Both the position numbers and the translations under genes were made by a program. Below are positions 1 to 64,000 of a DNA stretch of 64,000 nt, piece by piece. The DNA is taken from assembly GCA_023664605.1 (NCBI GenBank), contig JAMPFF010000002.1, positions 287,930-351,929 of the forward strand, in the 5' to 3' direction. The notes beneath the pieces were generated by a model, which had not been told where the DNA came from, ran no database searches, and was given only the letters and a program-made list of their open reading frames with translations. The stretch comes from Clostridium sp. GTDB lineage: Bacteria > Bacillota > Clostridia > Lachnospirales > Lachnospiraceae. Every line of letters starts with the position of its first letter. Position 1 is the first letter of the stretch.

Positions 1-1664
1 ATGAAATGAAAAAGCAGATATCAAAGTTAATAGAACGCATGAAAAGCGCGGCGGATTATGAGGCTGCGAAAGCCGTTTTTCTGGAAAAAGAAAAACTGGT
101 AAAAAATATTGAGACACAGTCCACGCTTGCCCATATCCGGCACGATATCGATACGCGCGATAAATTTTATGATGACGAGATGCAGTTTTGGAACGCGCTT
201 ATGCCGGAAATGGAGGAATATCTTCAGACATGGAACCTGACGATGTTGGACAGTCCTTTCCGTTCCGATTTTGAAAAAGAGTATGGAAAACTCATGTTTA
301 TAAATACGGAAATAGACTTAAAAACCTTTTCCCCTGATATCATTCAGGAAATGCAGAAAGAAAATGACTTAAATCAGGAATACAGCAAACTGCTTGCGTC
401 AGCACAGATTCCGTTTGAGGGCGGGGTATATACGATTTCCCAGATGTCGCCTTTTAAGACGGATAAAGATGACGCGCGCCGTCTTGCCTCATGGAAAGCG
501 GAAGGGCAGTGGTATAAGGATAATCAGGCTAAACTTGACAGTATTTATGACGAACTGGTGCATCTGCGCGATACGATGGGGCGCAAACTCGGTTATGACG
601 GCTATACGCAGCTCGGTTATTACCGGATGCAGCGCAACTGCTATACGAAAGAGGACGTGGAGAAATTCCGCGCCGCCGTTGTGAAATATCTTGTGCCGGT
701 GGCGAATGATATCTATAAGGAACAGGCAAAGCGTTTAGGAAAAGAGTATCCGATGAGTTTTGCGGATAACGCGTTAGCTTTCCGCTCCGGCAACGCAAGA
801 CCCGCCGGTACGCCGGATGATATTTTAGCGCAGGGAAAGAAATTCTATGATGAATTAAGTCCGCAGACGAGCGAATTTTTCCGTACGATGTTAGACGGGG
901 AATTACTGGACGTGCTGTCTACGGAGGGCAAGGCGGGCGGCGGATACTGCACAAGCATCCCGGATTACAGGGTGCCTTTTATCTTTGCTAACTTCAATGG
1001 TACACAGCATGATGTGGAGGTCGTTACCCACGAGGCGGGACACGCTTTCGCGGCATGGATGAACCGCGACAGGGTTCCGTTAGAGTCCGTATGGCCGTCC
1101 TTAGAGGCGTGTGAAGTGCATTCCATGTCGATGGAGTTTTTTGCATGGAATTGGGCGGAGGGATTTTTCGGGGAAGATACCCGCAAGTTTTACTATTCCC
1201 ATCTGTCCGGCGCCCTGACGTTTATCCCTTATGGCACGCTGGTGGATCATTTCCAGCATAAAGTATATGAAAAGCCGGATATGACTCCCGTAGAGCGTCA
1301 CGCGGTCTGGAAAGAACTGCTTGGCGTTTATATGCCGTGGATGCGTCTGGACGGGGAGATTCCGTTCTATGCCGACGGCGAGGGATGGCAGAGGCAGCAT
1401 CATATTTATGAAAGACCTTTTTACTATATTGATTATTGTCTTGCGCAGACAGTCGCGCTGCAGTTTTGGGCGAGAATCCAGAAAGATGCGAAAGCGGCGT
1501 GGGAAAATTATATGGCGTATACGAAACAGGGCGGCAGCGCCGTATTTACGGAACTTTTACAAAATGCCGGTCTGGATAATCCGTTTGAGGAAAAATGCCT
1601 GAAAGAAGTCTGCACCGCGGCGCGTGAGTGGTTGGAAGCATACGACTTAAAAGGGCTGGCATAA
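1..1664 (+). CDS. M3 family oligoendopeptidase (PepF-like), 5' end cut by window
   Basis: Zinc metallopeptidase of family M3 that cleaves short peptides in the cytoplasm. The zinc site THEAGHAF (HExxH) lies near residue 342, with the downstream glutamate expected in the ESVWPSLEACEVHSM stretch; aromatic-rich C-terminal half is typical. About 552 residues are visible from an ATG at 6, but the frame stays open to base 1 (codon GAA precedes it) and family members carry roughly 15 more N-terminal residues, so the true start probably lies outside the window. It stands just upstream of an oligopeptide importer, which fits a role in degrading imported peptides (inference). Family assignment is secure; exact substrate unknown. 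Confidence 0.93.
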   Translation, partial: EMKKQISKLIERMKSAADYEAAKAVFLEKEKLVKNIETQSTLAHIRHDIDTRDKFYDDEMQFWNALMPEMEEYLQTWNLTMLDSPFRSDFEKEYGKLMFINTEIDLKTFSPDIIQEMQKENDLNQEYSKLLASAQIPFEGGVYTISQMSPFKTDKDDARRLASWKAEGQWYKDNQAKLDSIYDELVHLRDTMGRKLGYDGYTQLGYYRMQRNCYTKEDVEKFRAAVVKYLVPVANDIYKEQAKRLGKEYPMSFADNALAFRSGNARPAGTPDDILAQGKKFYDELSPQTSEFFRTMLDGELLDVLSTEGKAGGGYCTSIPDYRVPFIFANFNGTQHDVEVVTHEAGHAFAAWMNRDRVPLESVWPSLEACEVHSMSMEFFAWNWAEGFFGEDTRKFYYSHLSGALTFIPYGTLVDHFQHKVYEKPDMTPVERHAVWKELLGVYMPWMRLDGEIPFYADGEGWQRQHHIYERPFYYIDYCLAQTVALQFWARIQKDAKAAWENYMAYTKQGGSAVFTELLQNAGLDNPFEEKCLKEVCTAAREWLEAYDLKGLA

Positions 1665-1666
1665 CT

Positions 1667-2200
1667 ATGGCGGATGGGAAAGCGCAGGATAAGAAAAAAC
1701 AAGATAAGAAAAATTATCTTAGAGATTATAAAGAAAACCCGGACGGCAGCTATGTCTATACAGGAAAGACATGGTCTGCCGATAAGGCGGCGCGGCGGCG
1801 CCTTTTGATAAAATTATGGACGTTGCAGATAGTGATGCTGTCTGCGGCGGTTCTGCCCGGTTTTGTGACGACGGCGGGGCTTTTAAATACTTTTTATGTT
1901 ATCATACCTTATGTGTTCTGGCTCATGTCTGATTTTGTTCTTGCATATACGCTTGGAAGTATGACTTTGGGAGGCAATCCGCTTAAGGATTATATTTATG
2001 AAAAAAGCGTGTTACGTTATCCGTTTCGCGTTATGCTCCCGCTTGCGGGTGCGGCGTTGACAGCCTTGGGGCTGATTGTCTTTTTGCTTAGAGGCGGTAA
2101 GGGAGAGGGCAAAGCCGTATGTTTTGTCTGCTGTATCATACAGATTATTGCGTCTTTTTTAGCGGGGCGAAGCGGTATTTCCGATATTTGGGAGGACTGA
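1667..2200 (+). CDS. Small multi-pass membrane protein, unknown function
   Basis: 177-residue protein starting 2 nt after the peptidase stop, so probably cotranscribed with it. The N-terminus (about 45 residues) is lysine-rich and hydrophilic; then come about four hydrophobic segments (roughly residues 50-72, 75-98, 118-140, 145-165). I chose ATG 1667 (MADGKAQD...) over an upstream in-frame start inside the peptidase gene because the latter would overlap by 37 nt. No family recognised; the tyrosine-rich GSYVYTGKTW segment is a resemblance only to cell-surface repeats and carries no functional weight. Confidence 0.75.
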   Translation: MADGKAQDKKKQDKKNYLRDYKENPDGSYVYTGKTWSADKAARRRLLIKLWTLQIVMLSAAVLPGFVTTAGLLNTFYVIIPYVFWLMSDFVLAYTLGSMTLGGNPLKDYIYEKSVLRYPFRVMLPLAGAALTALGLIVFLLRGGKGEGKAVCFVCCIIQIIASFLAGRSGISDIWED

Positions 2201-2227
2201 CAAATCCATGGAATTGTTGATTTTTTA

Positions 2228-2256
2228 TTGACGGGAAACGTAATTCTATGTAAAAT
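2228..2256 (+). promoter_or_regulatory. Sigma-A promoter of the opp operon
   Basis: TTGACG at 2228-2233, 17-bp spacer, TAAAAT at 2251-2256, placed 36 nt before the binding-protein start and followed by the ribosome binding site AAAGGGAGG. Single mismatches to consensus in each hexamer. Confidence 0.8.
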
Positions 2257-2291
2257 ATACGAGTAATGATTATAGAAAGGGAGGTTTTATA

Positions 2292-4632
2292 ATGAAAAAA
2301 TTTTCAAGTGCAAAGAAGTTTCTTGCAGCGCTTTTGACAATGTCAATGGCATTTTCATTAGCAGCCTGCGGTTCCGACGGGGGGGGGCACTACCCCGGTT
2401 GAAGAAACACCTGACAACACTGCCACAGAGACGACAGAGACAACGAAACCGGAAGAAAACACGGCTTCTGACAGTTCAGACGCCGCACCGGCAAACGATA
2501 CGCTTGTAGCAAGCGTAGAACAGGGCTTGGAGGGAAAGTTTTCTCCGTATTTCTCATTGGCGGCAAACGACACGATGATTGACGAGATGACTCTTGTTTA
2601 TACTCTGGAAGTTGACCGTGTGGGTAATCCTATTTTGAACGGTATCGAGGGTGAGACGCGTTCTTACAACGGAACCGACTACACATATTATACGGCGTCC
2701 GATATTGAAATTACGGAAAATGAAGACGGTACGGTATACTATGATATGACAATCCGTGACGACATCCAGTTTACGGATGGCACAACGGCGGATATCGATG
2801 ATGTTATTTTCGGTATGTATGTTGAGCTTGACCCTACTTATGACGGTAATGCGGTGCTTTACTCTACGTCAATCGAGGGTATCGAAGAGTACCGCAGCGG
2901 CGTTGACCCGCTCTATAACCTTTTGATAGAGGCAGGAGAGGACAACACCGACTTTACTTACTGGGATGAGGCAACGCAGACCGCTTTCTGGTCTGAGGGC
3001 TTACCGGCGGCGGGAGAAGCATTTGCGCAGTCTATTCTGGATTACTGTATTAATAACGGTTATGCAAGCGAGGGAGACCCGGTGGAAGCGATTACGCCGA
3101 ACTGGGGATTTGAGACGCCTGCAGGCGCGACTGCATTAGATTTCTTCAATGTTATGTTAGAAGCGTACGAGGGCGATTATAATAATCTCTCCGATACGGA
3201 GCAGGCAAGCGGCGGTTTATGGAGTTTCCTTGACCCGGCTTATCAGGTAGGTATTGAAACAGGCAATTCCGCACCGAATGTATCCGGTATCATCCGTACG
3301 GGCGACTATTCCATGCGTGTTGTTTCCACGAAAGTTGACGCAACTCTGATTTATCAGTTACAGATTCCGATTTCACCGATGCACTATTACGGCGACGAGA
3401 GTTTATATGATTATGAAAACAACAGCTTCGGATTCCCGAAAGGTGATTTATCCGGCGTAAAAGAAAAGACAGGAAAGCCTTTGGGAGCAGGTCCTTATAT
3501 CTTCCAGGACTATTCTAACGGCGTTGTATATATGGACGCGAACCCGAATTATTTCAAGGGCGCGCCTAAGATTGCACATTTGAATTTCATGGAAGCTGCC
3601 GAGGCGGATAAGGTAACGGGTATCACGGCAGGCACTATGGATATTACAGACCCGAGCTATTCTATGGACGTAGCGAATCAGGTTACCGATATCAACGGCG
3701 GTAATGCTGACTTGGACGGTTCCGTTATTACAACACGTTTGATTGATTACCGTGGTTACGGTTATGTAGGTCTTGCTGCGAAGAATGTCTGTGTTGGCGG
3801 CGACCCTGCTTCCGAAGAATCCCGTAACCTGCGTAAGGCAATCGCTACCGTTATCGCGGCATACCGTGACGAGGGCGTGGATTCCTACTACGGCAATACG
3901 GCTTCCGTTATCAACTACCCGATTTCCAATACTTCTTGGGCGGCGCCTCAGGTTACGGACGACGGTTACCAGATTGCTTATTCTACGGATGTAAACGGAG
4001 ACCCGATTTATACGGACGGTATGTCCACAGAGGATAGATATGCGGCGGCATTGGAAGCGGCGTTAGGCTTCTTTGAGGCGGCAGGTTATACGGTAGAGGA
4101 TGGCAAGATAACGGCGGCTCCGGCAGGCGCGAAGTTAGAGTATCAGGTTAATATCGGCGGAGGCGGTGCAGGAGACCATCCGACATTCTTAATTTTAAAG
4201 AATGCCAGCGACGCTTTTGCAAGCATCGGTATCACACTGACTGTCAATGACCTTGCGAACTCCAGCGATTTGTACGCTTCCTATCAGACGGGCGCTGCCG
4301 ATATGTGGTGTGCGGCATGGCAGGCGGGAACCGACCCGGATATGTACCAGTTATATCACAGCCAGGGTTCTACCAACTATTACCAGATTGCGGACGACGA
4401 TTTGGATGAGTTAATCGAGGCAGGTCGTCTTTCCACAGACCAGACCTACCGTAAAGGCTTATATAAAGCCGCAATGGAAATCATTATGGACTGGGGTGTA
4501 GAACTTCCGGTTTACCAGCGTTCCGAATGCGTTATGATGTCTACCGAGCGTGTAAAAACAGATACGCTTCCGAACGATATGACGCCATATTGGGCATGGC
4601 AGCAGGAAATACAGAATATTGAAATGAAATAA
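2292..4632 (+). CDS. Oligopeptide ABC transporter substrate-binding lipoprotein, frameshifted at a poly-G tract
   Basis: SBP_bac_5-family solute receptor that would deliver peptides to the permease genes downstream. ATG 2292 has a good ribosome binding site and encodes a lipoprotein signal ending in a SLAAC lipobox. Frame is then lost in a run of nine G (2379-2387): as written, translation stops at TGA after HYPG, while the reading frame from about 2389 to 4632 is intact and continues with a Thr/Glu-rich linker ([10 protein letters not shown]) and the complete receptor domain. Eight G would restore a protein of about 779 residues. The long open frame can also be entered at TTG 2527, but that product lacks the signal and anchor. 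Either a sequencing error or a phase-variable tract; the gene itself is clearly of the OppA/DppA class. Confidence 0.88.
2379..2387 (+). repeat. Nine-base poly-G tract interrupting the lipoprotein frame
   Basis: Homopolymer immediately after the lipobox region of the peptide-binding protein. Its length of 9 puts the signal peptide out of frame with the mature domain; 8 would join them as three glycines. Confidence 0.9.
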
Positions 4633-4653
4633 TGAAATAGACGAACAAAGATG

Positions 4654-4683
4654 TTCCCTGCTCCATTGGGGCAGGGAATTTTT
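4654..4683 (+). terminator. Attenuator hairpin between binding protein and permease
   Basis: TTCCCTGC / GCAGGGAA stem (4654-4661 with 4671-4678) followed by a T-rich tail (4679-4683), 22 nt after the binding-protein stop and before oppB. Known from many importers: partial termination keeps receptor mRNA in excess of permease mRNA (inference here). Confidence 0.75.
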
Positions 4684-4709
4684 ATAAAAATTAAGAAGGA
4701 GGGATTTAT

Positions 4710-5696
4710 TTGCGTAACTATATTATCAAGCGCGTTCTGTTATCCATCCTTATCCTCTTTAGCGTGACATTCATCATCTACGCTATCCTGCGTTGTCTGC
4801 CCGCTTCTTATGTGGAGACGATGGCGATGCAGCTTTCTACGGCTCCGGGCGCGAAGCCCTATGAAGAATGGATTGCACAGTTGAATGCTTCCTATGGATT
4901 GGATAAGGGAATTATTGCAGGTTATTTTACATGGTTAGGAGATTTTGCCAGAGGCAATTTCGGCGATAGCTGGAAATTTACGGTTCCTGTTATTGAGAAA
5001 TTTCAGGATGTTATCTGGCTGTCTTTCGTCATGGGAGCAATCGCTTTCGTGCTGGAACTGGTTATTGCGATACCGCTCGGTATCATTGCTGCGACCAGGC
5101 AGTATTCCAGAGCGGACTATGCGATTACGGCAGGCGCTTTGATAGGTATTTCGTTACCGCCTTTCTTTTTTGCAACATTATTAAAGTTAGTATTTGCAGT
5201 AAAATTACAGTGGTTTGACGTATCGGGTCTTGTCGGGCGTACCTTTGCCCAGATGAGTTCCTGGGAACAGTTTATGGATAAGGCGTATCATCTCGTATTA
5301 CCGATTGCTACATTAGTTATCACTTCTATCGGCGCACTGATGCGTTATACAAGAACCAATATGCTGGAAGTGTTAAACGCCGATTACATACGAACCGCAA
5401 GAGCAAAAGGTTTGAGTGAAAATAAGGTTATTTATAAACATGCTTTTAGAAACACATTGATTCCGCTGGTAACGATTATTGGCGGTTCTTTACCCGGTTT
5501 GTTTTCCGGCGCACAGATTACGGAAACGCTGTTTTCGATTCCGGGAATTGGATGGACTGCGTATCAGTCCATGATTATTGGTGATATTCCATTCACCATG
5601 TTCTATATGACATTTATCGCTATCTTAACTTTGGCAAGTAATCTGCTTACCGATATTTTGTATGCCGTGGTAGACCCCCGCGTACGCATCGCATAG
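4710..5696 (+). CDS. oppB: Oligopeptide ABC transporter permease, OppB/DppB type
   Basis: 328-residue membrane subunit with the family layout: N-terminal signature MRNYIIKRVLLSILILF, a first membrane helix, an extracellular segment, and five further helices. The cytoplasmic coupling motif is visible near residue 230 (RTARAKGLSENKVIYKHAFRN, the EAA loop). The start is TTG, 7 nt after AGGAGGG. It follows the attenuator and lies 15 nt before oppC, so it belongs to a single opp operon. Pairs with the OppC-type subunit to form the translocation pore. Confidence 0.93.
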   Translation: MRNYIIKRVLLSILILFSVTFIIYAILRCLPASYVETMAMQLSTAPGAKPYEEWIAQLNASYGLDKGIIAGYFTWLGDFARGNFGDSWKFTVPVIEKFQDVIWLSFVMGAIAFVLELVIAIPLGIIAATRQYSRADYAITAGALIGISLPPFFFATLLKLVFAVKLQWFDVSGLVGRTFAQMSSWEQFMDKAYHLVLPIATLVITSIGALMRYTRTNMLEVLNADYIRTARAKGLSENKVIYKHAFRNTLIPLVTIIGGSLPGLFSGAQITETLFSIPGIGWTAYQSMIIGDIPFTMFYMTFIAILTLASNLLTDILYAVVDPRVRIA

Positions 5697-5711
5697 AAAG
5701 GAGGAATACGG

Positions 5712-7268
5712 ATGTCTGACAGTAAAGAGCAAAACACACAAAGTAACGGCGCTTCGCAGGAAACTTTATCGTTAAGCGATGACCGCCGTGTCAAAACACT
5801 TTCCCCCGGCGCACTGGTTATGAAGCGTTTCTTTCGTAACCGCCTTGCCGTGCTGGGTCTTATTATGCTCGCCGTAATGTTCCTGTTTTCCTTTATAGGC
5901 GGTATGGTTTCCCCGTATGGGCAGGATGAACAGTTCTATACCTATACTTATCTGGAAAAAGAGTATGTGGGCGTAACCAGGAACGAGGATTACCGTTACA
6001 TTTCCGATGATGGAGCGGATTTTGGCTCGGCGGCGCAGGCGCAGTTTTTAATGGCGCAGATGACGGGTAAGACAGAGTTTTCATATAAAGATGTAAATTA
6101 TGAGGTTGCACAGGAGGGGCAGGACTTTTATACGATTGCCACAGACGGCAGCGTGATTGCGCTTGCCTATAAGGATATCGTCAACGCTTCGGACGGCGTT
6201 CCCGAACTTACCTTTGCCACGAAACTGGCGGCATTACAGTTGTATACCAATGGAGAAACAGGCTCTTTTAATGCCGACGGGCAGGATTATACATTGGACG
6301 AGGAGGGCAATATCATTCTCGGTGAGGAAATTATGGGTTATATCAGCCGCTTCGTTGTACAGTCAAGAGAAAACGGCGTTGTGATTCCAAGAGATTTTAA
6401 AGAAAAACTGGAGGAAGTCCTCGACGCGGACGGAACAGAATTTTCCTATACGGGTATGGACGGCGAGGAACATAATTATGGGATTACTTATGACGCCTCC
6501 GCAAAAGTCTGGTCCGTTACGCAGGAGACGGAGACTTATGTATACAGCCAGTATGAATCGCCTTCTCTGACACATCCGCTGGGAACGGATGCGAACGGTA
6601 TGGATATGCTTACCCGTCTGATGTACGGCGGAAGAGTGTCCTTGATTATCGGATTTATCGTTGTTATTATCGAAACTTTGCTGGGCGTTATTTTAGGCGG
6701 TATTTCAGGATATTTCGGCAGATGGGTGGATAATCTGATTATGCGTATTGTGGATATCTTCTATTGTATTCCGTCTTTGCCGCTTATTATTATCTTAGGC
6801 GCGGCGATGGACGGTATGCGTGTTGACCCGCAGATTCGTATGTTTTATCTGATGTTGATTTTGGGATTTTTAGGATGGCCGAGCATTGCCAGACTTGTCC
6901 GCGGACAGATATTGTCTTTGCGCGAACAGGAGTTTATGACGGCGGCGGAGGCGTGCGGTATCCGCGTATCCCGCAGGATATTTAAGCATTTGATTCCTAA
7001 TGTTATCCCGCAGCTTATTGTTACCTGTACGATGAATCTTGGTTCGGTTATGCTGACGGAGGCGACGCTGTCTTTCCTTGGACTTGGCGTGAAGTTCCCG
7101 TTTGCATCCTGGGGAAATATTATCAATGATGTAAATAACTCCTATGTTTTGACTACTTACTGGTTCATTTGGATTCCGGCAGGCGTATGTCTGTTAATTG
7201 CAGTTCTGGGATTTAACTTCGTGGGCGACGGTCTGCGCGACGCTTTTGACCCCAGAATGAAGCGTTAA
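5712..7268 (+). CDS. oppC: Oligopeptide ABC transporter permease, OppC type, with about 200-residue inserted extracellular region
   Basis: 518 residues against about 300-340 for ordinary OppC. Residues 1-70 hold the usual cytoplasmic N-terminus and first helix (LGLIMLAVMFLFSFIGG). The family then normally runs directly into the HPLGTDxxGxD motif; here that motif appears near residue 295 (THPLGTDANGMDMLTRL), so roughly 200 residues are inserted in the first outside loop. The insert is acidic, tyrosine-rich and contains two TEFSY-begun segments, suggesting a duplicated beta-rich unit. The EAA loop (TAAEACGIRVSRRIFKHLIPN) is intact near residue 415. The insert could interact with the receptor or cell wall (inference). 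Confidence 0.92.
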   Translation: MSDSKEQNTQSNGASQETLSLSDDRRVKTLSPGALVMKRFFRNRLAVLGLIMLAVMFLFSFIGGMVSPYGQDEQFYTYTYLEKEYVGVTRNEDYRYISDDGADFGSAAQAQFLMAQMTGKTEFSYKDVNYEVAQEGQDFYTIATDGSVIALAYKDIVNASDGVPELTFATKLAALQLYTNGETGSFNADGQDYTLDEEGNIILGEEIMGYISRFVVQSRENGVVIPRDFKEKLEEVLDADGTEFSYTGMDGEEHNYGITYDASAKVWSVTQETETYVYSQYESPSLTHPLGTDANGMDMLTRLMYGGRVSLIIGFIVVIIETLLGVILGGISGYFGRWVDNLIMRIVDIFYCIPSLPLIIILGAAMDGMRVDPQIRMFYLMLILGFLGWPSIARLVRGQILSLREQEFMTAAEACGIRVSRRIFKHLIPNVIPQLIVTCTMNLGSVMLTEATLSFLGLGVKFPFASWGNIINDVNNSYVLTTYWFIWIPAGVCLLIAVLGFNFVGDGLRDAFDPRMKR

Positions 7269-7281
7269 GGAGGAAATGATT

Positions 7282-8433
7282 ATGGCTAAGAATAAACCGG
7301 AAGGATATCTTACCGCGAAAGAGTCCCGCAGAATATCAAAGGAAAACCGTCGTATCACCAATCAGTACGAAAAAGAGCGCAAGAGGAAAAATGTGCCGGA
7401 ATCTGAATATGTGACGACGATGCACGACGCTGATAACGCGGTAGAGTTTGATAATCTTCATACTTATTTCTTTACGGACGCCGGTACGGTAAAATCGGTG
7501 GACGGCGTTACCTTTGAGGTGCCTGTTGGCAAGACGGTGGGCGTTGTAGGAGAATCCGGCTGCGGTAAATCCGTTACCAGCCTGTCTCTGATGCAGCTCA
7601 TACAGCGGCCGCAGGGACAGATAGTGGAGGGGGAGATTCGGCTCAACCTTGGAGACGGCAGGGCGTATAATATCGCTAAAACCCCCAATGAGAAAATGAT
7701 GAAACTGCGTGGAAACCATGTTTCCATGATTTTTCAGGAGCCTATGACAAGTTTAAATCCTGTTTTCCGTATCGGGGAGCAGTTGGAAGAGGTTATCTCT
7801 TTGCACGACGGAGAGGGAAAGACAAAAGAGGAGATAAAGGAACGTACCATTGAACTGTTAAAAATGGTTGGTATCGCCAACAGCGAGGGCGTGTATCATA
7901 TGTTTCCGCACGAACTTTCCGGAGGTATGCGCCAGCGTGTTATGATTGCCATGGCGCTTGCCTGCAATCCGCGCATTATTATAGCGGATGAGCCGACGAC
8001 GGCGCTGGACGTGACGATACAGGCGCAGATTTTGGATTTGCTGCGGAACCTGAAAGATAAAATTAATTCCTCAATTATGCTGATTACGCATGATTTGGGC
8101 GTTATTGCAGAGATGGCGGACTATGTTGTCGTTATGTATGCCGGACGCGTTGTGGAGAAAGGAACGGTACACGATATTTTCTCCCATCCGTCTCACCCGT
8201 ACACGATTGGTTTGATGGCGTCTAAACCGGTGGTCGGCAAGCAGGTGGATAGACTCTATTCGATTCCCGGAAAAGTGCCGAATCCTGTTAATATGCCGAA
8301 TTACTGTTATTATAAAGACCGCTGTGAAATGTGCGTAGAGGGTTGCCAGGGAGAATATCCGAAAGAAGTCAGCTTATCTGATACGCATAAAGTGAGTTGT
8401 TATCGTTTTTATGATGGAAAGGGGGAAAAATAA
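7282..8433 (+). CDS. oppD: Oligopeptide ABC transporter ATPase, OppD type
   Basis: Cytoplasmic nucleotide-binding subunit of 383 residues: Walker A GESGCGKS near residue 90, signature LSGGMRQR, Walker B IIIADEPTTALD, switch histidine ITHD, then the oligopeptide-transporter C-terminal domain with a cysteine cluster (CYYKDRCEMCVEGC) like the iron-sulfur motif of DppD/OppD. An unusually long charged N-terminal extension of about 45 residues precedes the ABC domain. I prefer ATG 7282 to ATG 7276 because AAGGAGG ends only 2 nt before the latter and 8 nt before the former. Directly followed by oppF. Confidence 0.93.
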   Translation: MAKNKPEGYLTAKESRRISKENRRITNQYEKERKRKNVPESEYVTTMHDADNAVEFDNLHTYFFTDAGTVKSVDGVTFEVPVGKTVGVVGESGCGKSVTSLSLMQLIQRPQGQIVEGEIRLNLGDGRAYNIAKTPNEKMMKLRGNHVSMIFQEPMTSLNPVFRIGEQLEEVISLHDGEGKTKEEIKERTIELLKMVGIANSEGVYHMFPHELSGGMRQRVMIAMALACNPRIIIADEPTTALDVTIQAQILDLLRNLKDKINSSIMLITHDLGVIAEMADYVVVMYAGRVVEKGTVHDIFSHPSHPYTIGLMASKPVVGKQVDRLYSIPGKVPNPVNMPNYCYYKDRCEMCVEGCQGEYPKEVSLSDTHKVSCYRFYDGKGEK

Positions 8434-9462
8434 ATGTCCGATGAAAATACAATGATAGAAAACGAATATACCCCTGTTACTTATGACCCGCAGTATATCC
8501 TGATGGTAAATGCCCTGAAGAAATATTTTCCTATTAAAGGCGGCATGATTGCCAAGACGACGGGATATGTCAAAGCGGTGGACGGCGTTACTTTTAATTT
8601 AAAACGCGGTACGACGATGGGACTGGTAGGAGAGTCCGGCTGCGGCAAGACGACGACGGGGCGGACGATTTTACGGCTTTCCGGTGAAAAGACCGGAGGC
8701 GAAGTCTTATTTAACGGCAAAGAGGTCTACGACCTTTCCAATAAAGAAATGCGCGCTATGCGTACGAAAATGCAGATTATTTTTCAGGACCCGTTTTCCA
8801 GCCTTTCTCCGAGACTGCCGGTCGGTGAGATTATCGGCGAGGCGGTCAGGGAACATGGACTGGTAAGTAAGGCGGAGTTTGAAGATTATATCGACCAGGT
8901 TATGGATAACTGCGGTTTGCAGCCTTTCCATAAAGACCGTTATCCGCATGAGTTTTCGGGCGGTCAGAGACAGCGTATCTGTATTGCGCGCGCGCTTGCC
9001 TTAAATCCCGAATTTGTAGTCTGCGACGAGCCGGTATCTGCGTTAGACGTGTCCATTCAGGCGCAGATTATTAATCTTTTGAAAGACTTACAGGAGCAGT
9101 ACAAACTGACGTATTTGTTTATTTCCCACGATTTAAGCGTTGTGGAGCATATATCCGATACGGTGGGCGTTATGTATCTGGGCAATCTGGTGGAATATGG
9201 CGATACGAAAGATATCTTTAAAAATCCGCTGCACCCTTACACAAAGGCGCTGTTTTCAGCGATTCCGATTCCGGACCCCGATGCAAAGATGAACCGCATC
9301 GTGCTGGAGGGAACTATTCCGTCTCCAGCAAATCCGCCTACGGGCTGCAAGTTCCATACCCGCTGTGCAAACTGCATGGAAAAGTGTAAACTGGAAGCGC
9401 CGGTGCAGAAAGAAATAGAACCCGGACACTATGTAGTGTGCCACTTATATGATAACGCATGA
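8434..9462 (+). CDS. oppF: Oligopeptide ABC transporter ATPase, OppF type
   Basis: Second nucleotide-binding subunit, 342 residues, starting right after the oppD stop. Walker A GESGCGKT near residue 67, Q-loop FQDPFSSL, signature FSGGQRQR, Walker [16 protein letters not shown] switch, and the C-terminal [14 protein letters not shown] cysteine cluster. It forms the ATPase heterodimer with OppD. Its stop overlaps the start of the next small gene (ATGA), implying translational coupling. Confidence 0.94.
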
Positions 9463-9737
9463 GGCGGGATAACTTTGAAGATGACGGACGCACGGTTGCC
9501 GATATGAGCGCGCTGGAAAATACCGGAATTTTCCGCAGGCGTTCCCATTCTTCGCAAACAGAGAAAAAATCCGTTCATAAAGATGAAAACGCAGCGCATC
9601 CGTGGGAGGATGCGCCGTTTAGCTGGAAAGAACGGATACGTTATATGGGAGTGGCGCTTGGTGCGGCGCTCTCTATTGCGTTCGTTTTGCTTGCGGGCAT
9701 TGCTCTTATTATCTGGCTGCTTACGCTGTATGCGTAG
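9459..9737 (+). CDS. Small single-helix membrane protein coupled to oppF
   Basis: 92 residues; the ATG overlaps the oppF stop in an ATGA junction. Residues 1-60 are hydrophilic and charged, and residues about 63-90 form one strong hydrophobic helix (MGVALGAALSIAFVLLAGIALIIWLL). The layout (cytoplasmic tail, C-terminal anchor) could make it a transporter accessory or unrelated membrane peptide. No family recognised. The coupling supports real expression, but no function can be assigned. Confidence 0.65.
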   Translation: MRRDNFEDDGRTVADMSALENTGIFRRRSHSSQTEKKSVHKDENAAHPWEDAPFSWKERIRYMGVALGAALSIAFVLLAGIALIIWLLTLYA

Positions 9738-9780
9738 ATTTTTGATTGGTAAATTGTTGAACTTTGGAACGAGGATGATG

Positions 9781-10167
9781 ATGAAGAAAAAGAATCTATT
9801 GTATATGTATGTAATAAATTGTCTGCCGCTGCTTTTCTGTATTATAGGATTTATGGGAGGAGCGCTATTGAACTTTCTGTGTATGCCTGTTTTACAGTTG
9901 GTATTGACGGGGCTGAATTTTAAATACTCTTCTCATTGCGGATGGCTTTTTCTATTGGAAATTCACATGTGGATTATGTCCATAGCAGGAATTGCTGCAA
10001 GTACCTGGCTGTGGTATCATCGGATATCCTCTGATTCGCTAACAATATATGTCGGCGTTGTAGAGTGCCGGATGGACACAGTTTATATGGCAGTATTGGG
10101 TCTTATAGCAGTAATTGCGAAATTGATTTACACCGGATATATTTTAGCTTGTCAAAAAAAAGAATAG
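9781..10167 (+). CDS. Small multi-pass membrane protein, unknown
   Basis: About 128 residues with about three hydrophobic segments (residues 8-33, 45-75, 100-122). Three consecutive in-frame ATG codons (9775, 9778, 9781) make the start uncertain; 9781 gives a usable distance to the weak GAGG at 9771. The longer frame starting at 9583 overlaps the previous gene and is arginine-rich, so I reject it. Cysteine- and tryptophan-rich; no family recognised. Confidence 0.55.
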   Translation: MKKKNLLYMYVINCLPLLFCIIGFMGGALLNFLCMPVLQLVLTGLNFKYSSHCGWLFLLEIHMWIMSIAGIAASTWLWYHRISSDSLTIYVGVVECRMDTVYMAVLGLIAVIAKLIYTGYILACQKKE

Positions 10168-10193
10168 ACAAGCTTGCTGTCTTATGATAGAAT
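10165..10193 (+). promoter_or_regulatory. Candidate promoter for the Rpn-response regulator genes
   Basis: TAGACA (10165-10170), 17-bp spacer, TAGAAT (10188-10193). It overlaps an 8-bp inverted repeat AGCTTGTC/GACAAGCT (10146-10153 with 10167-10174) that straddles the previous stop codon and could serve as a hairpin end or operator. Confidence 0.5.
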
Positions 10194-10313
10194 GACTGCA
10201 TGCAAAGAAACAAATCTAAGATTCTAACAGTATCTTATCGGATTTTCGTTCGTGAGAAAATTCCGGGTGATGATTTCACCTGTATCAAACTCCTTGCTTA
10301 CAACTGAATAACT

Positions 10314-10362
10314 GCAGGGAGGATAGTATCGAGGCTCCTCTCTGCCTAAAACGAAAGAGAGG
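10314..10362 (+). promoter_or_regulatory. Leader with mutually exclusive hairpins, one hiding the ribosome binding site
   Basis: CCTCTCTGC (10337-10345) can pair upstream with GCAGGGAGG (10314-10322, one G-T wobble) or its first seven bases can pair downstream with AGAGAGG (10356-10362), which contains the ribosome binding site of the nuclease gene at 10370. A further small hairpin GGTGA/TCACC lies upstream near 10266-10280. Confidence 0.45.
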
Positions 10363-10369
10363 AAAGCCA

Positions 10370-11212
10370 ATGAAGAATGAAGTAACAAAAAAAGCGGCAA
10401 AGAAAGAAAATGTATTAAAAGTCCTGCCGGAGGATTATCAGTTCAATTTAAGTGATTTTGCCCTGTTCATGGCGGTCATGAAAGTGAAAGAAGCGTATGA
10501 GGATGTGCTAAGCATCATATTGAATGAACCGGATTTAAAGTTGAAAGAAGTAAAGGCGGAACAGGTTGTTTTGAATAAGTATGGACAACGGGCGATACGC
10601 CTTGATGCCTGGGCGCTGGATATGCGGAATCGTCAATTTGACATGGAGATGCAAAATGATTCAGACAGTGACGACATACGCAAACGTTCCAGATTTTATC
10701 AGGGGATGATTGATACTCCGATTTTAAAATCAGGAAAAGAGACACGCTATAAAAACCTGCCATCCACAGTCATTATTTTTATTACACAGAAGGATATTTT
10801 CGGAAGAGGACTTGCAAAGTATACATTTAGTGAACAATGCGAGGAAGTGCCGGGTTTACCGTTAGGAGACGGCACGAGAAAGCTATTTTTAAATATGGCA
10901 AGCAAAGAGGGCAGACCGGAGTTAATCAGTCTGTTGCAATATATGAAAAATACCACTTTAGACAATCCCGATATTATCATAAAGGATAAACGTATTTTGC
11001 ATTTAGACAGAATTGTGGAAGAAGTAAAGCATTCAGAAGAATGGGAGGCTGTAAAGATGAATATTCTTGAAATTGGGATAGAGCGGGGAATAGAGCAAAG
11101 CCGGACAGATATCATACGAAATATGTTAAACAGCGGATTATCGGCTGAAAAAGTGTCCGAAGTGACGCAGATTCCTTTGGATATTGTTAAAGAGGTGGAA
11201 GCGAAGAAATGA
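10370..11212 (+). CDS. Rpn-family PD-(D/E)XK nuclease / putative transposase-like protein
   Basis: 280 residues. The N-terminal half matches the PDDEXK_2 type: a LDAWALD... DMEMQ segment near residues 81-96 supplies the D...ExQ catalytic pattern. The C-terminal part is a short helical tail with ERGIEQSRTDIIRNML and a small helix-turn-helix-like end (GLSAEKVSEVTQIPLDIV) common in this family. Such proteins promote RecA-independent recombination in E. coli (RpnA-E) and are widespread in gut Clostridia. The stop overlaps the start of the response regulator (ATGA), an unusual coupling. Likely a lone copy; no terminal repeats seen, so not an obvious insertion sequence. Confidence 0.82.
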   Translation: MKNEVTKKAAKKENVLKVLPEDYQFNLSDFALFMAVMKVKEAYEDVLSIILNEPDLKLKEVKAEQVVLNKYGQRAIRLDAWALDMRNRQFDMEMQNDSDSDDIRKRSRFYQGMIDTPILKSGKETRYKNLPSTVIIFITQKDIFGRGLAKYTFSEQCEEVPGLPLGDGTRKLFLNMASKEGRPELISLLQYMKNTTLDNPDIIIKDKRILHLDRIVEEVKHSEEWEAVKMNILEIGIERGIEQSRTDIIRNMLNSGLSAEKVSEVTQIPLDIVKEVEAKK

Positions 11213-11898
11213 GAAAGACAATTTTAGTTGTAGATGATGATGTTTATATCGGTGACATGCTGCAGGAGGCGCTGTCACAGGAGGGATACCGCGTACTGCG
11301 CGCTTATTCCGGTTCGGAGGCGCTGTTGCTTTTGTCCGCCGACAGACCCAGTCTTGTTCTGCTTGATTTAATGCTGCCGGGATTAAACGGGGAGGATATT
11401 CTTCCTGCCATAAAAGAGATTCCGGTGATTGTAGTGAGCGCAAAAGCGGAAATTGACGATAAGGTGGCGTTATTGTCAGGCGGTGCGGCAGACTATTTGA
11501 CAAAGCCGTTTGACATGAAAGAGCTGTTAGCGAGAATTGAGGTGCAGCTTAGAAAATCCGGTACAGGCAGTACAGATGATACAAGTGCTACAGGCGGCAG
11601 GGATAATATATTACGATTTGACGATATTACGCTAGATACCGACGCTCACAGCGTATGCGTGGGAGAAAAGGCTGTAAAGCTGACAAGAACGGAATATGCC
11701 ATATTAAAGCTGTTTTTGAAAAATCCGTCGCAGGTCATTCCCAAATCGACGATACTGGAACGTATCAGCGAGGATACGCCGGACTGCATGGAAAATTCCT
11801 TAAAAGTCCATATAAGCAATCTCAGAAGGAAACTGAGAGAGGCAGGAGGAAAAGATTATATAGAATCCGTCTGGGGCATTGGCTTCAAGATGACTTAA
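11209..11898 (+). CDS. OmpR/PhoB-family response regulator
   Basis: 229 residues: receiver domain (residues 1-115) with the acidic pair DDD near 9-11, phospho-acceptor in LVLLDLMLPG and KPFD lysine motif, then a winged-helix DNA-binding domain (about 130-229) ending in VWGIGFKM. The partner kinase is at 13869, separated by an ABC transporter pair, an order seen in antimicrobial-peptide resistance or lantibiotic-immunity modules. It is translationally coupled to the upstream Rpn nuclease. Four CTTAAC repeats beginning at its own stop codon are a likely binding site (see that entry). Confidence 0.92.
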   Translation: MRKTILVVDDDVYIGDMLQEALSQEGYRVLRAYSGSEALLLLSADRPSLVLLDLMLPGLNGEDILPAIKEIPVIVVSAKAEIDDKVALLSGGAADYLTKPFDMKELLARIEVQLRKSGTGSTDDTSATGGRDNILRFDDITLDTDAHSVCVGEKAVKLTRTEYAILKLFLKNPSQVIPKSTILERISEDTPDCMENSLKVHISNLRRKLREAGGKDYIESVWGIGFKMT

Positions 11899-11950
11899 CT
11901 ATTTCTTAACTTTTTTCTTAACCGCTTTCTTAACCTTTCTTCTGTACAAT
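11894..11950 (+). promoter_or_regulatory. Four phased CTTAAC repeats and -10 box before the ABC transporter genes
   Basis: CTTAAC occurs at 11894, 11905, 11917 and 11929 (spacing 11, 12, 12), the last three inside the perfect 9-mer TTTCTTAAC. The -10 box TACAAT is at 11945-11950 and no good -35 hexamer is present, as expected for an activated promoter. Layout resembles Bacillus PhoP box clusters (TTAACA-like repeats between about -60 and -20). An inverted repeat CAATGTGA/TCACATTG (11947-11954, 11971-11978) follows. Confidence 0.7.
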
Positions 11951-11996
11951 GTGAATGTGAAAAAAATATGTCACATTGACAGAAAGGATGATTTCT

Positions 11997-12932
11997 ATGG
12001 AATATGTTCTACAAACTCACGAATTATGTAAAAACTATCAGCATTTTAAAGCCTTAGACGGACTTTCCATGAGTGTGCCGAAAGGAGCGGTCTATGGATT
12101 TGTCGGGCAAAACGGCGCGGGTAAAACGACGCTGATACGCATTATCTGCGGTCTGCAAAAGCCCTCGTCGGGTACTTATACCTTATACGGCACAGGCAGC
12201 GGGGAAAAACAAATCGTAAAGGCAAGAAGGCGTATGGGCGCGATTGTGGAGACGCCGTCGCTTTACCAAGATATGAATGCCGTGGAGAATTTAAAGATGC
12301 AGTACCGCATTTTGGGGTTGCCCTCTTTTACGGGAATACCGGAACTTCTAAAGCTCGTCGGGCTGGAGGATACCGGCAAAAAGAAAGTAAGGGATTTTTC
12401 GCTCGGAATGCGCCAAAGGCTGGGAATTGCAGTTGCGCTTGCCGGAGACCCGGACTTTCTGGTACTGGATGAACCGATAAACGGATTAGACCCTCAGGGT
12501 ATTATTGAGATGCGGGAACTGATTTTACGATTAAATAGGGAACAGCAGATTACAGTCTTAATTTCCAGCCATATTCTGGATGAACTTTCCCGTCTTGCCA
12601 CGCATTACGGTTTTATTGATAAGGGGCGTATTGTCAGGGAAATCAGCGCAGGGGAGTTGGAAGATTCCTGTAGAAAATGTATGCGGATAGAAGTCTCCAA
12701 TATCGGCGCTCTTGCCCGTGTACTGGACGGCATGCGGGTAGAATATACGGTTCTTTCCGACAACATGGCGGATATTTTTACCGATATGAGCGTAACAAAA
12801 CTGGTGATTGCCTTAAAGGAGGCGGATTGTGACGTACTTTCCATCAGGGAGCGGGATGAAAGCCTGGAAAGCTATTATATCAATCTGGTAGGTGGAAAGA
12901 CAGAACGGAAAGGGGGAAATAAGAATGAGTAA
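11997..12932 (+). CDS. ABC transporter ATPase, BcrA/NatA-like
   Basis: 311-residue cytoplasmic ATPase of an ABC-2 exporter: Walker A GQNGAGKT near residue 39, Q-loop region, signature FSLGMRQR, Walker B FLVLDEPINGLD, switch SSHI, and a C-terminal extension typical of lantibiotic/bacitracin transporters. ATG 11997 is 8 nt after AGAAAGGA; an in-frame TTG at 11976 lacks a site and is rejected. The gene overlaps the permease start by 8 nt. Context with response regulator and kinase suggests peptide-antibiotic export or immunity; the substrate is unknown. Confidence 0.92.
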   Translation: MEYVLQTHELCKNYQHFKALDGLSMSVPKGAVYGFVGQNGAGKTTLIRIICGLQKPSSGTYTLYGTGSGEKQIVKARRRMGAIVETPSLYQDMNAVENLKMQYRILGLPSFTGIPELLKLVGLEDTGKKKVRDFSLGMRQRLGIAVALAGDPDFLVLDEPINGLDPQGIIEMRELILRLNREQQITVLISSHILDELSRLATHYGFIDKGRIVREISAGELEDSCRKCMRIEVSNIGALARVLDGMRVEYTVLSDNMADIFTDMSVTKLVIALKEADCDVLSIRERDESLESYYINLVGGKTERKGGNKNE

Positions 12933-13764
12933 GCTGCTTTATGCAAACTGGATAAGAGCGATAAAAAGCAGGATTTTCTGGATTTCGGAGATTTTTTTGA
13001 TAGGGTATAGCATTTTTATCTATGCCATGGGGTATGTCAATATCAGAAATGGGATAGTGCCGCTCAGTTCCGGCTGGACGCTTTATTTCTTTAATGAGAT
13101 GCTTTTTATTTCTGCGCTGACGGCAGTTTTCGTGCCATTTTTTATCGGCGTGGAATACGGCGACGGTACCATCAGAAATAAATTTGCCGTAGGGCATACA
13201 AGAAATGCGGTCTATCTATCCAATTTCATGATATGCTGTATCATAGGCATGATACAGTTTGCCACCTATTCAGTAACATCTGTTTTTGCAGGATGGCTGT
13301 TGATAGGACGCGCTGCACTTATGGGAATGACGCATCTTGGATGGAGGTTTTTTTATAGTCTGCTCGTTGTATTGGTTTATGCGGCGGTTTTCTCCATGTT
13401 GGCAATGCTGGACAGCAACAGGACGCGGACTGCGGTTGTGGGACTGCTGCTGGTATTAGTCTATGTAATGCTGATGAGCCAGATATATGCGGATTTGCAG
13501 CAGCCGGAGAGGACGAGCAGGGTGGTAATGACGCAGACGGGTGAAATGGAGCTGGAAGAGGATATTCCGAACAGTAAATATGTAGGCGGAACCAAAAGAG
13601 TTGTCTATGAATGGATTGACGCTTTTCTTCCGGCGGACCAGGCGATGTATATTATAGACCCGGAGGCTTCTTTTTCCATGAAAGCGCCGCTTTGTCTGCT
13701 TGGCGAGGCGCTGCTGGCGGTTGGCGTAGGAATGTATGTTTTTAGGAAAAAAGAAATTAAATGA
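12925..13764 (+). CDS. ABC-2 type transporter permease
   Basis: 279 residues with about six membrane helices: N-terminal KLLYANWIRAIKSRIFW, helix near 20-40, 60-80, four central helices and a last helix near 255-275. A soluble stretch of about 50 residues (roughly 195-245, acidic) sits between helices five and six, on the outer face. Start ATG 12925 overlaps the ATPase gene by 8 nt and follows AAGGGGGAAA. Partner of the preceding ATPase. Confidence 0.88.
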   Translation: MSKLLYANWIRAIKSRIFWISEIFLIGYSIFIYAMGYVNIRNGIVPLSSGWTLYFFNEMLFISALTAVFVPFFIGVEYGDGTIRNKFAVGHTRNAVYLSNFMICCIIGMIQFATYSVTSVFAGWLLIGRAALMGMTHLGWRFFYSLLVVLVYAAVFSMLAMLDSNRTRTAVVGLLLVLVYVMLMSQIYADLQQPERTSRVVMTQTGEMELEEDIPNSKYVGGTKRVVYEWIDAFLPADQAMYIIDPEASFSMKAPLCLLGEALLAVGVGMYVFRKKEIK

Positions 13765-13765
13765 G

Positions 13766-13809
13766 GTTATAATATTGTGCCGGATGTTATAACAACAGGG
13801 GTGTTATGA
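13766..13809 (+). promoter_or_regulatory. GTTATAA repeats before the kinase gene
   Basis: GTTATAA at 13766, GTTATAAC (palindromic) at 13786 and GTTATGA at 13803. The first copy contains a TATAAT (13768-13773) that could be a -10 box. The first two can pair as a 7-bp hairpin. Operator or promoter role is a guess. Confidence 0.3.
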
Positions 13810-13868
13810 AATTGGAATGATATGTGGCAGTAAATGCCGACGGATGAGAGAAAGAGAAAGGCATGGTT

Positions 13869-14813
13869 ATGGGTATGGAAGTTTGGCTGTGGGCGGTTAT
13901 TGTAATACTAACGTGCGTTATTTTAATTTTATGTATAAAAATATATGCCTTACAAAAAGCGGCAAAGGAAATACAGGAGGGATTGACGGAGAAACTCACG
14001 GTCGAAACCAATACCCTTATCAGCATCTCGTCCCGTGATAAGCAGATGCGCAGGCTGGCGGAGTCGCTCAATGAGCAGCTTCGCATTCTCCGTGACAAAA
14101 GGCATTATTATATGCAAGGCGATTTACGCCTGAAAGAGGCGGTAACGAATATTTCCCACGATATCAGAACGCCGTTGACGGCGATTGGAGGTTATCTGGA
14201 ACTGATGCGGAAACTGCTGGCGCAGATGAGTAAAGAGAACAGAGAGGATGACAGGATAGAGGCGGCGGAGCGTTATCTGGATATTATGGAAAACCGTACC
14301 GGAGTTTTAAAACGTCTGACGGATGAGCTTTTGAAATATTCCGTCGCCGCTTCCAAAGAACAGGATTTGCCATATGAGGATGTGGTTTTAAATCATGTTT
14401 TGGAGGAAAGCATTTCTGCTTATTATGCTATCTTAAAGGACGCAGGGATTACACCTGTTATAAAAATGCCGGACAGTGATGTTAAATCCAGATTAAATAA
14501 AAATGCGCTCTCGCGTATTCTTGGAAATATCATAGAAAACGCGATAAAATACAGTAACGGCGATTTGCGGATTACATTATTGGATAGCGGGGAGATGACG
14601 TTTGCCAATTATGCCCCTGCACTGGACGAGGTACAGGTTGGAAAGTTGTTCGACCGTTTTTATACGGTAGATACGGCGGCAAAATCGACGGGTATCGGGC
14701 TTTCGATTGCCAGAACGCTGACGGAGCAAATGGGCGGTGCGATTAGCGCTGATTATGAGGAGGGAATGCTTTGCATCAGGCTTTTATTTTCGCAAAATAC
14801 TTGCATCTTATAG
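13869..14813 (+). CDS. Sensor histidine kinase without extracellular domain
   Basis: About 314 residues. One N-terminal membrane helix (residues about 5-27), a linker coiled coil, a HisKA domain with H-box NISHDIRTPLTAI near residue 95, N-box IIENAIKYS, and an ATPase domain with GIGLSIA. There is no room for an outside sensor, so signals probably come through the membrane or the ABC transporter, as in Bce-like or LanK-type systems (inference). ATG 13863 and ATG 13869 are both in frame; AAAGG at 13857 fits the second better. Partner of the response regulator at 11209. Confidence 0.88.
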   Translation: MGMEVWLWAVIVILTCVILILCIKIYALQKAAKEIQEGLTEKLTVETNTLISISSRDKQMRRLAESLNEQLRILRDKRHYYMQGDLRLKEAVTNISHDIRTPLTAIGGYLELMRKLLAQMSKENREDDRIEAAERYLDIMENRTGVLKRLTDELLKYSVAASKEQDLPYEDVVLNHVLEESISAYYAILKDAGITPVIKMPDSDVKSRLNKNALSRILGNIIENAIKYSNGDLRITLLDSGEMTFANYAPALDEVQVGKLFDRFYTVDTAAKSTGIGLSIARTLTEQMGGAISADYEEGMLCIRLLFSQNTCIL

Positions 14814-14830
14814 GCTTGTTCACTTATAAT
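14801..14830 (+). promoter_or_regulatory. Promoter of the EAL receptor gene
   Basis: TTGCAT (14801-14806), 18-bp spacer, TATAAT (14825-14830); the -35 lies inside the end of the kinase gene. The start codon follows at 14868 with GAAAGGGCG as ribosome binding site. Confidence 0.7.
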
Positions 14831-14867
14831 TAATCATAGATAGGATAATCTGAAAGGGCGAAGTATT

Positions 14868-17786
14868 ATGGGAAAGATGCAAAAAAGAACGCTTAACAGG
14901 GCAGCCGGGTTTTTAACGCTTATGTTTGTGATGACGCTTTTGGTGTTCGGTGGGAACATTAGGACGGTACAGGGAGCGGAAAAACGTACGGTTCGAGTTG
15001 GTTTTTTCCCTATGGAAGGCTACAATGAGACCAGGGAGGACGGCAGCCGTACCGGTATGGATGTGGAGTATCTGGAAGCGCTGTGCGACTATGTCAACTG
15101 GAATATTGAGTATGTAGAGTGCGAAAGCTGGAACAAGGCCCTGACGATGCTTTCCATGAAGCGGATAGATTTGGTGGGTTCTGCGCAGTATTCCCAAGAG
15201 CGGGCCGAGCTGTATCAGTATGCGGATTTAGCCAGCGGATATACCTTTGGTGTGCTTGCGGTAAATGGCGGCAGCGGATTGGCATATGAGGATTTTGATG
15301 CCATGAAAGACGCTTCTTTCGGCATTGTGGGTAGTTATATACGAAAAGACGAATTTTATGAATATATGGCGGATAATGGGCTTGCCTCTCCTAAAGTAAA
15401 GGAGTATGAAAGTACGGCGGCCCTGCAGGCGGCGCTGGATGCGGGAGAGATAGATGTTTTTGTACATTCTCTGACGGAGGTAAAAAAAGGACGGCGTGTG
15501 GTCGGCAGGTTTGCGCCTATGCCTTTTTATTACATAACCTATCAGGGCAACAATGATTTGATGAGAGAACTCAATCAGGGAATAGCGGATGTGAAGATGA
15601 ATCGTCCGGGACTGGAAAATGAGTTGATGGTTAAGTATTATGACAGCAGGCTGGACCAGACGATTTTACTGACCAATAGTGAAAAGCAGTATATTGCGGA
15701 AAAAGGAACGCTGACCGTAGGATACTTAGACGATTGCTACCCATTTTCTTATGAAAATGAGGGGGATTTTATGGGACTTTCCAGACAAGTGTTGGAGGAG
15801 GTGTCTGTGAGTACGGGCATGATTTTTAGCTATGTGAAACTGGAAAGCATGGAGGAGGCGAAAAACGCCTTAAAAACCGGCAGTATTGATATCTTAAGCT
15901 ATTGTGGGGAGACGGTACAGCGTATGCAGTCAGACGGGCTTGTATCCACAAAGGAGTATGCCCAGATACCTCAAGTTATTATTATGAGAAAGAATGGTAA
16001 ATCTGATTCGATAAATACCTTAGCGGTGGAAGAAAGCGGCGCTTCAGGGGATGCAGTGCAGAATTTCATCGATGAGAATACGCGTCTTTTGCTTTATTCC
16101 ACGCAGTTGGAGAATTTGAACGCGGTGATGTCCGGTGAAACGGACGCCGCCATATGCGACGGGTATCTGGCGGAGTATCTGCTCGGTTCCCAGCTTCGCT
16201 TCAACAAGATGGAGATCCACAGTGTGTTAAGCGACGTCCATAGTATTTGTATGCTTGTGGCGGATAACGAGGATTCGCCTCTTCTCGATATTTTAAATAA
16301 AGAGCTGATTGAGGTCAGCGACAAGATGGTCAATGACTATATGCTGCAGGACAATTTCTATTCCAAGATGAGTATGGCGAACTTTATCAGCGACCATAGT
16401 ATTGCCATTATCCTTGTTCTGACGTGCTGCGCCGTGGCAGTCATTTTGGTGCTGTTCTATTTACTGCGCAACAGTATGCGGGTTCAGAAGCTTATGTATA
16501 AGGATACGGAATTTAATATTTGGAACCTGAATTATTTGCGGTACCGGGCGGCACAGAAACTGGCAGCGGATAAAAACAGCAATTACGCCATTGCCTACAC
16601 GGATATCGGTCAATTTAAGAGTTACAACACGTTGTATGGCTGGAATGCGGGGCAGCGTATACTGGAATTAGTCATTGAAACCCTCTCTGAAGAAACAGAT
16701 GATAAAAACGAACTTTATGCCAGAAGCTATGGAAGCCATTTTGTGCTGTTTATGAAGTATGAAGATGTGGAAGTGCTGCGAAGCCGTTTGGTGAACATTG
16801 CAGACAAGATATCTTTACGAATCTACGAGGAAGCAGATACCCATATGTCGCTTGCCATAGGCGTGGGGTGCTTGGAAAATGGGGATGATGATTTACAGCG
16901 CGCTTTGTCTGAGAGTATACAGCTGGTAGATTCTTTAAAGAACAGCTACGGTAACGCGGTACAGATTTATGATGATAAGTTGCGGACGCAGCTGCGGGAG
17001 ACGCATGATAGGGAGAAACTTTTGGAATCCGTCGATATTAATAAGGACTTTGTCGCCTATTATCAGGCGAAAGTGGATATTCGCAATGAAAATATCGTAG
17101 GCGCTGAAGCGTTGATACGTTTCAAGGACCCTACAGCGGACGGGGCTATCCGTACGCCGTGGTTCTTTGTGCCTTATTATGAGCGTACCGGCAGGATTAA
17201 GGAGATTGATTTCTTTGTGATGGAAAGCGTGTGTAAAATGCTGCGCCGGCGTATCGATGCGGGTAAGAATGTTGTGCCTGTGTCCTGCAATTTTTCCAGA
17301 CTGCACTTTACGGAGGATGGTTTTCCGGAAAGATTTAAGTCTATTATTGACAAATACCGGATTCCCAAAGAGCTGATAGAGGTGGAGATTACGGAGACGC
17401 TTGTGGTGGAGGATGTGCAGCGCCAGAAAGTCAAGGAGATTGTAGACGTCTTACGGGAAGAGGGCGTTCATCTTTCTATAGACGATTTTGGCTCGGGATA
17501 TTCTTCCCTGGGAGTATTTGAACAGATACCGGCGTCCGTTATCAAATTAGACCGTTCTTTCCTGCTCAATAACGAAAACCGCACCAGACAGGTGCAGATT
17601 ATGAGAAATATCGTAAATCTTGCCAAAGATTTGAACGCCCAAGTGGTCTGTGAGGGCGTAGAAACAGAGGAAGATACGGAGCTGATGATGGAGATTGGCG
17701 CTTATGTGGCGCAGGGTTACCGTTACTGTAAGCCGGTACCGGAAGATGTGTTTGAGAAGATGCTGGCGGATAATGGGAGTCAGTAA
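14868..17786 (+). CDS. Two-sensor (SBP_bac_3 x2) receptor with degenerate GGDEF and intact EAL domain
   Basis: 972 residues: signal/anchor (about 10-32), two tandem periplasmic-binding-protein-type sensor domains (about 40-270 and 280-505), a membrane helix (about 512-534), a GGDEF-like domain and an EAL domain. The GGDEF signature is lost (ARSYGSHFVLF near residue 620), so no diguanylate cyclase activity is expected. The EAL domain keeps EALIRF, the metal-binding Asn region, EITET, DDFGSG, KLDRSF, EGVET and the Q of AQGYRYCKP, so an active c-di-GMP phosphodiesterase is likely. The two sensors resemble amino-acid receptors; the ligand cannot be told. Its 3' end overlaps the convergent neighbour by 7 nt. 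Confidence 0.93.
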   Translation: MGKMQKRTLNRAAGFLTLMFVMTLLVFGGNIRTVQGAEKRTVRVGFFPMEGYNETREDGSRTGMDVEYLEALCDYVNWNIEYVECESWNKALTMLSMKRIDLVGSAQYSQERAELYQYADLASGYTFGVLAVNGGSGLAYEDFDAMKDASFGIVGSYIRKDEFYEYMADNGLASPKVKEYESTAALQAALDAGEIDVFVHSLTEVKKGRRVVGRFAPMPFYYITYQGNNDLMRELNQGIADVKMNRPGLENELMVKYYDSRLDQTILLTNSEKQYIAEKGTLTVGYLDDCYPFSYENEGDFMGLSRQVLEEVSVSTGMIFSYVKLESMEEAKNALKTGSIDILSYCGETVQRMQSDGLVSTKEYAQIPQVIIMRKNGKSDSINTLAVEESGASGDAVQNFIDENTRLLLYSTQLENLNAVMSGETDAAICDGYLAEYLLGSQLRFNKMEIHSVLSDVHSICMLVADNEDSPLLDILNKELIEVSDKMVNDYMLQDNFYSKMSMANFISDHSIAIILVLTCCAVAVILVLFYLLRNSMRVQKLMYKDTEFNIWNLNYLRYRAAQKLAADKNSNYAIAYTDIGQFKSYNTLYGWNAGQRILELVIETLSEETDDKNELYARSYGSHFVLFMKYEDVEVLRSRLVNIADKISLRIYEEADTHMSLAIGVGCLENGDDDLQRALSESIQLVDSLKNSYGNAVQIYDDKLRTQLRETHDREKLLESVDINKDFVAYYQAKVDIRNENIVGAEALIRFKDPTADGAIRTPWFFVPYYERTGRIKEIDFFVMESVCKMLRRRIDAGKNVVPVSCNFSRLHFTEDGFPERFKSIIDKYRIPKELIEVEITETLVVEDVQRQKVKEIVDVLREEGVHLSIDDFGSGYSSLGVFEQIPASVIKLDRSFLLNNENRTRQVQIMRNIVNLAKDLNAQVVCEGVETEEDTELMMEIGAYVAQGYRYCKPVPEDVFEKMLADNGSQ

Positions 17787-18853
17787 ATAGTCTGCACTTC
17801 GCTCAATTCGTTCTCAACTACCCGGAATCGCCAGATGGAGTGACCGGGCAGGCGGTGTTCCGTCAGGAAATAAGAGCCGTCAAAGTGTGTGATATAATAA
17901 GGCGTTCCGCCGCCGATAAAGTTTTCGTAGATATCTTCATATTTGCCTTTGATGAGGTTGGAAAGCTTTTTCGTGCGGATAATGGTGGCGTAGTCCTGAT
18001 TACCGGTAATATCGGTGGAAATTGTCAGATAGAAATAGTCTTGAATCTTCGTAAGCTGTATCATGCCCGCCATGGTATCAGGAACAGGGTAGGAATCCAG
18101 AATTTCAAACGTATTCAGGTCGGCGCGGATGATGCTGGAATTGCCCGATACAAAGTAGATGTCGCCATCCAGAATGGTAAAAGAACGCACATACACATTA
18201 GAAAGAGCTTCTATACGGCGTATTTCGGTCAGATACATCCGGGCGTCGTCCGTATTGTGGCGGAAAAGATACATTTCGCCGCTCATGGAGCTCCAGGCAT
18301 AGAAAGTGTCTGTGTTTTCATCATAAATAATATAATGGGGTCTGTTCCCGATATCAGAAAATGTCTGCGTATGTAAAAATCTACCCTCTCTTTTTTCAAA
18401 TACAAGGATTCTGTTATTCTCCGTATCGTCCACTAAATAAACGCTGCCGTCGCTGGCGAGCGTATGTCCCATCTTGATTTCATCTGTCATGACGCGCCAT
18501 TCATAGAGCGGGTCGTCCAGATTATCATGGTAAATGACCTGATTATGATAGCAGTCCACAATAAAATAGGTATCGCTTACTTTGGTAATATAAGTCGGAA
18601 CGCTTAAATCCGTACAGGGATTTGTTTTGACTTCTTCCTGCATAGCGGCGGTAAGAGAAGCTTCGTCCGTGAGTTCGGAGGCGGCGATATATTCAGTAAC
18701 ATCTGTTATTGAAGAGGGGAACGGGTTTTCCTGCGCGGGCGCGGATGTGCGGATATCCGCCTTTTGGGAAAGACATGGGTATATCATGACAACTGCAATT
18801 AATATAATGAATATAACGGATAATAGAATATAAACTAAGCGTTTCCGGTTCAT
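17780..18853 (-). CDS. Membrane-anchored beta-propeller-like exported protein
   Basis: 357 residues from ATG 18853 (MNRKRLVYILL). An uncleaved-looking N-terminal helix (about 6-28) is followed by a Ser/Pro-rich linker and by repeated 40-45-residue strands (for example SDTYFIVDCYHNQVIYHDN, SDGSVYLVDDTENNRILVF, GDIYFVSGNSSIIRADL) that read like NHL/six-bladed propeller repeats. A longer frame starting at 18979 runs through the promoter and lacks a ribosome site. Convergent with the EAL receptor gene and overlapping it by 7 nt. Function unknown; could bind a carbohydrate or protein outside the cell. Confidence 0.78.
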   Translation of the reverse strand: MNRKRLVYILLSVIFIILIAVVMIYPCLSQKADIRTSAPAQENPFPSSITDVTEYIAASELTDEASLTAAMQEEVKTNPCTDLSVPTYITKVSDTYFIVDCYHNQVIYHDNLDDPLYEWRVMTDEIKMGHTLASDGSVYLVDDTENNRILVFEKREGRFLHTQTFSDIGNRPHYIIYDENTDTFYAWSSMSGEMYLFRHNTDDARMYLTEIRRIEALSNVYVRSFTILDGDIYFVSGNSSIIRADLNTFEILDSYPVPDTMAGMIQLTKIQDYFYLTISTDITGNQDYATIIRTKKLSNLIKGKYEDIYENFIGGGTPYYITHFDGSYFLTEHRLPGHSIWRFRVVENELSEVQTIY

Positions 18854-18913
18854 AACAAATTTCTGCCTTTCTTTCTCGACGCAGCTGCCTGTTTTTTCTT
18901 TTGCGTGTAGTAT

Positions 18914-18922
18914 ATTATAGCA
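18914..18922 (-). promoter_or_regulatory. Extended -10 promoter for the propeller-like gene
   Basis: On the minus strand TGCTATAAT (18914-18922) is an extended -10 element; the -35 position has no good hexamer. It lies about 60 nt upstream of the chosen start. Confidence 0.6.
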
Positions 18923-18967
18923 TATTTCCATAAAAAATGTTATGATAAACACAAGCCTGATGGCTAA

Positions 18968-19014
18968 ACGCAAGCCCAATGGCTTGCGTTACAAGAATTA
19001 CTGCGTAATTCTTG
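18968..19014. repeat. Two tandem perfect hairpins in the divergent gap
   Basis: ACGCAAGCC/GGCTTGCGT (18968-18976 with 18981-18989, 4-nt loop) is followed at once by CAAGAATTAC/GTAATTCTTG (18992-19001 with 19005-19014, 3-nt loop TGC). Neither is followed by a T-run, so they are not ordinary terminators. They would lie in the 5' leader of the acyltransferase gene if its promoter is upstream. Confidence 0.7.
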
Positions 19015-19068
19015 AGGGGAGCAAAGCAGGCATTTGGTTTTTGCTAGTAAGGAAGAGGGTTAGAGTGA

Positions 19069-20226
19069 ATGGCATCGGATAAGGCAAATGATAAAGACCA
19101 AAAATATAATATGACTTTCTGCATCCTTTCGGGAATTGCGATTGTGATGATTGTAGCAGGGCATGTGGGATATGATATTATGACGGTAGGAGGACTGTTT
19201 CCGTATTATTCGTTTCATGTGCCGTTATTTTTGTTTATTTCCGGGTATTTTTACAAGGAAGAGGAAGAAGCTGCGCCGCTTGCCTACTGCCTAAAGAAGA
19301 TAAAACGCCTTATGATACCATATTTTATCTGGAACCTTTTGTATGGTATATTGGCGTGGATGCTGCGCTTATGCGGGTTTGCGATGGGGGAGGGCATCAG
19401 TTTTAAGACGCTTTTCATATCGCCTTTTCTGCATGGTTATCAGTTTATCTATAATTATGCGGCATGGTTTGTGCCGGTATTATTTGTTATAGAAATGATG
19501 AACATTGTGATGCGGCTTTTATTAAAGCGGCTGCGTTTATGTCATGAAAGCTTGATACTGGCGGTTTCCCTTATCATTGGCATGATTGTCGTATGGTTCG
19601 CGATTGGCGGACATGTATGGGGATTATATAAGGCGCCGGGCAGAATCCTGTTTTTATACCCCTGTTTCCAGATGGGGCAGTTTTATCATAAGAAGCTGGA
19701 AAAGTACGATACGCTTGGCAGCCCCGCCTATTTTGGCATTGTGATAGGACTGCAGCTTGTTTTGATATTTTCCTGTAACGGGCTTGCCTACAGCAGCGTG
19801 TGGTGTACGGGATTTATGAACGGACCGGCCGTTCCCTATCTGACGGCCGTTACGGGCATTGCATTCTGGCTGCGTGTCGCCAGGATTATCACACCGGCTT
19901 TCGAGAAAAGCAAAGCTGTGCTTTATCTGGGGAAGAATACATATGCGGTCATGCTGCACCACATTATGGCGTTTATGCTGGTAGAAATGATAATTGCGGC
20001 GTTTGCAGAGCATACGCCATGGTTGGCGGATTTTGACGGAACGCTTTACCGGACGAATATCGACTATTACTATATGATAAGGGGAGCAGAGGAGTTTAAG
20101 ATGGTTTATCTGCTGGCGGGTATCATACTGCCGCTCTTATTACAGTATGGACTGGATAGAATAGGGATAAAAATAAAAGAAAGACGGAATGAAAAAAGTG
20201 ATGGAAAACCTTATAATAACAGATGA
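19069..20226 (+). CDS. Acyltransferase family 3 membrane protein
   Basis: 385 residues, about ten membrane helices, with the Acyl_transf_3 signature: an early histidine in IVAGHVGYD near residue 30, FHVPLFLFISGYFYK near 50-64 and KKIKRLMIPYFIWNLLYG near 75-92. Such integral-membrane enzymes move acetyl or other acyl groups to sugars of cell-surface polymers. The start ATG 19069 follows GGAAGAGGG. The gene overlaps the next small frame by 38 nt and precedes a glycosyltransferase, in line with surface glycan modification (inference). Confidence 0.9.
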   Translation: MASDKANDKDQKYNMTFCILSGIAIVMIVAGHVGYDIMTVGGLFPYYSFHVPLFLFISGYFYKEEEEAAPLAYCLKKIKRLMIPYFIWNLLYGILAWMLRLCGFAMGEGISFKTLFISPFLHGYQFIYNYAAWFVPVLFVIEMMNIVMRLLLKRLRLCHESLILAVSLIIGMIVVWFAIGGHVWGLYKAPGRILFLYPCFQMGQFYHKKLEKYDTLGSPAYFGIVIGLQLVLIFSCNGLAYSSVWCTGFMNGPAVPYLTAVTGIAFWLRVARIITPAFEKSKAVLYLGKNTYAVMLHHIMAFMLVEMIIAAFAEHTPWLADFDGTLYRTNIDYYYMIRGAEEFKMVYLLAGIILPLLLQYGLDRIGIKIKERRNEKSDGKPYNNR

Positions 20227-20566
20227 TATTTATAAAATTATGATAACCGCGCTGTTGATACTGCTAATGTTGTTAGTGGCGGTTATGCTGCATACATTTT
20301 GTTACGGCATGGCGCGGATATATAACTGGAACGGGAGCCGCTACCGCTATCTGGGCTATGTGCCGGTCAGAAAAGAGGACGGCGGTTTTGCGGTTCGGAT
20401 TGGCGTGCGGATGGTGGATTTATCGCGCACCACGCGTTACAGAATTTGTCCGGGGCGGGCTTTTTGCAGGAAAAACCGATACCGGGATATGTATGTATAT
20501 GCGGACGGGGCCAAAAGCTGTCTCGTCATAGAGGGAGAAGCAATGAAAACAGAGATTCCCTTTTAA
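20189..20566 (+). CDS. Small protein with one membrane helix, unknown
   Basis: Up to 125 residues, starting inside the end of the acyltransferase gene (ATG 20189, alternative ATG 20201). One hydrophobic helix lies at about residues 17-42; the rest is a basic soluble tail with many Arg and Tyr and a C-terminal stretch resembling a small beta domain. Likely translated by coupling. No family recognised. Confidence 0.6.
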   Translation: MKKVMENLIITDDIYKIMITALLILLMLLVAVMLHTFCYGMARIYNWNGSRYRYLGYVPVRKEDGGFAVRIGVRMVDLSRTTRYRICPGRAFCRKNRYRDMYVYADGAKSCLVIEGEAMKTEIPF

Positions 20567-20578
20567 GGAAAGTTCTGG

Positions 20579-20653
20579 TATACTAACATATGTATTTGAA
20601 GTTGAAAAAGCAAAGGTTTTCTAACCGTGAGTTTGTGCGTTTTAGTCACAAAT
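20579..20653 (+). promoter_or_regulatory. Extended -10 promoter and CCGTG-type leader hairpin before the glycosyltransferase
   Basis: TGGTATACT gives an extended -10 (hexamer 20579-20584). The leader then holds GGTT/AACC (about 20615-20626) and the motif CCGTGAGTTTGTG (20625-20637) whose TTTGTG pairs with CACAAA (20647-20652). It is one of three copies of this element in the window. Confidence 0.55.
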
Positions 20654-20684
20654 ATGGCAGGCAAAGAAAGGCGTATGGTTAAGT

Positions 20685-21731
20685 ATGATTACGATAAGTC
20701 TTTGTATGATTGTAAAAAATGAAGAGAGGCTGCTTGCAAGATGCTTAGACAGCGTGTCGGGGCTGATGGATGAAATCATCATTGTCGATACCGGCTCTAC
20801 GGACAAAACGAAAGAGATTGCAGCGCGTTATACGGATAAAATCTATGATTTTGAATGGGTGCAGGATTTTTCGGCGGCGAGAAATTTTGCTTTTTCCAAA
20901 GCAAATATGGAATATATTTATTCGGCGGATGCTGATGAAGTGCTGGATAAAGAGAATAGGGAAGCTTTTTTGCAGTTAAAGAAAACGCTTTTGCCGGAGA
21001 TTGACATTGTACAGATGTATTATGCGAACCAGCTTGATTTTGGAACGATTTATAATTATGATAAAGAGCTTCGCCCCAAGCTTTTTAAACGTTTAAGAAC
21101 TTTTACGTGGGCGGAACCTATTCATGAGCAGGTGATTTTGGAACCTGTAATTTTCGACAGCGATATCGCGATTCTGCATATGCCGGAAAATAACCATAAA
21201 GACAGGGATTTGGCATCCTTTGTGCGGATGACGGCTGCCGGTGCGCATTTATCGGCAAGGCTGCATAATATTTATGCCAAGGAACTGTTTATTTCCGGAG
21301 AAGAGCAGGATTTTTTAAACGCCGAAGCATTCTTTGAAGCTTCCTGCTTAGATACGGAAAGGTCGTTAGATGAAATCAAGGAAGCGTCGTGCGTGGTGGC
21401 AAGAGCGGCAAGGCTTAGAAAGGATACGGAGAAATTTTTTAAATATGCGCTGAAAGTGGTCGCTGCGGAGGGCTGTGCGGAGATTTGCTGTGAACTGGGA
21501 GAGTATTTTTTGGAGCGGCAGGATTTGCAGGAAGCAATTATATGGTTTTATAATGGCGCGTATGAAACGGAGAGTATCCTTAATATACATAGTAGTGGGA
21601 AGATTCCGCTGCTTGCCCTTGCGAAGTGTTACCGGCTCTTAGGAAATGAAGAACAGGCGCAGGCATATGAAAAACTGGCAAAAGACGCGACGTCTGAAAA
21701 CATGACAGAAGACGGGAAAGGAATCAGATAG
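20685..21731 (+). CDS. Family 2 glycosyltransferase with C-terminal TPR-like region
   Basis: 348 residues. The GT-A domain (about 1-200) has ISLCMIVKNEE, IIVDTGSTDKT and the metal-binding SADADE near residue 86, closely resembling the SunS-like/WaaE-like group of GT2 enzymes. The C-terminal 150 residues are helical, alternating in a tetratricopeptide-like way. It directly abuts the aminotransferase gene (0 nt). Could transfer sugar to a cell-wall polymer or a protein; substrate unknown. Confidence 0.9.
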   Translation: MITISLCMIVKNEERLLARCLDSVSGLMDEIIIVDTGSTDKTKEIAARYTDKIYDFEWVQDFSAARNFAFSKANMEYIYSADADEVLDKENREAFLQLKKTLLPEIDIVQMYYANQLDFGTIYNYDKELRPKLFKRLRTFTWAEPIHEQVILEPVIFDSDIAILHMPENNHKDRDLASFVRMTAAGAHLSARLHNIYAKELFISGEEQDFLNAEAFFEASCLDTERSLDEIKEASCVVARAARLRKDTEKFFKYALKVVAAEGCAEICCELGEYFLERQDLQEAIIWFYNGAYETESILNIHSSGKIPLLALAKCYRLLGNEEQAQAYEKLAKDATSENMTEDGKGIR

Positions 21732-22784
21732 ATGAAATGGGAAGATAATGTGCGCAAGGCGGCTCCTTATATACCCGGAGAGCAGCCGCAGAAAAAAAAT
21801 ATTATCAAATTAAATACAAACGAATGCCCCTATCCGCCGTCGCCGATGGTGGAAAAGAAAATGAAAGAATTGGCGTATGAGGATTTGCGGCTTTATCCGG
21901 AATTTCCGGAAGAAACGCCGTTAGCGCAGCTTTTGGCAGACTATTATCAGGTGAAAAAAGAGCAGATTTTTATCGGCGTCGGTTCTGATGATGTGCTTTC
22001 CATGGCGTTTTTGACATTTTTTCATTCAGATAAACCGGTCTTTTTCCCGGATATCACATATTCGTTCTATGACGTATGGGCCAAACTTTATCGGATTCCT
22101 TATGAGGTAAAGCCGTTAGATGAAAATTTCCGCATCAGAAAGGAAGACTATACGGGAGTAAACGGCGGTGTGATTTTCCCAAATCCCAACGCGCCGACGG
22201 GTATTTTGATGGAAGTGGATGCCATAGAGGAGATTATTCGGGCAAACCCGGACAGTATGGTGATTGTGGATGAAGCCTACATTGACTTTGGCGGCACAAG
22301 CTGTCTGCCGCTTTTGCCTAAATATGAGAATCTGCTCATTGTCCGCACATTTTCCAAGTCAAGGGCAATGGCGGGCTGCCGGATTGGCTATGCGATAGGA
22401 AGTGAAAAGGCGATTGGCTATTTAAACAGCGCAAAATACGCAGTCAATTCCTATACCATGAACAGACCGGCGCTGCAGCTTGGGGCGGAAGCGGTAAAAG
22501 ATGATGCTTATTTTAAGGAAATTTGCGCTAAGATTATGGCGACCAGGGAACGCACGAAGAAAGAACTGGCGGCGCTTGGCTTTACTTTCCCGGAACCCGG
22601 CGGCAATTTCATTTTTGCTTCCCATAACAGCGTTAAGGCGCAGGAGATATTTGAGAAGTTAAAAGAGCGGGATATTTACGTCAGACATTGGAATAAAGAA
22701 CGGATTGACAACTATCTGCGTATTACGATTGGCACGGATGAGCAGATGGATGCTTTGTTTGCGGCATTGAAAGAAATCATATAA
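21732..22784 (+). CDS. hisC: Histidinol-phosphate/aromatic aminotransferase (HisC-like)
   Basis: 350-residue class I/II PLP aminotransferase. Motifs: LNTNECPYPPSP at the N-terminus, GSDDVL, NPNAPTG, the DEAYIDFG aspartate/tyrosine pair, and the PLP lysine in TFSKSRAMAGCRIGY near residue 213. HisC converts histidinol phosphate and 2-oxoglutarate to imidazole-acetol phosphate and glutamate; members of the group also act on aromatic amino acids or other substrates. No other his gene is nearby, so the physiological substrate is not certain. Begins immediately after the glycosyltransferase stop. Confidence 0.88.
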   Translation: MKWEDNVRKAAPYIPGEQPQKKNIIKLNTNECPYPPSPMVEKKMKELAYEDLRLYPEFPEETPLAQLLADYYQVKKEQIFIGVGSDDVLSMAFLTFFHSDKPVFFPDITYSFYDVWAKLYRIPYEVKPLDENFRIRKEDYTGVNGGVIFPNPNAPTGILMEVDAIEEIIRANPDSMVIVDEAYIDFGGTSCLPLLPKYENLLIVRTFSKSRAMAGCRIGYAIGSEKAIGYLNSAKYAVNSYTMNRPALQLGAEAVKDDAYFKEICAKIMATRERTKKELAALGFTFPEPGGNFIFASHNSVKAQEIFEKLKERDIYVRHWNKERIDNYLRITIGTDEQMDALFAALKEII

Positions 22785-22797
22785 GAGGAGAATGAGT

Positions 22798-23298
22798 ATG
22801 AGTGCTTTAGCGGCTTGGTTTGCCAATACATTGGGCAAATATGTATCAAAGGAGATTGTTATTTTTATTATTTCCATGATTCCGATTCTGGAACTGCGGG
22901 GCGGCCTGTTGGTGTCAAAACTTTTGGACGTTTCGATTTTAACGGCGATTCCGATTTGTATTATCGGCAATATTATACCGATTCCGTTTATACTGCTTTT
23001 TATCAAGCAGATTTTTAAATGGCTGAAGAAGATAAAAGTTTTTAAGGGATTAATTGAAAAGCTGGAAAACCGGGCGATGGGTAAGAGTGAGTCTATCAAA
23101 AAGTATGAGTTCTGGGGGCTGGTTTTATTTGTCGGCATACCACTTCCGGGAACGGGTGCATGGACAGGGTCGTTAATTGCCGCGCTTTTGGAAATTGATT
23201 TTAAGAAAGCGATATTGGCGGAACTGCTGGGTATTGCAATAGCAACTGTTATTATGTCGATTGTATCCTATGGATTGTTGGGCGTGCTGATTTCATAG
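22798..23298 (+). CDS. COG2426 small multi-drug export family membrane protein
   Basis: 166 residues, four or more helices, with the family signature ISMIPILELRGGLL near the N-terminus and GIPLPGTGAWTGSLIA in the middle. The name of Pfam PF06695 suggests drug export, but the group is poorly characterised. ATG 22798 is 7 nt after GAGGAG; ATG 22792 is too close to it and is rejected. Confidence 0.85.
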   Translation: MSALAAWFANTLGKYVSKEIVIFIISMIPILELRGGLLVSKLLDVSILTAIPICIIGNIIPIPFILLFIKQIFKWLKKIKVFKGLIEKLENRAMGKSESIKKYEFWGLVLFVGIPLPGTGAWTGSLIAALLEIDFKKAILAELLGIAIATVIMSIVSYGLLGVLIS

Positions 23299-23337
23299 CG
23301 TATTGATGATATGTTTACCATAGAAAGTGTCTGTGAA

Positions 23338-26268
23338 ATGATGAAAAACAAAAGGAATATACTGGTTGCGGGATTTTCAACAATAGCAGTTGTTATTGTT
23401 ATGCTGGCGGCGGCGCACGGACTGGGCGGGGAGACAGAGAAAAATCTGGCTCTTTTAAGGGGCGTCAAGGCGTCCTGCGACAGTATGGAAACAGAGGGGT
23501 TATCGGCTGATAAGGCGATTGATGGAGACGACGAAACGCTGTCTTCCCGCTGGTCGAGCGAGAATAACTGGGAAGACGCTTCTCATTATATAGAACTGGA
23601 ATTTCCGGAAGAAATTTCAGTTTCTTTTGTTATTTTAAAATGGGAGCGGACGAATGTTACGGCCTATCGGCTTGAAGGTTCGGCAGATGGAGAAAATTGG
23701 GAGGTCTTGGCGGACTTTCATCATGCGCCGGAAACAAAGCGGCAGGAGATAGCATTGGCCGAGGCGGCCAAAGTGCGTTTTTTGCGGATGTCTACCAGTG
23801 CGGTTTCGCAGGCGGAAGAAGACTATTCTAACTTGTATCAGAATGTCTCTTTATACGAATTTGAGGTGTATGCGGACAAGCCGGCGGCGTATTTACTGGA
23901 AGAGCCAATCATAGAGACAAGAGAAGATAACAGCAGATATTTAAAACTGCCAAAGGCGCCGGAGGGATATCAGGTAACATATCTGGGCGCGGATTATGAG
24001 CAGATTATCGGCGCGGACTGTGAGGTCTATGAGACAATACAGGATAAGGAAGTAACGGTCGGTTATCTGGTGGAACAGACAGCGGGTAAGGAAGAGGCCA
24101 GAGAGATTTCTTTTACCATACAGGTTCCGGCGGCAGGGGGCGGATTGCAGGGAGAAAATGCAAAACCCGAGGTGATTCCCGCGCTGGCGGAATGGGATGG
24201 GGCGGATGGCATATTTGTGCCGGGGGATGATTCCCGTATCGTGATACAGACAGAATCCCTTAGAGAGAGCGCACAGTTGTTTGCCGAACGCTATGAACTG
24301 ATTATGGAACGGGAAATTTCGGTGGAAGAGGGAAATTATGAAGATGTGCGGCCGGGAGATTTCTATTTGACCTATGATGACGGCATGGAGGATAGCGCGG
24401 TATCCGGCGTCGGCAGCGAGGGATATGTCTGTGATATTACTGACAAATGTGTCATAATTGGAACGGATGCGCAGGGTATATACTGGGGAACGATTACCAT
24501 CTTGCAGATATTAAAGGGGCAGACGGATTTAACGGCGCAAAGGATGGACGATACGGCGGCGGATGCGGTAAAAACACTTCCGCAGGGAAAGATTCGCGAT
24601 TATCCGAAATATCAGGTGCGGGGTTTTGGCATCGACGTGGCGAGAAAGCCCGTTTCCATGGATATGTTATATCAGATTATGAAGAATATGTCATGGTATA
24701 AGATGAATGATTTGTCGATACATTTAAACGATAATGTGATTTTAAGCACCAGCGGGCTGACAGGTTCCATAGAGGAAGCCATGACGGCGGACAGCGCCTT
24801 TCGGCTGGAGGTAAGCGTTGCCAATGAGAAGGGTGAGAAACTGACGAGTGATGAATATGCCTATACGGCGCAAGAGTTTGCTGATTTTATGAATACTGCC
24901 AAGGCATATGGAATCCAGGTTGTACCGGAAATTGATACGCCTGCGCACTCTCTTTCCATTACGAAGCTTTTCCCGGAATATGCTTTGACCGTGAGAAACG
25001 AAGCCGTAGACCAGATAGATTTAAGCAGGGATGAGGCGGTGGAACTTATAAAAGATATCTGGCGTGAGGCGTTAAACGGACAGGCGGGAACGGCGTCTGT
25101 TGCCGCGTTTGCGGGGGCGGCCGCCGTCAATATCGGTATGGATGAATATTACGGAGACGGCGAAACATACAGGCAGTATATGAATGACATCATAACGTTC
25201 ATACGTACGGAAAGCAATACGGAAACAATCCGGCTCTGGGGAAGCCTGAGCAATATCGAGGGGGAGACGACGCCGGACACAAAAGATTTACAGATGAACC
25301 TCTGGAGTACGACATGGGCGGATTCGATGGAAATGTACGAAGCGGGCTATTCGCTCATCAATATGCAGAATAACCATCTCTATATCATTCCCGGCGGCGG
25401 ATATGACTATCTGGACACGGAGGAACTTTTTGCAAATTGGGAAGTAAATAAATTCTATGATTATAACCAGCTGGAACATATTCCCGTCTATTCCCCGCAG
25501 ATGTTAGGCGCGTCGTATATGATATGGAATGATATGTGCGGCAGGCTGGATGTGGGCATTTGCGAAAGCGATTTATTTGACAGGTTCTATCAGCCGCTTG
25601 GCGTTATCAGCGCGAAGCTGTGGGGCGGCGTCGAGGCTTCCTATGAAGAACATATGGCGTTATTTGACGCTTTAGGAAGCGCGCCGGACAGCAATCCGTA
25701 TGCTTTGGCGGCGTGGGGCGGCGCTGATGAAGGAAAGCCTTTGCGTCTGCCCGCAGGCGGTGGCGTGGCTGATAATGAAACGATTGTACTTTCCGGCGGG
25801 GAGGATTATATCGAAACCGGTTATACGAATGCCCTTAAGGCTGATAACGGAAATTATCCGGGAATCGGCGGCAGTTATACGGTCAGTATGCAGGTATATC
25901 GTGAAAACGCCTCGGAGAAAGCGGTGGACAAAGCCAAAGAGGAAATCTTGTTTGAGGCGGACGCGCCCTATGGGCAGACAGCTTTTAAAGCGGTACAGAC
26001 AGGAAGCGGACAGGTAGGATTTTCCAGAGAGGGAAAGGACTATTCTTTTGCCTATACGCTGCCGGTAGGGGAATGGGTCAGTCTTACGATACAGGGAGAA
26101 CAAAATAAGACAAGCCTGTATATCAATGGGAGGCTGGTTGATACGCTGGGAGACGACGAGCCTTTTATGGAGTATGCGACTTTTGTATTTCCGCTTGAAC
26201 GGATTGGTTCCAAAACCGATAGTTTTCATGGTATGATAAAAGAAATCGAGATTACGGGGAGAATGTAA
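23338..26268 (+). CDS. Secreted GH20 beta-N-acetylhexosaminidase / lacto-N-biosidase-like enzyme
   Basis: About 976 residues from ATG 23338 (a further in-frame ATG at 23311 adds 9 residues). Order: signal peptide (LVAGFSTIAVVIVMLAAAHG), an F5/8 type C carbohydrate-binding domain (about 35-180), a beta linker, the GH20b cap (about 275-410), the GH20 TIM barrel with RGFGIDVARKPVSM near 430, VPEIDTPAHS near 530 and the acidic pair in IGMDEYYG near 600, and a C-terminal LamG/concanavalin-like domain (about 800-970). The usual GGDE is GMDE here. Cleaves N-acetylhexosamine or lacto-N-biose from host or dietary glycans (inference). Confidence 0.9.
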   Translation: MMKNKRNILVAGFSTIAVVIVMLAAAHGLGGETEKNLALLRGVKASCDSMETEGLSADKAIDGDDETLSSRWSSENNWEDASHYIELEFPEEISVSFVILKWERTNVTAYRLEGSADGENWEVLADFHHAPETKRQEIALAEAAKVRFLRMSTSAVSQAEEDYSNLYQNVSLYEFEVYADKPAAYLLEEPIIETREDNSRYLKLPKAPEGYQVTYLGADYEQIIGADCEVYETIQDKEVTVGYLVEQTAGKEEAREISFTIQVPAAGGGLQGENAKPEVIPALAEWDGADGIFVPGDDSRIVIQTESLRESAQLFAERYELIMEREISVEEGNYEDVRPGDFYLTYDDGMEDSAVSGVGSEGYVCDITDKCVIIGTDAQGIYWGTITILQILKGQTDLTAQRMDDTAADAVKTLPQGKIRDYPKYQVRGFGIDVARKPVSMDMLYQIMKNMSWYKMNDLSIHLNDNVILSTSGLTGSIEEAMTADSAFRLEVSVANEKGEKLTSDEYAYTAQEFADFMNTAKAYGIQVVPEIDTPAHSLSITKLFPEYALTVRNEAVDQIDLSRDEAVELIKDIWREALNGQAGTASVAAFAGAAAVNIGMDEYYGDGETYRQYMNDIITFIRTESNTETIRLWGSLSNIEGETTPDTKDLQMNLWSTTWADSMEMYEAGYSLINMQNNHLYIIPGGGYDYLDTEELFANWEVNKFYDYNQLEHIPVYSPQMLGASYMIWNDMCGRLDVGICESDLFDRFYQPLGVISAKLWGGVEASYEEHMALFDALGSAPDSNPYALAAWGGADEGKPLRLPAGGGVADNETIVLSGGEDYIETGYTNALKADNGNYPGIGGSYTVSMQVYRENASEKAVDKAKEEILFEADAPYGQTAFKAVQTGSGQVGFSREGKDYSFAYTLPVGEWVSLTIQGEQNKTSLYINGRLVDTLGDDEPFMEYATFVFPLERIGSKTDSFHGMIKEIEITGRM

Positions 26269-26273
26269 AATAA

Positions 26274-27062
26274 ATGGAAGCCTATACGGATTTTGCGAGA
26301 GTATACGATACTTTTATGGATGAAACGCCCTATGAGGAGTGGTGTGCGTTTTTACTGACGTTACTGCACCGTTATGAGGTAAAAGAAAATATTACGGACG
26401 CCAATCTTCTGCAGGAGAAAAATTCCATTCTGGATTTGGGCTGCGGAACCGGCACACTGACACAGCTTCTTGCCGAGGCGGGCTATGATATGATAGGGAT
26501 TGATAATTCGGCGGAAATGCTGCAGATTGCCGTTGAAAAGAAAGAACGCTCGGGATTGGATATTTTATATTTATTGCAGGATATGAGAGAGTTTGAACTG
26601 TATGGAACGGTGGGGGCGGTTATCAGCGTATGCGATTCCTTAAATTATCTGCTTCATGAAGAGGAATTGCTGGCCACATTTAAGCTTGTCAATAACTATT
26701 TATATCCGCAGGGCGTATTTATTTTTGATTTTAACACAGTCTATAAGTATGAAAATGTGATTGGCGACAGGACGATAGCGGAAAACAGAGAGGATTGCAG
26801 TTTTATTTGGGAGAATTATTATCATCCCCGGGAACAGCTCAATGAGTATGATTTAACCGTTTTTGTAAAAAATAACAGTAGTGATGATACCTTTAGGCGG
26901 TTTCAGGAGACGCATTATCAGCGGGGATATCAATTAGGGCAGATGAAAGAACTCCTGAAAAAGTCCGGTTTGGTTTTTTTAGAGGCGGTGGATGCGGATA
27001 CACATGAAAAAGTGACTGCGGTAAGCGAAAGAATATATATAATAGCACAATGTGAAAAATAA
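26274..27062 (+). CDS. Class I SAM-dependent methyltransferase
   Basis: 262 residues with motif I ILDLGCGTGTLT near residue 60, IGIDNSAEML, and an FIFDFNT motif like the UbiE/BioC-type Methyltransf_25 group. Starts 5 nt after the GH20 stop, so likely cotranscribed. The stop codon lies inside the inverted repeat 27050-27073. Substrate unknown. Confidence 0.88.
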   Translation: MEAYTDFARVYDTFMDETPYEEWCAFLLTLLHRYEVKENITDANLLQEKNSILDLGCGTGTLTQLLAEAGYDMIGIDNSAEMLQIAVEKKERSGLDILYLLQDMREFELYGTVGAVISVCDSLNYLLHEEELLATFKLVNNYLYPQGVFIFDFNTVYKYENVIGDRTIAENREDCSFIWENYYHPREQLNEYDLTVFVKNNSSDDTFRRFQETHYQRGYQLGQMKELLKKSGLVFLEAVDADTHEKVTAVSERIYIIAQCEK

Positions 27063-27122
27063 ATTTTTCACATACGAGTTTATGTGATGCTGACAGCATC
27101 GACATAAACATCATGGGTTGAG
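27050..27122 (+). promoter_or_regulatory. Double hairpin between methyltransferase and hslO
   Basis: An 11-bp inverted repeat ATGTGAAAAAT/ATTTTTCACAT (27050-27060 with 27063-27073) covers the methyltransferase stop. Next is GTTTATGT...ACATAAAC (27078-27085 with 27102-27109) enclosing GATGC/GCATC. The gap ends in GGTTGAG (27116-27122), a motif seen in other leaders here. Confidence 0.7.
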
Positions 27123-27144
27123 CGGAAAAGGGAGCAGGATTAGG

Positions 27145-28020
27145 ATGGGCAGAGAGGATTATCTGGTAAGGGCGACGGCGGCGGATGCGCAAATCAGGGC
27201 CTTTGCGGTTACGACGAAAAATCTGGTGGAAGAGGCGAGAAGCAGGCATAATTTAAGCCCTGTCGTTACGGCTGCGCTTGGCAGACTGATGAGCGGCGCA
27301 TGTTGTATGGGAAGTATGTTAAAGGGCGAAAAAGATATATTGACGTTACAGATAAGCGGAGACGGTCCGGTTGGAGGTCTTACCGTAACCGCAGATGCGA
27401 AAGGAAACGTCAAAGGATATGCAGTCTCACCGCAGGCGATACGTCCGCCGAACGCACAGGGAAAGCTGGATGTGGGAGGTGTGATTGGAAACGGTTATCT
27501 GACCGTCATAAAAGATATGGGTATGAAAGACCCCTATTCTTCGCAGATAGCGTTGCAGACCGGGGAAATCGGAGACGATTTAACATACTATTTCGCCGTA
27601 TCGGAACAGGTTCCCTCCTGTGTGGCGTTAGGCGTTTTAATGGAACGCAGCAACACCGTGAAGCAGGCGGGCGGTTTTATCATTCAGCTTATGCCCTTTG
27701 CAGGAGAGGAGATTATCACCAAACTGGAAGAAAAATTGGCCGCTGTAAAGTCCGTGACAACGCTTCTGGAAGAGGGTAATTCCCCGGAGGAAATCCTCGC
27801 GCTTTTACTTGGCGATATGGGGTTGGAGATTACGGACAGGACGCCTTTGCAGTTTCGGTGTAATTGTTCAAAAGAAAGAGTGGAAAAGGTGCTTTTCAGT
27901 CTGGGGAAAAAGGAATTGCAGGATATGATTGCAGAGAATAAGGATGTAACGCTGCATTGCCATTTCTGTAATACGGATTATGTATTTGCGGTGGATGAGT
28001 TAAAAAAGCTGGTAAAATAG
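27145..28020 (+). CDS. hslO: Hsp33 redox-regulated chaperone
   Basis: 291 residues; cytoplasmic holdase activated by oxidation. The N-terminal core (LVRATAADAQIRAFAVTT) and the C-terminal zinc/redox switch with CNC (near residue 243) and CHFC (near 276) are both present, so all four switch cysteines are kept. Start ATG 27145 is preceded by AAAGGGAG; a TTG at 27118 in the hairpin region is rejected. Confidence 0.95.
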   Translation: MGREDYLVRATAADAQIRAFAVTTKNLVEEARSRHNLSPVVTAALGRLMSGACCMGSMLKGEKDILTLQISGDGPVGGLTVTADAKGNVKGYAVSPQAIRPPNAQGKLDVGGVIGNGYLTVIKDMGMKDPYSSQIALQTGEIGDDLTYYFAVSEQVPSCVALGVLMERSNTVKQAGGFIIQLMPFAGEEIITKLEEKLAAVKSVTTLLEEGNSPEEILALLLGDMGLEITDRTPLQFRCNCSKERVEKVLFSLGKKELQDMIAENKDVTLHCHFCNTDYVFAVDELKKLVK

Positions 28021-28039
28021 CAGGAAAGGAAATAATGGT

Positions 28040-29953
28040 ATGAAGCATGGATTTATAAAAGCAGCGGCAGTGACCCCAAAGATAAAAGTGGCGGATCCGG
28101 TATACAATGCACGCCGTATCTGTGAATGTATGGAGGAGGCGATTGAACGGGAAGCCAAGATTATTGTTTTTCCGGAGTTATGTTTGACGGGATATACCTG
28201 CGGAGACTTGTTTTTGCAGGAACTTTTGTTAAATGGGGCAAAAGAACAGTTGCAGACTGTGTGCGAAGCGTCGGAGGGAAGCGATGCTTTGATTTTCGTA
28301 GGTCTGCCGGTTGTAAAAGACCATAAACTGTATAATGTGGCGGCCGCCCTGCAAAACGGAGAAGTGCTTGCCATGATTCCGAAACGGTATATTCCGGCCT
28401 ATGCGGAATTTTACGAAGCAAGGCATTTTACGCCGGGCAATCGGACGCCGGAGCCGTTTTTATGGGAGGAAAAAGAGATTCTGTTCGGCACGGATATTCT
28501 TTTGCAGGCGGATTCCATGGAAGGGCTTGTTGTCGGCTGTGAGATATGCGAGGATATCTGGGCGCCGGATTCACCCGGAACGGCACATGCACTGGCAGGA
28601 GCAAGCATACTGGTGAATCTGTCCGCGTCAAACGAGACGATAGGAAAGGACAGTTACCGTGAAATGTTAGTCAAGTCGGCAAGCGCGAAGCTGATTGCCG
28701 GTTATGTCTATGCTTCTGCGGGAGAGGGGGAATCGACGCAGGACTTGGTTTTCGGCGGGCATAATATGATTGCGGAAAACGGAACCATGTTGGCGCAGGC
28801 GAAACGCTTTGTGCCGGAGACTGTTTATGCGGATATTGATATACACCGCTTAGAGCATGACAGGCGCAGAATGACGACTTATATACAGACTTCCAAAGAG
28901 GGTTATCGGACGGTTTCTTTTCATTTGGAGGAAGACGACGTAAAACTGGATAGAACTTTTAATGCGATGCCTTTTGTGCCGGAGCAAAAAGAGGAAAGGC
29001 AGAAACGCTGCGAGGAGATTTTATCCATTCAGTCCTATGGACTAAAAAAGCGATATGAGCATACCGGGGCAAAATCAGCCGTTATCGGGATTTCCGGCGG
29101 CTTGGACTCTACGCTTGCCCTGCTTGTTACGGCGCGTGCCTTTGATATGTTAGAGATGGACAGAGGACAGATTATTTCCGTGACGATGCCATGCTTTGGC
29201 ACAACGGACAGAACTTATGAGAATGCCTGCAAACTGGCAAAGACATTAGGTACGGATTTACGGGAAGTGGATATTAAGGAATCGGTAACCGCTCATTTTC
29301 GGGATATCGGTCAGGATATGGAGAATCATGACGTGACTTATGAAAACGGGCAGGCGAGAGAGCGGACGCAGGTTTTGATGGATATTGCGAACCGGACGGA
29401 AGGTCTGGTAATCGGAACGGGCGATATGTCGGAACTGGCGCTCGGATGGGCAACCTATAACGGCGACCATATGTCTATGTACGGCGTCAATGCCGGAGTG
29501 CCGAAAACACTGGTAAGGCATTTGGTAAAATATTATGCCGATACCTGTGAAAATGAGCAGTTGGCGGCTGTTTTACTGGATATTCTGGATACGCCCGTCA
29601 GTCCGGAGCTTTTACCGCCGGTAGACGGCGTTATTTCACAGAAAACGGAAGATTTGGTCGGTCCTTATGAGCTGCATGATTTTTTCCTGTATTATATGCT
29701 GCGGTGCGGCTTTGAACCGGCGAAGATTTACCGCATAGCAAAGTTATCGTTCGCCGGTCAGTATACGGAGGAAGTGATCTTAAAATGGTTAAAGACCTTT
29801 TATCACCGCTTTTTTGCACAGCAGTTTAAACGTTCCTGCCTGCCGGACGGACCTAAGGTCGGAAGCGTGGCGCTTTCTCCGAGAGGTGATTTGCGTATGC
29901 CGTCCGATGCCTGTGGTAAGCTGTGGATTAGGCAGGTAGAGGAACTTCCCTGA
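28040..29953 (+). CDS. nadE: Glutamine-dependent NAD+ synthetase
   Basis: 637 residues, the usual length of the two-domain enzyme. The nitrilase-type glutaminase domain has the E-K-C triad (FPELCLTGY near 46, IPKRYIP near 118, VGCEICEDIW near 172). The ammonia-using synthetase domain has the ATP pyrophosphatase P-loop SGGLDST near 352 and TGDMSELALGWATYNGDHM. It converts deamido-NAD to NAD with ATP and glutamine. Start ATG 28040 follows AGGAAAGG and lies 19 nt after hslO. Confidence 0.96.
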   Translation: MKHGFIKAAAVTPKIKVADPVYNARRICECMEEAIEREAKIIVFPELCLTGYTCGDLFLQELLLNGAKEQLQTVCEASEGSDALIFVGLPVVKDHKLYNVAAALQNGEVLAMIPKRYIPAYAEFYEARHFTPGNRTPEPFLWEEKEILFGTDILLQADSMEGLVVGCEICEDIWAPDSPGTAHALAGASILVNLSASNETIGKDSYREMLVKSASAKLIAGYVYASAGEGESTQDLVFGGHNMIAENGTMLAQAKRFVPETVYADIDIHRLEHDRRRMTTYIQTSKEGYRTVSFHLEEDDVKLDRTFNAMPFVPEQKEERQKRCEEILSIQSYGLKKRYEHTGAKSAVIGISGGLDSTLALLVTARAFDMLEMDRGQIISVTMPCFGTTDRTYENACKLAKTLGTDLREVDIKESVTAHFRDIGQDMENHDVTYENGQARERTQVLMDIANRTEGLVIGTGDMSELALGWATYNGDHMSMYGVNAGVPKTLVRHLVKYYADTCENEQLAAVLLDILDTPVSPELLPPVDGVISQKTEDLVGPYELHDFFLYYMLRCGFEPAKIYRIAKLSFAGQYTEEVILKWLKTFYHRFFAQQFKRSCLPDGPKVGSVALSPRGDLRMPSDACGKLWIRQVEELP

Positions 29954-29962
29954 TAATGCCGC

Positions 29963-30448
29963 TTATTCCACGACCCCGTCCATATCGATGGTGATGTCCG
30001 CGTCAACCGCTTTTTCTAATGAGGCGGTAATGGCGTTTAATAGAATCATGGAGGTATATTTGCTGTCATCAGAATATGTAATGCCGTCCAAACTCTGATT
30101 GGTGATAATCTGGTTCGCAAGGTCTTCAAAAGAAGGCTGAATCAGAGGATACATCGTTGTAACGGCTTCATCCAGATTTACCAGTCGTATGGAATTGATA
30201 TTTTTTTCATCGACAGTAACTTCTATTTCCACGACATTGTCATTGAGAATCAAAGAAGTAGTGTATATGCCGGGAATATAGCTGTTTGTCGAGGTCTGCG
30301 TCATGGTGGGTACGCTCTCTTTTTTCTCATCTTTCGGAAGGAACATAATGATAAGAAGAATGATGAGAAGAATACCAAGCACGGCGAAAATCCCGGTATA
30401 TATCAATTCTTTTACATGAAGCACAACAATTTTGGTTTTGGAACTCAT
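29963..30448 (-). CDS. Membrane-anchored protein, FMN-binding-domain-like, unknown
   Basis: 161 residues. A short cytoplasmic N-terminus and one helix (about 15-36, ILLIILLIIMFL) are followed by an outside domain with IPGIYTTSLILNDNVVEIEV and VDEKNINSIRLVNLDEAV, a pattern like the strand order of FMN_bind domains. The threonine needed for covalent FMN attachment is not seen. Convergent with nadE (9-nt gap). Function unknown. Confidence 0.65.
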   Translation of the reverse strand: MSSKTKIVVLHVKELIYTGIFAVLGILLIILLIIMFLPKDEKKESVPTMTQTSTNSYIPGIYTTSLILNDNVVEIEVTVDEKNINSIRLVNLDEAVTTMYPLIQPSFEDLANQIITNQSLDGITYSDDSKYTSMILLNAITASLEKAVDADITIDMDGVVE

Positions 30449-30473
30449 AAAAATATCCTCATAGAAAATCTTT

Positions 30474-30490
30474 TTATCAGTTTATGATAA
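30474..30490. repeat. Palindrome in the divergent gap before glnA
   Basis: TTATCA-GTTTA-TGATAA; it sits between the minus-strand membrane protein and the glnA promoter and could be an operator for either. The rest of the 217-nt gap holds the glnA promoter and leader hairpin. Confidence 0.35.
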
Positions 30491-30565
30491 GGCGCGGCAT
30501 ATTATGACTGGTAATGAGGGGGAATGATGAAAGAAGCAGATAATAGACGCAGGCGATAAGAATGA

Positions 30566-30595
30566 TTGACAAACAGATGCGTAAAGTGGTATTCT
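30566..30595 (+). promoter_or_regulatory. glnA promoter
   Basis: TTGACA (30566-30571), 18-bp spacer, TATTCT (30590-30595). Predicted start near 30602, giving a leader of about 60 nt. Confidence 0.75.
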
Positions 30596-30605
30596 GATAC
30601 AGAAC

Positions 30606-30641
30606 AAGGGCGTTTCTATCCAGGGGTAGGAATGCCTTTTT
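30606..30641 (+). terminator. Terminator-like hairpin in the glnA leader
   Basis: AAGG...CCTT closing an imperfect stem (30606-30618 with 30627-30638, one bulge) and followed by TTTTT (30637-30641), wholly inside the leader. It would act as an attenuator; the ANTAR protein encoded after glnA is a candidate antiterminator. Confidence 0.5.
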
Positions 30642-30665
30642 ATCTATGGGAAAGGAAGAGATGGC

Positions 30666-32000
30666 ATGAGAAAAAATTATACGAAGCAGGATATTATGCA
30701 GTTGGTGCAGGATGAAGATGTGGAATTTATCCGCTTGCAGTTTACCGATATTTTCGGGAATCTGAAAAATGTAGCGGTTACGGTAAGCCAGTTGGAAAGG
30801 GCTTTAAATAATGAATGTATGTTTGACGGTTCTTCTATAGAGGGATTTGCGAGGATTGAGGAGTCCGATATGTATTTATATCCGGATTTTGGAACGCTTG
30901 CTATGTTTCCATGGAGACCGCAGCAGGGTAAGGTGGCAAGGTTTATCTGTGATGTGTACCGCCCTAATGGAGAGCCTTTCGAGGGAGACCCGCGCTATAT
31001 TCTAAAGCGTGCCGTAAAAGAGGCGGCGGATTTGGGGTATGTCTTTGAAGTAGGTCCCGAATGTGAATTTTTCCTGTTTAATACGGATGAAAACGCGATG
31101 CCGACGACCAATACGCATGAACAGGCCGGTTACTTTGATTTAGGCCCGGTGGATTTCGGGGAAAACGCAAGACGAGACATGGTTCTGACCCTGGAGGAAA
31201 TGGGATTTGTGGTAGAGGCTTCCCATCATGAGGTTGCGCCCGCACAGCATGAGATTGATTTTCGCTATGATGAGGCGCTTGCTACAGCGGATAATATTAT
31301 GACTTTTAAACTGGCGGTTAAGACGATTGCCAAACGCCACGGCTTGCACGCTACCTTTATGCCGAAGCCGAAATACGGTGTAAACGGTTCCGGTATGCAC
31401 ATTAATATGTCGTTATCAAAAGACGGAAAGAATATTTTTGCGGATGAAAACGATAAATTCGGATTGAGTAAAGAGGCGTATTATTTCATCGGCGGTATTA
31501 TGAAACATATGAAAGGCATGACGGCGATTACCAATCCGCTGGTCAATTCCTATAAACGGCTGGTTCCGGGGTTTGAGGCACCGGTTCATATTGCATGGAG
31601 CGTGACGAACAGAAGCCCGTTAATCAGGATTCCGGCTTCCCATGGAAAGGGAACGCGGATAGAGCTTCGCTGTCCTGACCCGGCGGCCAATCCATATCTG
31701 GCGCTGGCAGTATGTTTAAGAGCCGGACTTGACGGCATTGTGAATCAGATTATGCCGCCCGACAGCGTTGACTGCAATATTTTTGAGATGAGCGAGGAGC
31801 AGAAAAGAAAGTGCGGCATAGAGGAAATACCGGGAACGCTGATTGAGGCCATTTATGATATGGAAAAGGATGAATTTATAAAAGAAGTGCTGGGAGAACA
31901 TACCTATGCCAAATATATCAGCGCGAAAAAAGAAGAATGGCACCGCTACCGCTCTCAGGTAACGGATTGGGAAATCCGGGAATATTTAAATAACTTCTGA
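30666..32000 (+). CDS. glnA: Glutamine synthetase type I (alpha)
   Basis: 444 residues. Makes glutamine from glutamate, ammonia and ATP in the cytoplasm. Visible motifs: [10 protein letters not shown] near residue 54, [10 protein letters not shown] metal ligands near 128, [12 protein letters not shown] near 187-198, and the active-site [10 protein letters not shown] near 319. The short form without the adenylylation tyrosine loop is the GSI-alpha type, regulated by feedback and by leader control. ANTAR gene lies 33 nt downstream. Confidence 0.97.
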
Positions 32001-32033
32001 CAAAAGTAATTTGGGCATAAGGGGGGTGAGCGT

Positions 32034-32582
32034 GTGATTAATATAGTTATAGCCTTACCCAAAATAGAAGAAGCGAAAGGGATTCGAGCGGTCCTGATAA
32101 AAAACGGATTTTCCGTGACGGCGGTATGTACGACGGGTGCGCAGACTCTCAGTCAGATTGACGAGTGGAATGACGGCATTGTTATATGCGGTTATAAATT
32201 GACGGATATGATGTATTCCGAATTACACGATTGCCTTCCGGACGGTTTTGATATGCTGCTGATGGCGTCGCAGAGAGTAGTGAACGATTGTTTGGGAAAC
32301 GATATCGTCTGTTTGTCCATGCCGTTAAAAGTCCATGACCTGGTAGATACGCTCTCCATGATGTGCCAGACTATTATGAGAAGACGAAAGAGGGCAAGGC
32401 AGAAACCAAAAGAGCGCAGCGAGAAAGAGGCTTTACTGTTAAAAGACGCCAAAGAATTATTGATGGCGCGTAATCATATGACGGAAGAAGAAGCGCACCG
32501 CTATATGCAAAAATGCAGTATGGACAGCGGAACAAATATGGTGGAAACGGCGCAGATGATTCTATTAATGAAGAAAATATAA
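32034..32582 (+). CDS. ANTAR-domain response-regulator-like protein
   Basis: 182 residues starting at GTG 32034 after GGGGGGTGAG. Residues 1-115 form a receiver-like domain, but the phospho-acceptor position is unclear (IVICGYKL instead of an Asp), so it may not be phosphorylated. Residues about 125-180 are an ANTAR RNA-binding domain (LLKDAKELLMARNHMTEEEAHRYMQ). ANTAR proteins prevent transcription termination by binding paired hexaloop hairpins. The partnership with glnA and the hairpin in the glnA leader make nitrogen control likely (inference). Confidence 0.88.
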   Translation: MINIVIALPKIEEAKGIRAVLIKNGFSVTAVCTTGAQTLSQIDEWNDGIVICGYKLTDMMYSELHDCLPDGFDMLLMASQRVVNDCLGNDIVCLSMPLKVHDLVDTLSMMCQTIMRRRKRARQKPKERSEKEALLLKDAKELLMARNHMTEEEAHRYMQKCSMDSGTNMVETAQMILLMKKI

Positions 32583-32583
32583 A

Positions 32584-32610
32584 ACCGGAGCGGGATTTAT
32601 CCGCTCCGGT
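32584..32610 (-). terminator. Terminator between the convergent ANTAR and buk genes
   Basis: ACCGGAGCGG/CCGCTCCGGT, 10-bp perfect stem with a 7-nt loop. On the minus strand it is followed by TTTT, so it mainly ends the ptb-buk transcript; it may work both ways. Confidence 0.85.
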
Positions 32611-32638
32611 TAGTAAAGAATATTTATTTCATATATAT

Positions 32639-33706
32639 TTAATATACCATGGCCTTTTCTTCGCCATTTAATACTCTAAGTCCGCCCTGCACAAGAGCCA
32701 GCAGCTCGTCCTCGCCCGGATATATCGTCATGGGAGCAATCCACTCTGCTTTTTCCTTTAAACCGGCAACAACGACTTTATCATAAGCGATGCCGCCTGT
32801 TACGATAATCTGGTCTACTTTACCCTTTAAGACACATGCCATGGAGCCGATGTCTTTCGCAACCTGTGTAATAAATGCCTCGCGTACTTCCGCCGCTTTT
32901 GCGTCGCCGCCCTGTACTTTCTTTTCGACGTCGCGCATATCGTTCGTGCCGCAGTAGGCATTGAAGCCGCCGTTTCCAACGACTTTTTTATAGACTTCCT
33001 TTTCGGTATACTGACCGGAGAAGCACATCTTAATCAACGCGCCGCTCGGAAGCGCGCCCGCTCTTTCGGGAGAAAATGCGCCGTCGCCGTCTAATGCGTT
33101 GAATACGTCAACGACTTTGCCCAGTTTGTGTGCGCCTACGGAAACACCGCCGCCCATATGTACGACCACCAGATTCAGGGAGTCGTATGCTTTGCCGCAC
33201 TCCTTGGCGTAGCGTTTTGCTACGGCTTTCTGGTTTAGTGCATGGAACACGCTTGTTCTGGGAAGCTCCGGAACGCCCGAATATCTCGAAACAGGCTCCA
33301 ACTCATCTACGACAACGGGGTCTACGATATAGGAGGGTACGCCGATGGAATCTGCAATTTCCTTTGCTAAAATACCGCCCAGATTGGAAGCGTGCTGTCC
33401 CTGCTTACCGATTTTTAAATCCTCTAAAAGCGCGTCGCTTACCTCGTATGTGCCGCCCGGAATCGGTTTTAACATACCGCCGCGTCCGACAACCATATTC
33501 AAAGACTTGATATCGAAATTCTTTTCTTTTAACAGATTTACAATGATATCTTTCCGAAAATCTTTCTGGTCTACGATGGAGGCATACTGCGCAATCTCCT
33601 CCGTAGAATGTCTGAGCGTTTCTTCAAATAACAGCGTTTCATCTTCAAAGACGCCGATTTTGGTAGAAGTGGAACCCGGATTGATAATTAAACTTTTAAC
33701 AGCCAT
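32639..33706 (-). CDS. buk: Butyrate kinase
   Basis: 355-residue acetokinase-family enzyme that forms butyrate and ATP from butyryl phosphate. Motifs: [15 protein letters not shown] at the N-terminus, [12 protein letters not shown] phosphate loop near 185, IVTGGIAYD near 300. Ribosome site GGCGGAG precedes ATG. It follows ptb by 38 nt in one minus-strand operon; together they give the last two steps of butyrate formation. Branched-chain kinases are close relatives, but the gene pair supports Buk. Confidence 0.94.
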
Positions 33707-33744
33707 TTTTTACTCCGCCTTTCTATATTTATTATATTTTATTC

Positions 33745-34659
33745 TTAAGATTTCATACTTTCGGCAACAACCGCACCCAGAGCGATGGAATTAACCTTTG
33801 TCTCGAAGTCGTCGGAGCGGGAGGTTAAAATAACGGGAGCCTTTGTGCCGGTCAAAATATTACCGTTTTTCACTTTTGCGGTATGCACAAGGCATTTATA
33901 AACGAGGTTTCCTGCATGGATATCAGGGAAAAGAAGAATATCCGCGTCTCCGACAATCTTTCTGCCCTCTGCGCCTTTGTGTTTTGCGGCTTCAGGGTCG
34001 ATTGCAAGGTCTAAGGAAAGCGGTCCGTCTACGACACAGCCGGTAATTTTACCCTCTTCGCACATCTTGGTAAGTTCGTCGGCTTCTACAGTAACTGGCA
34101 TTTTCGGATTTACGACTTCAACTGCGGCAAGAGGCGCTACCTTCGGGTTCGGAATACCGCAGGCGTGGCATACTTCCACCGTATTTTCTATAATATGTAC
34201 TTTCTCTTCCAAAGACGGATATGTTAAGAAAGCAACGTCTGATAAGAATAAGAGATGGTTGATACCCTCTACTTCAAATACGCATACATGGGATAATGTT
34301 TTGCCGGTTCTTAAGCCGACTTCTTTGTCCAGTACGCTCTTTAAGAAAGATTTTGTATCAATCAGACCTTTCATATACATATCCGCTTTTCCGGTATGCA
34401 CCAGTTCAACTGCCTTCAATGCCGCGGTATAGTTGTCTTTTTCATCAATGATTTCAAATCCGTCCACAGACATATTGATGGAAGCGGCAACTTCCTTGAT
34501 TTTGTCTGCATCGCCGACTAAAATTGCTTCTGCGATATTTCTCTCTTTCGCAGCTTGTACCGCTTCTAAAACGGCGCTGTCCTGCGCGACGGCTACGGCT
34601 ACTTTTTTCACACTACATTCAGATACTTTAGATAGTAAATCGTCAAAACTCTTACTCAT
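33745..34659 (-). CDS. ptb: Phosphate butyryltransferase
   Basis: 304 residues, PTA_PTB fold. Converts butyryl-CoA and phosphate to butyryl phosphate. Motifs: KKVAVAVAQDSAVLEAV near the start, GLIDTKSFLKSVL, GCVVDGPLSLDLAID, and DILLFPDIHAGN near 240. I chose ATG 34659 because GGAGGACAAA stands directly before it; the ATG at 34671 has the site inside its own codons. First gene of the ptb-buk operon. The 100-nt AT-rich gap upstream should hold its promoter, but I could not fix the hexamers. Confidence 0.94.
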   Translation of the reverse strand: MSKSFDDLLSKVSECSVKKVAVAVAQDSAVLEAVQAAKERNIAEAILVGDADKIKEVAASINMSVDGFEIIDEKDNYTAALKAVELVHTGKADMYMKGLIDTKSFLKSVLDKEVGLRTGKTLSHVCVFEVEGINHLLFLSDVAFLTYPSLEEKVHIIENTVEVCHACGIPNPKVAPLAAVEVVNPKMPVTVEADELTKMCEEGKITGCVVDGPLSLDLAIDPEAAKHKGAEGRKIVGDADILLFPDIHAGNLVYKCLVHTAKVKNGNILTGTKAPVILTSRSDDFETKVNSIALGAVVAESMKS

Positions 34660-34776
34660 TTTGTCCTCCATTCCGAAGTATTCAACTTTACACCTCGTAT
34701 TTATATTTTATAATATAGTATACAAAAAAATAGTATCACTTCCATGGCTAAAAATCAAATTCAAAATGAAAATGAT

Positions 34777-36273
34777 TTAGTGAAAAGCAACAATGATTTT
34801 GTCGCCGTTCACATAACAGGAATAGACGGAATTTTTCATGACCGGTTCTGTGGTTTCCACAATTTCATTATCTGTTTCTTCCTCGGCTTCGATTTTCAAA
34901 TCGCCCTGCATATATTGCAGAACCCAGGCTCCTCCTATCCACGAATCATTTGTGAAATATTTAGGAATAATTTCTTCATAAATGGGATATTTATCGTACA
35001 TTAGCTGTATACGGTTGGTTCTTGGCATTTCGCCGATAAAGGAAAGTGTGGAAAATTCCCCGTCCGCATTGATGGTTTCTACGTCATGTACGATATTATA
35101 TACCAGATATTTGGCATATTCCTGCTTTGTGCCGACCGCATTGGCATAGGAATACATATAGATATAAGAATAGGCGATACATACAATCATGAACAAAGCA
35201 ACAAAGGCTTTCTGTTTTTTCCTGTAATAATATAATAAAAATATTCCCGTGTAGAAAAGAACGCCGCCCATAGCAAGAAAGATTCTGGTTTTTAACATCA
35301 ATGTCCTAAGAACCATTACCGGTAAAAAAGTGGCAAGAAAAACAAGTATCGGAGAAAGAATGAAAAAGGCGATACCGGCAGCCTTTTTCCAGCCTTTGGC
35401 ATCACTTTCCCGGCAGTACAAAAACAGCATGACTGCGATAGAAAATACAATCGTCGCGATTAAAGCAATCCAATACCATATGGGGGTGGCCGATAAAAAG
35501 GTTATTAAATACCGGCAGGAAGCGATAATATGTTCGATGATGATTTTAATGGAACTAAGTTTGATATCAATCAACTGTGAAGCTTCATAACGCCAGTCAT
35601 TACGCTCAACGTAGTGTCTTGCCACAACCAGTTGATAGAAAACAGCGGAAAGTCCAATGCCGGCAAAACGGATTATCTCCCGGCGGATGTTTAGTTTCTT
35701 TTCTCCGACAATGGCAAAGAAAACGTTGACGGCAAACAATACAAAGCACAGACCGATTGGCGCCTGGTATAAGGACATAATCGCCATGCACAAAAAGGAC
35801 GAATAGATAAACAGATATAAATCAGGAACCGTATCCGGAACGGCATACATGATAAACGGCAGCGCAAGCGCAGCAATCATCACAACGGAAACAGTCCTAT
35901 AGGATAAACATTCCACGGCCAAAGGGTTTGTGAGGATGAGTAACAGAAGCGAAATCAATATATAATGATTTGATACAAAAGGCAGGTTTATTTTGGCATA
36001 TAAAACAAGCGCATAGGATAAAAACAGCACCGCCAGAATGATGGAAAGCGGTGCAACATTGGTAAAGGGGCTGCCGCCGCATAAAAAAGAAACTGCATAT
36101 TCGCCCAGAGGCCTGCCGTCGCCCTTTAATCCGATAACACCAGTTATGGAAGTTCCCAAATCATCCTTATAATCTGCATTTACCAGAATCATGGGAAAAA
36201 TATATAAGAAACTGAGCAATGATAGTATAAAATAAGTAAACATATATTTTTTATCCAGTTTAAGCCACTTCAT
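34777..36273 (-). CDS. GtrII-like integral membrane glucosyltransferase
   Basis: 498 residues with about ten to eleven helices. The first outside loop carries NADYKDDLGTSITGV and GDGRPLGEYAVSFL, the glucosyltransferase II (PF14264) signature seen in O-antigen modifying GtrII. Such enzymes transfer sugar from a polyprenyl-phosphate donor to surface glycans. It is a single minus-strand gene with ptb downstream; a long C-terminal soluble segment (about 360-498) ends acidic. Donor and acceptor unknown. Confidence 0.85.
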   Translation of the reverse strand: MKWLKLDKKYMFTYFILSLLSFLYIFPMILVNADYKDDLGTSITGVIGLKGDGRPLGEYAVSFLCGGSPFTNVAPLSIILAVLFLSYALVLYAKINLPFVSNHYILISLLLLILTNPLAVECLSYRTVSVVMIAALALPFIMYAVPDTVPDLYLFIYSSFLCMAIMSLYQAPIGLCFVLFAVNVFFAIVGEKKLNIRREIIRFAGIGLSAVFYQLVVARHYVERNDWRYEASQLIDIKLSSIKIIIEHIIASCRYLITFLSATPIWYWIALIATIVFSIAVMLFLYCRESDAKGWKKAAGIAFFILSPILVFLATFLPVMVLRTLMLKTRIFLAMGGVLFYTGIFLLYYYRKKQKAFVALFMIVCIAYSYIYMYSYANAVGTKQEYAKYLVYNIVHDVETINADGEFSTLSFIGEMPRTNRIQLMYDKYPIYEEIIPKYFTNDSWIGGAWVLQYMQGDLKIEAEEETDNEIVETTEPVMKNSVYSCYVNGDKIIVAFH

Positions 36274-36386
36274 TTTTGATTCTCTCCCGTAAAATTAATT
36301 TTAAAAAATAAGTTTTGACGCGCGTTTCATAGTAGATTCTATAGTATATCCCGGACAGTGTCAAGCAATCACGGTTCATTAAAATG

Positions 36387-36415
36387 TTGAATTAATACAG
36401 CAAATCTGCTACAAT
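36387..36415 (+). promoter_or_regulatory. secA promoter and structured leader
   Basis: TTGAAT (36387-36392), 17-bp spacer, TACAAT (36410-36415). The following 95-nt leader contains GCTGC/GCAGC (around 36450-36468) and GCGC-gtctat-GCGC just before the ribosome site. These hairpins could control SecA translation, but no SecM-like peptide is seen. Confidence 0.75.
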
Positions 36416-36515
36416 ATAGTTTAGTATTTTCTGTAAGACGGGGATAGTGCTGCATTTCGGCGCAGCCAAATTGCGGTAAACTGGTACGCGCGTCTATGCG
36501 CAGATGGGAGCAGAA

Positions 36516-39083
36516 ATGAACGTAGTACAAAAAGTTTTCGGAACGCACAGTGAAAGAGAAATTAAGCGGATTGAAGGTCTGGTTGACAAAATAGAGTCGC
36601 TTCGTGATTCTATGATGGCGTTGAGCGATGAGCAGTTAAAAGATAAAACAAAGGAATTTAAGAAAAGACTGCAGGAGGGCGAAACGCTGGATGATATACT
36701 TACAGAGGCATATGCGGTAGTCAGGGAGGCGGCAAGACGTATTCTGAAAACGGAGCATTACCGGGTACAGTTAATTGGCGGTATTGTTCTTCATCAGGGA
36801 CGCATTGCGGAGATGAAAACGGGCGAAGGAAAGACGCAGACCTGTCTTTTGCCGGCATATTTAAACGCGTTAGAGGGAAAGGGCGTATATGTCGTTACGG
36901 TCAATGATTATCTGGCGAAGCGTGACGCCGAGTGGATGGGGCAGGTACACGAATTTTTAGGTCTGACGGTCGGCGTTGTTTTAAACAGCATGAAATCGGA
37001 CGAGCGCAGGGAGGCTTATCAATGTGACATCACCTATGTGACGAACAATGAGCTGGGATTCGATTATCTGCGCGACAACATGGTGATTTACAAAGAACAG
37101 CTTGTTCTTAGGGAACTGCACTATGCGATTATCGACGAGGTCGATTCCGTTTTGATTGACGAGGCGCGGACGCCCCTTATTATTTCCGGACAGAGCGGCA
37201 AATCCACGAAGCTGTATGAGGCGTGTGATATTCTTGCCAGACAGCTTACCCGCGGCGAGGATATGGAAGCGCTTTCCAAGATGGACGCCATCATGGGAGT
37301 GGAGCGGGAAGAAACCGGGGACTTTATCGTCAACGAGAAAGATAAAGTAGTCAATCTGACGCAGGAGGGCGTCTCCAAAGTGGAACGCTTTTTCCAGATA
37401 GAAAACCTTGCCGACCCGGAAAATCTGGAAATTCAGCATAATATTATTCTTGCTCTCCGTGCGCACAATTTAATGTTCCGCGACCAGGATTATGTTGTAA
37501 AAGACGAGCAGGTCTTGATTGTAGATGAGTTTACCGGACGTATTATGCCCGGACGGCGTTATTCCGACGGCTTGCATCAGGCAATCGAAGCGAAAGAGCA
37601 TGTTAAGGTTAAAAGAGAAAGTAAAACGTTAGCGACGATTACGTTCCAGAACTTCTTTAATAAATTTGAGAAAAAAGCCGGTATGACAGGTACCGCTTTA
37701 ACGGAGGAAAAAGAGTTCCGTGATATTTACGGGATGGACGTAGTGGAGATTCCGACGAATAAGCCGATTGCCAGAATCGACCATCAGGATGCGGTTTATA
37801 AGACGAGACGTGAGAAACTGAACGCGATTATTGATTCCATCGTGGAGGCGCATGCAAAAGGACAACCCGTGCTGGTCGGTACGATTACGATTGAGGCATC
37901 GGAGGAACTTAGCGCACTTTTAAAAAAGAGAGGAATCGAGCATAAGGTATTGAACGCCAAGTTCCATGAGCTGGAGGCGGAGATTGTAGCGGACGCGGGT
38001 ATCCACGGCGCGGTTACGATTGCGACGAATATGGCGGGGCGTGGTACGGATATCAAACTGGACGACGAGGCGAGAGCCGCAGGCGGTTTGAAGATTATCG
38101 GTACGGAACGCCACGAGTCAAGACGTATCGACAATCAGCTTCGCGGACGTTCCGGCAGGCAGGGAGATACCGGTGAATCTAAGTTCTATATTTCACTGGA
38201 AGATGATTTGATGCGCTTGTTTGGTTCTGAGCGGATGATAACGATGTTTAATGCGCTCGGCATTCCGGAAGGGCAGGAAATTGAGCATAAAGCCTTGACA
38301 AAAGCGATTGAGACCGCGCAGAAGAAGATTGAAAGCAATAACTTCGGCATTAGAAAGAATCTGCTGGAATACGACCAGGTTATGAATGAGCAGAGAGAGA
38401 TTATCTACGAGGAAAGAAGAAGAGTCTTAAATGGTGAAAGTATGCGTGACGCCATTTATAAGATGATTACGGATATCGTGGAAAACTGCATCGATATCTG
38501 CATCGGCGACGATAATGATTTTGAGGACTGGGATTTTAATGAATTGAATACGCTGCTTCTTCCGACGGTTCCTTTACAGCCTGTGACGGCGGACAGGGTT
38601 TTAAAACCTAAGAAAAACAGCTTAAAACAGCAGTTAAAAGAAGAAGCCGTTAAACTGTATGAGAGTAAAGAGGCGGAATTTCCCGAACCGGAGGCAATCC
38701 GTGAGATTGAGCGTGTCATTTTATTAAAAGTCATCGACAGAAAGTGGATGGACCATATCGACGATATGGATCAGCTTCGTCAGGGCGTCGGCTTACAGGC
38801 GTACGGGCAGAGAGACCCGCTTGTGGAGTATAAGCTAAACGGTTATGAGATGTTTGACGAGATGACGCAGAATATTAAAGAGGAAACCGTCCGTCTGCTG
38901 TTCCGCGTGCGCATTGAGCAGAAAGTGGAAAGAGAGCAGGTGGCAAAGGTGACGGGAACGAATAAGGATGATTCCGCACCGAAAGGACCGGTGAAACGTA
39001 TGGAAGCTAAGGTATATCCCAATGACCCGTGTCCGTGTGGTTCCGGCAAGAAATATAAACAGTGCCATGGCAGAATGGCATAG
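36516..39083 (+). CDS. secA: Preprotein translocase ATPase SecA
   Basis: 855 residues; the motor that pushes preproteins through SecYEG. Walker A GEGKT near residue 104, DEAD-type [14 protein letters not shown], helicase C region with GTDIKLD, and the C-terminal zinc motif [13 protein letters not shown] that binds SecB-like partners or ribosomes. ATG 36516 has GGGAG 5 nt upstream; the ATG at 36504 overlaps that site and is rejected. Followed by prfB, an arrangement common in Firmicutes. Confidence 0.97.
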
Positions 39084-39143
39084 GCAAAGGCATAAAGATT
39101 TTCTAAGGCAGCAAAAGCGTACAATAGAAAGAGGGTGACGTTA

Positions 39144-40254
39144 TTGGTAGAATTAGATAATATGAAATCAGAATTATTAAGTTATGAAAGTCCATTAGCG
39201 GAAGTGAGGGATTCACTTTGACTTAGCAGGTAAGGAGAAGCGAATCGAAGAGTTGGAAATGGAAATGCAGGCGCCGGATTTTTGGAATGACCCGGAGCGT
39301 TCCAACCAGAAAATGAGAGAGTCGAAGAGTTTAAAAGACGTCGTGGAGACGATAAAAGGCTTAGAGAGCCAGTATGACGATATTATGACGCTAATCGAAA
39401 TGGGATATGAGGATAACGATCCTGCGATTATTCCGGATATCAGCGACGAATTGGAAACGTTCAAGACCACATTTGAAACCATCAGGGTAAGCACGCTGCT
39501 TTCGGGCGAATATGACAGAAATAACGCCATTTTACGGCTGAATGCGGGAGCGGGCGGAACGGAAAGCTGCGACTGGTGCAGTATGTTGTACCGTATGTAT
39601 ACCAGATGGGCGGAGCGGAAAGGCTTTGCGCTGGAGGTGCTGGATTATCTGGACGGTGAAGAGGCGGGAATCAAATCCGTTACCTTTCAGATTGACGGGG
39701 AAAATGCCTACGGCTATCTGAAATCCGAAAAGGGCGTCCACAGGCTTGTGCGTATTTCTCCTTTTAACGCGCAGGGCAAGCGGCAGACTTCTTTCGTGTC
39801 ATTAGACGTTATGCCGGATATTGAAGAGGACTTGGACGTGGAAATTAAGGATGAGGATATCCGGGTGGATACTTACCGAAGCAGCGGCGCAGGTGGACAG
39901 CATATCAATAAAACGTCCTCGGCAATCCGTATCACGCATTTTCCGACAGGAATCGTTGTGACCTGTCAGAATGAGCGGAGCCAGCATATGAATAAGGATA
40001 AGGCGATGCAGATGTTAAAAGCAAAGCTGTATATGCTAAAGCAGGAAGAAAATGCGGAAAAATTATCCGATATCCGCGGAGATGTCAAGGAAATCGGTTG
40101 GGGAAACCAGATTCGTTCCTATGTCATGCAGCCTTATACAATGGTAAAAGACCATAGAACAAATGAAGAATCAGGCAATGTGGGTTCGGTTTTAGATGGA
40201 GAATTAGACCCGTTTATCAATGCCTATTTGAAATGGAAAAGCGTTGGAAATTAA
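39144..40254 (+). CDS. prfB: Peptide chain release factor 2, programmed +1 frameshift
   Basis: Two frames joined at CTT TGA C (39216-39222). The first 25 codons begin at TTG 39144 after GAGGGTGA and read MVELDNMKSELLSYE...; the shift then gives DLAGKEKRIEELE... and a protein of about 369 residues. Stop-codon recognition motif SPF (ISPFNAQGKR) marks RF2 (UGA/UAA), and the GGQ catalytic motif SSGAGGQHINKT is present near residue 248. RF2 shortage makes ribosomes shift instead of stopping at the UGA. Software that ignores the shift starts the gene too late, near 39253. Confidence 0.95.
39207..39222 (+). promoter_or_regulatory. prfB programmed frameshift site
   Basis: Shine-Dalgarno-like AGGGA (39207-39211) sits 4 nt before the slippery CTT (39216-39218) and in-frame TGA (39219-39221), followed by C. 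This is the known RF2 autoregulation signal, with a slightly weaker internal site than the usual AGGGGG. Confidence 0.93.
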
Positions 40255-40278
40255 ATTGTAAATTTCAATGAGAATGCG

Positions 40279-40334
40279 AAGAGTTTGCCGTAGGCAAACT
40301 CTTGTAATCGTCGGTTTCTCACGACGATTTTTTT
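40279..40334 (+). terminator. prfB terminator with preceding hairpin
   Basis: First an 11-bp stem AAGAGTTTGCC/GGCAAACTCTT with GTA loop (40279-40303), then AATCGTCG/CGACGATT (40306-40313 with 40322-40329) and seven T (40328-40334). The second hairpin is part of a 31-bp sequence repeated in inverse at 42400-42430. Confidence 0.85.
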
Positions 40335-40335
40335 A
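40305..40335 (+). repeat. 31-bp inverted repeat, left copy
   Basis: Identical over 31 of 31 bases to the reverse complement of 42400-42430. It also encodes the last residues and stop of the DUF975-like protein on the minus strand. Confidence 0.95.
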
Positions 40336-41050
40336 TTAAGTCCAGAAAAAATCCCGCTATGGTAGTGCATATATAGGGGAACAGCCAAAGATACGCGATT
40401 CCGAAAGATAACGAACCAAGCAGCATGAGCGGGATAAAACTTGCAAGCAGATAAAAAAACCTGCATTTGCTGCCATTCATCAATTTTCTGCTTAAGGATA
40501 ATAGTTCCGTAACAGAATAATCCGGAAAGTCGTGCAGTAGGAAAAATGTCGGTAAATAGATTAAGAAAACCATGACAATCACTACGCCGCCAATAATTGA
40601 CAGCAGGGAAGAAATTAATATTAATACGGCGTTTGGCGTTTCCTGCCGTAAAAAATACGATAAAAAGGATATCGGTATAGCGGCTATACAAATCCAGACG
40701 GCAAGATATAGCTGAATTAAAAGCGCTTTACCCGGAAACATCTGAAAACCATAGAAAATGTCATTAGCGGCCACAGTTCTGTCACAGGATAATTTTAAGG
40801 AAAAATAAGCTATACCGGATAGAAATAATCCAAACAGCACAAATAAACCGCATGAAATGATATAATGAAAAATAATGCCAAGCACAGTGTCTAAGTTTAA
40901 TAGAGCCGTGCAGAATGCTGAAACGAGTTCGGTAATTACTATAACGATGACAACAGCAGAGACAACTATGCCATACTTTCCGAATAAATGCTCTTTTGCC
41001 GCCGCCTTTAATTCTGCCGACGATTGATATTGATGTAATGTGTTGTCCAT
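40319..41050 (-). CDS. DUF975-like multi-pass membrane protein
   Basis: 243 residues, about six helices with the layout and the YQSSAELKAAAKEHLFGKYG beginning typical of DUF975-type proteins. Function unknown. Its last codons (KKSS, stop) lie in the 31-bp repeat. It is the last gene of a three-gene minus-strand cassette (20-nt gap to the next). Confidence 0.75.
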   Translation of the reverse strand: MDNTLHQYQSSAELKAAAKEHLFGKYGIVVSAVVIVIVITELVSAFCTALLNLDTVLGIIFHYIISCGLFVLFGLFLSGIAYFSLKLSCDRTVAANDIFYGFQMFPGKALLIQLYLAVWICIAAIPISFLSYFLRQETPNAVLILISSLLSIIGGVVIVMVFLIYLPTFFLLHDFPDYSVTELLSLSRKLMNGSKCRFFYLLASFIPLMLLGSLSFGIAYLWLFPYICTTIAGFFLDLIKKSS

Positions 41051-41070
41051 GAGTAAACTCCAATCATGCC

Positions 41071-41568
41071 TTAGCAGGCAATATCTACGTTCATGCCGCG
41101 GTATTTATTGGCAGCGTCCGAGGATTTCATTTCTTTCTGATAAGGATTTTCTTCGTTAAAATAACGAATCTGCGTAGAGGTAGTACCGCCGGAAACATAG
41201 GTCCGTCCGCATTCCGGGCAGACGGCGGTATGAATGGCAACATTGCATGACACTACCTTGCCGTTATTCTGCGCCGCTTTTTTATAAGCATTGGAAACAT
41301 GTTCCTGCTCATGGCTTCTGACTCGGGAGGCCGCTGCGTTGGGCGAAATATGGGCGGCGGATTTAAACGATACCATTTCGTCAGAACCATCCTGATATTT
41401 GCGGTTTTTACATGTTTCACATTCGGCAGGGGAAGATTTGCGTCCTGCCTGCTTTTCCGTAGATTCTCCGGGATTGCGGATAATATGCTGTCCGCCTTCG
41501 TCCGCGGATGCCTGTTGTATGCTGCCCGAGTACGAGTAGCCGCTGTAAGCATCAATTCCATTTAGCAT
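41071..41568 (-). CDS. SprA-related putative metalloprotease
   Basis: 165 residues. Central segment AAASRVRSHEQEHVSNAY contains HEQEH, an HExxH zinc motif, in the context of the SprA-related family (catalase-associated putative metalloproteases). It also has two CxxC pairs (CETC and CPEC), suggesting a structural zinc site. The first 60 residues are low complexity (Ser/Gln/Glu-rich). No signal peptide, so cytoplasmic. Ribosome site AAGGAG lies upstream of ATG 41568. Activity unproven. Confidence 0.75.
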   Translation of the reverse strand: MLNGIDAYSGYSYSGSIQQASADEGGQHIIRNPGESTEKQAGRKSSPAECETCKNRKYQDGSDEMVSFKSAAHISPNAAASRVRSHEQEHVSNAYKKAAQNNGKVVSCNVAIHTAVCPECGRTYVSGGTTSTQIRYFNEENPYQKEMKSSDAANKYRGMNVDIAC

Positions 41569-41592
41569 AATTTATAACTCCTTTCCGGAATA

Positions 41593-42321
41593 TTAATAGG
41601 AGATGTCATTCTCCTCCATGATTTCTTCTATAACTTCGTCAAAACTGATACCGTATTGTTCTTCAAATGTACGGTTGACTTCGTTCCTGAAGTCCGAGTC
41701 TGTAGATAAAAGAACCGTAATGCAGCCAATCAGCACAGTATTGATAATAAGGCCGGAGACAGCACAAATAATTCCCGTCTTTGCCTTTGAAAAAAACTGC
41801 GGACGGCGGCCTTTGGAGAGCAGGGCAAGCACAATCGCAATGCTGCCCAGTATAAAAGGTGGATACAACGTAAAAGTAAAACAGGAAGCAATGGCAATAA
41901 TGCCTAATACCATGGCGGCGTTTGCAAGACTGCTCCCCGGTTCCGGAGAAGGCAGGCGATAAGCGCTGCGGTTATAATAAGGCTCCATATTAGGATATCC
42001 GTTAGGGGCGGGATTGCTGCCGTATGGATATGGATTCCGATAAGGCTGCTGTCCGTTTACGCCACCGATTCCCTGACCGGGCTGCTGCCATGAGGCGGGT
42101 GCATTTCCTTGGCCGGGCTGCTGCCATGAGGCGAGTGCATTTCCTTGGCCGGGCTGCTGCCATGGAGCGGGTGTATTCCCCTGGCCGGGCTGTTGCTGCG
42201 GCGCGGCCGTATCTCCCTGATTCGGCATAGGATTTTGCACAGGAACTTCCGGCGTCTGCGGGCTTGGTTCGGGAATTTGTTCAGTTTGCGCTTCTGATGG
42301 GGCTTGCTGCTGAAAATCCAT
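41593..42321 (-). CDS. DUF4190-type membrane protein with Pro/Gln repeat tail
   Basis: 242 residues from ATG 42321 (GGAGGAAATCCT upstream). Residues about 1-115 are disordered, with four to five copies of a 12-residue unit QQPGQGNAPASW. A double-helix membrane domain follows (ANAAMVLGIIAIASCFTF and SIAIVLALLSKG), then an outside tail. Longer upstream frame rejected because it runs through the promoter. Such proteins are common in Clostridia; role unknown. First gene of the cassette. Confidence 0.8.
   Translation of the reverse strand: MDFQQQAPSEAQTEQIPEPSPQTPEVPVQNPMPNQGDTAAPQQQPGQGNTPAPWQQPGQGNALASWQQPGQGNAPASWQQPGQGIGGVNGQQPYRNPYPYGSNPAPNGYPNMEPYYNRSAYRLPSPEPGSSLANAAMVLGIIAIASCFTFTLYPPFILGSIAIVLALLSKGRRPQFFSKAKTGIICAVSGLIINTVLIGCITVLLSTDSDFRNEVNRTFEEQYGISFDEVIEEIMEENDISY
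42065..42200 (-). repeat. 36-bp tandem repeat in the DUF4190 gene
   Basis: About 3.5 copies of a 36-bp unit with few changes, encoding the 12-residue QQPGQGNxxASW units. Number of units could vary between strains. Confidence 0.85.
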
Positions 42322-42363
42322 AGGATTTCCTCCTGTTGGTTCATTACTCACTATATATTCATC

Positions 42364-42372
42364 AGTATAACA
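42364..42372 (-). promoter_or_regulatory. Extended -10 promoter for the DUF4190 cassette
   Basis: Minus strand TGTTATACT (42364-42372) with a weak -35 (TGGTTT near 42387). It lies 43 nt before the start codon and just downstream of the repeated terminator. Confidence 0.55.
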
Positions 42373-42399
42373 CATATATAGGAAAAAAACCATAATCTT

Positions 42400-42430
42400 T
42401 AAAAAAATCGTCGTGAGAAACCGACGATTA
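42400..42430 (-). repeat. 31-bp inverted repeat, right copy
   Basis: Exact inverse copy of 40305-40335. On the minus strand it forms the same terminator (AATCGTCG/CGACGATT plus T7), though no minus-strand gene lies upstream. A second hairpin GAATTTGC-ATA-GCAAATTC (42434-42452) takes the place of the left copy's GTA-loop hairpin. Confidence 0.95.
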
Positions 42431-42534
42431 TAAGAATTTGCATAGCAAATTCCTGATGATGCCTGTAGGAATTTCCCATATGATAAAAAGAACGGAATAC
42501 GCAATTTTCAGTGGCGGGTTTGTGAAAAATACAG

Positions 42535-42690
42535 TATAATAATGTGAGAAGAACTTCTAATTGCCTATGGCAATATTCACTCAGGCAGCAAAAGCCTGAT
42601 TTTCAGGCTTGGCTGTTTCGTGAAGAAGTTCTACGACTTGCGAAACAAGTCTTTCTCACATCAAAGAATGCCCACAGTACGGGCATTCTT
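42535..42690 (+). ncRNA. Branched structured RNA element A, leader of tex
   Basis: Starts at a TATAAT (42535-42540). Helices: P1 ATGTGAGAA/TTCTCACAT (42542-42550, 42653-42661), P2 AGAACTTC/GAAGTTCT (42550-42557, 42625-42632), P3 TTGCC-TAT-GGCAA (42561-42573), P4 AAGCCTGA/TCAGGCTT (about 42592-42611), P5 GACTTG-CGAAA-CAAGTC (42635-42651), P6 AAGAATGCCC/GGGCATTCTT (42664-42690). Copy B at 53269 has the same order. Ends 37 nt before the tex start. Confidence 0.65.
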
Positions 42691-42727
42691 CGTATAGGCA
42701 GGTTATGGAAAGGGTACGGTTATAGAA

Positions 42728-45118
42728 ATGGATATTATTTTAAAGTTAAAAGAAGAACTCAAGGTGGAAAAGTGGCAGGTGGAAGCTGCCGTGAAATTGA
42801 TAGATGAGGGAAACACTATTCCTTTTATCTCCAGGTACCGTAAAGAGGCGACCGGTTCGTTAAACGACGAGGTGCTGCGCGATTTATATGAGCGATTGAC
42901 ATATCTGCGGAATCTGGAAGAGAAAAAAGAACAGGTCTTAAAAAGCATCGAAGAGCAGGGCAAGCTGACGGATGAATTAAAAGAGCGTATTGTGCAGGCG
43001 GAGACGATGGTGGTTGTGGACGATTTATACCGTCCGTACCGCCCGAAGAGAAAAACAAGGGCGAGCGTGGCGAAAGAAAAAGGGCTGGACGGACTTGCAG
43101 ACTATATTATGGCACAGAACGCCGAAACACCTATAGAAGAGGAAGCGGCAAAGTATCTGCATGAGGATGAGGACGCCGCGAAAGCGGTGGGTACGGTGGA
43201 AGAGGCGATTCAGGGAGCAAAAGACATTATTGCGGAATTGATTTCCGACGAGGCGGATTATCGTATTTATATACGAAATATCACCATGGAAGAGGGGAAG
43301 ATTGTCAGTACGGCCAAGGACGAAAAGGCGCAGAGCGTGTACGAGATGTACTATCAATACGAGGAGCCGGTTAAAAAAGCGGCAGGACACCGTATCCTCG
43401 CGCTGAACAGGGGCGAAAACGAGAAATTCCTGGCGGTGAAGATTGCTGCGCCGGAGGAACGTATTTTACAATATCTGCGGACAAAAGTTATCACAAGCGA
43501 TAACGCCGTTACCACGCCGATTCTGGAAGAGGTTATTTCTGACAGCTATGTCAGATTGATTGCGCCTGCGATTGAGCGGGAAATCCGTAACGATTTGACG
43601 GAAAAAGCGGAGGACGGTGCAATCTCCGTATTCGGTAAGAATCTGGAGCAGCTTCTTTTGCAGCCGCCGATTGCCGGAAAGGTCGTGCTGGGATGGGATC
43701 CGGCATTCAGAACGGGATGTAAACTTGCCGTTGTGGATGAAACCGGCAAGGTATTGGATACGAAAGTCATTTATCCGACCGCGCCGCAGAATAAAGTGGA
43801 AGAAGCAAAGGCGGAGTTAAAGAAGTTAATCAAAAAATATCATGTTTCCCTGATTTCCGTGGGAAACGGTACGGCTTCCAGGGAATCGGAGCAGGTTATC
43901 GTAGAATTGTTAAAGGAACTGGATACGCCGGTGCAGTATGTCATTGTCAATGAGGCGGGCGCGTCCGTATATTCCGCAAGTAAGCTGGCAACGGAGGAGT
44001 TCCCGAATTTTGATGTAGGACAAAGAAGCGCGGCCTCCATAGCGAGAAGATTGCAGGACCCGCTGGCGGAACTTGTCAAAATCGACCCAAAATCCATCGG
44101 CGTCGGGCAGTATCAGCATGATATGAACCAGAAGAAACTAAGCGACGCGCTAAACGGCGTCGTGGAAGACAGTGTCAATAAAGTCGGCGTGGATTTGAAT
44201 ACGGCGTCGGCGTCGTTACTCGAATATGTTTCCGGCGTGACAAAAGTAATTGCCAGAAATATCGTGGAATACAGAGAGACGAACGGGCGTTTTACCGATA
44301 GAAAGCAGTTGTTAAAAGTAGCGAAATTAGGACCGAAAGCTTTTGAACAGTGCGCGGGATTTATGCGTATTACGGATGGGGATAATCCGTTAGATGCGAC
44401 CAGCGTGCATCCGGAATCCTATGAAGCGGCGAAAAAGCTTTTGGACAAGATGGGGCTTACGATGGAGGACGTCAAAGAGGCGCAGAAAAAAGCTGCAGCC
44501 GAGAAAGCGGCGGGCAAAAAGACTCCTGCAAAAGAAAAACCGGCGAAAAAGCCCAAAGAGGTCGTTATCCGTAATACCAATACGGCAATGGGGCGTGCGC
44601 TTGCCGCGGCGATGGGCGGCGTAGTGTTGGAAGATAATGGGGCAAAATCTGCGAAAGGAAAGGCGAATAGCGCGGCGGCGGAAAAAACGGAAGTATCCGC
44701 AAGCGGTCTGGAGAAGAAAATCAAGGATAAAAAGAAACTTGCCGAGGAACTCGGTATTGGCGAGATTACGCTGACGGATATTTTAAAAGAGCTGGAAAAA
44801 CCGGCGAGAGACCCGCGTGATGATATGCCTGCGCCGATTCTGCGAAGCGATGTATTGGATATGAAAGATTTAAAACCCGGCATGATTTTAAAGGGTACGG
44901 TTCGTAATGTCATTGATTTTGGCGCATTTGTGGATATCGGCGTACATCAGGACGGTCTGGTGCATGTCTCCCAGATGACGGATAAATTCATCAAACATCC
45001 GCTCGAGGCGGTCAGCGTCGGCGACGTCGTTGATGTGCAGGTGCTTTCCGTCGATATGGACAAAAAGCGGATTGCATTGACAATGAAGATTGGAAAAGAT
45101 GTTTTGCAAAAAGGATAA
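42728..45118 (+). CDS. tex: Tex-family S1 RNA-binding transcription accessory protein
   Basis: 796 residues: N-terminal helical domain, YqgF-like nuclease-fold domain with VVLGWDPAFRTGCKLAVVDE near residue 320, helix-hairpin-helix region near 490-560, and a C-terminal S1 domain (about 715-790, GMILKGTVRNVIDFGAFVDIG). An Ala/Lys/Glu-rich low-complexity insertion (about 585-680) between HhH and S1 makes it somewhat longer than usual Tex. Tex is an essential or conserved nucleic-acid-binding protein implicated in transcription. Start ATG 42728; the ribosome site is distant (GAAAGGG). Confidence 0.94.
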   Translation: MDIILKLKEELKVEKWQVEAAVKLIDEGNTIPFISRYRKEATGSLNDEVLRDLYERLTYLRNLEEKKEQVLKSIEEQGKLTDELKERIVQAETMVVVDDLYRPYRPKRKTRASVAKEKGLDGLADYIMAQNAETPIEEEAAKYLHEDEDAAKAVGTVEEAIQGAKDIIAELISDEADYRIYIRNITMEEGKIVSTAKDEKAQSVYEMYYQYEEPVKKAAGHRILALNRGENEKFLAVKIAAPEERILQYLRTKVITSDNAVTTPILEEVISDSYVRLIAPAIEREIRNDLTEKAEDGAISVFGKNLEQLLLQPPIAGKVVLGWDPAFRTGCKLAVVDETGKVLDTKVIYPTAPQNKVEEAKAELKKLIKKYHVSLISVGNGTASRESEQVIVELLKELDTPVQYVIVNEAGASVYSASKLATEEFPNFDVGQRSAASIARRLQDPLAELVKIDPKSIGVGQYQHDMNQKKLSDALNGVVEDSVNKVGVDLNTASASLLEYVSGVTKVIARNIVEYRETNGRFTDRKQLLKVAKLGPKAFEQCAGFMRITDGDNPLDATSVHPESYEAAKKLLDKMGLTMEDVKEAQKKAAAEKAAGKKTPAKEKPAKKPKEVVIRNTNTAMGRALAAAMGGVVLEDNGAKSAKGKANSAAAEKTEVSASGLEKKIKDKKKLAEELGIGEITLTDILKELEKPARDPRDDMPAPILRSDVLDMKDLKPGMILKGTVRNVIDFGAFVDIGVHQDGLVHVSQMTDKFIKHPLEAVSVGDVVDVQVLSVDMDKKRIALTMKIGKDVLQKG

Positions 45119-45128
45119 GCCGAAAGGC

Positions 45129-45821
45129 TTATTCTTTTTCGTTATCGGAATGCGACATGTTAGCAATTTTTTTAAGCGTACTGTTTAGGCCTAATAATAC
45201 GAAAATGTCATCCTGTCTTGTAGGGGCGTCTGCGGATGGATTGATGACTAATGCGCCGTTTCGTTTGATGGCGATAACATTGACCCCGTATTTTTCACGC
45301 AGTTTCAGTTCCTGTAAGTTTTTGCCTGTCCAGCTTTGCAGCGCGCAGACGTCGGCAATCGAGTATTCTGCCGTCAGTTCAATCGCATCAAACAGGTTGC
45401 TGAATGCCAAATCGTTTGCCAGATGAATGCCCATTTCTTTTTCGGGATAGATAATCTCATCAACGCCGATTTTGGTTAATATTTTGCCCTGCATCTCATC
45501 ATACGCCTTGGCAATAATTTGTGGGATGCCCTGTTCCTTTGCCCAGATTGCGGCCAGTACGGAAGCATCTAAACTATGGCCGATAGAGATAATTGCGCCG
45601 TCAAAGTTTCTGCCGCCAAGTTCCTGTAAGGCTTCTTCGTTTGTGACATCGACGCACATAGCGAGGGTGACATATTCGGAAATCTGATGCACCTGTTTTT
45701 CGTGACGATCGATGGCAAGCACTTTGCACCCGTTCGCTTCCAGTTGTTTGGCAATGCTGCGGCCGAAGCGTCCGAGACCGATTACGATATATTCTTTTTG
45801 ATTATTCTTATTTTTTTTCAT
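45129..45821 (-). CDS. ktrA: KtrA-type potassium uptake regulator (RCK domains)
   Basis: 230 residues: RCK_N Rossmann domain with VIGLGRFGRSIAKQLE, and RCK_C in the last 80 residues. It forms a cytoplasmic ring that gates the KtrB channel, and it binds ATP/ADP or c-di-AMP in known systems. Downstream of ktrB by 29 nt in the same minus-strand operon; tex converges on it. Confidence 0.94.
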   Translation of the reverse strand: MKKNKNNQKEYIVIGLGRFGRSIAKQLEANGCKVLAIDRHEKQVHQISEYVTLAMCVDVTNEEALQELGGRNFDGAIISIGHSLDASVLAAIWAKEQGIPQIIAKAYDEMQGKILTKIGVDEIIYPEKEMGIHLANDLAFSNLFDAIELTAEYSIADVCALQSWTGKNLQELKLREKYGVNVIAIKRNGALVINPSADAPTRQDDIFVLLGLNSTLKKIANMSHSDNEKE

Positions 45822-45850
45822 CTGAATTAACCCTTTCTTTTCTTTTATAA

Positions 45851-47203
45851 TTAACCAATGGTAATTTTGCTTTCGGCATAGGAAATATTGTCGCTTGGCT
45901 GATGGCTGTTAAAGGCTAATGCAAGTGTAATCGGGCCGATACGGCCTAAGTACATAGTAACGACAATAATTAATTTCCCGACAACATTCAACTGCCCGGT
46001 CAGTCCTCGGGAAAGCCCGACGGTGGCAATGGCGGAAGTCATTTCATACAGTGTATCTAAAAAATTGCTTCTTTGCACGGCTAAGAGGGCAATCGTCAAT
46101 ACGAACAGGGTGGAGAGTGAGAAAGTGACGATGGCGACGCATCTTCTTATGGTTTCATCCGAAATTTTCCTGTTCATGATGATAACGTCCTTTTTTCCTT
46201 TGATATTGGCAAACATGGACGCAAGCAGTAAAACGATGGTTACGGTTTTGACGCCTCCCGCCGTTCCTGCCGGGGAGCCGCCTATAAACATCAAAATAAG
46301 ATATGTAAGACAGGAGGCTGGGCGGAAACATTCCTGTGGGATAGTGGCAAAACCCGCAGTTCTGAGGGTAATCGACTGAAAAAAGGCGGACATTATCTTT
46401 CCCGTCCAGTTCATATTTCCTAACGTGTCAGGGTTGTCATATTCAAATAAAAGCGTCAGGGCGGCGCCCAATAGGATAAAAAACAGGGTGGAAAAAAGGA
46501 CAATTTTCGTGTGGAGATTCATTTTACGCCTGTAAAGGTTCTTTTGTGTATGTCGGCGGGAGGATGCCGCTCTTGCGATTTCCCAATAGACGGGAAAGCC
46601 CAGCCCGCTGACAATAATAAGAAACATGGTCGTTATATTTAACAGGACATTGTCGGTATAATTACAGAAGCTGTTTTCTCCCAATAAGTCGATACCGGCG
46701 TTGCAGAAAGCGGAGACCGCATGGAAAATGCTGTACCAGATACCCTTTACGCCGAATTTGGGAAGAAAAACAAAGGCATATCCAATGGCGCCGATTCCTT
46801 CGAGACAGAATGTCGCTTTTAGAATCTTCACTGTCAGTTTAACTAAACCGGACAGTGTATCGAGATTATAGGCGTTTTGGATTAGCATTCTGTCGGAGAG
46901 CGTGATTTTACGGTGAAAAATCAATAGGACAATGGTAGTGAAAGTGACGATGCCCAGACCGCCGACCTGAATGAGCAGTAAGATAACAATCTGTCCGAAT
47001 GTGGAAAAAGTCTGTCCGATATTGACGGTGGAAAGTCCGGTAACGCAGATGCCGGACATAGCCACAAATAAGGCGTCAAAGCCATTGATGGCAATACCCG
47101 GCCTGACGCTGCATGGAAGCAAAAGACATCCTGTTCCCAAAACGGCGCCCAAAAAGAAACCTAACATGATAATCCGGGTTGTGCTTAATCTGCGTTTTTT
47201 CAT
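45851..47203 (-). CDS. ktrB: KtrB-type potassium channel/transporter subunit
   Basis: 450 residues, four repeated M1-P-M2 units of the TrkH/KtrB fold with helices throughout. Selectivity-filter glycines are visible in MSGICVTGLSTVN, HAVSAFCNAGIDL, SITLRTAGFATI and SAIATVGLSRGL. It imports potassium with Na+ coupling in known members. Leads the operon; promoter TTGCTA-N17-TATAAT lies upstream on the same strand. Confidence 0.95.
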   Translation of the reverse strand: MKKRRLSTTRIIMLGFFLGAVLGTGCLLLPCSVRPGIAINGFDALFVAMSGICVTGLSTVNIGQTFSTFGQIVILLLIQVGGLGIVTFTTIVLLIFHRKITLSDRMLIQNAYNLDTLSGLVKLTVKILKATFCLEGIGAIGYAFVFLPKFGVKGIWYSIFHAVSAFCNAGIDLLGENSFCNYTDNVLLNITTMFLIIVSGLGFPVYWEIARAASSRRHTQKNLYRRKMNLHTKIVLFSTLFFILLGAALTLLFEYDNPDTLGNMNWTGKIMSAFFQSITLRTAGFATIPQECFRPASCLTYLILMFIGGSPAGTAGGVKTVTIVLLLASMFANIKGKKDVIIMNRKISDETIRRCVAIVTFSLSTLFVLTIALLAVQRSNFLDTLYEMTSAIATVGLSRGLTGQLNVVGKLIIVVTMYLGRIGPITLALAFNSHQPSDNISYAESKITIG

Positions 47204-47256
47204 AAGAGACCTCTGTATGTGAAGAATTTTTCATTTTGCCTGTATTTTCTTTCTGC

Positions 47257-47285
47257 ATTATATAACGATTTGCAGGATGTAGCAA
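47257..47285 (-). promoter_or_regulatory. ktrBA promoter
   Basis: Minus strand TTGCTA (47280-47285), 17-bp spacer, TATAAT (47257-47262). No c-di-AMP ydaO-type riboswitch was seen in the 53-nt leader. Confidence 0.8.
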
Positions 47286-47305
47286 GCAGTGACACAAAAA
47301 ACTTC

Positions 47306-47334
47306 TTGCCTTTTAGTCGAAACAGTATTACAAT
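47306..47334 (+). promoter_or_regulatory. ribU promoter
   Basis: TTGCCT (47306-47311), 17-bp spacer, TACAAT (47329-47334), just upstream of the FMN riboswitch. Divergent from the ktrB promoter with about 20 bp between the -35 boxes. Confidence 0.8.
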
Positions 47335-47352
47335 AAGTCCGATATAGAAAGG

Positions 47353-47541
47353 TAGTTCTTCGGGGTCGGGTGAAATTCCCTACTGGTGGTGAGGTTTGCC
47401 GATTGACTGTAAATGTTACGGCAGACGAGTCCACGACCCGGTTATTCATGAAAGAAGCACGCTGCGGCATAGTGTGGAATAATCGGCTGATACGGTCCAA
47501 ATCCGTAACCAACAGTAAAGTCTGGATGAAAGAAGAAGCAG
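47353..47541 (+). promoter_or_regulatory. FMN riboswitch (RFN element)
   Basis: Conserved segments are present in order: TTCTTCGGGG, GGGTGAAATTCCC, a GGTGGTGAGGT region, GAGTCCACGACCC, GGCTGATACGGTCCAAATCCG and CAACAGTAAAGTCTGGATG. The variable arm after GACCC is unusually long, with a CGGTTATTC/GAATAATCG extension. FMN binding should favour the terminator at 47562 and shut off ribU. Confidence 0.96.
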
Positions 47542-47561
47542 TATTTCACATGTCATGATAT

Positions 47562-47592
47562 CCCCGAGTCCTGTTTATTCGGGGATTTTTTT
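47562..47592 (+). terminator. Expression-platform terminator of the FMN riboswitch
   Basis: CCCCGA (47562-47567) pairs with TCGGGG (47579-47584), followed by ATTTTTTT. It stands between aptamer and ribU. Confidence 0.9.
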
Positions 47593-47673
47593 GTGAAGTA
47601 GAAAGCGAAGTAAGCGAAGATCTTCCTTTTTGTCAATTTATTAAAAATGCGATAAAAAACGGAGGAAGAAAAA

Positions 47674-48432
47674 ATGGATGGATTATTACAAAGCATTCAG
47701 GAAAATGTAGTGTTTTTGCTGGAGTTTCTGGCGGTGGTTGCGGCGTTGTTTGGCGCGGCCTATGTGGCGGAGAAGACAGCGGGAAAGAAAAAAGGCGTCA
47801 CAGAGAGAATTTTAAGTACCAGAAAAATTGCTATGATAGGGATGTTTTCGGCAATTTCCGCAATTTTAATGTTATTTGAACTGCCGATGCCTTTTGCGCC
47901 CTTTTTCTATAAGCTGGATTTTAGTGAACTTCCGGCGCTGATTGCGGCTTTTGCATTCGGTCCGGCAGCGGGCGTGCTGGTTGAATTTTGTAAGATTGTT
48001 TTGAAACTGTTATTAAAGTCAACTTCTACGGCTTTTGTGGGGGAACTGGCAAACTTTGCGGTAGGATGCAGCTTTGTGCTGCCCGCTTCCGTGCTGTATC
48101 TGTTCCATAAGAGTAAGAAAATGGCGGTGGCAGGCTGTGTGATTGGAACGATTGTTCTGACGGTTTTCGGAACCGCTTTTAACGCCGTTTATCTGCTTCC
48201 GAAATTTGCACAGCTATATGGTATGCCATTAGAGGCTTTAATCGGCATGGGAACCGAAATCAATGCGGCCATTACGGATGTTACCAGTTTTGTCTGTTTT
48301 GCGGTGGCGCCCCTTAATCTGATTAAAGGAACGAGCGTTTCCGTTGTCACCTTACTGGTTTATAAATCTTTAAGCCCGATTTTAAAAGAGAGCGGACTCA
48401 AAGCGCGGGCGCACAAGGCCGCGGATGCATAA
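47674..48432 (+). CDS. ribU: Riboflavin ECF transporter substrate-binding (S) component RibU
   Basis: 252 residues; about five to six helices with RibU motifs LPMPFAPFFYKLDFSELPALIAAFAFGP near the start of the S-domain and GTAFNAVYLLPKF. N-terminal 45 residues form an extra helix plus a lysine-rich linker not usual in RibU. Takes up riboflavin, with energy from a shared EcfAA'T module encoded elsewhere. FMN riboswitch control confirms the ligand class. Confidence 0.94.
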   Translation: MDGLLQSIQENVVFLLEFLAVVAALFGAAYVAEKTAGKKKGVTERILSTRKIAMIGMFSAISAILMLFELPMPFAPFFYKLDFSELPALIAAFAFGPAAGVLVEFCKIVLKLLLKSTSTAFVGELANFAVGCSFVLPASVLYLFHKSKKMAVAGCVIGTIVLTVFGTAFNAVYLLPKFAQLYGMPLEALIGMGTEINAAITDVTSFVCFAVAPLNLIKGTSVSVVTLLVYKSLSPILKESGLKARAHKAADA

Positions 48433-48460
48433 AAAAGCTTAACATTGGGAGGCGGAAGTT

Positions 48461-49138
48461 GTGTACCGGATTTTGATAGTGGAAGATGATGCGGTTATCT
48501 TAGAGCAGGTCAGCAGGCATTTGAGAAAATGGGGCTATGAAGTAGAGGGCGTAACGGATTTTAATAACGTTTTGGCGGATTTTGCCGGATTTTCTCCCCA
48601 GCTAGTCCTGATGGATATCGGGCTGCCATTTTATAATGGTTACTACTGGTGCGGAGAAATCCGTAAGATATCGCAGGTTCCGGTTATTTTCCTCTCTTCC
48701 GCTTCCGATAACATGAATATCATTATGGCGGTCAATATGGGCGGTGATGATTTTATTGCCAAACCCTTTGATTTGGAGGTATTATCGGCTAAGATTCAGG
48801 CCATTTTGCGAAGAAGTTATTCTTTTTGCGAGCAGGCAGCCGTTTTGGAATACCGGGGCGTCGTGTTAAATATGACAGATATGTCGCTTTTGTATGACGG
48901 GAAAAAGACGGAGCTTTCCAAGAACGAATTTAAGATATTGCAGATTTTATTTGAAAACGCGGGCAGTCCTGTGTCACGGGAAGATATTATGAGGCGTCTG
49001 TGGGATGATGAGTGTTTTGTGGATGACAATACGCTGACAGTGAATGTGAACCGCCTGCGCAAATCGCTTGAAGAAGCGGGTTTAACGGATTTTATTATGA
49101 CAAAAAAGAAAGTAGGCTATCGGCTGTATCGGGAATAA
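48461..49138 (+). CDS. BceR-type response regulator
   Basis: 225 residues beginning GTG 48461 after GGGAGGCGG. Receiver domain with EDD near 7, phospho-acceptor in VLMDIGLP, and KPFD; winged-helix domain with DDNTLTVNVNRLRKSLEE characteristic of the BceR/GraR group. Paired with the kinase 2 nt downstream. A matching box TGACA-N4-TGTAA at the kinase 3' end supports BceR-type regulation of the transporter genes. Confidence 0.93.
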   Translation: MYRILIVEDDAVILEQVSRHLRKWGYEVEGVTDFNNVLADFAGFSPQLVLMDIGLPFYNGYYWCGEIRKISQVPVIFLSSASDNMNIIMAVNMGGDDFIAKPFDLEVLSAKIQAILRRSYSFCEQAAVLEYRGVVLNMTDMSLLYDGKKTELSKNEFKILQILFENAGSPVSREDIMRRLWDDECFVDDNTLTVNVNRLRKSLEEAGLTDFIMTKKKVGYRLYRE

Positions 49139-49140
49139 AG

Positions 49141-50160
49141 ATGGAACATCAGGAAACGTATATCATCAAATCATTCATAAGAGAACATATAAAAGGCTAT
49201 ATTTTATATACTCTTACCATTGTCATTTTATTGGGCGCCGCCAAGCTGTATCATTATGAGGACGCCGTATACAATATGGCTTATGCGGCCGGGGTGATTA
49301 CTTTTCTCATTTCCGTATGCGAGATATGCTATTTTAGCAGATATCGTAAGAGATGCCTGATGTTAATCAATGCCAAACCCAAACGGGGAGAGCGGTCGTT
49401 TTATCTGCCGGATGACAGGTCATATCCGGAGAAACTCTACAAAGACATGATAACCATGATAGAAGAGGAAGAAAGAGAACTGGCTACGGAATGCGATGAA
49501 ATGAAGCAGGATGTCTCGGATTATTATACGATGTGGGCGCATCAGATGAAGACGCCGATTGCGGCCCTGCGGTTATTGTTAAAGGATAACATGCAGGCGC
49601 TTGAGGAATTGTGCAAGGTAGAGCAGTATACGGATATGGCGCTGCATTACGCAAGGCTTGACAGTCTTTCATCGGATTTATCGTTACGGCAGCAGGATAT
49701 TTATGAAATGATAAAAACCGCGCTTAAGAAAAATTCCGTTTTCTTTATCGGGAGCAGGAGATTCTTCCAACTGGAGGAATTTTCCATCCATGCAGTAACG
49801 GATGAAAAGTGGGTGTCTTTTGTGATAGAACAGGTTATCTCCAATGCCCTGAAATATACGCCAAAGGGCGGCATCCACATATACGGGCTGGACAGTGGAC
49901 AGGAGAAAACGCACGGGGAGGCTTCTTATGTTGTGATTGAAGATACCGGAATCGGTATCAGGCAAGAGGATTTACCACGTATCTTTGAGAGGGGCTTTAC
50001 CGGTTATAACGGACGGCTGGATAAAAGAGCCACGGGAATCGGATTGTATCTGTGTAAACAGATAATGGACAGGCTTTCCCATACGATTTGGGTAGATTCG
50101 CAAATGGGGCATGGAACGAGAGTAACGCTTGGCTTTTTGCAAAAAGTGACAAAAATGTAA
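49141..50160 (+). CDS. BceS-type intramembrane-sensing histidine kinase
   Basis: 339 residues: two N-terminal helices with almost no outside loop (about 20-36 and 43-63), the dimerisation/phospho-acceptor segment with MWAHQMKTPIAALRLLL (H near residue 132), N-box VISNALKYT, and GIGLYLCKQI. The short sensor is typical of Bce kinases, which read the activity of their transporter. Stop codon overlaps the BceR box. Confidence 0.93.
   Translation: MEHQETYIIKSFIREHIKGYILYTLTIVILLGAAKLYHYEDAVYNMAYAAGVITFLISVCEICYFSRYRKRCLMLINAKPKRGERSFYLPDDRSYPEKLYKDMITMIEEEERELATECDEMKQDVSDYYTMWAHQMKTPIAALRLLLKDNMQALEELCKVEQYTDMALHYARLDSLSSDLSLRQQDIYEMIKTALKKNSVFFIGSRRFFQLEEFSIHAVTDEKWVSFVIEQVISNALKYTPKGGIHIYGLDSGQEKTHGEASYVVIEDTGIGIRQEDLPRIFERGFTGYNGRLDKRATGIGLYLCKQIMDRLSHTIWVDSQMGHGTRVTLGFLQKVTKM
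50147..50160 (+). promoter_or_regulatory. BceR-type binding box
   Basis: TGACA-AAAA-TGTAA, an exact match to the published BceR-group consensus TNACA-N4-TGTAA. It overlaps the kinase stop codon and lies 98 nt upstream of the transporter ATPase start. Confidence 0.8.
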
Positions 50161-50166
50161 GGTTTC

Positions 50167-50212
50167 AAAAGGAAATGTAAGCTGAATCTATGGCAGTGCA
50201 TTTCCTTTTTTT
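50167..50212 (+). terminator. Attenuator/terminator between kinase and transporter genes
   Basis: AAAAGGAAATG (50167-50177) pairs with CATTTCCTTTT (50199-50209), followed by T7 (50206-50212). It splits regulator genes from transporter genes, so the transporter is likely transcribed from its own regulated promoter or by read-through. Confidence 0.75.
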
Positions 50213-50257
50213 GTATCCTAAGTTGAAAGAATAAAAAGTGTAAAGGAGGCGCAAGAC

Positions 50258-51022
50258 ATGGCAATATTAGAAGTGAAAAATGTGAAAAGAGTGTATACCA
50301 CTCGTTTGGGCAGTGTGAAAGTACAGGCGTTAAGCGATGTGAATTTTTCCGTGGAAGAGGGAGAGTATGTGGCGATTATGGGAGAATCCGGCTCCGGAAA
50401 AACGACGCTTTTAAATATTTTGGCTTCGTTGGATAAGGCGACCAGCGGACAGGTATTTTTGCGGGAGAAAAATATTTCGGAGATAAAACAAAAAGAAATC
50501 TGTGCTTTCCGCAGGGAGCATCTCGGTTTTGTTTTTCAGGATTTTAATTTATTGGATACGTTGTCTCTCAGGGATAATATTTTCCTGCCAATGGTGCTTT
50601 CGGGAGCGGCGTATACGGAAATGGAAGAACGGATTGTGCCGTTGGCGGCGCGCTTATCCATAGATGATGTATTGGAAAAATATCCGTATGAAGTTTCCGG
50701 CGGACAAAAGCAGAGGGCGGCCGTATGCCGGGCATTGATTACAAGACCGGATATTATTCTTGCTGATGAGCCGACAGGGGCGCTGGATTCCAAGGCCTCG
50801 GGGAAATTGTTAAAACTGTTTGAAGAGATAAACGGCGAAGGACAGACCATTCTGATGGTGACGCACAGCATTCAGGCGGCAAGCTATGCCGGACGCGTTT
50901 TGTTTATTAAGGACGGCTGTGTGTTTCATCAGATATATAGGGGCGGCCAGAGCAAAGAGGCTATGTATCGGATGATTTCGGATGCCCTTACGGTATTGCA
51001 GTCGGAAAAAGGAGGGCAGTAG
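50258..51022 (+). CDS. BceA-type ABC ATPase for peptide-antibiotic detoxification
   Basis: 254 residues: Walker A GESGSGKT near residue 39, Q-loop FVFQDFNLLDTL, signature VSGGQKQRA, Walker [17 protein letters not shown] switch. MacB/BceA family. It removes antimicrobial peptides such as bacitracin together with the BceB-type permease that starts 1 nt after its stop. Ribosome site AAAGGAGG. Confidence 0.94.
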   Translation: MAILEVKNVKRVYTTRLGSVKVQALSDVNFSVEEGEYVAIMGESGSGKTTLLNILASLDKATSGQVFLREKNISEIKQKEICAFRREHLGFVFQDFNLLDTLSLRDNIFLPMVLSGAAYTEMEERIVPLAARLSIDDVLEKYPYEVSGGQKQRAAVCRALITRPDIILADEPTGALDSKASGKLLKLFEEINGEGQTILMVTHSIQAASYAGRVLFIKDGCVFHQIYRGGQSKEAMYRMISDALTVLQSEKGGQ

Positions 51023-51023
51023 G

Positions 51024-53033
51024 ATGAAAAAGTGGAAATTGCTTCCGAAAATGGCCCTAAAAGGGATTGTCTCCAACGGAATGGTCTATTATCCTTATAT
51101 GATTGCGACTGTTTTTTCGGTCTTTACTTATTTTGTCTTTTGCGCTATTTTGCATAACGATTTAGCAAGTATTCTGCCTTACAGGGCATATGCGTGGATC
51201 ATACTGGAAATGGGGAAGTTCCTTTTAGCTGTTATTTTGTTTATTTTTCTGTATTATGCAGGCAGTTTTATCATCAAGAGACGAAAGGCGGAAATTGGAT
51301 TGTACAGCCTGCTGGGGTTGGAAAAAAAGCATATCGCCATAATGCTGTTTTGGGAAACGTTGATTTTATATGGTGTAACGATGACGGGAGGTATTGCTGC
51401 GGGCATTGTTTTATCCAAAATGTTATTTCTCATTTTGCTGCGGATGAGCGGTATTTCCCTGAATTTAAAGTTTGCTTTTGAGGTGGAAGCTTTTGGGGAG
51501 ACTCTTGGATATTTTGGCGTTGTTTTTTTGTCTTATTTTGTATGTCAGATGTGGGAAATCGGAAAATCGCGCCCGACGCAGCTTATGAGCAGCGCCAGAA
51601 AGGGGGAGAAAGAACCGCGTTTTCTTGGCGTGTGGTCTGCTACCGGTATCGTGGTTTTGGCGGTTGGCTATTATAATGCCGTCAATGCCAAGGCGGACTC
51701 CATGATTTTCATTAACTTTTTTCTGGCGGTATTTTTGGTGGTTATCGGAACCTATTTTATCTTTACATCGGCCAGTGTATGGTTTTTAAAGAGGATGCGC
51801 CGGAATAAAAAAATATATTACAGGGCGAAGAATTTTATTACAATTTCGGGGATGTATTACCGAATGAAAAAGAACGCGGCAGGGCTTGTTAATATCTGTA
51901 TTTTTTTTACCATGATGCTGATTACCCTGACCTGTACCGTATCTTTGTATCTGGGGCTTGATGGCGTGATAAATTATATGGCGCCTTACGATATGGAAAT
52001 GGAGTTTAGCGAGGAAGAAAACGGCGTTACACCGGAAGCGTTTGCAAAAGAGATTGCAGGGCTGGAAGAGGCGTACGGTGTAAAAGCGCAGCGCATGGAT
52101 TTGTTCGACAGTATTTCCTTATCGTGTTCTGTCGAGGGAAACGCAGTTGAAATGAAAAAAGAGGATGCGTATGACGAGCGAAATTACGGCGTTGTGATTA
52201 TGACGTTACAAGAGTATGAAAATCTGACAGACGATAGAGTGGAAATGGCGGAGAATGAAGTTATCATTCATACGCAGGGAGAGGACTTCGACTTTGAAAC
52301 ATTGCGGTTTATGGGAATCGAAAGCCGGGTAAAAAAAGAAGTGAGTAAGCTGTATCCTTATCCGAAAGCGGAAGAAAACAAAACCGGAAAATATGTCATT
52401 ATCGTACGCGATAAAAAGACGCGGGATGAATACGTCGAAGCATGGGCGCGGCAAAATGGCGTGGAGGATATGGAGTCTTTTTTAAAAAGCGGAAGAGTAA
52501 AGGCGGGGCTTGTATTAGAGGGTACGGAAGAAGAAAAGAGCGCTTTTATAGAGGAATGCAGCGTATTGGGACAGGCGCAGCCCGGATTTCTTTCCTGGCA
52601 AAACGGACTGGAAAAGAAAGGAGAATTACACTCCGAGTATGGCGGACTTTTGTTTATTGGCGTCATATTTGCGGTTAATTTTTTTTTATGCCTGATAATC
52701 ATTATGTATTATAAGCAGATTTCCGAGGGGTATGAAGACAGGAATAACTATGATATTATGCAGAAAGTCGGAATGAGCGGGGAAGAAATCAAAAGCACGG
52801 TTCATAAGCAGATTCTTCTGGTATTTGGGCTGCCGCTTTTGGGGGCTGTTGCACACACGTGCGCAGGCATGTTTATGATAGAGAAACTGATGGTTATTAT
52901 CGGCTTTTACAACGTCGGGATTATGGCGGCGTGTGCAGCGGGCGTTACGGTGTTTTTTGCGGTAGTTTATATTATCAGTTACTTAAAGACGGCCGGGGCA
53001 TACTACCGGATTGTAAACCGCAGACATTCCTAA
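51024..53033 (+). CDS. BceB-type ABC permease (FtsX domains)
   Basis: 669 residues: ten helices, with the family arrangement of four, four and two around a large outside domain (about 330-555) between helices seven and eight. First helices start MALKGIVSNGMVYYPYMIATVF; FtsX-like segments are near 60-180 and 560-660. ATG 51024 follows GGAGGGCAG. The outside domain binds the antibiotic or signals to the kinase in known systems. The specific drug cannot be inferred. Confidence 0.93.
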   Translation: MKKWKLLPKMALKGIVSNGMVYYPYMIATVFSVFTYFVFCAILHNDLASILPYRAYAWIILEMGKFLLAVILFIFLYYAGSFIIKRRKAEIGLYSLLGLEKKHIAIMLFWETLILYGVTMTGGIAAGIVLSKMLFLILLRMSGISLNLKFAFEVEAFGETLGYFGVVFLSYFVCQMWEIGKSRPTQLMSSARKGEKEPRFLGVWSATGIVVLAVGYYNAVNAKADSMIFINFFLAVFLVVIGTYFIFTSASVWFLKRMRRNKKIYYRAKNFITISGMYYRMKKNAAGLVNICIFFTMMLITLTCTVSLYLGLDGVINYMAPYDMEMEFSEEENGVTPEAFAKEIAGLEEAYGVKAQRMDLFDSISLSCSVEGNAVEMKKEDAYDERNYGVVIMTLQEYENLTDDRVEMAENEVIIHTQGEDFDFETLRFMGIESRVKKEVSKLYPYPKAEENKTGKYVIIVRDKKTRDEYVEAWARQNGVEDMESFLKSGRVKAGLVLEGTEEEKSAFIEECSVLGQAQPGFLSWQNGLEKKGELHSEYGGLLFIGVIFAVNFFLCLIIIMYYKQISEGYEDRNNYDIMQKVGMSGEEIKSTVHKQILLVFGLPLLGAVAHTCAGMFMIEKLMVIIGFYNVGIMAACAAGVTVFFAVVYIISYLKTAGAYYRIVNRRHS

Positions 53034-53268
53034 ACTACTGCTAAAATACTACCGGAAGGAGTATGGAATAAAGTAATATGGCAGGATAAGATATTTTAAG
53101 GTTCGGTTAAGATTACGCGTGAAGTGTATTAAGGTTAGACCGATATGATTGTGTTCATAAGGCACGGGCGCGGGAAAAAGGATGCGTTAAAGGAATGGAG
53201 GGAAAATCTTTGGAAAATTTTAAGAAAATCTTTGAAGACATTTTATGGGTTTGGAACGTTATATATAG

Positions 53269-53382
53269 TATAATAACGCGAGAAGAACTTCTAGAGCTTA
53301 TGCCAGAGGGCATTTCGCTAAGAAGTTCTACGATTTGCTTTGCAAATCTTTCTCGCGTAGAAGAACGCCGTAGGCGTTCTTC
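53269..53382 (+). ncRNA. Branched structured RNA element B, copy of the tex leader fold
   Basis: Starts at TATAAT (53269-53274). P1 ACGCGAGAA/TTCTCGCGT (53276-53284, 53350-53358), P2 AGAACTTCT/AGAAGTTCT (53284-53292, 53321-53329), P3 ATGCC/GGCAT (53300-53313), P5 GATTTGC-TTT-GCAAATC (53332-53348), P6 GAAGAACGCC-GTA-GGCGTTCTTC (53360-53382). CTAC joins P2 to P5 as in copy A. A separate promoter follows at 53413, so this may be a free small RNA. The remaining upstream part of the 451-nt gap (53034-53268) holds a short hairpin ATACTACC/GGAGTAT (about 53047-53067), two TTAAGGTT repeats near 53096 and 53131, and nothing else clear. Confidence 0.65.
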
Positions 53383-53412
53383 GGATGGGGAATATGGATA
53401 TAGAAGAAATAG

Positions 53413-53443
53413 TTGACAACTGATATATACTGTTATATACTGT
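53413..53443 (+). promoter_or_regulatory. Promoter of the MacAB-like operon with tandem repeats
   Basis: Consensus TTGACA (53413-53418), 17-bp spacer, TATACT (53436-53441). The decamer TATATACTGT is repeated head to tail (53424-53433, 53434-53443) across spacer and -10, a likely operator for a repressor. Confidence 0.8.
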
Positions 53444-53484
53444 TTACTGCAATATAGACATTACATAAAAGAAAAGGGGAGAGT

Positions 53485-54213
53485 ATGGACGCATTGGTGG
53501 AAATCCGGGATATATGCAAAATATATAATCCGGGAGAAAATGAAGTAAAGGCATTGGACCATGTCAGCCTGACGATTCATGAAAACGAGTTTGTGGCGAT
53601 TATCGGGCAGTCCGGTTCGGGAAAATCTACGCTGATGAATATGTTAGGCTGTCTGGATGTGCCGACAAGCGGCAGTTATTATCTGCACGGGCAGGATGTG
53701 TCGCATATGAGCGACGATGAATTGTCGGATGTGCGCAATAAGGAAATCGGCTTTATTTTTCAGGGCTTTAATCTGATTGCCGGGCTGACGGCGTTGGAAA
53801 ATGTGGAACTGCCGCTAATCTACAGGGGCGTTGGCAAAAAAGAGCGTCTGCGGCTTGCCGATACGGCGCTTAATAAGGTCGGGCTGGAAAAACGAAAGGG
53901 GCATAAGCCGGCCGAAATGTCCGGCGGGCAGCAGCAGAGAGTGGCGATTGCCAGAGCGATTGCGCAGGCGCCTCCGGTGATTCTTGCCGACGAACCGACC
54001 GGCAATCTGGATTCCGGCTCGACGAAAGAGATTATGGAAATATTACAGAAGCTTCATGAGGAGGGGAGAACCGTAATTTTGATTACGCATGATAATGAGA
54101 TTGCGGCGCAGGCAAAGCGGGTTATTAAAATTATGGATGGAAAAATTGTGCAGGACTCAAACATCGCAGATTATGGTCAGAATATAAAGGTTGAGGAGGG
54201 GCAAGACGAATGA
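53485..54213 (+). CDS. MacB/LolD-type ABC ATPase
   Basis: 242 residues: Walker A GQSGSGKS near residue 42, Q-loop FIFQGFNLI, signature MSGGQQQR, Walker [17 protein letters not shown]. Belongs to the tripartite ATPase/adaptor/FtsX permease group in Gram-positives. ATGA-coupled to the adaptor gene. Preceded by AAGGGGAGAG. Confidence 0.93.
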
Positions 54214-55640
54214 AAGAGAAAAAAGAAAAAACGCCGATGGATAAGGCAAAAAAGAAAAAGATTATCAAGAGATGTGTTTTGGGCGGTATTGTGGCAGTGA
54301 TGGTCCTCTATGTGGGCGTTAATTCCATAATCGCTAAAAATACGCCGACGACAGTATATACGACCGCGGTAGTGAAAGGGGACGTCGAGCAGGTTCTCAG
54401 CACCAGCGGCACGGTTAAGACGCAGGAGAGTAAGACTTATTTTGCGGATGTGGCTCTAAAAGTAGGACAGGTGGACGTCGCCGCGGGGGATAATGTGACA
54501 AAAGGGCAGCAGCTATACGCGTACGACGCAGAGGCGCTTGCGGATGAAAAGACGCTTTCAGAGCTGAAAATGCAGTCCAGCGAGGGCGGGTATGAAAGCT
54601 CTATGATAAAAAACAATAAGTATATCAGCGAACTGGGCGAGGCAAACATCAATCTGGACGTACTGGAACAGCAGATTGCCGATTCCGAAAACTATGTCAA
54701 AGAATTGAATAAGAAAATTTCCGATAAGCAGAACGCGCTTGCCTATGAGGGAACGTTATTGCAAATTTCCCTCTTAGATTGGTCGGATAAGGCGGACACG
54801 GAAGAATATCTGGAGCTGCAGAAGTTGGTTCAGCTCAATACATACGAACAGCAGCACAATAAGGAAATCGAAGCGTGGCAGAAGGAAGTGAGCGAATATC
54901 AGGATAAAATCGCCGCTTATAAAGAATACCAGGCGGAAATGAAATCGCAGAAGAGCGCGGCGGAGAGCGGCTCGCTGGACAACGGAAGCAAGAACCAGCT
55001 AATTGCCAATACGCAGATAGAAAATCTTAACGCACAGGAGACGCTTGCCAGTATTGAAGAGGTGGAAAACGGCGTGAAAGCGGAGTTTAACGGCGTTGTC
55101 ACATCGGTGAACGCCGTGGAGGGAAGCACACCCACGGTCGGAACGCAGATGGTAACGTTGGAAAGCACGGAGAAAGTCAAAGTGGAAATTTCCGTATCGA
55201 AATATGATTTGGAAAAAATAGCGGTAGGACAGGAAGCGGAGGTAGTCATTGCGGGCAAAACCTATCAGGGCGCTATCGCGAAAATCAATGGTATGGCGAC
55301 AACCAACGCCAGCGGCGCGGCGGTAGTCGGCGTGGAGATTCAGATAGAAAATCCCGATGCGGATATTTATCTGGGCGTGGAAGCCAAGGTGTCGGTGCAT
55401 ACCGCATATGCCGAACAGGTACTAGTCGTACCGATAGAGGTGATTAACAGCGATAAAAACGGCGATTTTGTCTATGCGGTGGAAAACGGCGTTTTAGTAA
55501 GAAAAGACGTTGTTGCCGGTATTTCTTCCGACAGCTATTGCGAGATTAAAGAGGGGCTTAGCGAGGGAGACCAGATTGTAAGTAATGTCGCGGCATATAT
55601 GGAAGCGGGCATGGCTGTTACGGCAATTTTACAGGAATAG
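54210..55640 (+). CDS. MacA-like membrane fusion adaptor (HlyD/RND family)
   Basis: 476 residues: lysine-rich N-terminus and one helix (about 24-44), a beta-barrel/lipoyl-like part VKGDVEQVLSTSGTVKTQESKTYFA near 60, a long coiled coil (about 115-265), and the second lipoyl half with VEISVSKYDLEKIAVGQEAEVVIAG near 330. Bridges the permease to the outside in known exporters. In a Gram-positive without outer membrane it probably spans the cell-wall side. Start overlaps the ATPase stop by 4 nt. Confidence 0.92.
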   Translation: MKEKKEKTPMDKAKKKKIIKRCVLGGIVAVMVLYVGVNSIIAKNTPTTVYTTAVVKGDVEQVLSTSGTVKTQESKTYFADVALKVGQVDVAAGDNVTKGQQLYAYDAEALADEKTLSELKMQSSEGGYESSMIKNNKYISELGEANINLDVLEQQIADSENYVKELNKKISDKQNALAYEGTLLQISLLDWSDKADTEEYLELQKLVQLNTYEQQHNKEIEAWQKEVSEYQDKIAAYKEYQAEMKSQKSAAESGSLDNGSKNQLIANTQIENLNAQETLASIEEVENGVKAEFNGVVTSVNAVEGSTPTVGTQMVTLESTEKVKVEISVSKYDLEKIAVGQEAEVVIAGKTYQGAIAKINGMATTNASGAAVVGVEIQIENPDADIYLGVEAKVSVHTAYAEQVLVVPIEVINSDKNGDFVYAVENGVLVRKDVVAGISSDSYCEIKEGLSEGDQIVSNVAAYMEAGMAVTAILQE

Positions 55641-55673
55641 AACGGAGAAAGAGAAGAAAGGAGCGTACTTCAA

Positions 55674-56894
55674 GTGGCGCAGATATGGGAATATATTAAG
55701 ATTGCTTTAATGAATATCAAAAGCAATAAAGGCCGTTCCGTTCTTACCATGCTTGGTATTATTATCGGTATTGCGTCTGTCATTATGATTATGGCGATAG
55801 GAAACGGCGTAAAAGGGCAGATTAATGATGAATTGGAGAGTATAGGAAGCGGCTTGATAGAGTTGTATCTGGATACGACGTTAGATACGACGACCATGCG
55901 CTTTGCACAGGAGGATTTCGACCTGATTATGGACAAGGTCGATCATGTAAAAGGCGCGACGCCTGTTATGGGCGGCTGGGGAACCGCAAACGGACCGAAA
56001 GGAAATTTTGAAGCAAGAGTGATGGGCGGAAATGAGGGGCTGCAATACTATTCCGCAAACGGCGGTTCGATTATTAAGGGAAGATACTTTTCTAAATCAG
56101 ACGCGGACAGCGCAAACCGTGTATGCGTCATTCCGGAGAGCAGCGCGGTTTTGCTTTTTGGGACGACGGACGTGGTCGGCATGAGTTTTGAGGTGACATT
56201 GTACGGCATTTCACAGGAATTGACGATTACGGGCATCCGCGAGGACAGCGCAACCAGCATTGTCAACAGCGCGTCTGCTTCCTATGTGACGTTGGAACTG
56301 CCGATATCGGTTATGGGGAACGACTATTATTTCTATACTGACGAGTTTAGCGATATCGCTATTTTCGCAGATAGTACGGAATACTGCACCGAGGTGGCAC
56401 AGAATGCGGTACGGCTTTTGGAAAATAAGTATGATGCCAGAGGCGAAGGGCAGATTATCGTACAGAGCATTTCGGATATGTCCGCAGAATATGACAGTAT
56501 TTTAAGCATTGTAACGCTTTTTATTTCTTTTGTGGCGGCGATATCGCTTTTAGTCGGCGGTATCGGCGTTATGAATATTATGCTTGTATCGGTGACGGAG
56601 CGTACCAGGGAAATCGGCATCCGTAAGGCGCTGGGGGCGAGAACAGGTTCTATTTTGCTGCAGTTTCTTGCCGAGGCGGGCATCATTACGCTGCTTGGCG
56701 GATTAATCGGTATTGTCATCGGCATTCTGGGGGGCAGCCTGATATGCTCCATCGTAGGCGTCACAGCGAGGACACAGGTATCTACAATTATCGGCGCGAC
56801 GCTGTTTTCCTCCGCGGTCGGTATTTTCTTTGGCATCTATCCGGCGAAAAAGGCGGCGAAACTAAGCCCGATTGAGGCGCTGCGCCACGAATAA
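55674..56894 (+). CDS. MacB-type ABC permease
   Basis: 406 residues starting GTG 55674 after AAAGGAGCG. One N-terminal helix (about 20-40, SVLTMLGIIIGIASVIMIMAIG), a MacB_PCD outside domain (about 45-270), then three helices of an FtsX domain with the RTREIGIRKALGARTGSIL motif near 315. Third gene of the efflux operon. Substrate may be a peptide or an antibiotic. Confidence 0.93.
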   Translation: MAQIWEYIKIALMNIKSNKGRSVLTMLGIIIGIASVIMIMAIGNGVKGQINDELESIGSGLIELYLDTTLDTTTMRFAQEDFDLIMDKVDHVKGATPVMGGWGTANGPKGNFEARVMGGNEGLQYYSANGGSIIKGRYFSKSDADSANRVCVIPESSAVLLFGTTDVVGMSFEVTLYGISQELTITGIREDSATSIVNSASASYVTLELPISVMGNDYYFYTDEFSDIAIFADSTEYCTEVAQNAVRLLENKYDARGEGQIIVQSISDMSAEYDSILSIVTLFISFVAAISLLVGGIGVMNIMLVSVTERTREIGIRKALGARTGSILLQFLAEAGIITLLGGLIGIVIGILGGSLICSIVGVTARTQVSTIIGATLFSSAVGIFFGIYPAKKAAKLSPIEALRHE

Positions 56895-56929
56895 AAGCCG
56901 CGGGTTGAGGATGAAGTTATACTTTATAC

Positions 56930-56957
56930 TTGCGGTTTATGTAAAATTCAGTATAAT
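56930..56957 (+). promoter_or_regulatory. Promoter of the YcxB-like gene
   Basis: TTGCGG (56930-56935), 16-bp spacer, TATAAT (56952-56957). A GGTTGAG motif is at 56903-56909, just after the permease stop. Confidence 0.65.
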
Positions 56958-56992
56958 AGAATAAGGGCTGCAGAGGCGGCCGCATCTAAGAG

Positions 56993-57039
56993 AAAGCACC
57001 TGCGATGTAGGTGCTTTTCCTCTAACATCGCAGGTTGAG
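56993..57039 (+). promoter_or_regulatory. Leader hairpin with possible pseudoknot
   Basis: AAAGCACCT/AGGTGCTTT (56993-57001, 57009-57017) encloses loop GCGATGT (57002-57008), which is complementary to ACATCGC (57025-57031). Extended, CCTGCGATGT (56999-57008) and ACATCGCAGG (57025-57034) match over 10 bp, so this is a pseudoknot or an alternative pair. GGTTGAG follows at 57033-57039. Confidence 0.6.
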
Positions 57040-57059
57040 AGAAAGGCGTGGTTATTTGT

Positions 57060-57539
57060 ATGGAAGTGGAATTTGATGTTAAAATGGAGGCGGGCATTTT
57101 ATACGATTATATGATGCACCACACATTCAGCAGTTTTGTCGGCATGATGGGAACGGTCGTAGGAGCGCTTTTGCTGATTGTCTTTTTTATGGACAGGCAG
57201 CCGTTATTTCTGATTGCGGCAGTGGTTGTGCTTGCTTATCAGCCGTGGTCGCTTTTTCTGCGTTCCAGACAGCAGATGTTGAAAAATCCGGCGTTTAAGA
57301 AACCATTACACTATAAATTAACGGAGGAAGGCATTGAAGTATCGCAGGACGGCGTGACAGACAGCCAGAAGTGGGAAAATATGTATAAGGCGGTTTCTAC
57401 CGGCAGCAGCGTTATCGTCTATACATCCCGCATCAACGCCTGCATTTTCCCTAAGAAAGATATGGGGGAGAATAAGTACAAGGTTATCGAGATGATTTCA
57501 ACGCATATGCCGCCTAAAAAAGTGAAAATCAGAGGATAG
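57060..57539 (+). CDS. YcxB-like domain membrane protein
   Basis: About 159 residues. Two membrane helices (about 28-48 and 54-70), then a C-terminal YcxB-like domain with YKLTEEGIEVS and WENMYKAVSTGSSVIVYTS near 90-125 and FPKKDMGENKYKVIEMIS near the end. Two starts are in frame (GTG 57048 and ATG 57060); the ribosome site AAAGG at 57042 is too close to the first and rather far from the second. Function unknown. Confidence 0.78.
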   Translation: MEVEFDVKMEAGILYDYMMHHTFSSFVGMMGTVVGALLLIVFFMDRQPLFLIAAVVVLAYQPWSLFLRSRQQMLKNPAFKKPLHYKLTEEGIEVSQDGVTDSQKWENMYKAVSTGSSVIVYTSRINACIFPKKDMGENKYKVIEMISTHMPPKKVKIRG

Positions 57540-57613
57540 GCTAAAATCAGGGATTTTTAGCCGTGAATTTGTGCCAAAGCGCAGACTGCGCAGCACAAAT
57601 GCCGCAGGTTGAG
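57539..57613 (+). promoter_or_regulatory. Hairpin pair and CCGTG-type leader before tsaE
   Basis: GGCTAAAA/TTTTAGCC (57539-57546, 57555-57562) overlaps the previous stop, then ATTTGTGC/GCACAAAT (57567-57574, 57593-57600) encloses GCGCA-GAC-TGCGC. The CCGTGAATTTGTG motif is at 57561-57573 and GGTTGAG at 57607-57613. Confidence 0.65.
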
Positions 57614-57622
57614 AGAATTAAT

Positions 57623-58060
57623 ATGGAAAAAATAATAGAAACGCATAGTGCGCAGGAAACATATGAATTAGGGAAAAAAATGGGCGAAAATGCCAGAGCG
57701 GGGCAGATTTACTGCCTAATCGGCGATTTAGGAGTCGGCAAAACGGTTTTTACACAGGGAATGGCGGCGGGGCTTGGCATTACGGAGCCTGTAAACAGCC
57801 CGACATTTACTATCCTGCAGATTTATGAAGAGGGCAGGATGCCTTTTTACCATTTCGACGTATATCGGATAGAAGAGGCGGAGGAAATGGAGGAAATAGG
57901 ATATGAGGAATATTTTTACGGAGAGGGCGTCTGCCTGATTGAGTGGGCGAACCTGATTGAAGAGATTCTGCCGGAAGAACGTATTAGCGTTGTAATAGAA
58001 AAAGATTTATCGTCAGGATTTGATTACAGGACAATAAAGGTAGAAGGGGCGGAGTGGTAA
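57623..58060 (+). CDS. tsaE: tRNA t6A biosynthesis ATPase TsaE
   Basis: 145 residues. Walker A GDLGVGKT near residue 38, PTFTILQIYEEG, FHFDVYR-type motif (YHFDVYRIEE) and LIEWANLI near 110. TsaE powers the TsaBD complex that makes N6-threonylcarbamoyladenosine at tRNA position 37. ATG 57623; the upstream ATG frame through the hairpin is rejected. Next gene (tsaB-rimI) starts 2 nt after the stop. Confidence 0.94.
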   Translation: MEKIIETHSAQETYELGKKMGENARAGQIYCLIGDLGVGKTVFTQGMAAGLGITEPVNSPTFTILQIYEEGRMPFYHFDVYRIEEAEEMEEIGYEEYFYGEGVCLIEWANLIEEILPEERISVVIEKDLSSGFDYRTIKVEGAEW

Positions 58061-58062
58061 CT

Positions 58063-59199
58063 ATGAAACTGATAGCTTTGGACAGCTCCGGGCTGGTAGC
58101 CTCTGTGGCGGTTATAGAAAACGATATTCTTGTTGCGGAATACAGCATTCAGTATAAAAAGACGCATTCCCAGACATTACTGCCGATGCTTGATGAAGTC
58201 CGAAAGATGACAGAACTGGATTTTGACACGGTGGACGCGGTGGCGGTTGCGGCAGGACCGGGTTCCTTTACCGGGCTGCGTATCGGCTCTGCGACGGCGA
58301 AAGGGCTTGCGTTTGCAATGGGAAAACCGATTGTGCCGGTTCCTACTTTGGAGGGGCTTGCCTATAATCTGTACGGAACGGATAAAGTCGTCTGTCCGGT
58401 GATGGACGCCAGAAGAAATCAGGTGTATACAGGCATTTATCAGTTTGTCCGTAAGGATGATATATATTGTCTTGATATTATAAAAAGACAATGCGCGCTT
58501 GCCTTTGAGGAAATTGCGCAGGAATTAAACGCGCTTGGCAGAGAGGTTATTTTTTTGGGGGACGGGGTTCCTGTTTTTAAAGAACGTATGGAAACGGTGA
58601 TGGAAGTTCCTTATACGTTGGCGCCGGCGCATATGAACAGACAGCGCGCGGCAAGCGTCGCCGCGCTGGGCAGCATCTATTATGCACAGGGAAAGGTGCA
58701 GAGCGGCGCGGAACATACGCCGGAATATCTGCGCCTGTCACAGGCGGAGCGGGAAAGAAAAGAGCAGGTGCATATCAGACCGATGGAGCGGGAGGATGTA
58801 GAGGTTATCAGCCGCCTGGAAGAGGAAACATTTTCCATGCCATGGTCGAAAGACGCCTTTTTAGAGATGATAACAAAAGAGGACGCCGCCTATTATGTGG
58901 CGGAAATAGACGGGAACGTCGTCGGCGGCTGCGGCGTGCTGATGGCGGCGGGAGAGGGAAATATTACCAATGTCGTTGTGGATGAAAAAGAACGAAACAA
59001 AGGCATTGGAACGAAAATGCTGCAATATCTTATAGAAGACGGCTATAGGAACGGTTTGACGGCTTTTACATTGGAAGTGAGAGTGAGTAACGCCGCCGCC
59101 ATCCATGTGTACGAAAAACTGGGATTTTTTTCAGAGGGAATCCGTCCGAACTTCTATGAAAAACCGGCGGAAGATGCTATGATAATGTGGAAGAGATAG
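58063..59199 (+). CDS. TsaB-RimI fusion: t6A synthesis subunit plus ribosomal alanine acetyltransferase
   Basis: 378 residues, two domains. Residues 1-235: TsaB with LALDSSGLVASVAV at the start and AVAAGPGSFTGLRIG near 66-80. Residues about 236-378: GNAT acetyltransferase of RimI type (HIRPMEREDVEVI, VVDEKERNKGIGTKML, NAAAIHVYEKLGF). TsaB scaffolds TsaD; RimI acetylates S18 N-terminus in E. coli. The fusion is repeatedly seen in Clostridia to my knowledge. ATG 58063 chosen over GTG 58054 inside tsaE. Linker near 228-238 is charged. Confidence 0.92.
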   Translation: MKLIALDSSGLVASVAVIENDILVAEYSIQYKKTHSQTLLPMLDEVRKMTELDFDTVDAVAVAAGPGSFTGLRIGSATAKGLAFAMGKPIVPVPTLEGLAYNLYGTDKVVCPVMDARRNQVYTGIYQFVRKDDIYCLDIIKRQCALAFEEIAQELNALGREVIFLGDGVPVFKERMETVMEVPYTLAPAHMNRQRAASVAALGSIYYAQGKVQSGAEHTPEYLRLSQAERERKEQVHIRPMEREDVEVISRLEEETFSMPWSKDAFLEMITKEDAAYYVAEIDGNVVGGCGVLMAAGEGNITNVVVDEKERNKGIGTKMLQYLIEDGYRNGLTAFTLEVRVSNAAAIHVYEKLGFFSEGIRPNFYEKPAEDAMIMWKR

Positions 59200-59222
59200 G
59201 AAGCGGATAGAATATTTACCAC

Positions 59223-59251
59223 TGTTTTTACATATTTCAGATTGCTATAAT
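59223..59251 (+). promoter_or_regulatory. Promoter of the small cysteine protein gene
   Basis: Weak -35 TGTTTT (59223-59228), 17-bp spacer, extended -10 TGCTATAAT (hexamer 59246-59251). The leader has a small hairpin TGTG-TCGG-CACA near 59279. Confidence 0.65.
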
Positions 59252-59321
59252 GGAGATGGCATAAAGTGTTTTCAACTTGTGTCGGCACAGAATGTCATTT
59301 ATGTAGGTACAGGAGGGTAAA

Positions 59322-59585
59322 ATGAGAACTTATCTTATTGATGAAGAAATGAAAGAAAGAGAAAATAAACTGACTGCAGTGATTTGTAATTGCTGCAATA
59401 AAAATCTGCTGGTAGAAAATGGCATTTTAAAGCAGGAGTGCATTCATGTCGCGCATGATTTCGGCTATTTCAGCGAAAGAGACGGCGAAACGCATAGTTT
59501 TGATTTATGCGAGGACTGCTATGCTTCTATTATTGCCAGATTCCGCGTTCCGGTAGAGAATGCGGAAAGAAAAGAACTTCTGTAG
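59322..59585 (+). CDS. Small four-cysteine zinc-finger-like protein
   Basis: 87 residues with CNCCNKN near 23 and LCEDCYASI near 63, plus a lone Cys near 40. Two CxxC-type knuckles 40 residues apart suggest a zinc ribbon. Ribosome site AGGAGGG upstream. Function unknown; possible regulator or ribosome-associated factor (guess). It has its own promoter and is followed by a 12-bp inverted repeat. Confidence 0.75.
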   Translation: MRTYLIDEEMKERENKLTAVICNCCNKNLLVENGILKQECIHVAHDFGYFSERDGETHSFDLCEDCYASIIARFRVPVENAERKELL

Positions 59586-59611
59586 CAGTGTGAAAATAAA
59601 TTTTCACACTG
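59586..59611. repeat. 12-bp inverted repeat after the zinc-finger-like gene
   Basis: CAGTGTGAAAAT/ATTTTCACACTG with AA between, immediately after the stop codon. No T-run follows. Related to the repeats at 27050 and 63054. Confidence 0.85.
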
Positions 59612-59635
59612 TTGCGTAAGAATGAGGGGCTATTT

Positions 59636-60547
59636 ATGTTAGACATTTGTCTGCTTGGCACAGGGGGGATGATGCCGCTGCCGTATCGCTGGCTGACCTC
59701 CCTGATGGCAAGGTATAACGGAAAAAGTATATTGATAGACTGCGGAGAGGGTACGCAGATTGCCATGAAGGAAAAAGGATGGAGTCCGAAACCGATTGAC
59801 ATTATCTGCTTTACCCATTTTCATGCGGACCATATCAGCGGACTGCCGGGTATGCTCCTTACGATGGGGAATGCGGAACGGACAGAGCCGCTTCTTTTGA
59901 TAGGACCGAAAGGATTGACACGGGTCGTGTCATCGCTGCGCATTATTGCGCCGGAACTGCCTTTTACGATAGAGTGCATGGAACTGACGGAGGCGGAGCA
60001 GACGATACAGTTTGACGGCTTTCGGATAGAAGCCTTTAAAGTCAATCACAATGTTATCTGCTATGGATATAATATTGTAGTGGACAGAATCGGGAAATTC
60101 GATGTGGAAAAGGCGCAAGCCTGCGGCATTGACAGAAAATACTGGAACCGCCTGCAAAAGGGGGAGACGATAGAGACCGAACAGGGAACATGGACGCCGG
60201 ATATGGTGTTAGGCGCACCCAGGAAAGGCATTAAGCTGACATATTGTACGGACACAAGACCAACTGACAGTATTGTCAGAAATGCGAGGGGCGCGGATTT
60301 ATTCATCTGCGAGGGGATGTACGGCGAGCCGGAGAAGAAACAGAAAGCAAAAGAATATAAGCATATGACATTCTATGAAGCGGCGGCATTGGCGAAAGAG
60401 GCGCAGGTCAAAGAGTTGTGGTTGACGCATTACAGCCCGTCCCTTGTCAGAGCAGAAGATTATATGCATGAAGTTCGGAAAATTTTTCCAAATGCTATTG
60501 CGGGAAAGGATGGAAAGAGTGTAGACTTAATGTATAGTGAAGAGTAA
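59636..60547 (+). CDS. rnz: Ribonuclease Z (MBL fold)
   Basis: 303 residues. Zinc motif THFHADH near residue 61 marks the tRNase Z beta-lactamase fold; LTYCTDTRPTDS near 205 and the last histidine in LTHYSPSL near 268 complete the site. It processes tRNA 3' ends. ATG 59636 is preceded by GAGGGGC; the upstream ATG 59612 lies next to the inverted repeat and is rejected. Confidence 0.94.
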   Translation: MLDICLLGTGGMMPLPYRWLTSLMARYNGKSILIDCGEGTQIAMKEKGWSPKPIDIICFTHFHADHISGLPGMLLTMGNAERTEPLLLIGPKGLTRVVSSLRIIAPELPFTIECMELTEAEQTIQFDGFRIEAFKVNHNVICYGYNIVVDRIGKFDVEKAQACGIDRKYWNRLQKGETIETEQGTWTPDMVLGAPRKGIKLTYCTDTRPTDSIVRNARGADLFICEGMYGEPEKKQKAKEYKHMTFYEAAALAKEAQVKELWLTHYSPSLVRAEDYMHEVRKIFPNAIAGKDGKSVDLMYSEE

Positions 60548-60584
60548 AGATACATTACAAAATGAGAAAGGGCGTGATATCAGT

Positions 60585-61151
60585 ATGAAGAAATCAAGCG
60601 GAATCAAAATAGTGGTTATCGGGGTTATATTGGCGGCGCTTGTGATTGGTTATTTTTATTATGTCGTAAATAAAGATGAAAAGCCACAGGAGGAAGTTGT
60701 GGAGTCTACACAAGTACAGACCGTCCTGATGCGTGATTTGGAGAAAAATTATCCGCCCTCGCCTAAGGAGGTTGTAAAGTATTTCAGCGAGATTTCCAAA
60801 TGCTTTTACAATGAAAAGTATACGGAAGAGGAACTGAACGAGTTAGCCGTGCAGATTCAGGGCATTTATGATGACGAGCTGATTGCCAATAAGACACAGG
60901 AAGAGTACATAAAGGATTTAAAAAACGATATTGCGGAAATGAAAGCGAATGACCGTGCTATTTCCTCCTATGAAGTATCGGCAAGCACGGACGTTGAATT
61001 TTTTAATGATAACGGGGATTCGTGCGCAAGGCTTTATTGTATATACAATATCAGGCAGGGAACGAACATACTGCAAAGCAGGGTGGTATTTATTTTACGT
61101 CAGGACGAGAATAAACACTGGAAGATTTTGGGATGGGATTTAGACGATTAA
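60585..61151 (+). CDS. Single-pass membrane protein with outside domain, unknown
   Basis: 188 residues. One N-terminal helix (about 7-27), then an Asp/Glu-rich linker and a mixed alpha/beta domain ending in [10 protein letters not shown], whose pattern ([11 protein letters not shown] and [10 protein letters not shown]) resembles an NTF2/DUF4878-like fold. It begins at ATG 60585 with GAAAGGGCGTG upstream; the earlier start overlapping rnz is rejected. Function unknown. Confidence 0.75.
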
Positions 61152-61179
61152 CCGTGCATTTGTGTCTTTCCGTCACAAA
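61152..61179 (+). promoter_or_regulatory. CCGTG-type leader hairpin before tsaD
   Basis: CCGTGCATTTGTG at 61152-61164; TTTGTG (61159-61164) pairs with CACAAA (61174-61179) over a 9-nt loop. It starts directly at the stop of the previous gene and ends 25 nt before the TTG start of tsaD. Confidence 0.6.
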
Positions 61180-61204
61180 AAACGTTCCGGAATGGAGGAT
61201 TAGA

Positions 61205-62233
61205 TTGGAAAAAGAAGATGTGCTGATTCTGGCGGTGGAAACTTCTTGTGACGAGACAGCCGCCGCCGTGGTAAAAAACGGCAGGGAGGTTTTATCGAAT
61301 ATCATATCTTCGCAGATTGCGCTGCATACCGTTTACGGGGGCGTTGTTCCGGAAATCGCTTCCAGAAAGCATATTGAGAAAATCAATCAGGTCATGGAAG
61401 AGGCGTTATGCGAGGCAAAAGTGACATTGCGGGATATTACGGCAATCGCCGTTACCTATGGACCGGGGCTGGTCGGCGCGCTGTTAGTGGGCGTTTCCAC
61501 AGCTAAGGCGGTCAGTCTTGCCGCAGACATTCCCTTAGTCGGAGTCCATCATATCGAGGGGCATATCAGCGCGAATTATATCGAGAATAAAGAGCTGGAG
61601 CCGCCTTTTATCTGTCTGGTGGTATCGGGCGGACATTCCCATCTTGTTAGGGTAAAAGATTACGGGGAATATGAAATTCTCGGACGAACGAGAGACGACG
61701 CGGCGGGAGAGGCTTTTGATAAAGTAGCAAGAGCAATCGGTTTAGGATATCCCGGAGGTCCCAAGATTGATAAGGTGGCAAAAGAGGGAAATGCGGATGC
61801 GATTGCCTTTCCCCGTGCAAAAGTGGCGGACGCCGTGTATGATTTTAGTTTCAGCGGCTTAAAATCGGCGGTTTTAAATTACTTAAATTCCTGTGAAATG
61901 AAAAAAATACCCGTCTGCCAGGCGGATGTAGCCGCTTCTTTCCAGAAAGCCGTCGTGGATGTGCTGGTGGAGCATTCCATGCAGGCGCTAGAAGAATACG
62001 GAATGGACAAGTTTGCGACTGCGGGCGGCGTCGCCTCCAATACGGCGTTACGAAAGGCGCTTGCCGATGCGTGCGGCGCGAGAAAAATAAAATTCTATCG
62101 TCCGTCGCCGGTTCTTTGTACCGATAACGCGGCAATGATAGGAACGGCGGGATATTATGAATATTGTAAGGGAATACGGCATGGATATGATTTGAACGCG
62201 GTGCCGAACTTACGTCTGGGAGAAAGATTATAA
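61205..62233 (+). CDS. tsaD: tRNA t6A synthesis catalytic subunit TsaD
   Basis: 342 residues from TTG 61205, 6 nt after GGAGG. Iron-binding HIEGH near residue 115, substrate motifs [11 protein letters not shown] near 137 and [22 protein letters not shown], and the kinase-fold end TDNAAMIG. Transfers the threonylcarbamoyl group to A37 of tRNA. The frame is open upstream into the previous gene; that start is rejected because it lacks a site and would fuse the leader hairpin. IspD follows with no gap. Confidence 0.95.
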
Positions 62234-62989
62234 ATGGAAAATTTGTTGAAAATAAATGAAAAAAATGTCGCCGTGGTTTTAGCCGCGGGACAGGGAAAGC
62301 GGATGCAAAGCAGCGTGCATAAGCAGTATCTTCTGCTGCATGATAAGCCCGTTCTCTATTATTCCTTAAAAGCGTTTCAGGACAGCTCTTTTATAGAAGA
62401 AATCATTCTGGTAGCGGGTAAAGGAGAAGAGGAATACTGCCGTACGGAAATTGTAAAAAAGTTCCATTTTACAAAGGTAACAAAAATCGTGGAGGGCGGC
62501 AGGGAACGTTATCATTCTGTGGCAAACGCTATGAAAGCGATAGAAGAGGATGCGGGATACGTTTTTATTCATGACGGCGCGCGTCCTTTTTTATCGGAAG
62601 AAATACTGATGCGCGCATATGACGCGGTAAAAGAGCATCACGCCTGTGTGGCGGGAATGCCGGTGAAAGACACGATTAAGGTGGTGGATGAAAACTGCTT
62701 TGCCAAGCATACGCCGGACAGAGAAACGCTTTGGCAGATACAGACGCCGCAGGTATTTACCATCGCATTGGCAAAAGAAGCCTATAAGCAGTTATTAATA
62801 AAAGAAGAAGAACTGAAAGCGCGGGGGATACAGATTACGGATGACGCGATGGTCGTGGAAACACTTTTGACCCATCCGGTCAAATTAATAGAAGGCTCCT
62901 ACAGGAATATCAAGATAACGACGCCGGAGGATTTAATCATTGCGGATTCTTTTTTGATACAACATGATGCAAAAAAGATGCAAAAATGA
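62234..62989 (+). CDS. ispD: 2-C-methyl-D-erythritol 4-phosphate cytidylyltransferase
   Basis: 251 residues. CTP-binding motif VVLAAGQGKRMQ near residue 13 and HDGARPFLS near 110; the PVKDTIK lysine and WQIQTPQVF near 175 are conserved. Third enzyme of the non-mevalonate isoprenoid route: it makes CDP-ME from MEP and CTP. Starts right after the tsaD stop. Its last codons carry the GATGCAA repeats described below. Confidence 0.95.
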   Translation: MENLLKINEKNVAVVLAAGQGKRMQSSVHKQYLLLHDKPVLYYSLKAFQDSSFIEEIILVAGKGEEEYCRTEIVKKFHFTKVTKIVEGGRERYHSVANAMKAIEEDAGYVFIHDGARPFLSEEILMRAYDAVKEHHACVAGMPVKDTIKVVDENCFAKHTPDRETLWQIQTPQVFTIALAKEAYKQLLIKEEELKARGIQITDDAMVVETLLTHPVKLIEGSYRNIKITTPEDLIIADSFLIQHDAKKMQK

Positions 62990-63019
62990 TGCAAGAATGA
63001 TACATTCATGTTTTATAAT
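62966..63019 (+). promoter_or_regulatory. GATGCAA repeats at 11-bp spacing before a -10 box
   Basis: GATGCAA at 62966, 62977 and 62988, and a degenerate GATAC at 62999, all exactly 11 bp apart, followed by TATAAT at 63014-63019. The -35 position has no consensus. The layout fits activator binding on one DNA face. The first repeats lie inside the end of ispD. Confidence 0.6.
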
Positions 63020-63053
63020 ATGGGAAAACGCAGAAAGTCCGACAAAGAAAATA

Positions 63054-63090
63054 GTGTGAAAAATCACACTGATGTGCTGATTTTTCACAC
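63054..63090. repeat. 13-bp inverted repeat after ispD
   Basis: GTGTGAAAAATCA/TGATTTTTCACAC (63054-63066, 63078-63090), with outer flanks ATAGT and ACTAT also able to pair around one bulge. No T-run afterwards. Confidence 0.85.
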
Positions 63091-63092
63091 GA

Positions 63093-63203
63093 CTATTTGT
63101 TTCTGAGCGAAAACAAATAGCCCTGATGGCAGACGAGAGAATCACAATACTGCAAGCAGTATGCGAATTTCTCGTCGCCTCTTCGCGACAAGTCGCTCAG
63201 AAA
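63093..63203 (+). promoter_or_regulatory. Branched leader structure before the terminal gene
   Basis: Outer helix TTTCTGAGCGA/TCGCTCAGAAA (63100-63110, 63193-63203) competes with CTATTTGTTT/AAACAAATAG (63093-63102, 63111-63120). Inside: GACGAGA/TCTCGTC (63132-63138, 63170-63176) enclosing ATACTGC-AA-GCAGTAT (63147-63162), and GCGAC-AA-GTCGC (63185-63196). Confidence 0.55.
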
Positions 63204-63242
63204 TGAGGATTAATATTTGCCGGAAAACGGGTGAGCAGGCAT

Positions 63243-64000
63243 ATGAGAAAGAAAAGACTGACAGGCTGGCTGGCGGCAGGGATTGTGGCGGCTCTGTTTC
63301 TGAGTCTGAATCTGAAAACGGGAACGCTGGAAGAACCGGAAGCGACGGAGGAAACTGCGGCTTTGGAGGAAACGCCGGAAACAGAACAAGAAGAGTCGCA
63401 GCAGGATTGGATTGTAGGAACATGGAAAACGAGAACAGATACGAGTGACTCTGCATTGGAAATGTGGATGCAAACCTATACCACATGTTTTTCTCCCGAT
63501 GGTCAGGTGGTTCATTACGGGCACCGGAATGTGGACAGAGGCAGCTGGAGGCGGATAGACGAGAATACGGTAGTTGCCGATTTTGAACAGTGTATTTACA
63601 AGGGAATCGGAGGGGAAGAATATCCGATATACGAGTACAGTGTTACTTACTGGTTCAATGAGGACAAAACTTCATTAAGCCGCAGTATGAAATATGGTGG
63701 ACAAAAGTATTTTAACGTCGGAGTGGAGAAAGAGGGGGAATGGGTATACTATCAGGCGTCGGACTTTGATAATTATGAAGAAATTTTACTGCGTGAAAGC
63801 GATGAATGTGAAATAGAGGAAGAATACGACACTATGGCGGTATTTCCGTATGAAGGAGAATTTTGCATTAAATTGGAAAAAAGATTGATAGGGATTGCGG
63901 AAGACTTGGCAAAGGGGCAGGAGGTAGAACTGGAAGAAATTGATTTGCCCTATGAGTTGGAGCAGGTGGCGTTTTACGACCTTACGGGTGACGGGAAAGA
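63243..64000 (+). CDS. Exported protein of unknown function, 3' end cut by window
   Basis: At least 252 residues without a stop. N-terminal signal or anchor (KRLTGWLAAGIVAALFLSLN), an acidic Glu/Thr/Pro linker (about 28-55), then a domain with WIVGTWKTRTDTSDSALEMW and repeated Trp/Tyr-rich beta strands that suggest a lipocalin-like small beta-barrel. A second glutamate-rich stretch is near 170-180. Start ATG 63243 follows GGGTGAGCAGG. The phased-repeat promoter and a long branched leader lie upstream. No family recognised. Confidence 0.75.
   Translation, partial: MRKKRLTGWLAAGIVAALFLSLNLKTGTLEEPEATEETAALEETPETEQEESQQDWIVGTWKTRTDTSDSALEMWMQTYTTCFSPDGQVVHYGHRNVDRGSWRRIDENTVVADFEQCIYKGIGGEEYPIYEYSVTYWFNEDKTSLSRSMKYGGQKYFNVGVEKEGEWVYYQASDFDNYEEILLRESDECEIEEEYDTMAVFPYEGEFCIKLEKRLIGIAEDLAKGQEVELEEIDLPYELEQVAFYDLTGDGK

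Follow-up and report, generated by a model that had tools for sequence, protein, structure and literature searches.

Among the described repeats closest to the elements treated here are the GTAG-tagged REPs, a superfamily with RAYT transposases, whose termini are reported often to provide the TAG stop codon of flanking open reading frames and in which G-T pairing is often observed (PMC3733652). E. coli REPs situated at most 15 nt from a stop codon lower translation, according to work cited in the RepRanger paper (PMC12306157). In clostridial operons with selective RNA processing and stabilisation, stable stem-loops occupy intergenic regions, and a role in differential stability was proposed for them (PMC4423207, PMC8219983). 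Template-switch mutation has been described for RNA hairpins, where it predicts that double stem changes occur in a single event and that intermediates are rare (PMC8794818).

The two branched elements analysed here, A (42535-42690) and B (53269-53382), lie in one window, the whole 64,000-nucleotide stretch of Clostridium sp. DNA under study. They are probably copies of a high-copy, modular, palindromic Lachnospiraceae repeat, a REP/MITE-like dispersed element carried in mRNA. No description of this family stood among the literature matches listed, as judged by title and abstract opening.

Elements A and B in the window

Both elements contain, in the order proposed by an earlier note on this DNA, TATAAT, P1, P2, a variable P3/P4 part, a CTAC joint, P5, TTTCTC and P6 (Table 1). 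The multibranch fold was reproduced as well, with z-scores of -9.2 for A (42541-42662) and -6.1 for B (53273-53360), and none of 200 dinucleotide shuffles of either was as stable. The paired changes between the P1 helices of A and B are real; the length of P1 was corrected to 8 bp from the family-wide geometry, and the 9-bp P2 (AGAACTTCT/AGAAGTTCT) follows directly. The covariance model, whose set did not include A, matched A as well.

Table 1. Coordinates of the features in and around elements A and B, with the region of the second repeat family
Feature	Position	Strand	Remarks
TATAAT box at A	42535..42540	+	adjoins element A on its 5' side; ends 1 nt before P1
Element A core	42542..42661	+	covariance-model match 42539-42661, 66.1 bits, E 1.1e-16
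A P1 (8 bp)	42542-42549 with 42654-42661	+	ATGTGAGA/TCTCACAT
A P2 (9 bp)	42550-42558/42624-42632	+	
A P3/P4 modules	42560-42623	+	followed by joint TAC
A P5	42635-42640/42646-42651	+	
A P6 hairpin	42664..42690	+	AAGAATGCCC/GGGCATTCTT
TATAAT box at B	53269..53274	+	directly upstream of element B
Element B core	53276..53358	+	covariance-model match, 99 bits (B was among the 10 sequences of the model)
B P1 (8 bp)	53276-53283 with 53351-53358	+	ACGCGAGA/TCTCGCGT
B P2 (9 bp)	53284-53292/53321-53329	+	
B P3	53295-53319	+	
B P5	53332-53338/53342-53348	+	
B P6 hairpin	53360..53382	+	GAAGAACGCC/GGCGTTCTTC
Promoter-like site TTGACA-17-TATACT	53413..53441	+	between B and ABC-transporter operon
Member of second, different repeat family	63054..63212	+	missed by the A/B model; own-genome alignment by eye

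A 5' end at P1, from a start just after TATAAT, had also been proposed. Transcription usually starts about 7 nt from a -10 box, and the box ends 1 nt before P1; such a start would thus fall inside P1 and not at its first base. In a promoter scan of both sites, neither TATAAT belonged to a promoter-like pair. A scan for intrinsic terminators, GC-rich hairpins with a following T run, gave no terminator-like site on the + strand for either element and did not score P6 as one. Downstream of B lies an operon with ABC_tran, HlyD and MacB_PCD/FtsX by Pfam, and with the promoter-like site in front of it this ABC-transporter operon does not require B as its leader. Neither A nor B reaches an Rfam gathering score, which in the window only FMN, elsewhere, attains. 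A known Rfam RNA was rejected as the identity of A/B, as relaxed thresholds gave only weak matches far below gathering scores.

The segment 63132-63176, previously suggested as a third, diverged member, does not belong to the family. Within the window, the covariance model retrieves A and B and nothing else up to E 1, its third row being B on the opposite strand. The region instead matches another repeat family, found at 17 distinct own-genome places via TGATGGCAGACG..CGTCGC and aligned by eye with 63054-63212, that sits just upstream of start codons; its member in the window has no Rfam match above the gathering score.

Family geometry and paired changes

The covariance model was built from 10 own-genome copies, and high scorers under it are over-represented in the sample. 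At E ≤ 0.01 it gave 31 rows in the own genome, of which two repeat others in antisense, leaving about 29 places including A and B. Matches occur in 58 of 60 same-genus genomes, in at least 20 of 297 genomes from other genera of the same family (14 candidates scored per genome), and in none of the 38 genomes taken from the order's other families. When stems were scanned with the P1 letters left free, 137 distinct copies came up, against none in a single pass over triplet-shuffled sequence. Of the 137, 111 have a P1 of exactly 8 bp, and the set holds 46 different P1 8-mers and 16 P2 sequences. In the shared layout, P1 (8 bp) is stacked on P2 (9 bp, AG-N5-CT), each P2 strand being followed by A in most copies. 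The inner hairpins are interchangeable and, like P5, optional; a trailing P6 is usual and lies outside the paired ends P1/P1'. A few reduced copies measure about 60 nt, and some copies stand in tandem.

Covariation usually serves as the proof that an RNA is functional. In this family 347 base-pair cells changed on both sides where 94.6 are expected, a number reached in none of 500 shuffles. Given the many further copies with the same fold and covariation above all shuffles, A and B represent a conserved branched fold and not a chance palindrome, as the earlier note had held; its reading of the paired changes, taken by themselves, as a sign of RNA selection found no support. G-U accounts for 1.0-1.6% of pairs in the family versus 6.3% in the same-genus FMN riboswitch, whose variable stem has 14.5%, and a comparison of the closest relatives shows 3 of 9 cores rewritten. 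These two findings fit palindrome copying at the DNA level better than stepwise RNA compensation. Compared with riboswitch-like cis-regulatory RNA, the family shares the covariation but neither the G-U content nor a single gene class. One tRNA occurred in 36 loci scanned, and tRNA was not usable as a G-U control.

Scarce G-U could also result from selection for very stable stems. In P1, P2 and P5, G-U exceeds A-C (28 vs 10 and 16 vs 11 in two overlapping sets), a hint of RNA-level tolerance; P3 shows the opposite (10 G-U vs 28 A-C, and 6 vs 21), largely through a single pair. In 25 pairs of nearly identical copies, 22 P1 base pairs have both bases changed and 8 have one.

Placement and turnover of copies

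Copies and control positions were counted under one rule at three thresholds. Out of 155 testable copies, 115 begin right at the stop codon that closes a long open frame (controls 28/1,118), and a further 19 begin one base past a TATAAT-like box, as A and B do (controls 9/1,118); 21 fit neither placement. When antisense readings of the same palindrome are excluded, 62 of 76 co-directional copies are anchored at a stop, versus 12.2 expected under uniform spacer placement and at most 26 in 20,000 simulations. Away from stop codons, a box with at least 5/6 matches stands at the exact offset of A in 22 of 61 copies, and at six shifted offsets in 0-2. The overlap with the stop is often TA-G, the G being the first base of P1. 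For the most part, copies occupy the upstream end of a stretch that is not translated. Neighbouring genes are unrelated by Pfam (Tex, Cpn60, Hsp70, SecY), and sites include dnaK-dnaJ, secY-adk and a place behind groEL.

At 3 of 9 fixed sites, the orthologous cores of close relatives were rewritten, with identities of 49%, 49% and 67% and flanks at 86-93%. P6 of A is nearly the same in the closest relative, although the core there was rewritten. B has orthologues in two other genomes, and its box reads TATAAT also in the third species (G043) and TAGGAT in the closest relative. SecY and DnaK have the same or nearly the same C-termini with the element present or absent. Genome G034 contains remnants and losses of copies, and two or three of its absences are deletions that left a remnant. 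No exact insertion border appeared in seven comparisons of the own genome with G034, and by eye these two genomes gave no consistent 3' duplicate of the 5' TA. With no clean target-site duplication and with remnant-leaving deletions, insertion was thus never seen with exact borders.

No mobilising enzyme came out of the search, which covered the Y1 transposase (PF01797); this family is absent from the own genome, G043 and G033 and present in 24 of 60 same-genus genomes; RAYT/REP membership was rejected on its absence from the own genome. G038 and G048, with three PF01797 matches each, carry at least 45 copies, as do G043 and G033. Narrow tests lent no support to spread by phage (one exact P2-P5 pattern, 0 matches in IMG/VR viral contigs) or by plasmids (no plasmid record matched B at E 1e-3).

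Explanations and known systems

Among close relatives, copies of the dispersed repeat are present or absent, truncated, or rewritten at fixed sites. The letters are probably renewed at the DNA level, via hairpin-templated (template-switch) synthesis or recombination between copies; both arms would then change together and G-U intermediates would be rare. Least certain is the part played in the mRNA, where the fold might close directly behind the terminating ribosome, with box copies near the 5' end, and might, as a local barrier, lend the neighbouring cistron stability or insulation, comparable to REP elements and clostridial operon 3' stem-loops. We may further speculate, as a possible but doubtful extension, that palindromic cassettes of locked geometry (8 bp + 9 bp, free letters) may form a standing pool at the upstream edges of untranslated stretches genus-wide. 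These would be exchanged or rewritten by a DNA hairpin mechanism and show perfect covariation with no stepwise selection on RNA; an enzyme dedicated to them, one that recognises helix length and not sequence, may place them at stop codons and -10 boxes.

The strong polarity to stop codons and -10 boxes could also mean RNA selection instead of insertion preference. The fold might be a selected cis-acting mRNA element, read by a nuclease, an RNA-binding protein or the ribosome, with the paired changes as ordinary compensatory evolution. In agreement with this, copies keep a register to both kinds of site, and the 8 + 9 bp geometry is fixed while the letters are free. Three species conserve the fold at B, G043 doing so with different letters in P1 and P2, and one fully compensated pair is the sole change between B and its closest orthologue in the 83-nt core, where the flanks differ by about 4-6%. 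Such an element is nevertheless rather unlikely in view of the low G-U share (1.0-1.6% against 6.3-14.5% in known same-genus RNA), the sporadic presence, with a full element in 4 of 30 dnaK-dnaJ loci read, and the replacement of whole cores at 3 of 9 sites. The TA bias before P1 (A at base -1 in 95% of stop-placed copies and 93% of others, T at -2 in 67% and 80%) and the dispersed, sporadic, partly tandem occurrence would also suit a classical MITE with TA target preference and a trans-acting transposase, which hits stop codons and -10 boxes as harmless TA-holding sites. We consider this quite improbable: uniform spacer use predicts 12, not 62, of 76 copies at a stop, no duplicated target was found, P6 lies outside the P1/P1' ends, and Y1, the one family searched, is absent from the own genome. 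Hardly credible is a family of free-standing small RNA genes, to which a TATAAT-like box adjoining P1 in A, B and others and P6 at the 3' end could point. Most testable copies abut a stop codon, at A and B alike P6 failed to score as a terminator, and transcription from about 7 nt past the box would cut P1; the candidate was rejected on the first two grounds. Of the sRNA, the cis-leader and the transposable hairpin unit that had been offered as identities, the last, taken as a dispersed unit, comes closest.

Because it combines strong covariation and few G-U intermediates with whole cores seen replaced between close relatives, the dispersed repeat offers a natural experiment on whether template switching or recombination of DNA can mimic RNA selection. 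With fixed stem geometry and rewritten letters, it is an unusual test case for paired-sequence evolution. It carries REP-like biology into the Lachnospiraceae, its copies being anchored to the base at stop codons and -10-like boxes, and would supply dozens of unannotated structured elements in each of the richer genomes.

The family consists, as REPs do, of high-copy, extragenic, dispersed palindromes, and like REP/BIME elements these are gene-adjacent and form sub-families with alternative complementary stem residues (PMC3733652). In contrast to REPs, described there as 20-40 bp hairpins, the copies are mostly multibranch structures of 60-150 nt with fixed 8 + 9 bp, and they lack the GTAG tag, bases -3 to -1 before P1 being mostly ATA (G at -3 in 9% of stop-placed copies and 3% of others). 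Unlike in GTAG REPs, G-T pairing is rare; unlike with RAYT-linked REPs, the own genome has no Y1/RAYT match; and the host group, Lachnospiraceae, differs from that of the REPs described in this source (PMC3733652). With bacterial MITEs and small mobile repeats the family shares its non-coding, multicopy, sporadic nature and mostly a TA at the 5' end, whereas P6 outside P1/P1' and the lack of an established target duplication may set it apart from MITEs (PMC2229807). A MITE has terminal inverted repeats at both ends of the unit; here the P1 arms close the core, but P6 follows outside and the 3' border is not fixed. Clostridial 3' stem-loops are likewise stable and intergenic, but they are described as hairpins of particular operons, whereas A and B represent one fixed-geometry family over many genes (PMC4423207, PMC8219983). 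Template switching was described for RNA genes, whereas A and B belong to a dispersed repeat with module swapping and recombination as a rival cause; its double stem changes and rare intermediates are what template switching predicts (PMC8794818).

Family, fold and range

The two branched elements described in the earlier note, A and B, were found by sequence inspection where it had placed them, and none of 200 dinucleotide shuffles was as stable as either (0/200 each; see the table). In both, P1 has 8 bp and is directly adjoined by a 9-bp P2; from P2 the path runs through a joint to P5 and back to P1, with P6 outside. Rfam gave no match reaching a gathering score at A or B.

Features of the window
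Feature	Position	Minimum free energy	Setting
Element A	42535-42690	-54.3 kcal/mol, z -9.2 (42541-42662)	before tex; Pfam of downstream gene: Tex
Element B	53269-53382	-39.7 kcal/mol, z -6.1 (53273-53360)	before the MacAB operon; Pfam of downstream genes: ABC_tran, HlyD, MacB_PCD/FtsX proteins
FMN riboswitch (RF00050)	47352-47541		upstream of open reading frame at 47674
Second-family copy	63054-63212		contains 63132-63176

When B was searched as DNA against the genome that holds the window, it returned 14 rows; two were parts of A, and some were weak. The further copies of the same fold that the earlier note had called for appeared with R1, a covariance model built from ten copies with B included and A left out: it gave 31 rows at E<=0.01 in this genome, two of them other rows read antisense. 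R1 matched 58 of 60 same-genus genomes, at least 20 of 297 from other genera of the family (best 14 candidates per genome scored) and 0 of 38 from other families of the order. An exact pattern search of a named genome collection yielded 41 loci, 34 from one MAG (CAMWXB). That pattern had 0 matches among IMG/VR viral contigs, and plasmid records searched with B gave no match. Record titles assign 38 of the 41 loci to Lachnospiraceae; the other three (L118, L121 and L125), which carry the repeat, come from two MAGs titled Bacillus sp. and Ruminococcus sp. The Bacillus sp. title looks misassigned, the sequence corresponding to G034, the closest relative.

A stem scan required P2 to read AG-N5-CT with A after it and to be matched by a perfect reverse complement, beside a mismatch-free P1 no shorter than 7 bp. 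In 1.40 Mb of partly overlapping sequence, from loci enriched for R1 matches, it picked out 137 distinct copies, against 0 in one triplet-shuffled pass. P1 measured 8 bp in 111 copies, 9 in 18, 7 in 6 and 10 in 2, with 46 different P1 8-mers and 16 P2 sequences; the P2'-P1' joint was 3-4 nt in 25 copies and 19-24 nt, with P5, in 112. The same geometry recurs in the tex leaders of three further genomes (G008, G053, G030; L402, L404, L406), where R1 has no match.

Placement, and a second family

Placement was analyzed for 157 distinct places (27 in the own genome), 155 of them with sufficient upstream sequence. Of the 155, 115 begin where an open frame of 80 codons or more ends in its stop codon, mainly at offsets -1 (54), +2 (28), -6 (14) and -19 (5). 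A further 19 begin one base behind a box with at least 5/6 matches to TATAAT; 21 show neither placement. The corresponding rates at control positions within these loci were 28/1,118 for stops and 9/1,118 for boxes. When the frame had to span at least 60 or 100 codons, stop placement was 120/155 versus 54/1,177 and 107/155 versus 18/1,057, respectively. Between co-directional genes, 62 of 76 copies were anchored, versus 12.2 predicted by uniform spacer placement and a maximum of 26 in 20,000 simulations. Under an earlier gene-calling rule, 22 of 61 copies not placed at stops had the box at exactly -7 to -2, and at six shifted offsets it occurred in 0-2 of 61; a box was present as well in 11 of 96 stop-placed copies. 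A and B are both box-placed copies. Neither box forms part of a promoter-like pair in the promoter scan, which placed a separate promoter-like site between B and the ABC-transporter operon.

The multibranch segment 63132-63176, once proposed as a third, diverged member, lies within a match to a separate family, which is dispersed, structured and located just upstream of start codons (L280-L299). Within the own genome its pattern TGATGGCAGACG..CGTCGC gave 20 rows, representing 17 distinct places, and the reversed pattern gave 0. Many rows start TA|G with a hairpin, and the 3' end is an AATGGAG-like stretch. These members seem to carry a ribosome-binding site, since all 20 rows have an ATG frame of at least 92 codons opening no more than 60 nt past the pattern. 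In the window copy that spot lacks an ATG, and Rfam returned nothing near a gathering score for this copy. One copy (L281/L282) is flanked on both sides by ATGGAGGTTA, like a target duplication.

Pairing and turnover

Covariation was assessed in 79 distinct copies, own genome excluded, in an alignment fitted to the model, which favours structure. Paired cells made up 97.1% of 2,368, and 347 cells had changed on both sides, versus 94.6 in shuffles (0/500 reached it) and at most 82 in slid-control alignments; the covariation check set in the earlier note thus came out above every shuffle. G-U pairs were scarce: they made up 27 of 2,621 pairs in the minimum-energy folds of this set and 53 of 3,419 in a partly overlapping one of 106 copies, compared with 61 of 970 in 25 same-genus FMN riboswitches (42 of 290 when just the variable stem is counted) and 12.6% in letter-shuffled copies. 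Among 25 nearest-neighbour copy pairs, with inner cores differing by at most 3 bases, P1 showed two-sided differences at 22 base pairs (Watson-Crick in both copies at 19) and one-sided differences at 8. Some RNA-level tolerance of G-U may nevertheless exist, because G-U persists above A-C in P1+P2+P5 (28 versus 10 in one set, 16 versus 11 in another that overlaps it); in P3 the order is reversed, A-C exceeding G-U by 28 to 10 and 21 to 6, with a single pair contributing most.

Comparison of nine orthologous filled sites gave core identities of 49%, 49% and 67% at tex (A), secY and L045, where flanks were 86-93% identical; at the remaining six, cores were 82-99% and flanks 64-100% identical. 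The B core (83 nt) differs from its closest orthologue solely by one compensated pair; in G043, a same-genus genome, the region upstream of B is conserved, and P1 and P2 have other letters in the same fold. By eye, tex in G034 keeps flanks and P6 around a different core, and several species have the TATAAT box there without an element behind it.

The joined flanks of 21 own-genome copies, used as queries, led to seven G034 sites that were compared in detail: two (L059, L050) clearly retain the opening bases of the element, then a deletion; L049 possibly does so by eye; four have no clear trace. Some other G034 sites have a different hairpin instead. All 30 dnaK loci read encode the C-terminus VVDGDYREV or one close to it; behind it, four genomes (the own one plus G034, G029 and G043) have the full element, two have a degraded one, and the others have lost, lack or replaced it. 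In the 28 secY loci parsed (of 30), the protein terminates in NYKGFLND; the element sits at the stop codon in several, and a P6-like hairpin alone is present in a few.

Other hairpins were seen at such sites. In secY-adk intergenic sequence (L175-L204), roughly 18 of the 28 genus members parsed have, by eye, an unrelated conserved hairpin, GGGACG..CGTCCC, at the position that the repeat takes in the own clade. At L240, L238, L148, L151 and L249, some relatives carry another post-stop pair, TA|G.TTGAAA..TTTCAA.C then GCGAGTTTGTGC..CACAAACATCGC or a related form.

Proposed renewal and relation to known repeats

With family, geometry, placement, turnover and G-U scarcity established, we infer that the palindromes are renewed at the DNA level. 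Template switching, a published mechanism for double changes in stems (PMC8794818), is one candidate; recombination among copies ranks equally, as the G034 core newly present at tex looks, by eye, like another own-genome copy (L053). G043 has swapped inner hairpins, one closely similar to the module in A, and one element directly abutting another (L105). Its repeated 5' half between dnaK and dnaJ (L157) and three tandem whole elements of period 113 nt (L133) suggest replication slippage at the hairpin. Most tentatively, the fold might act as an mRNA barrier, a role suggested by the analogy of REPs close to stop codons (PMC12306157, PMC3733652) and of clostridial 3' stem-loops (PMC4423207).

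A search limited to PF01797 found no mobilising enzyme for the family: the own genome, G043 and G033 had no match, and G038 and G048, which like G043 and G033 have at least 45 copies, had three apiece. Membership in the GTAG REPs was rejected, as tag and size tests failed and the own genome is without RAYT. A MITE label would be premature: P6 lies outside the P1 arms that close the core, and comparisons with G034 yielded neither an exact border nor a clean target duplication. Like REP and MITE, the repeat is a dispersed, gene-flanking palindrome.
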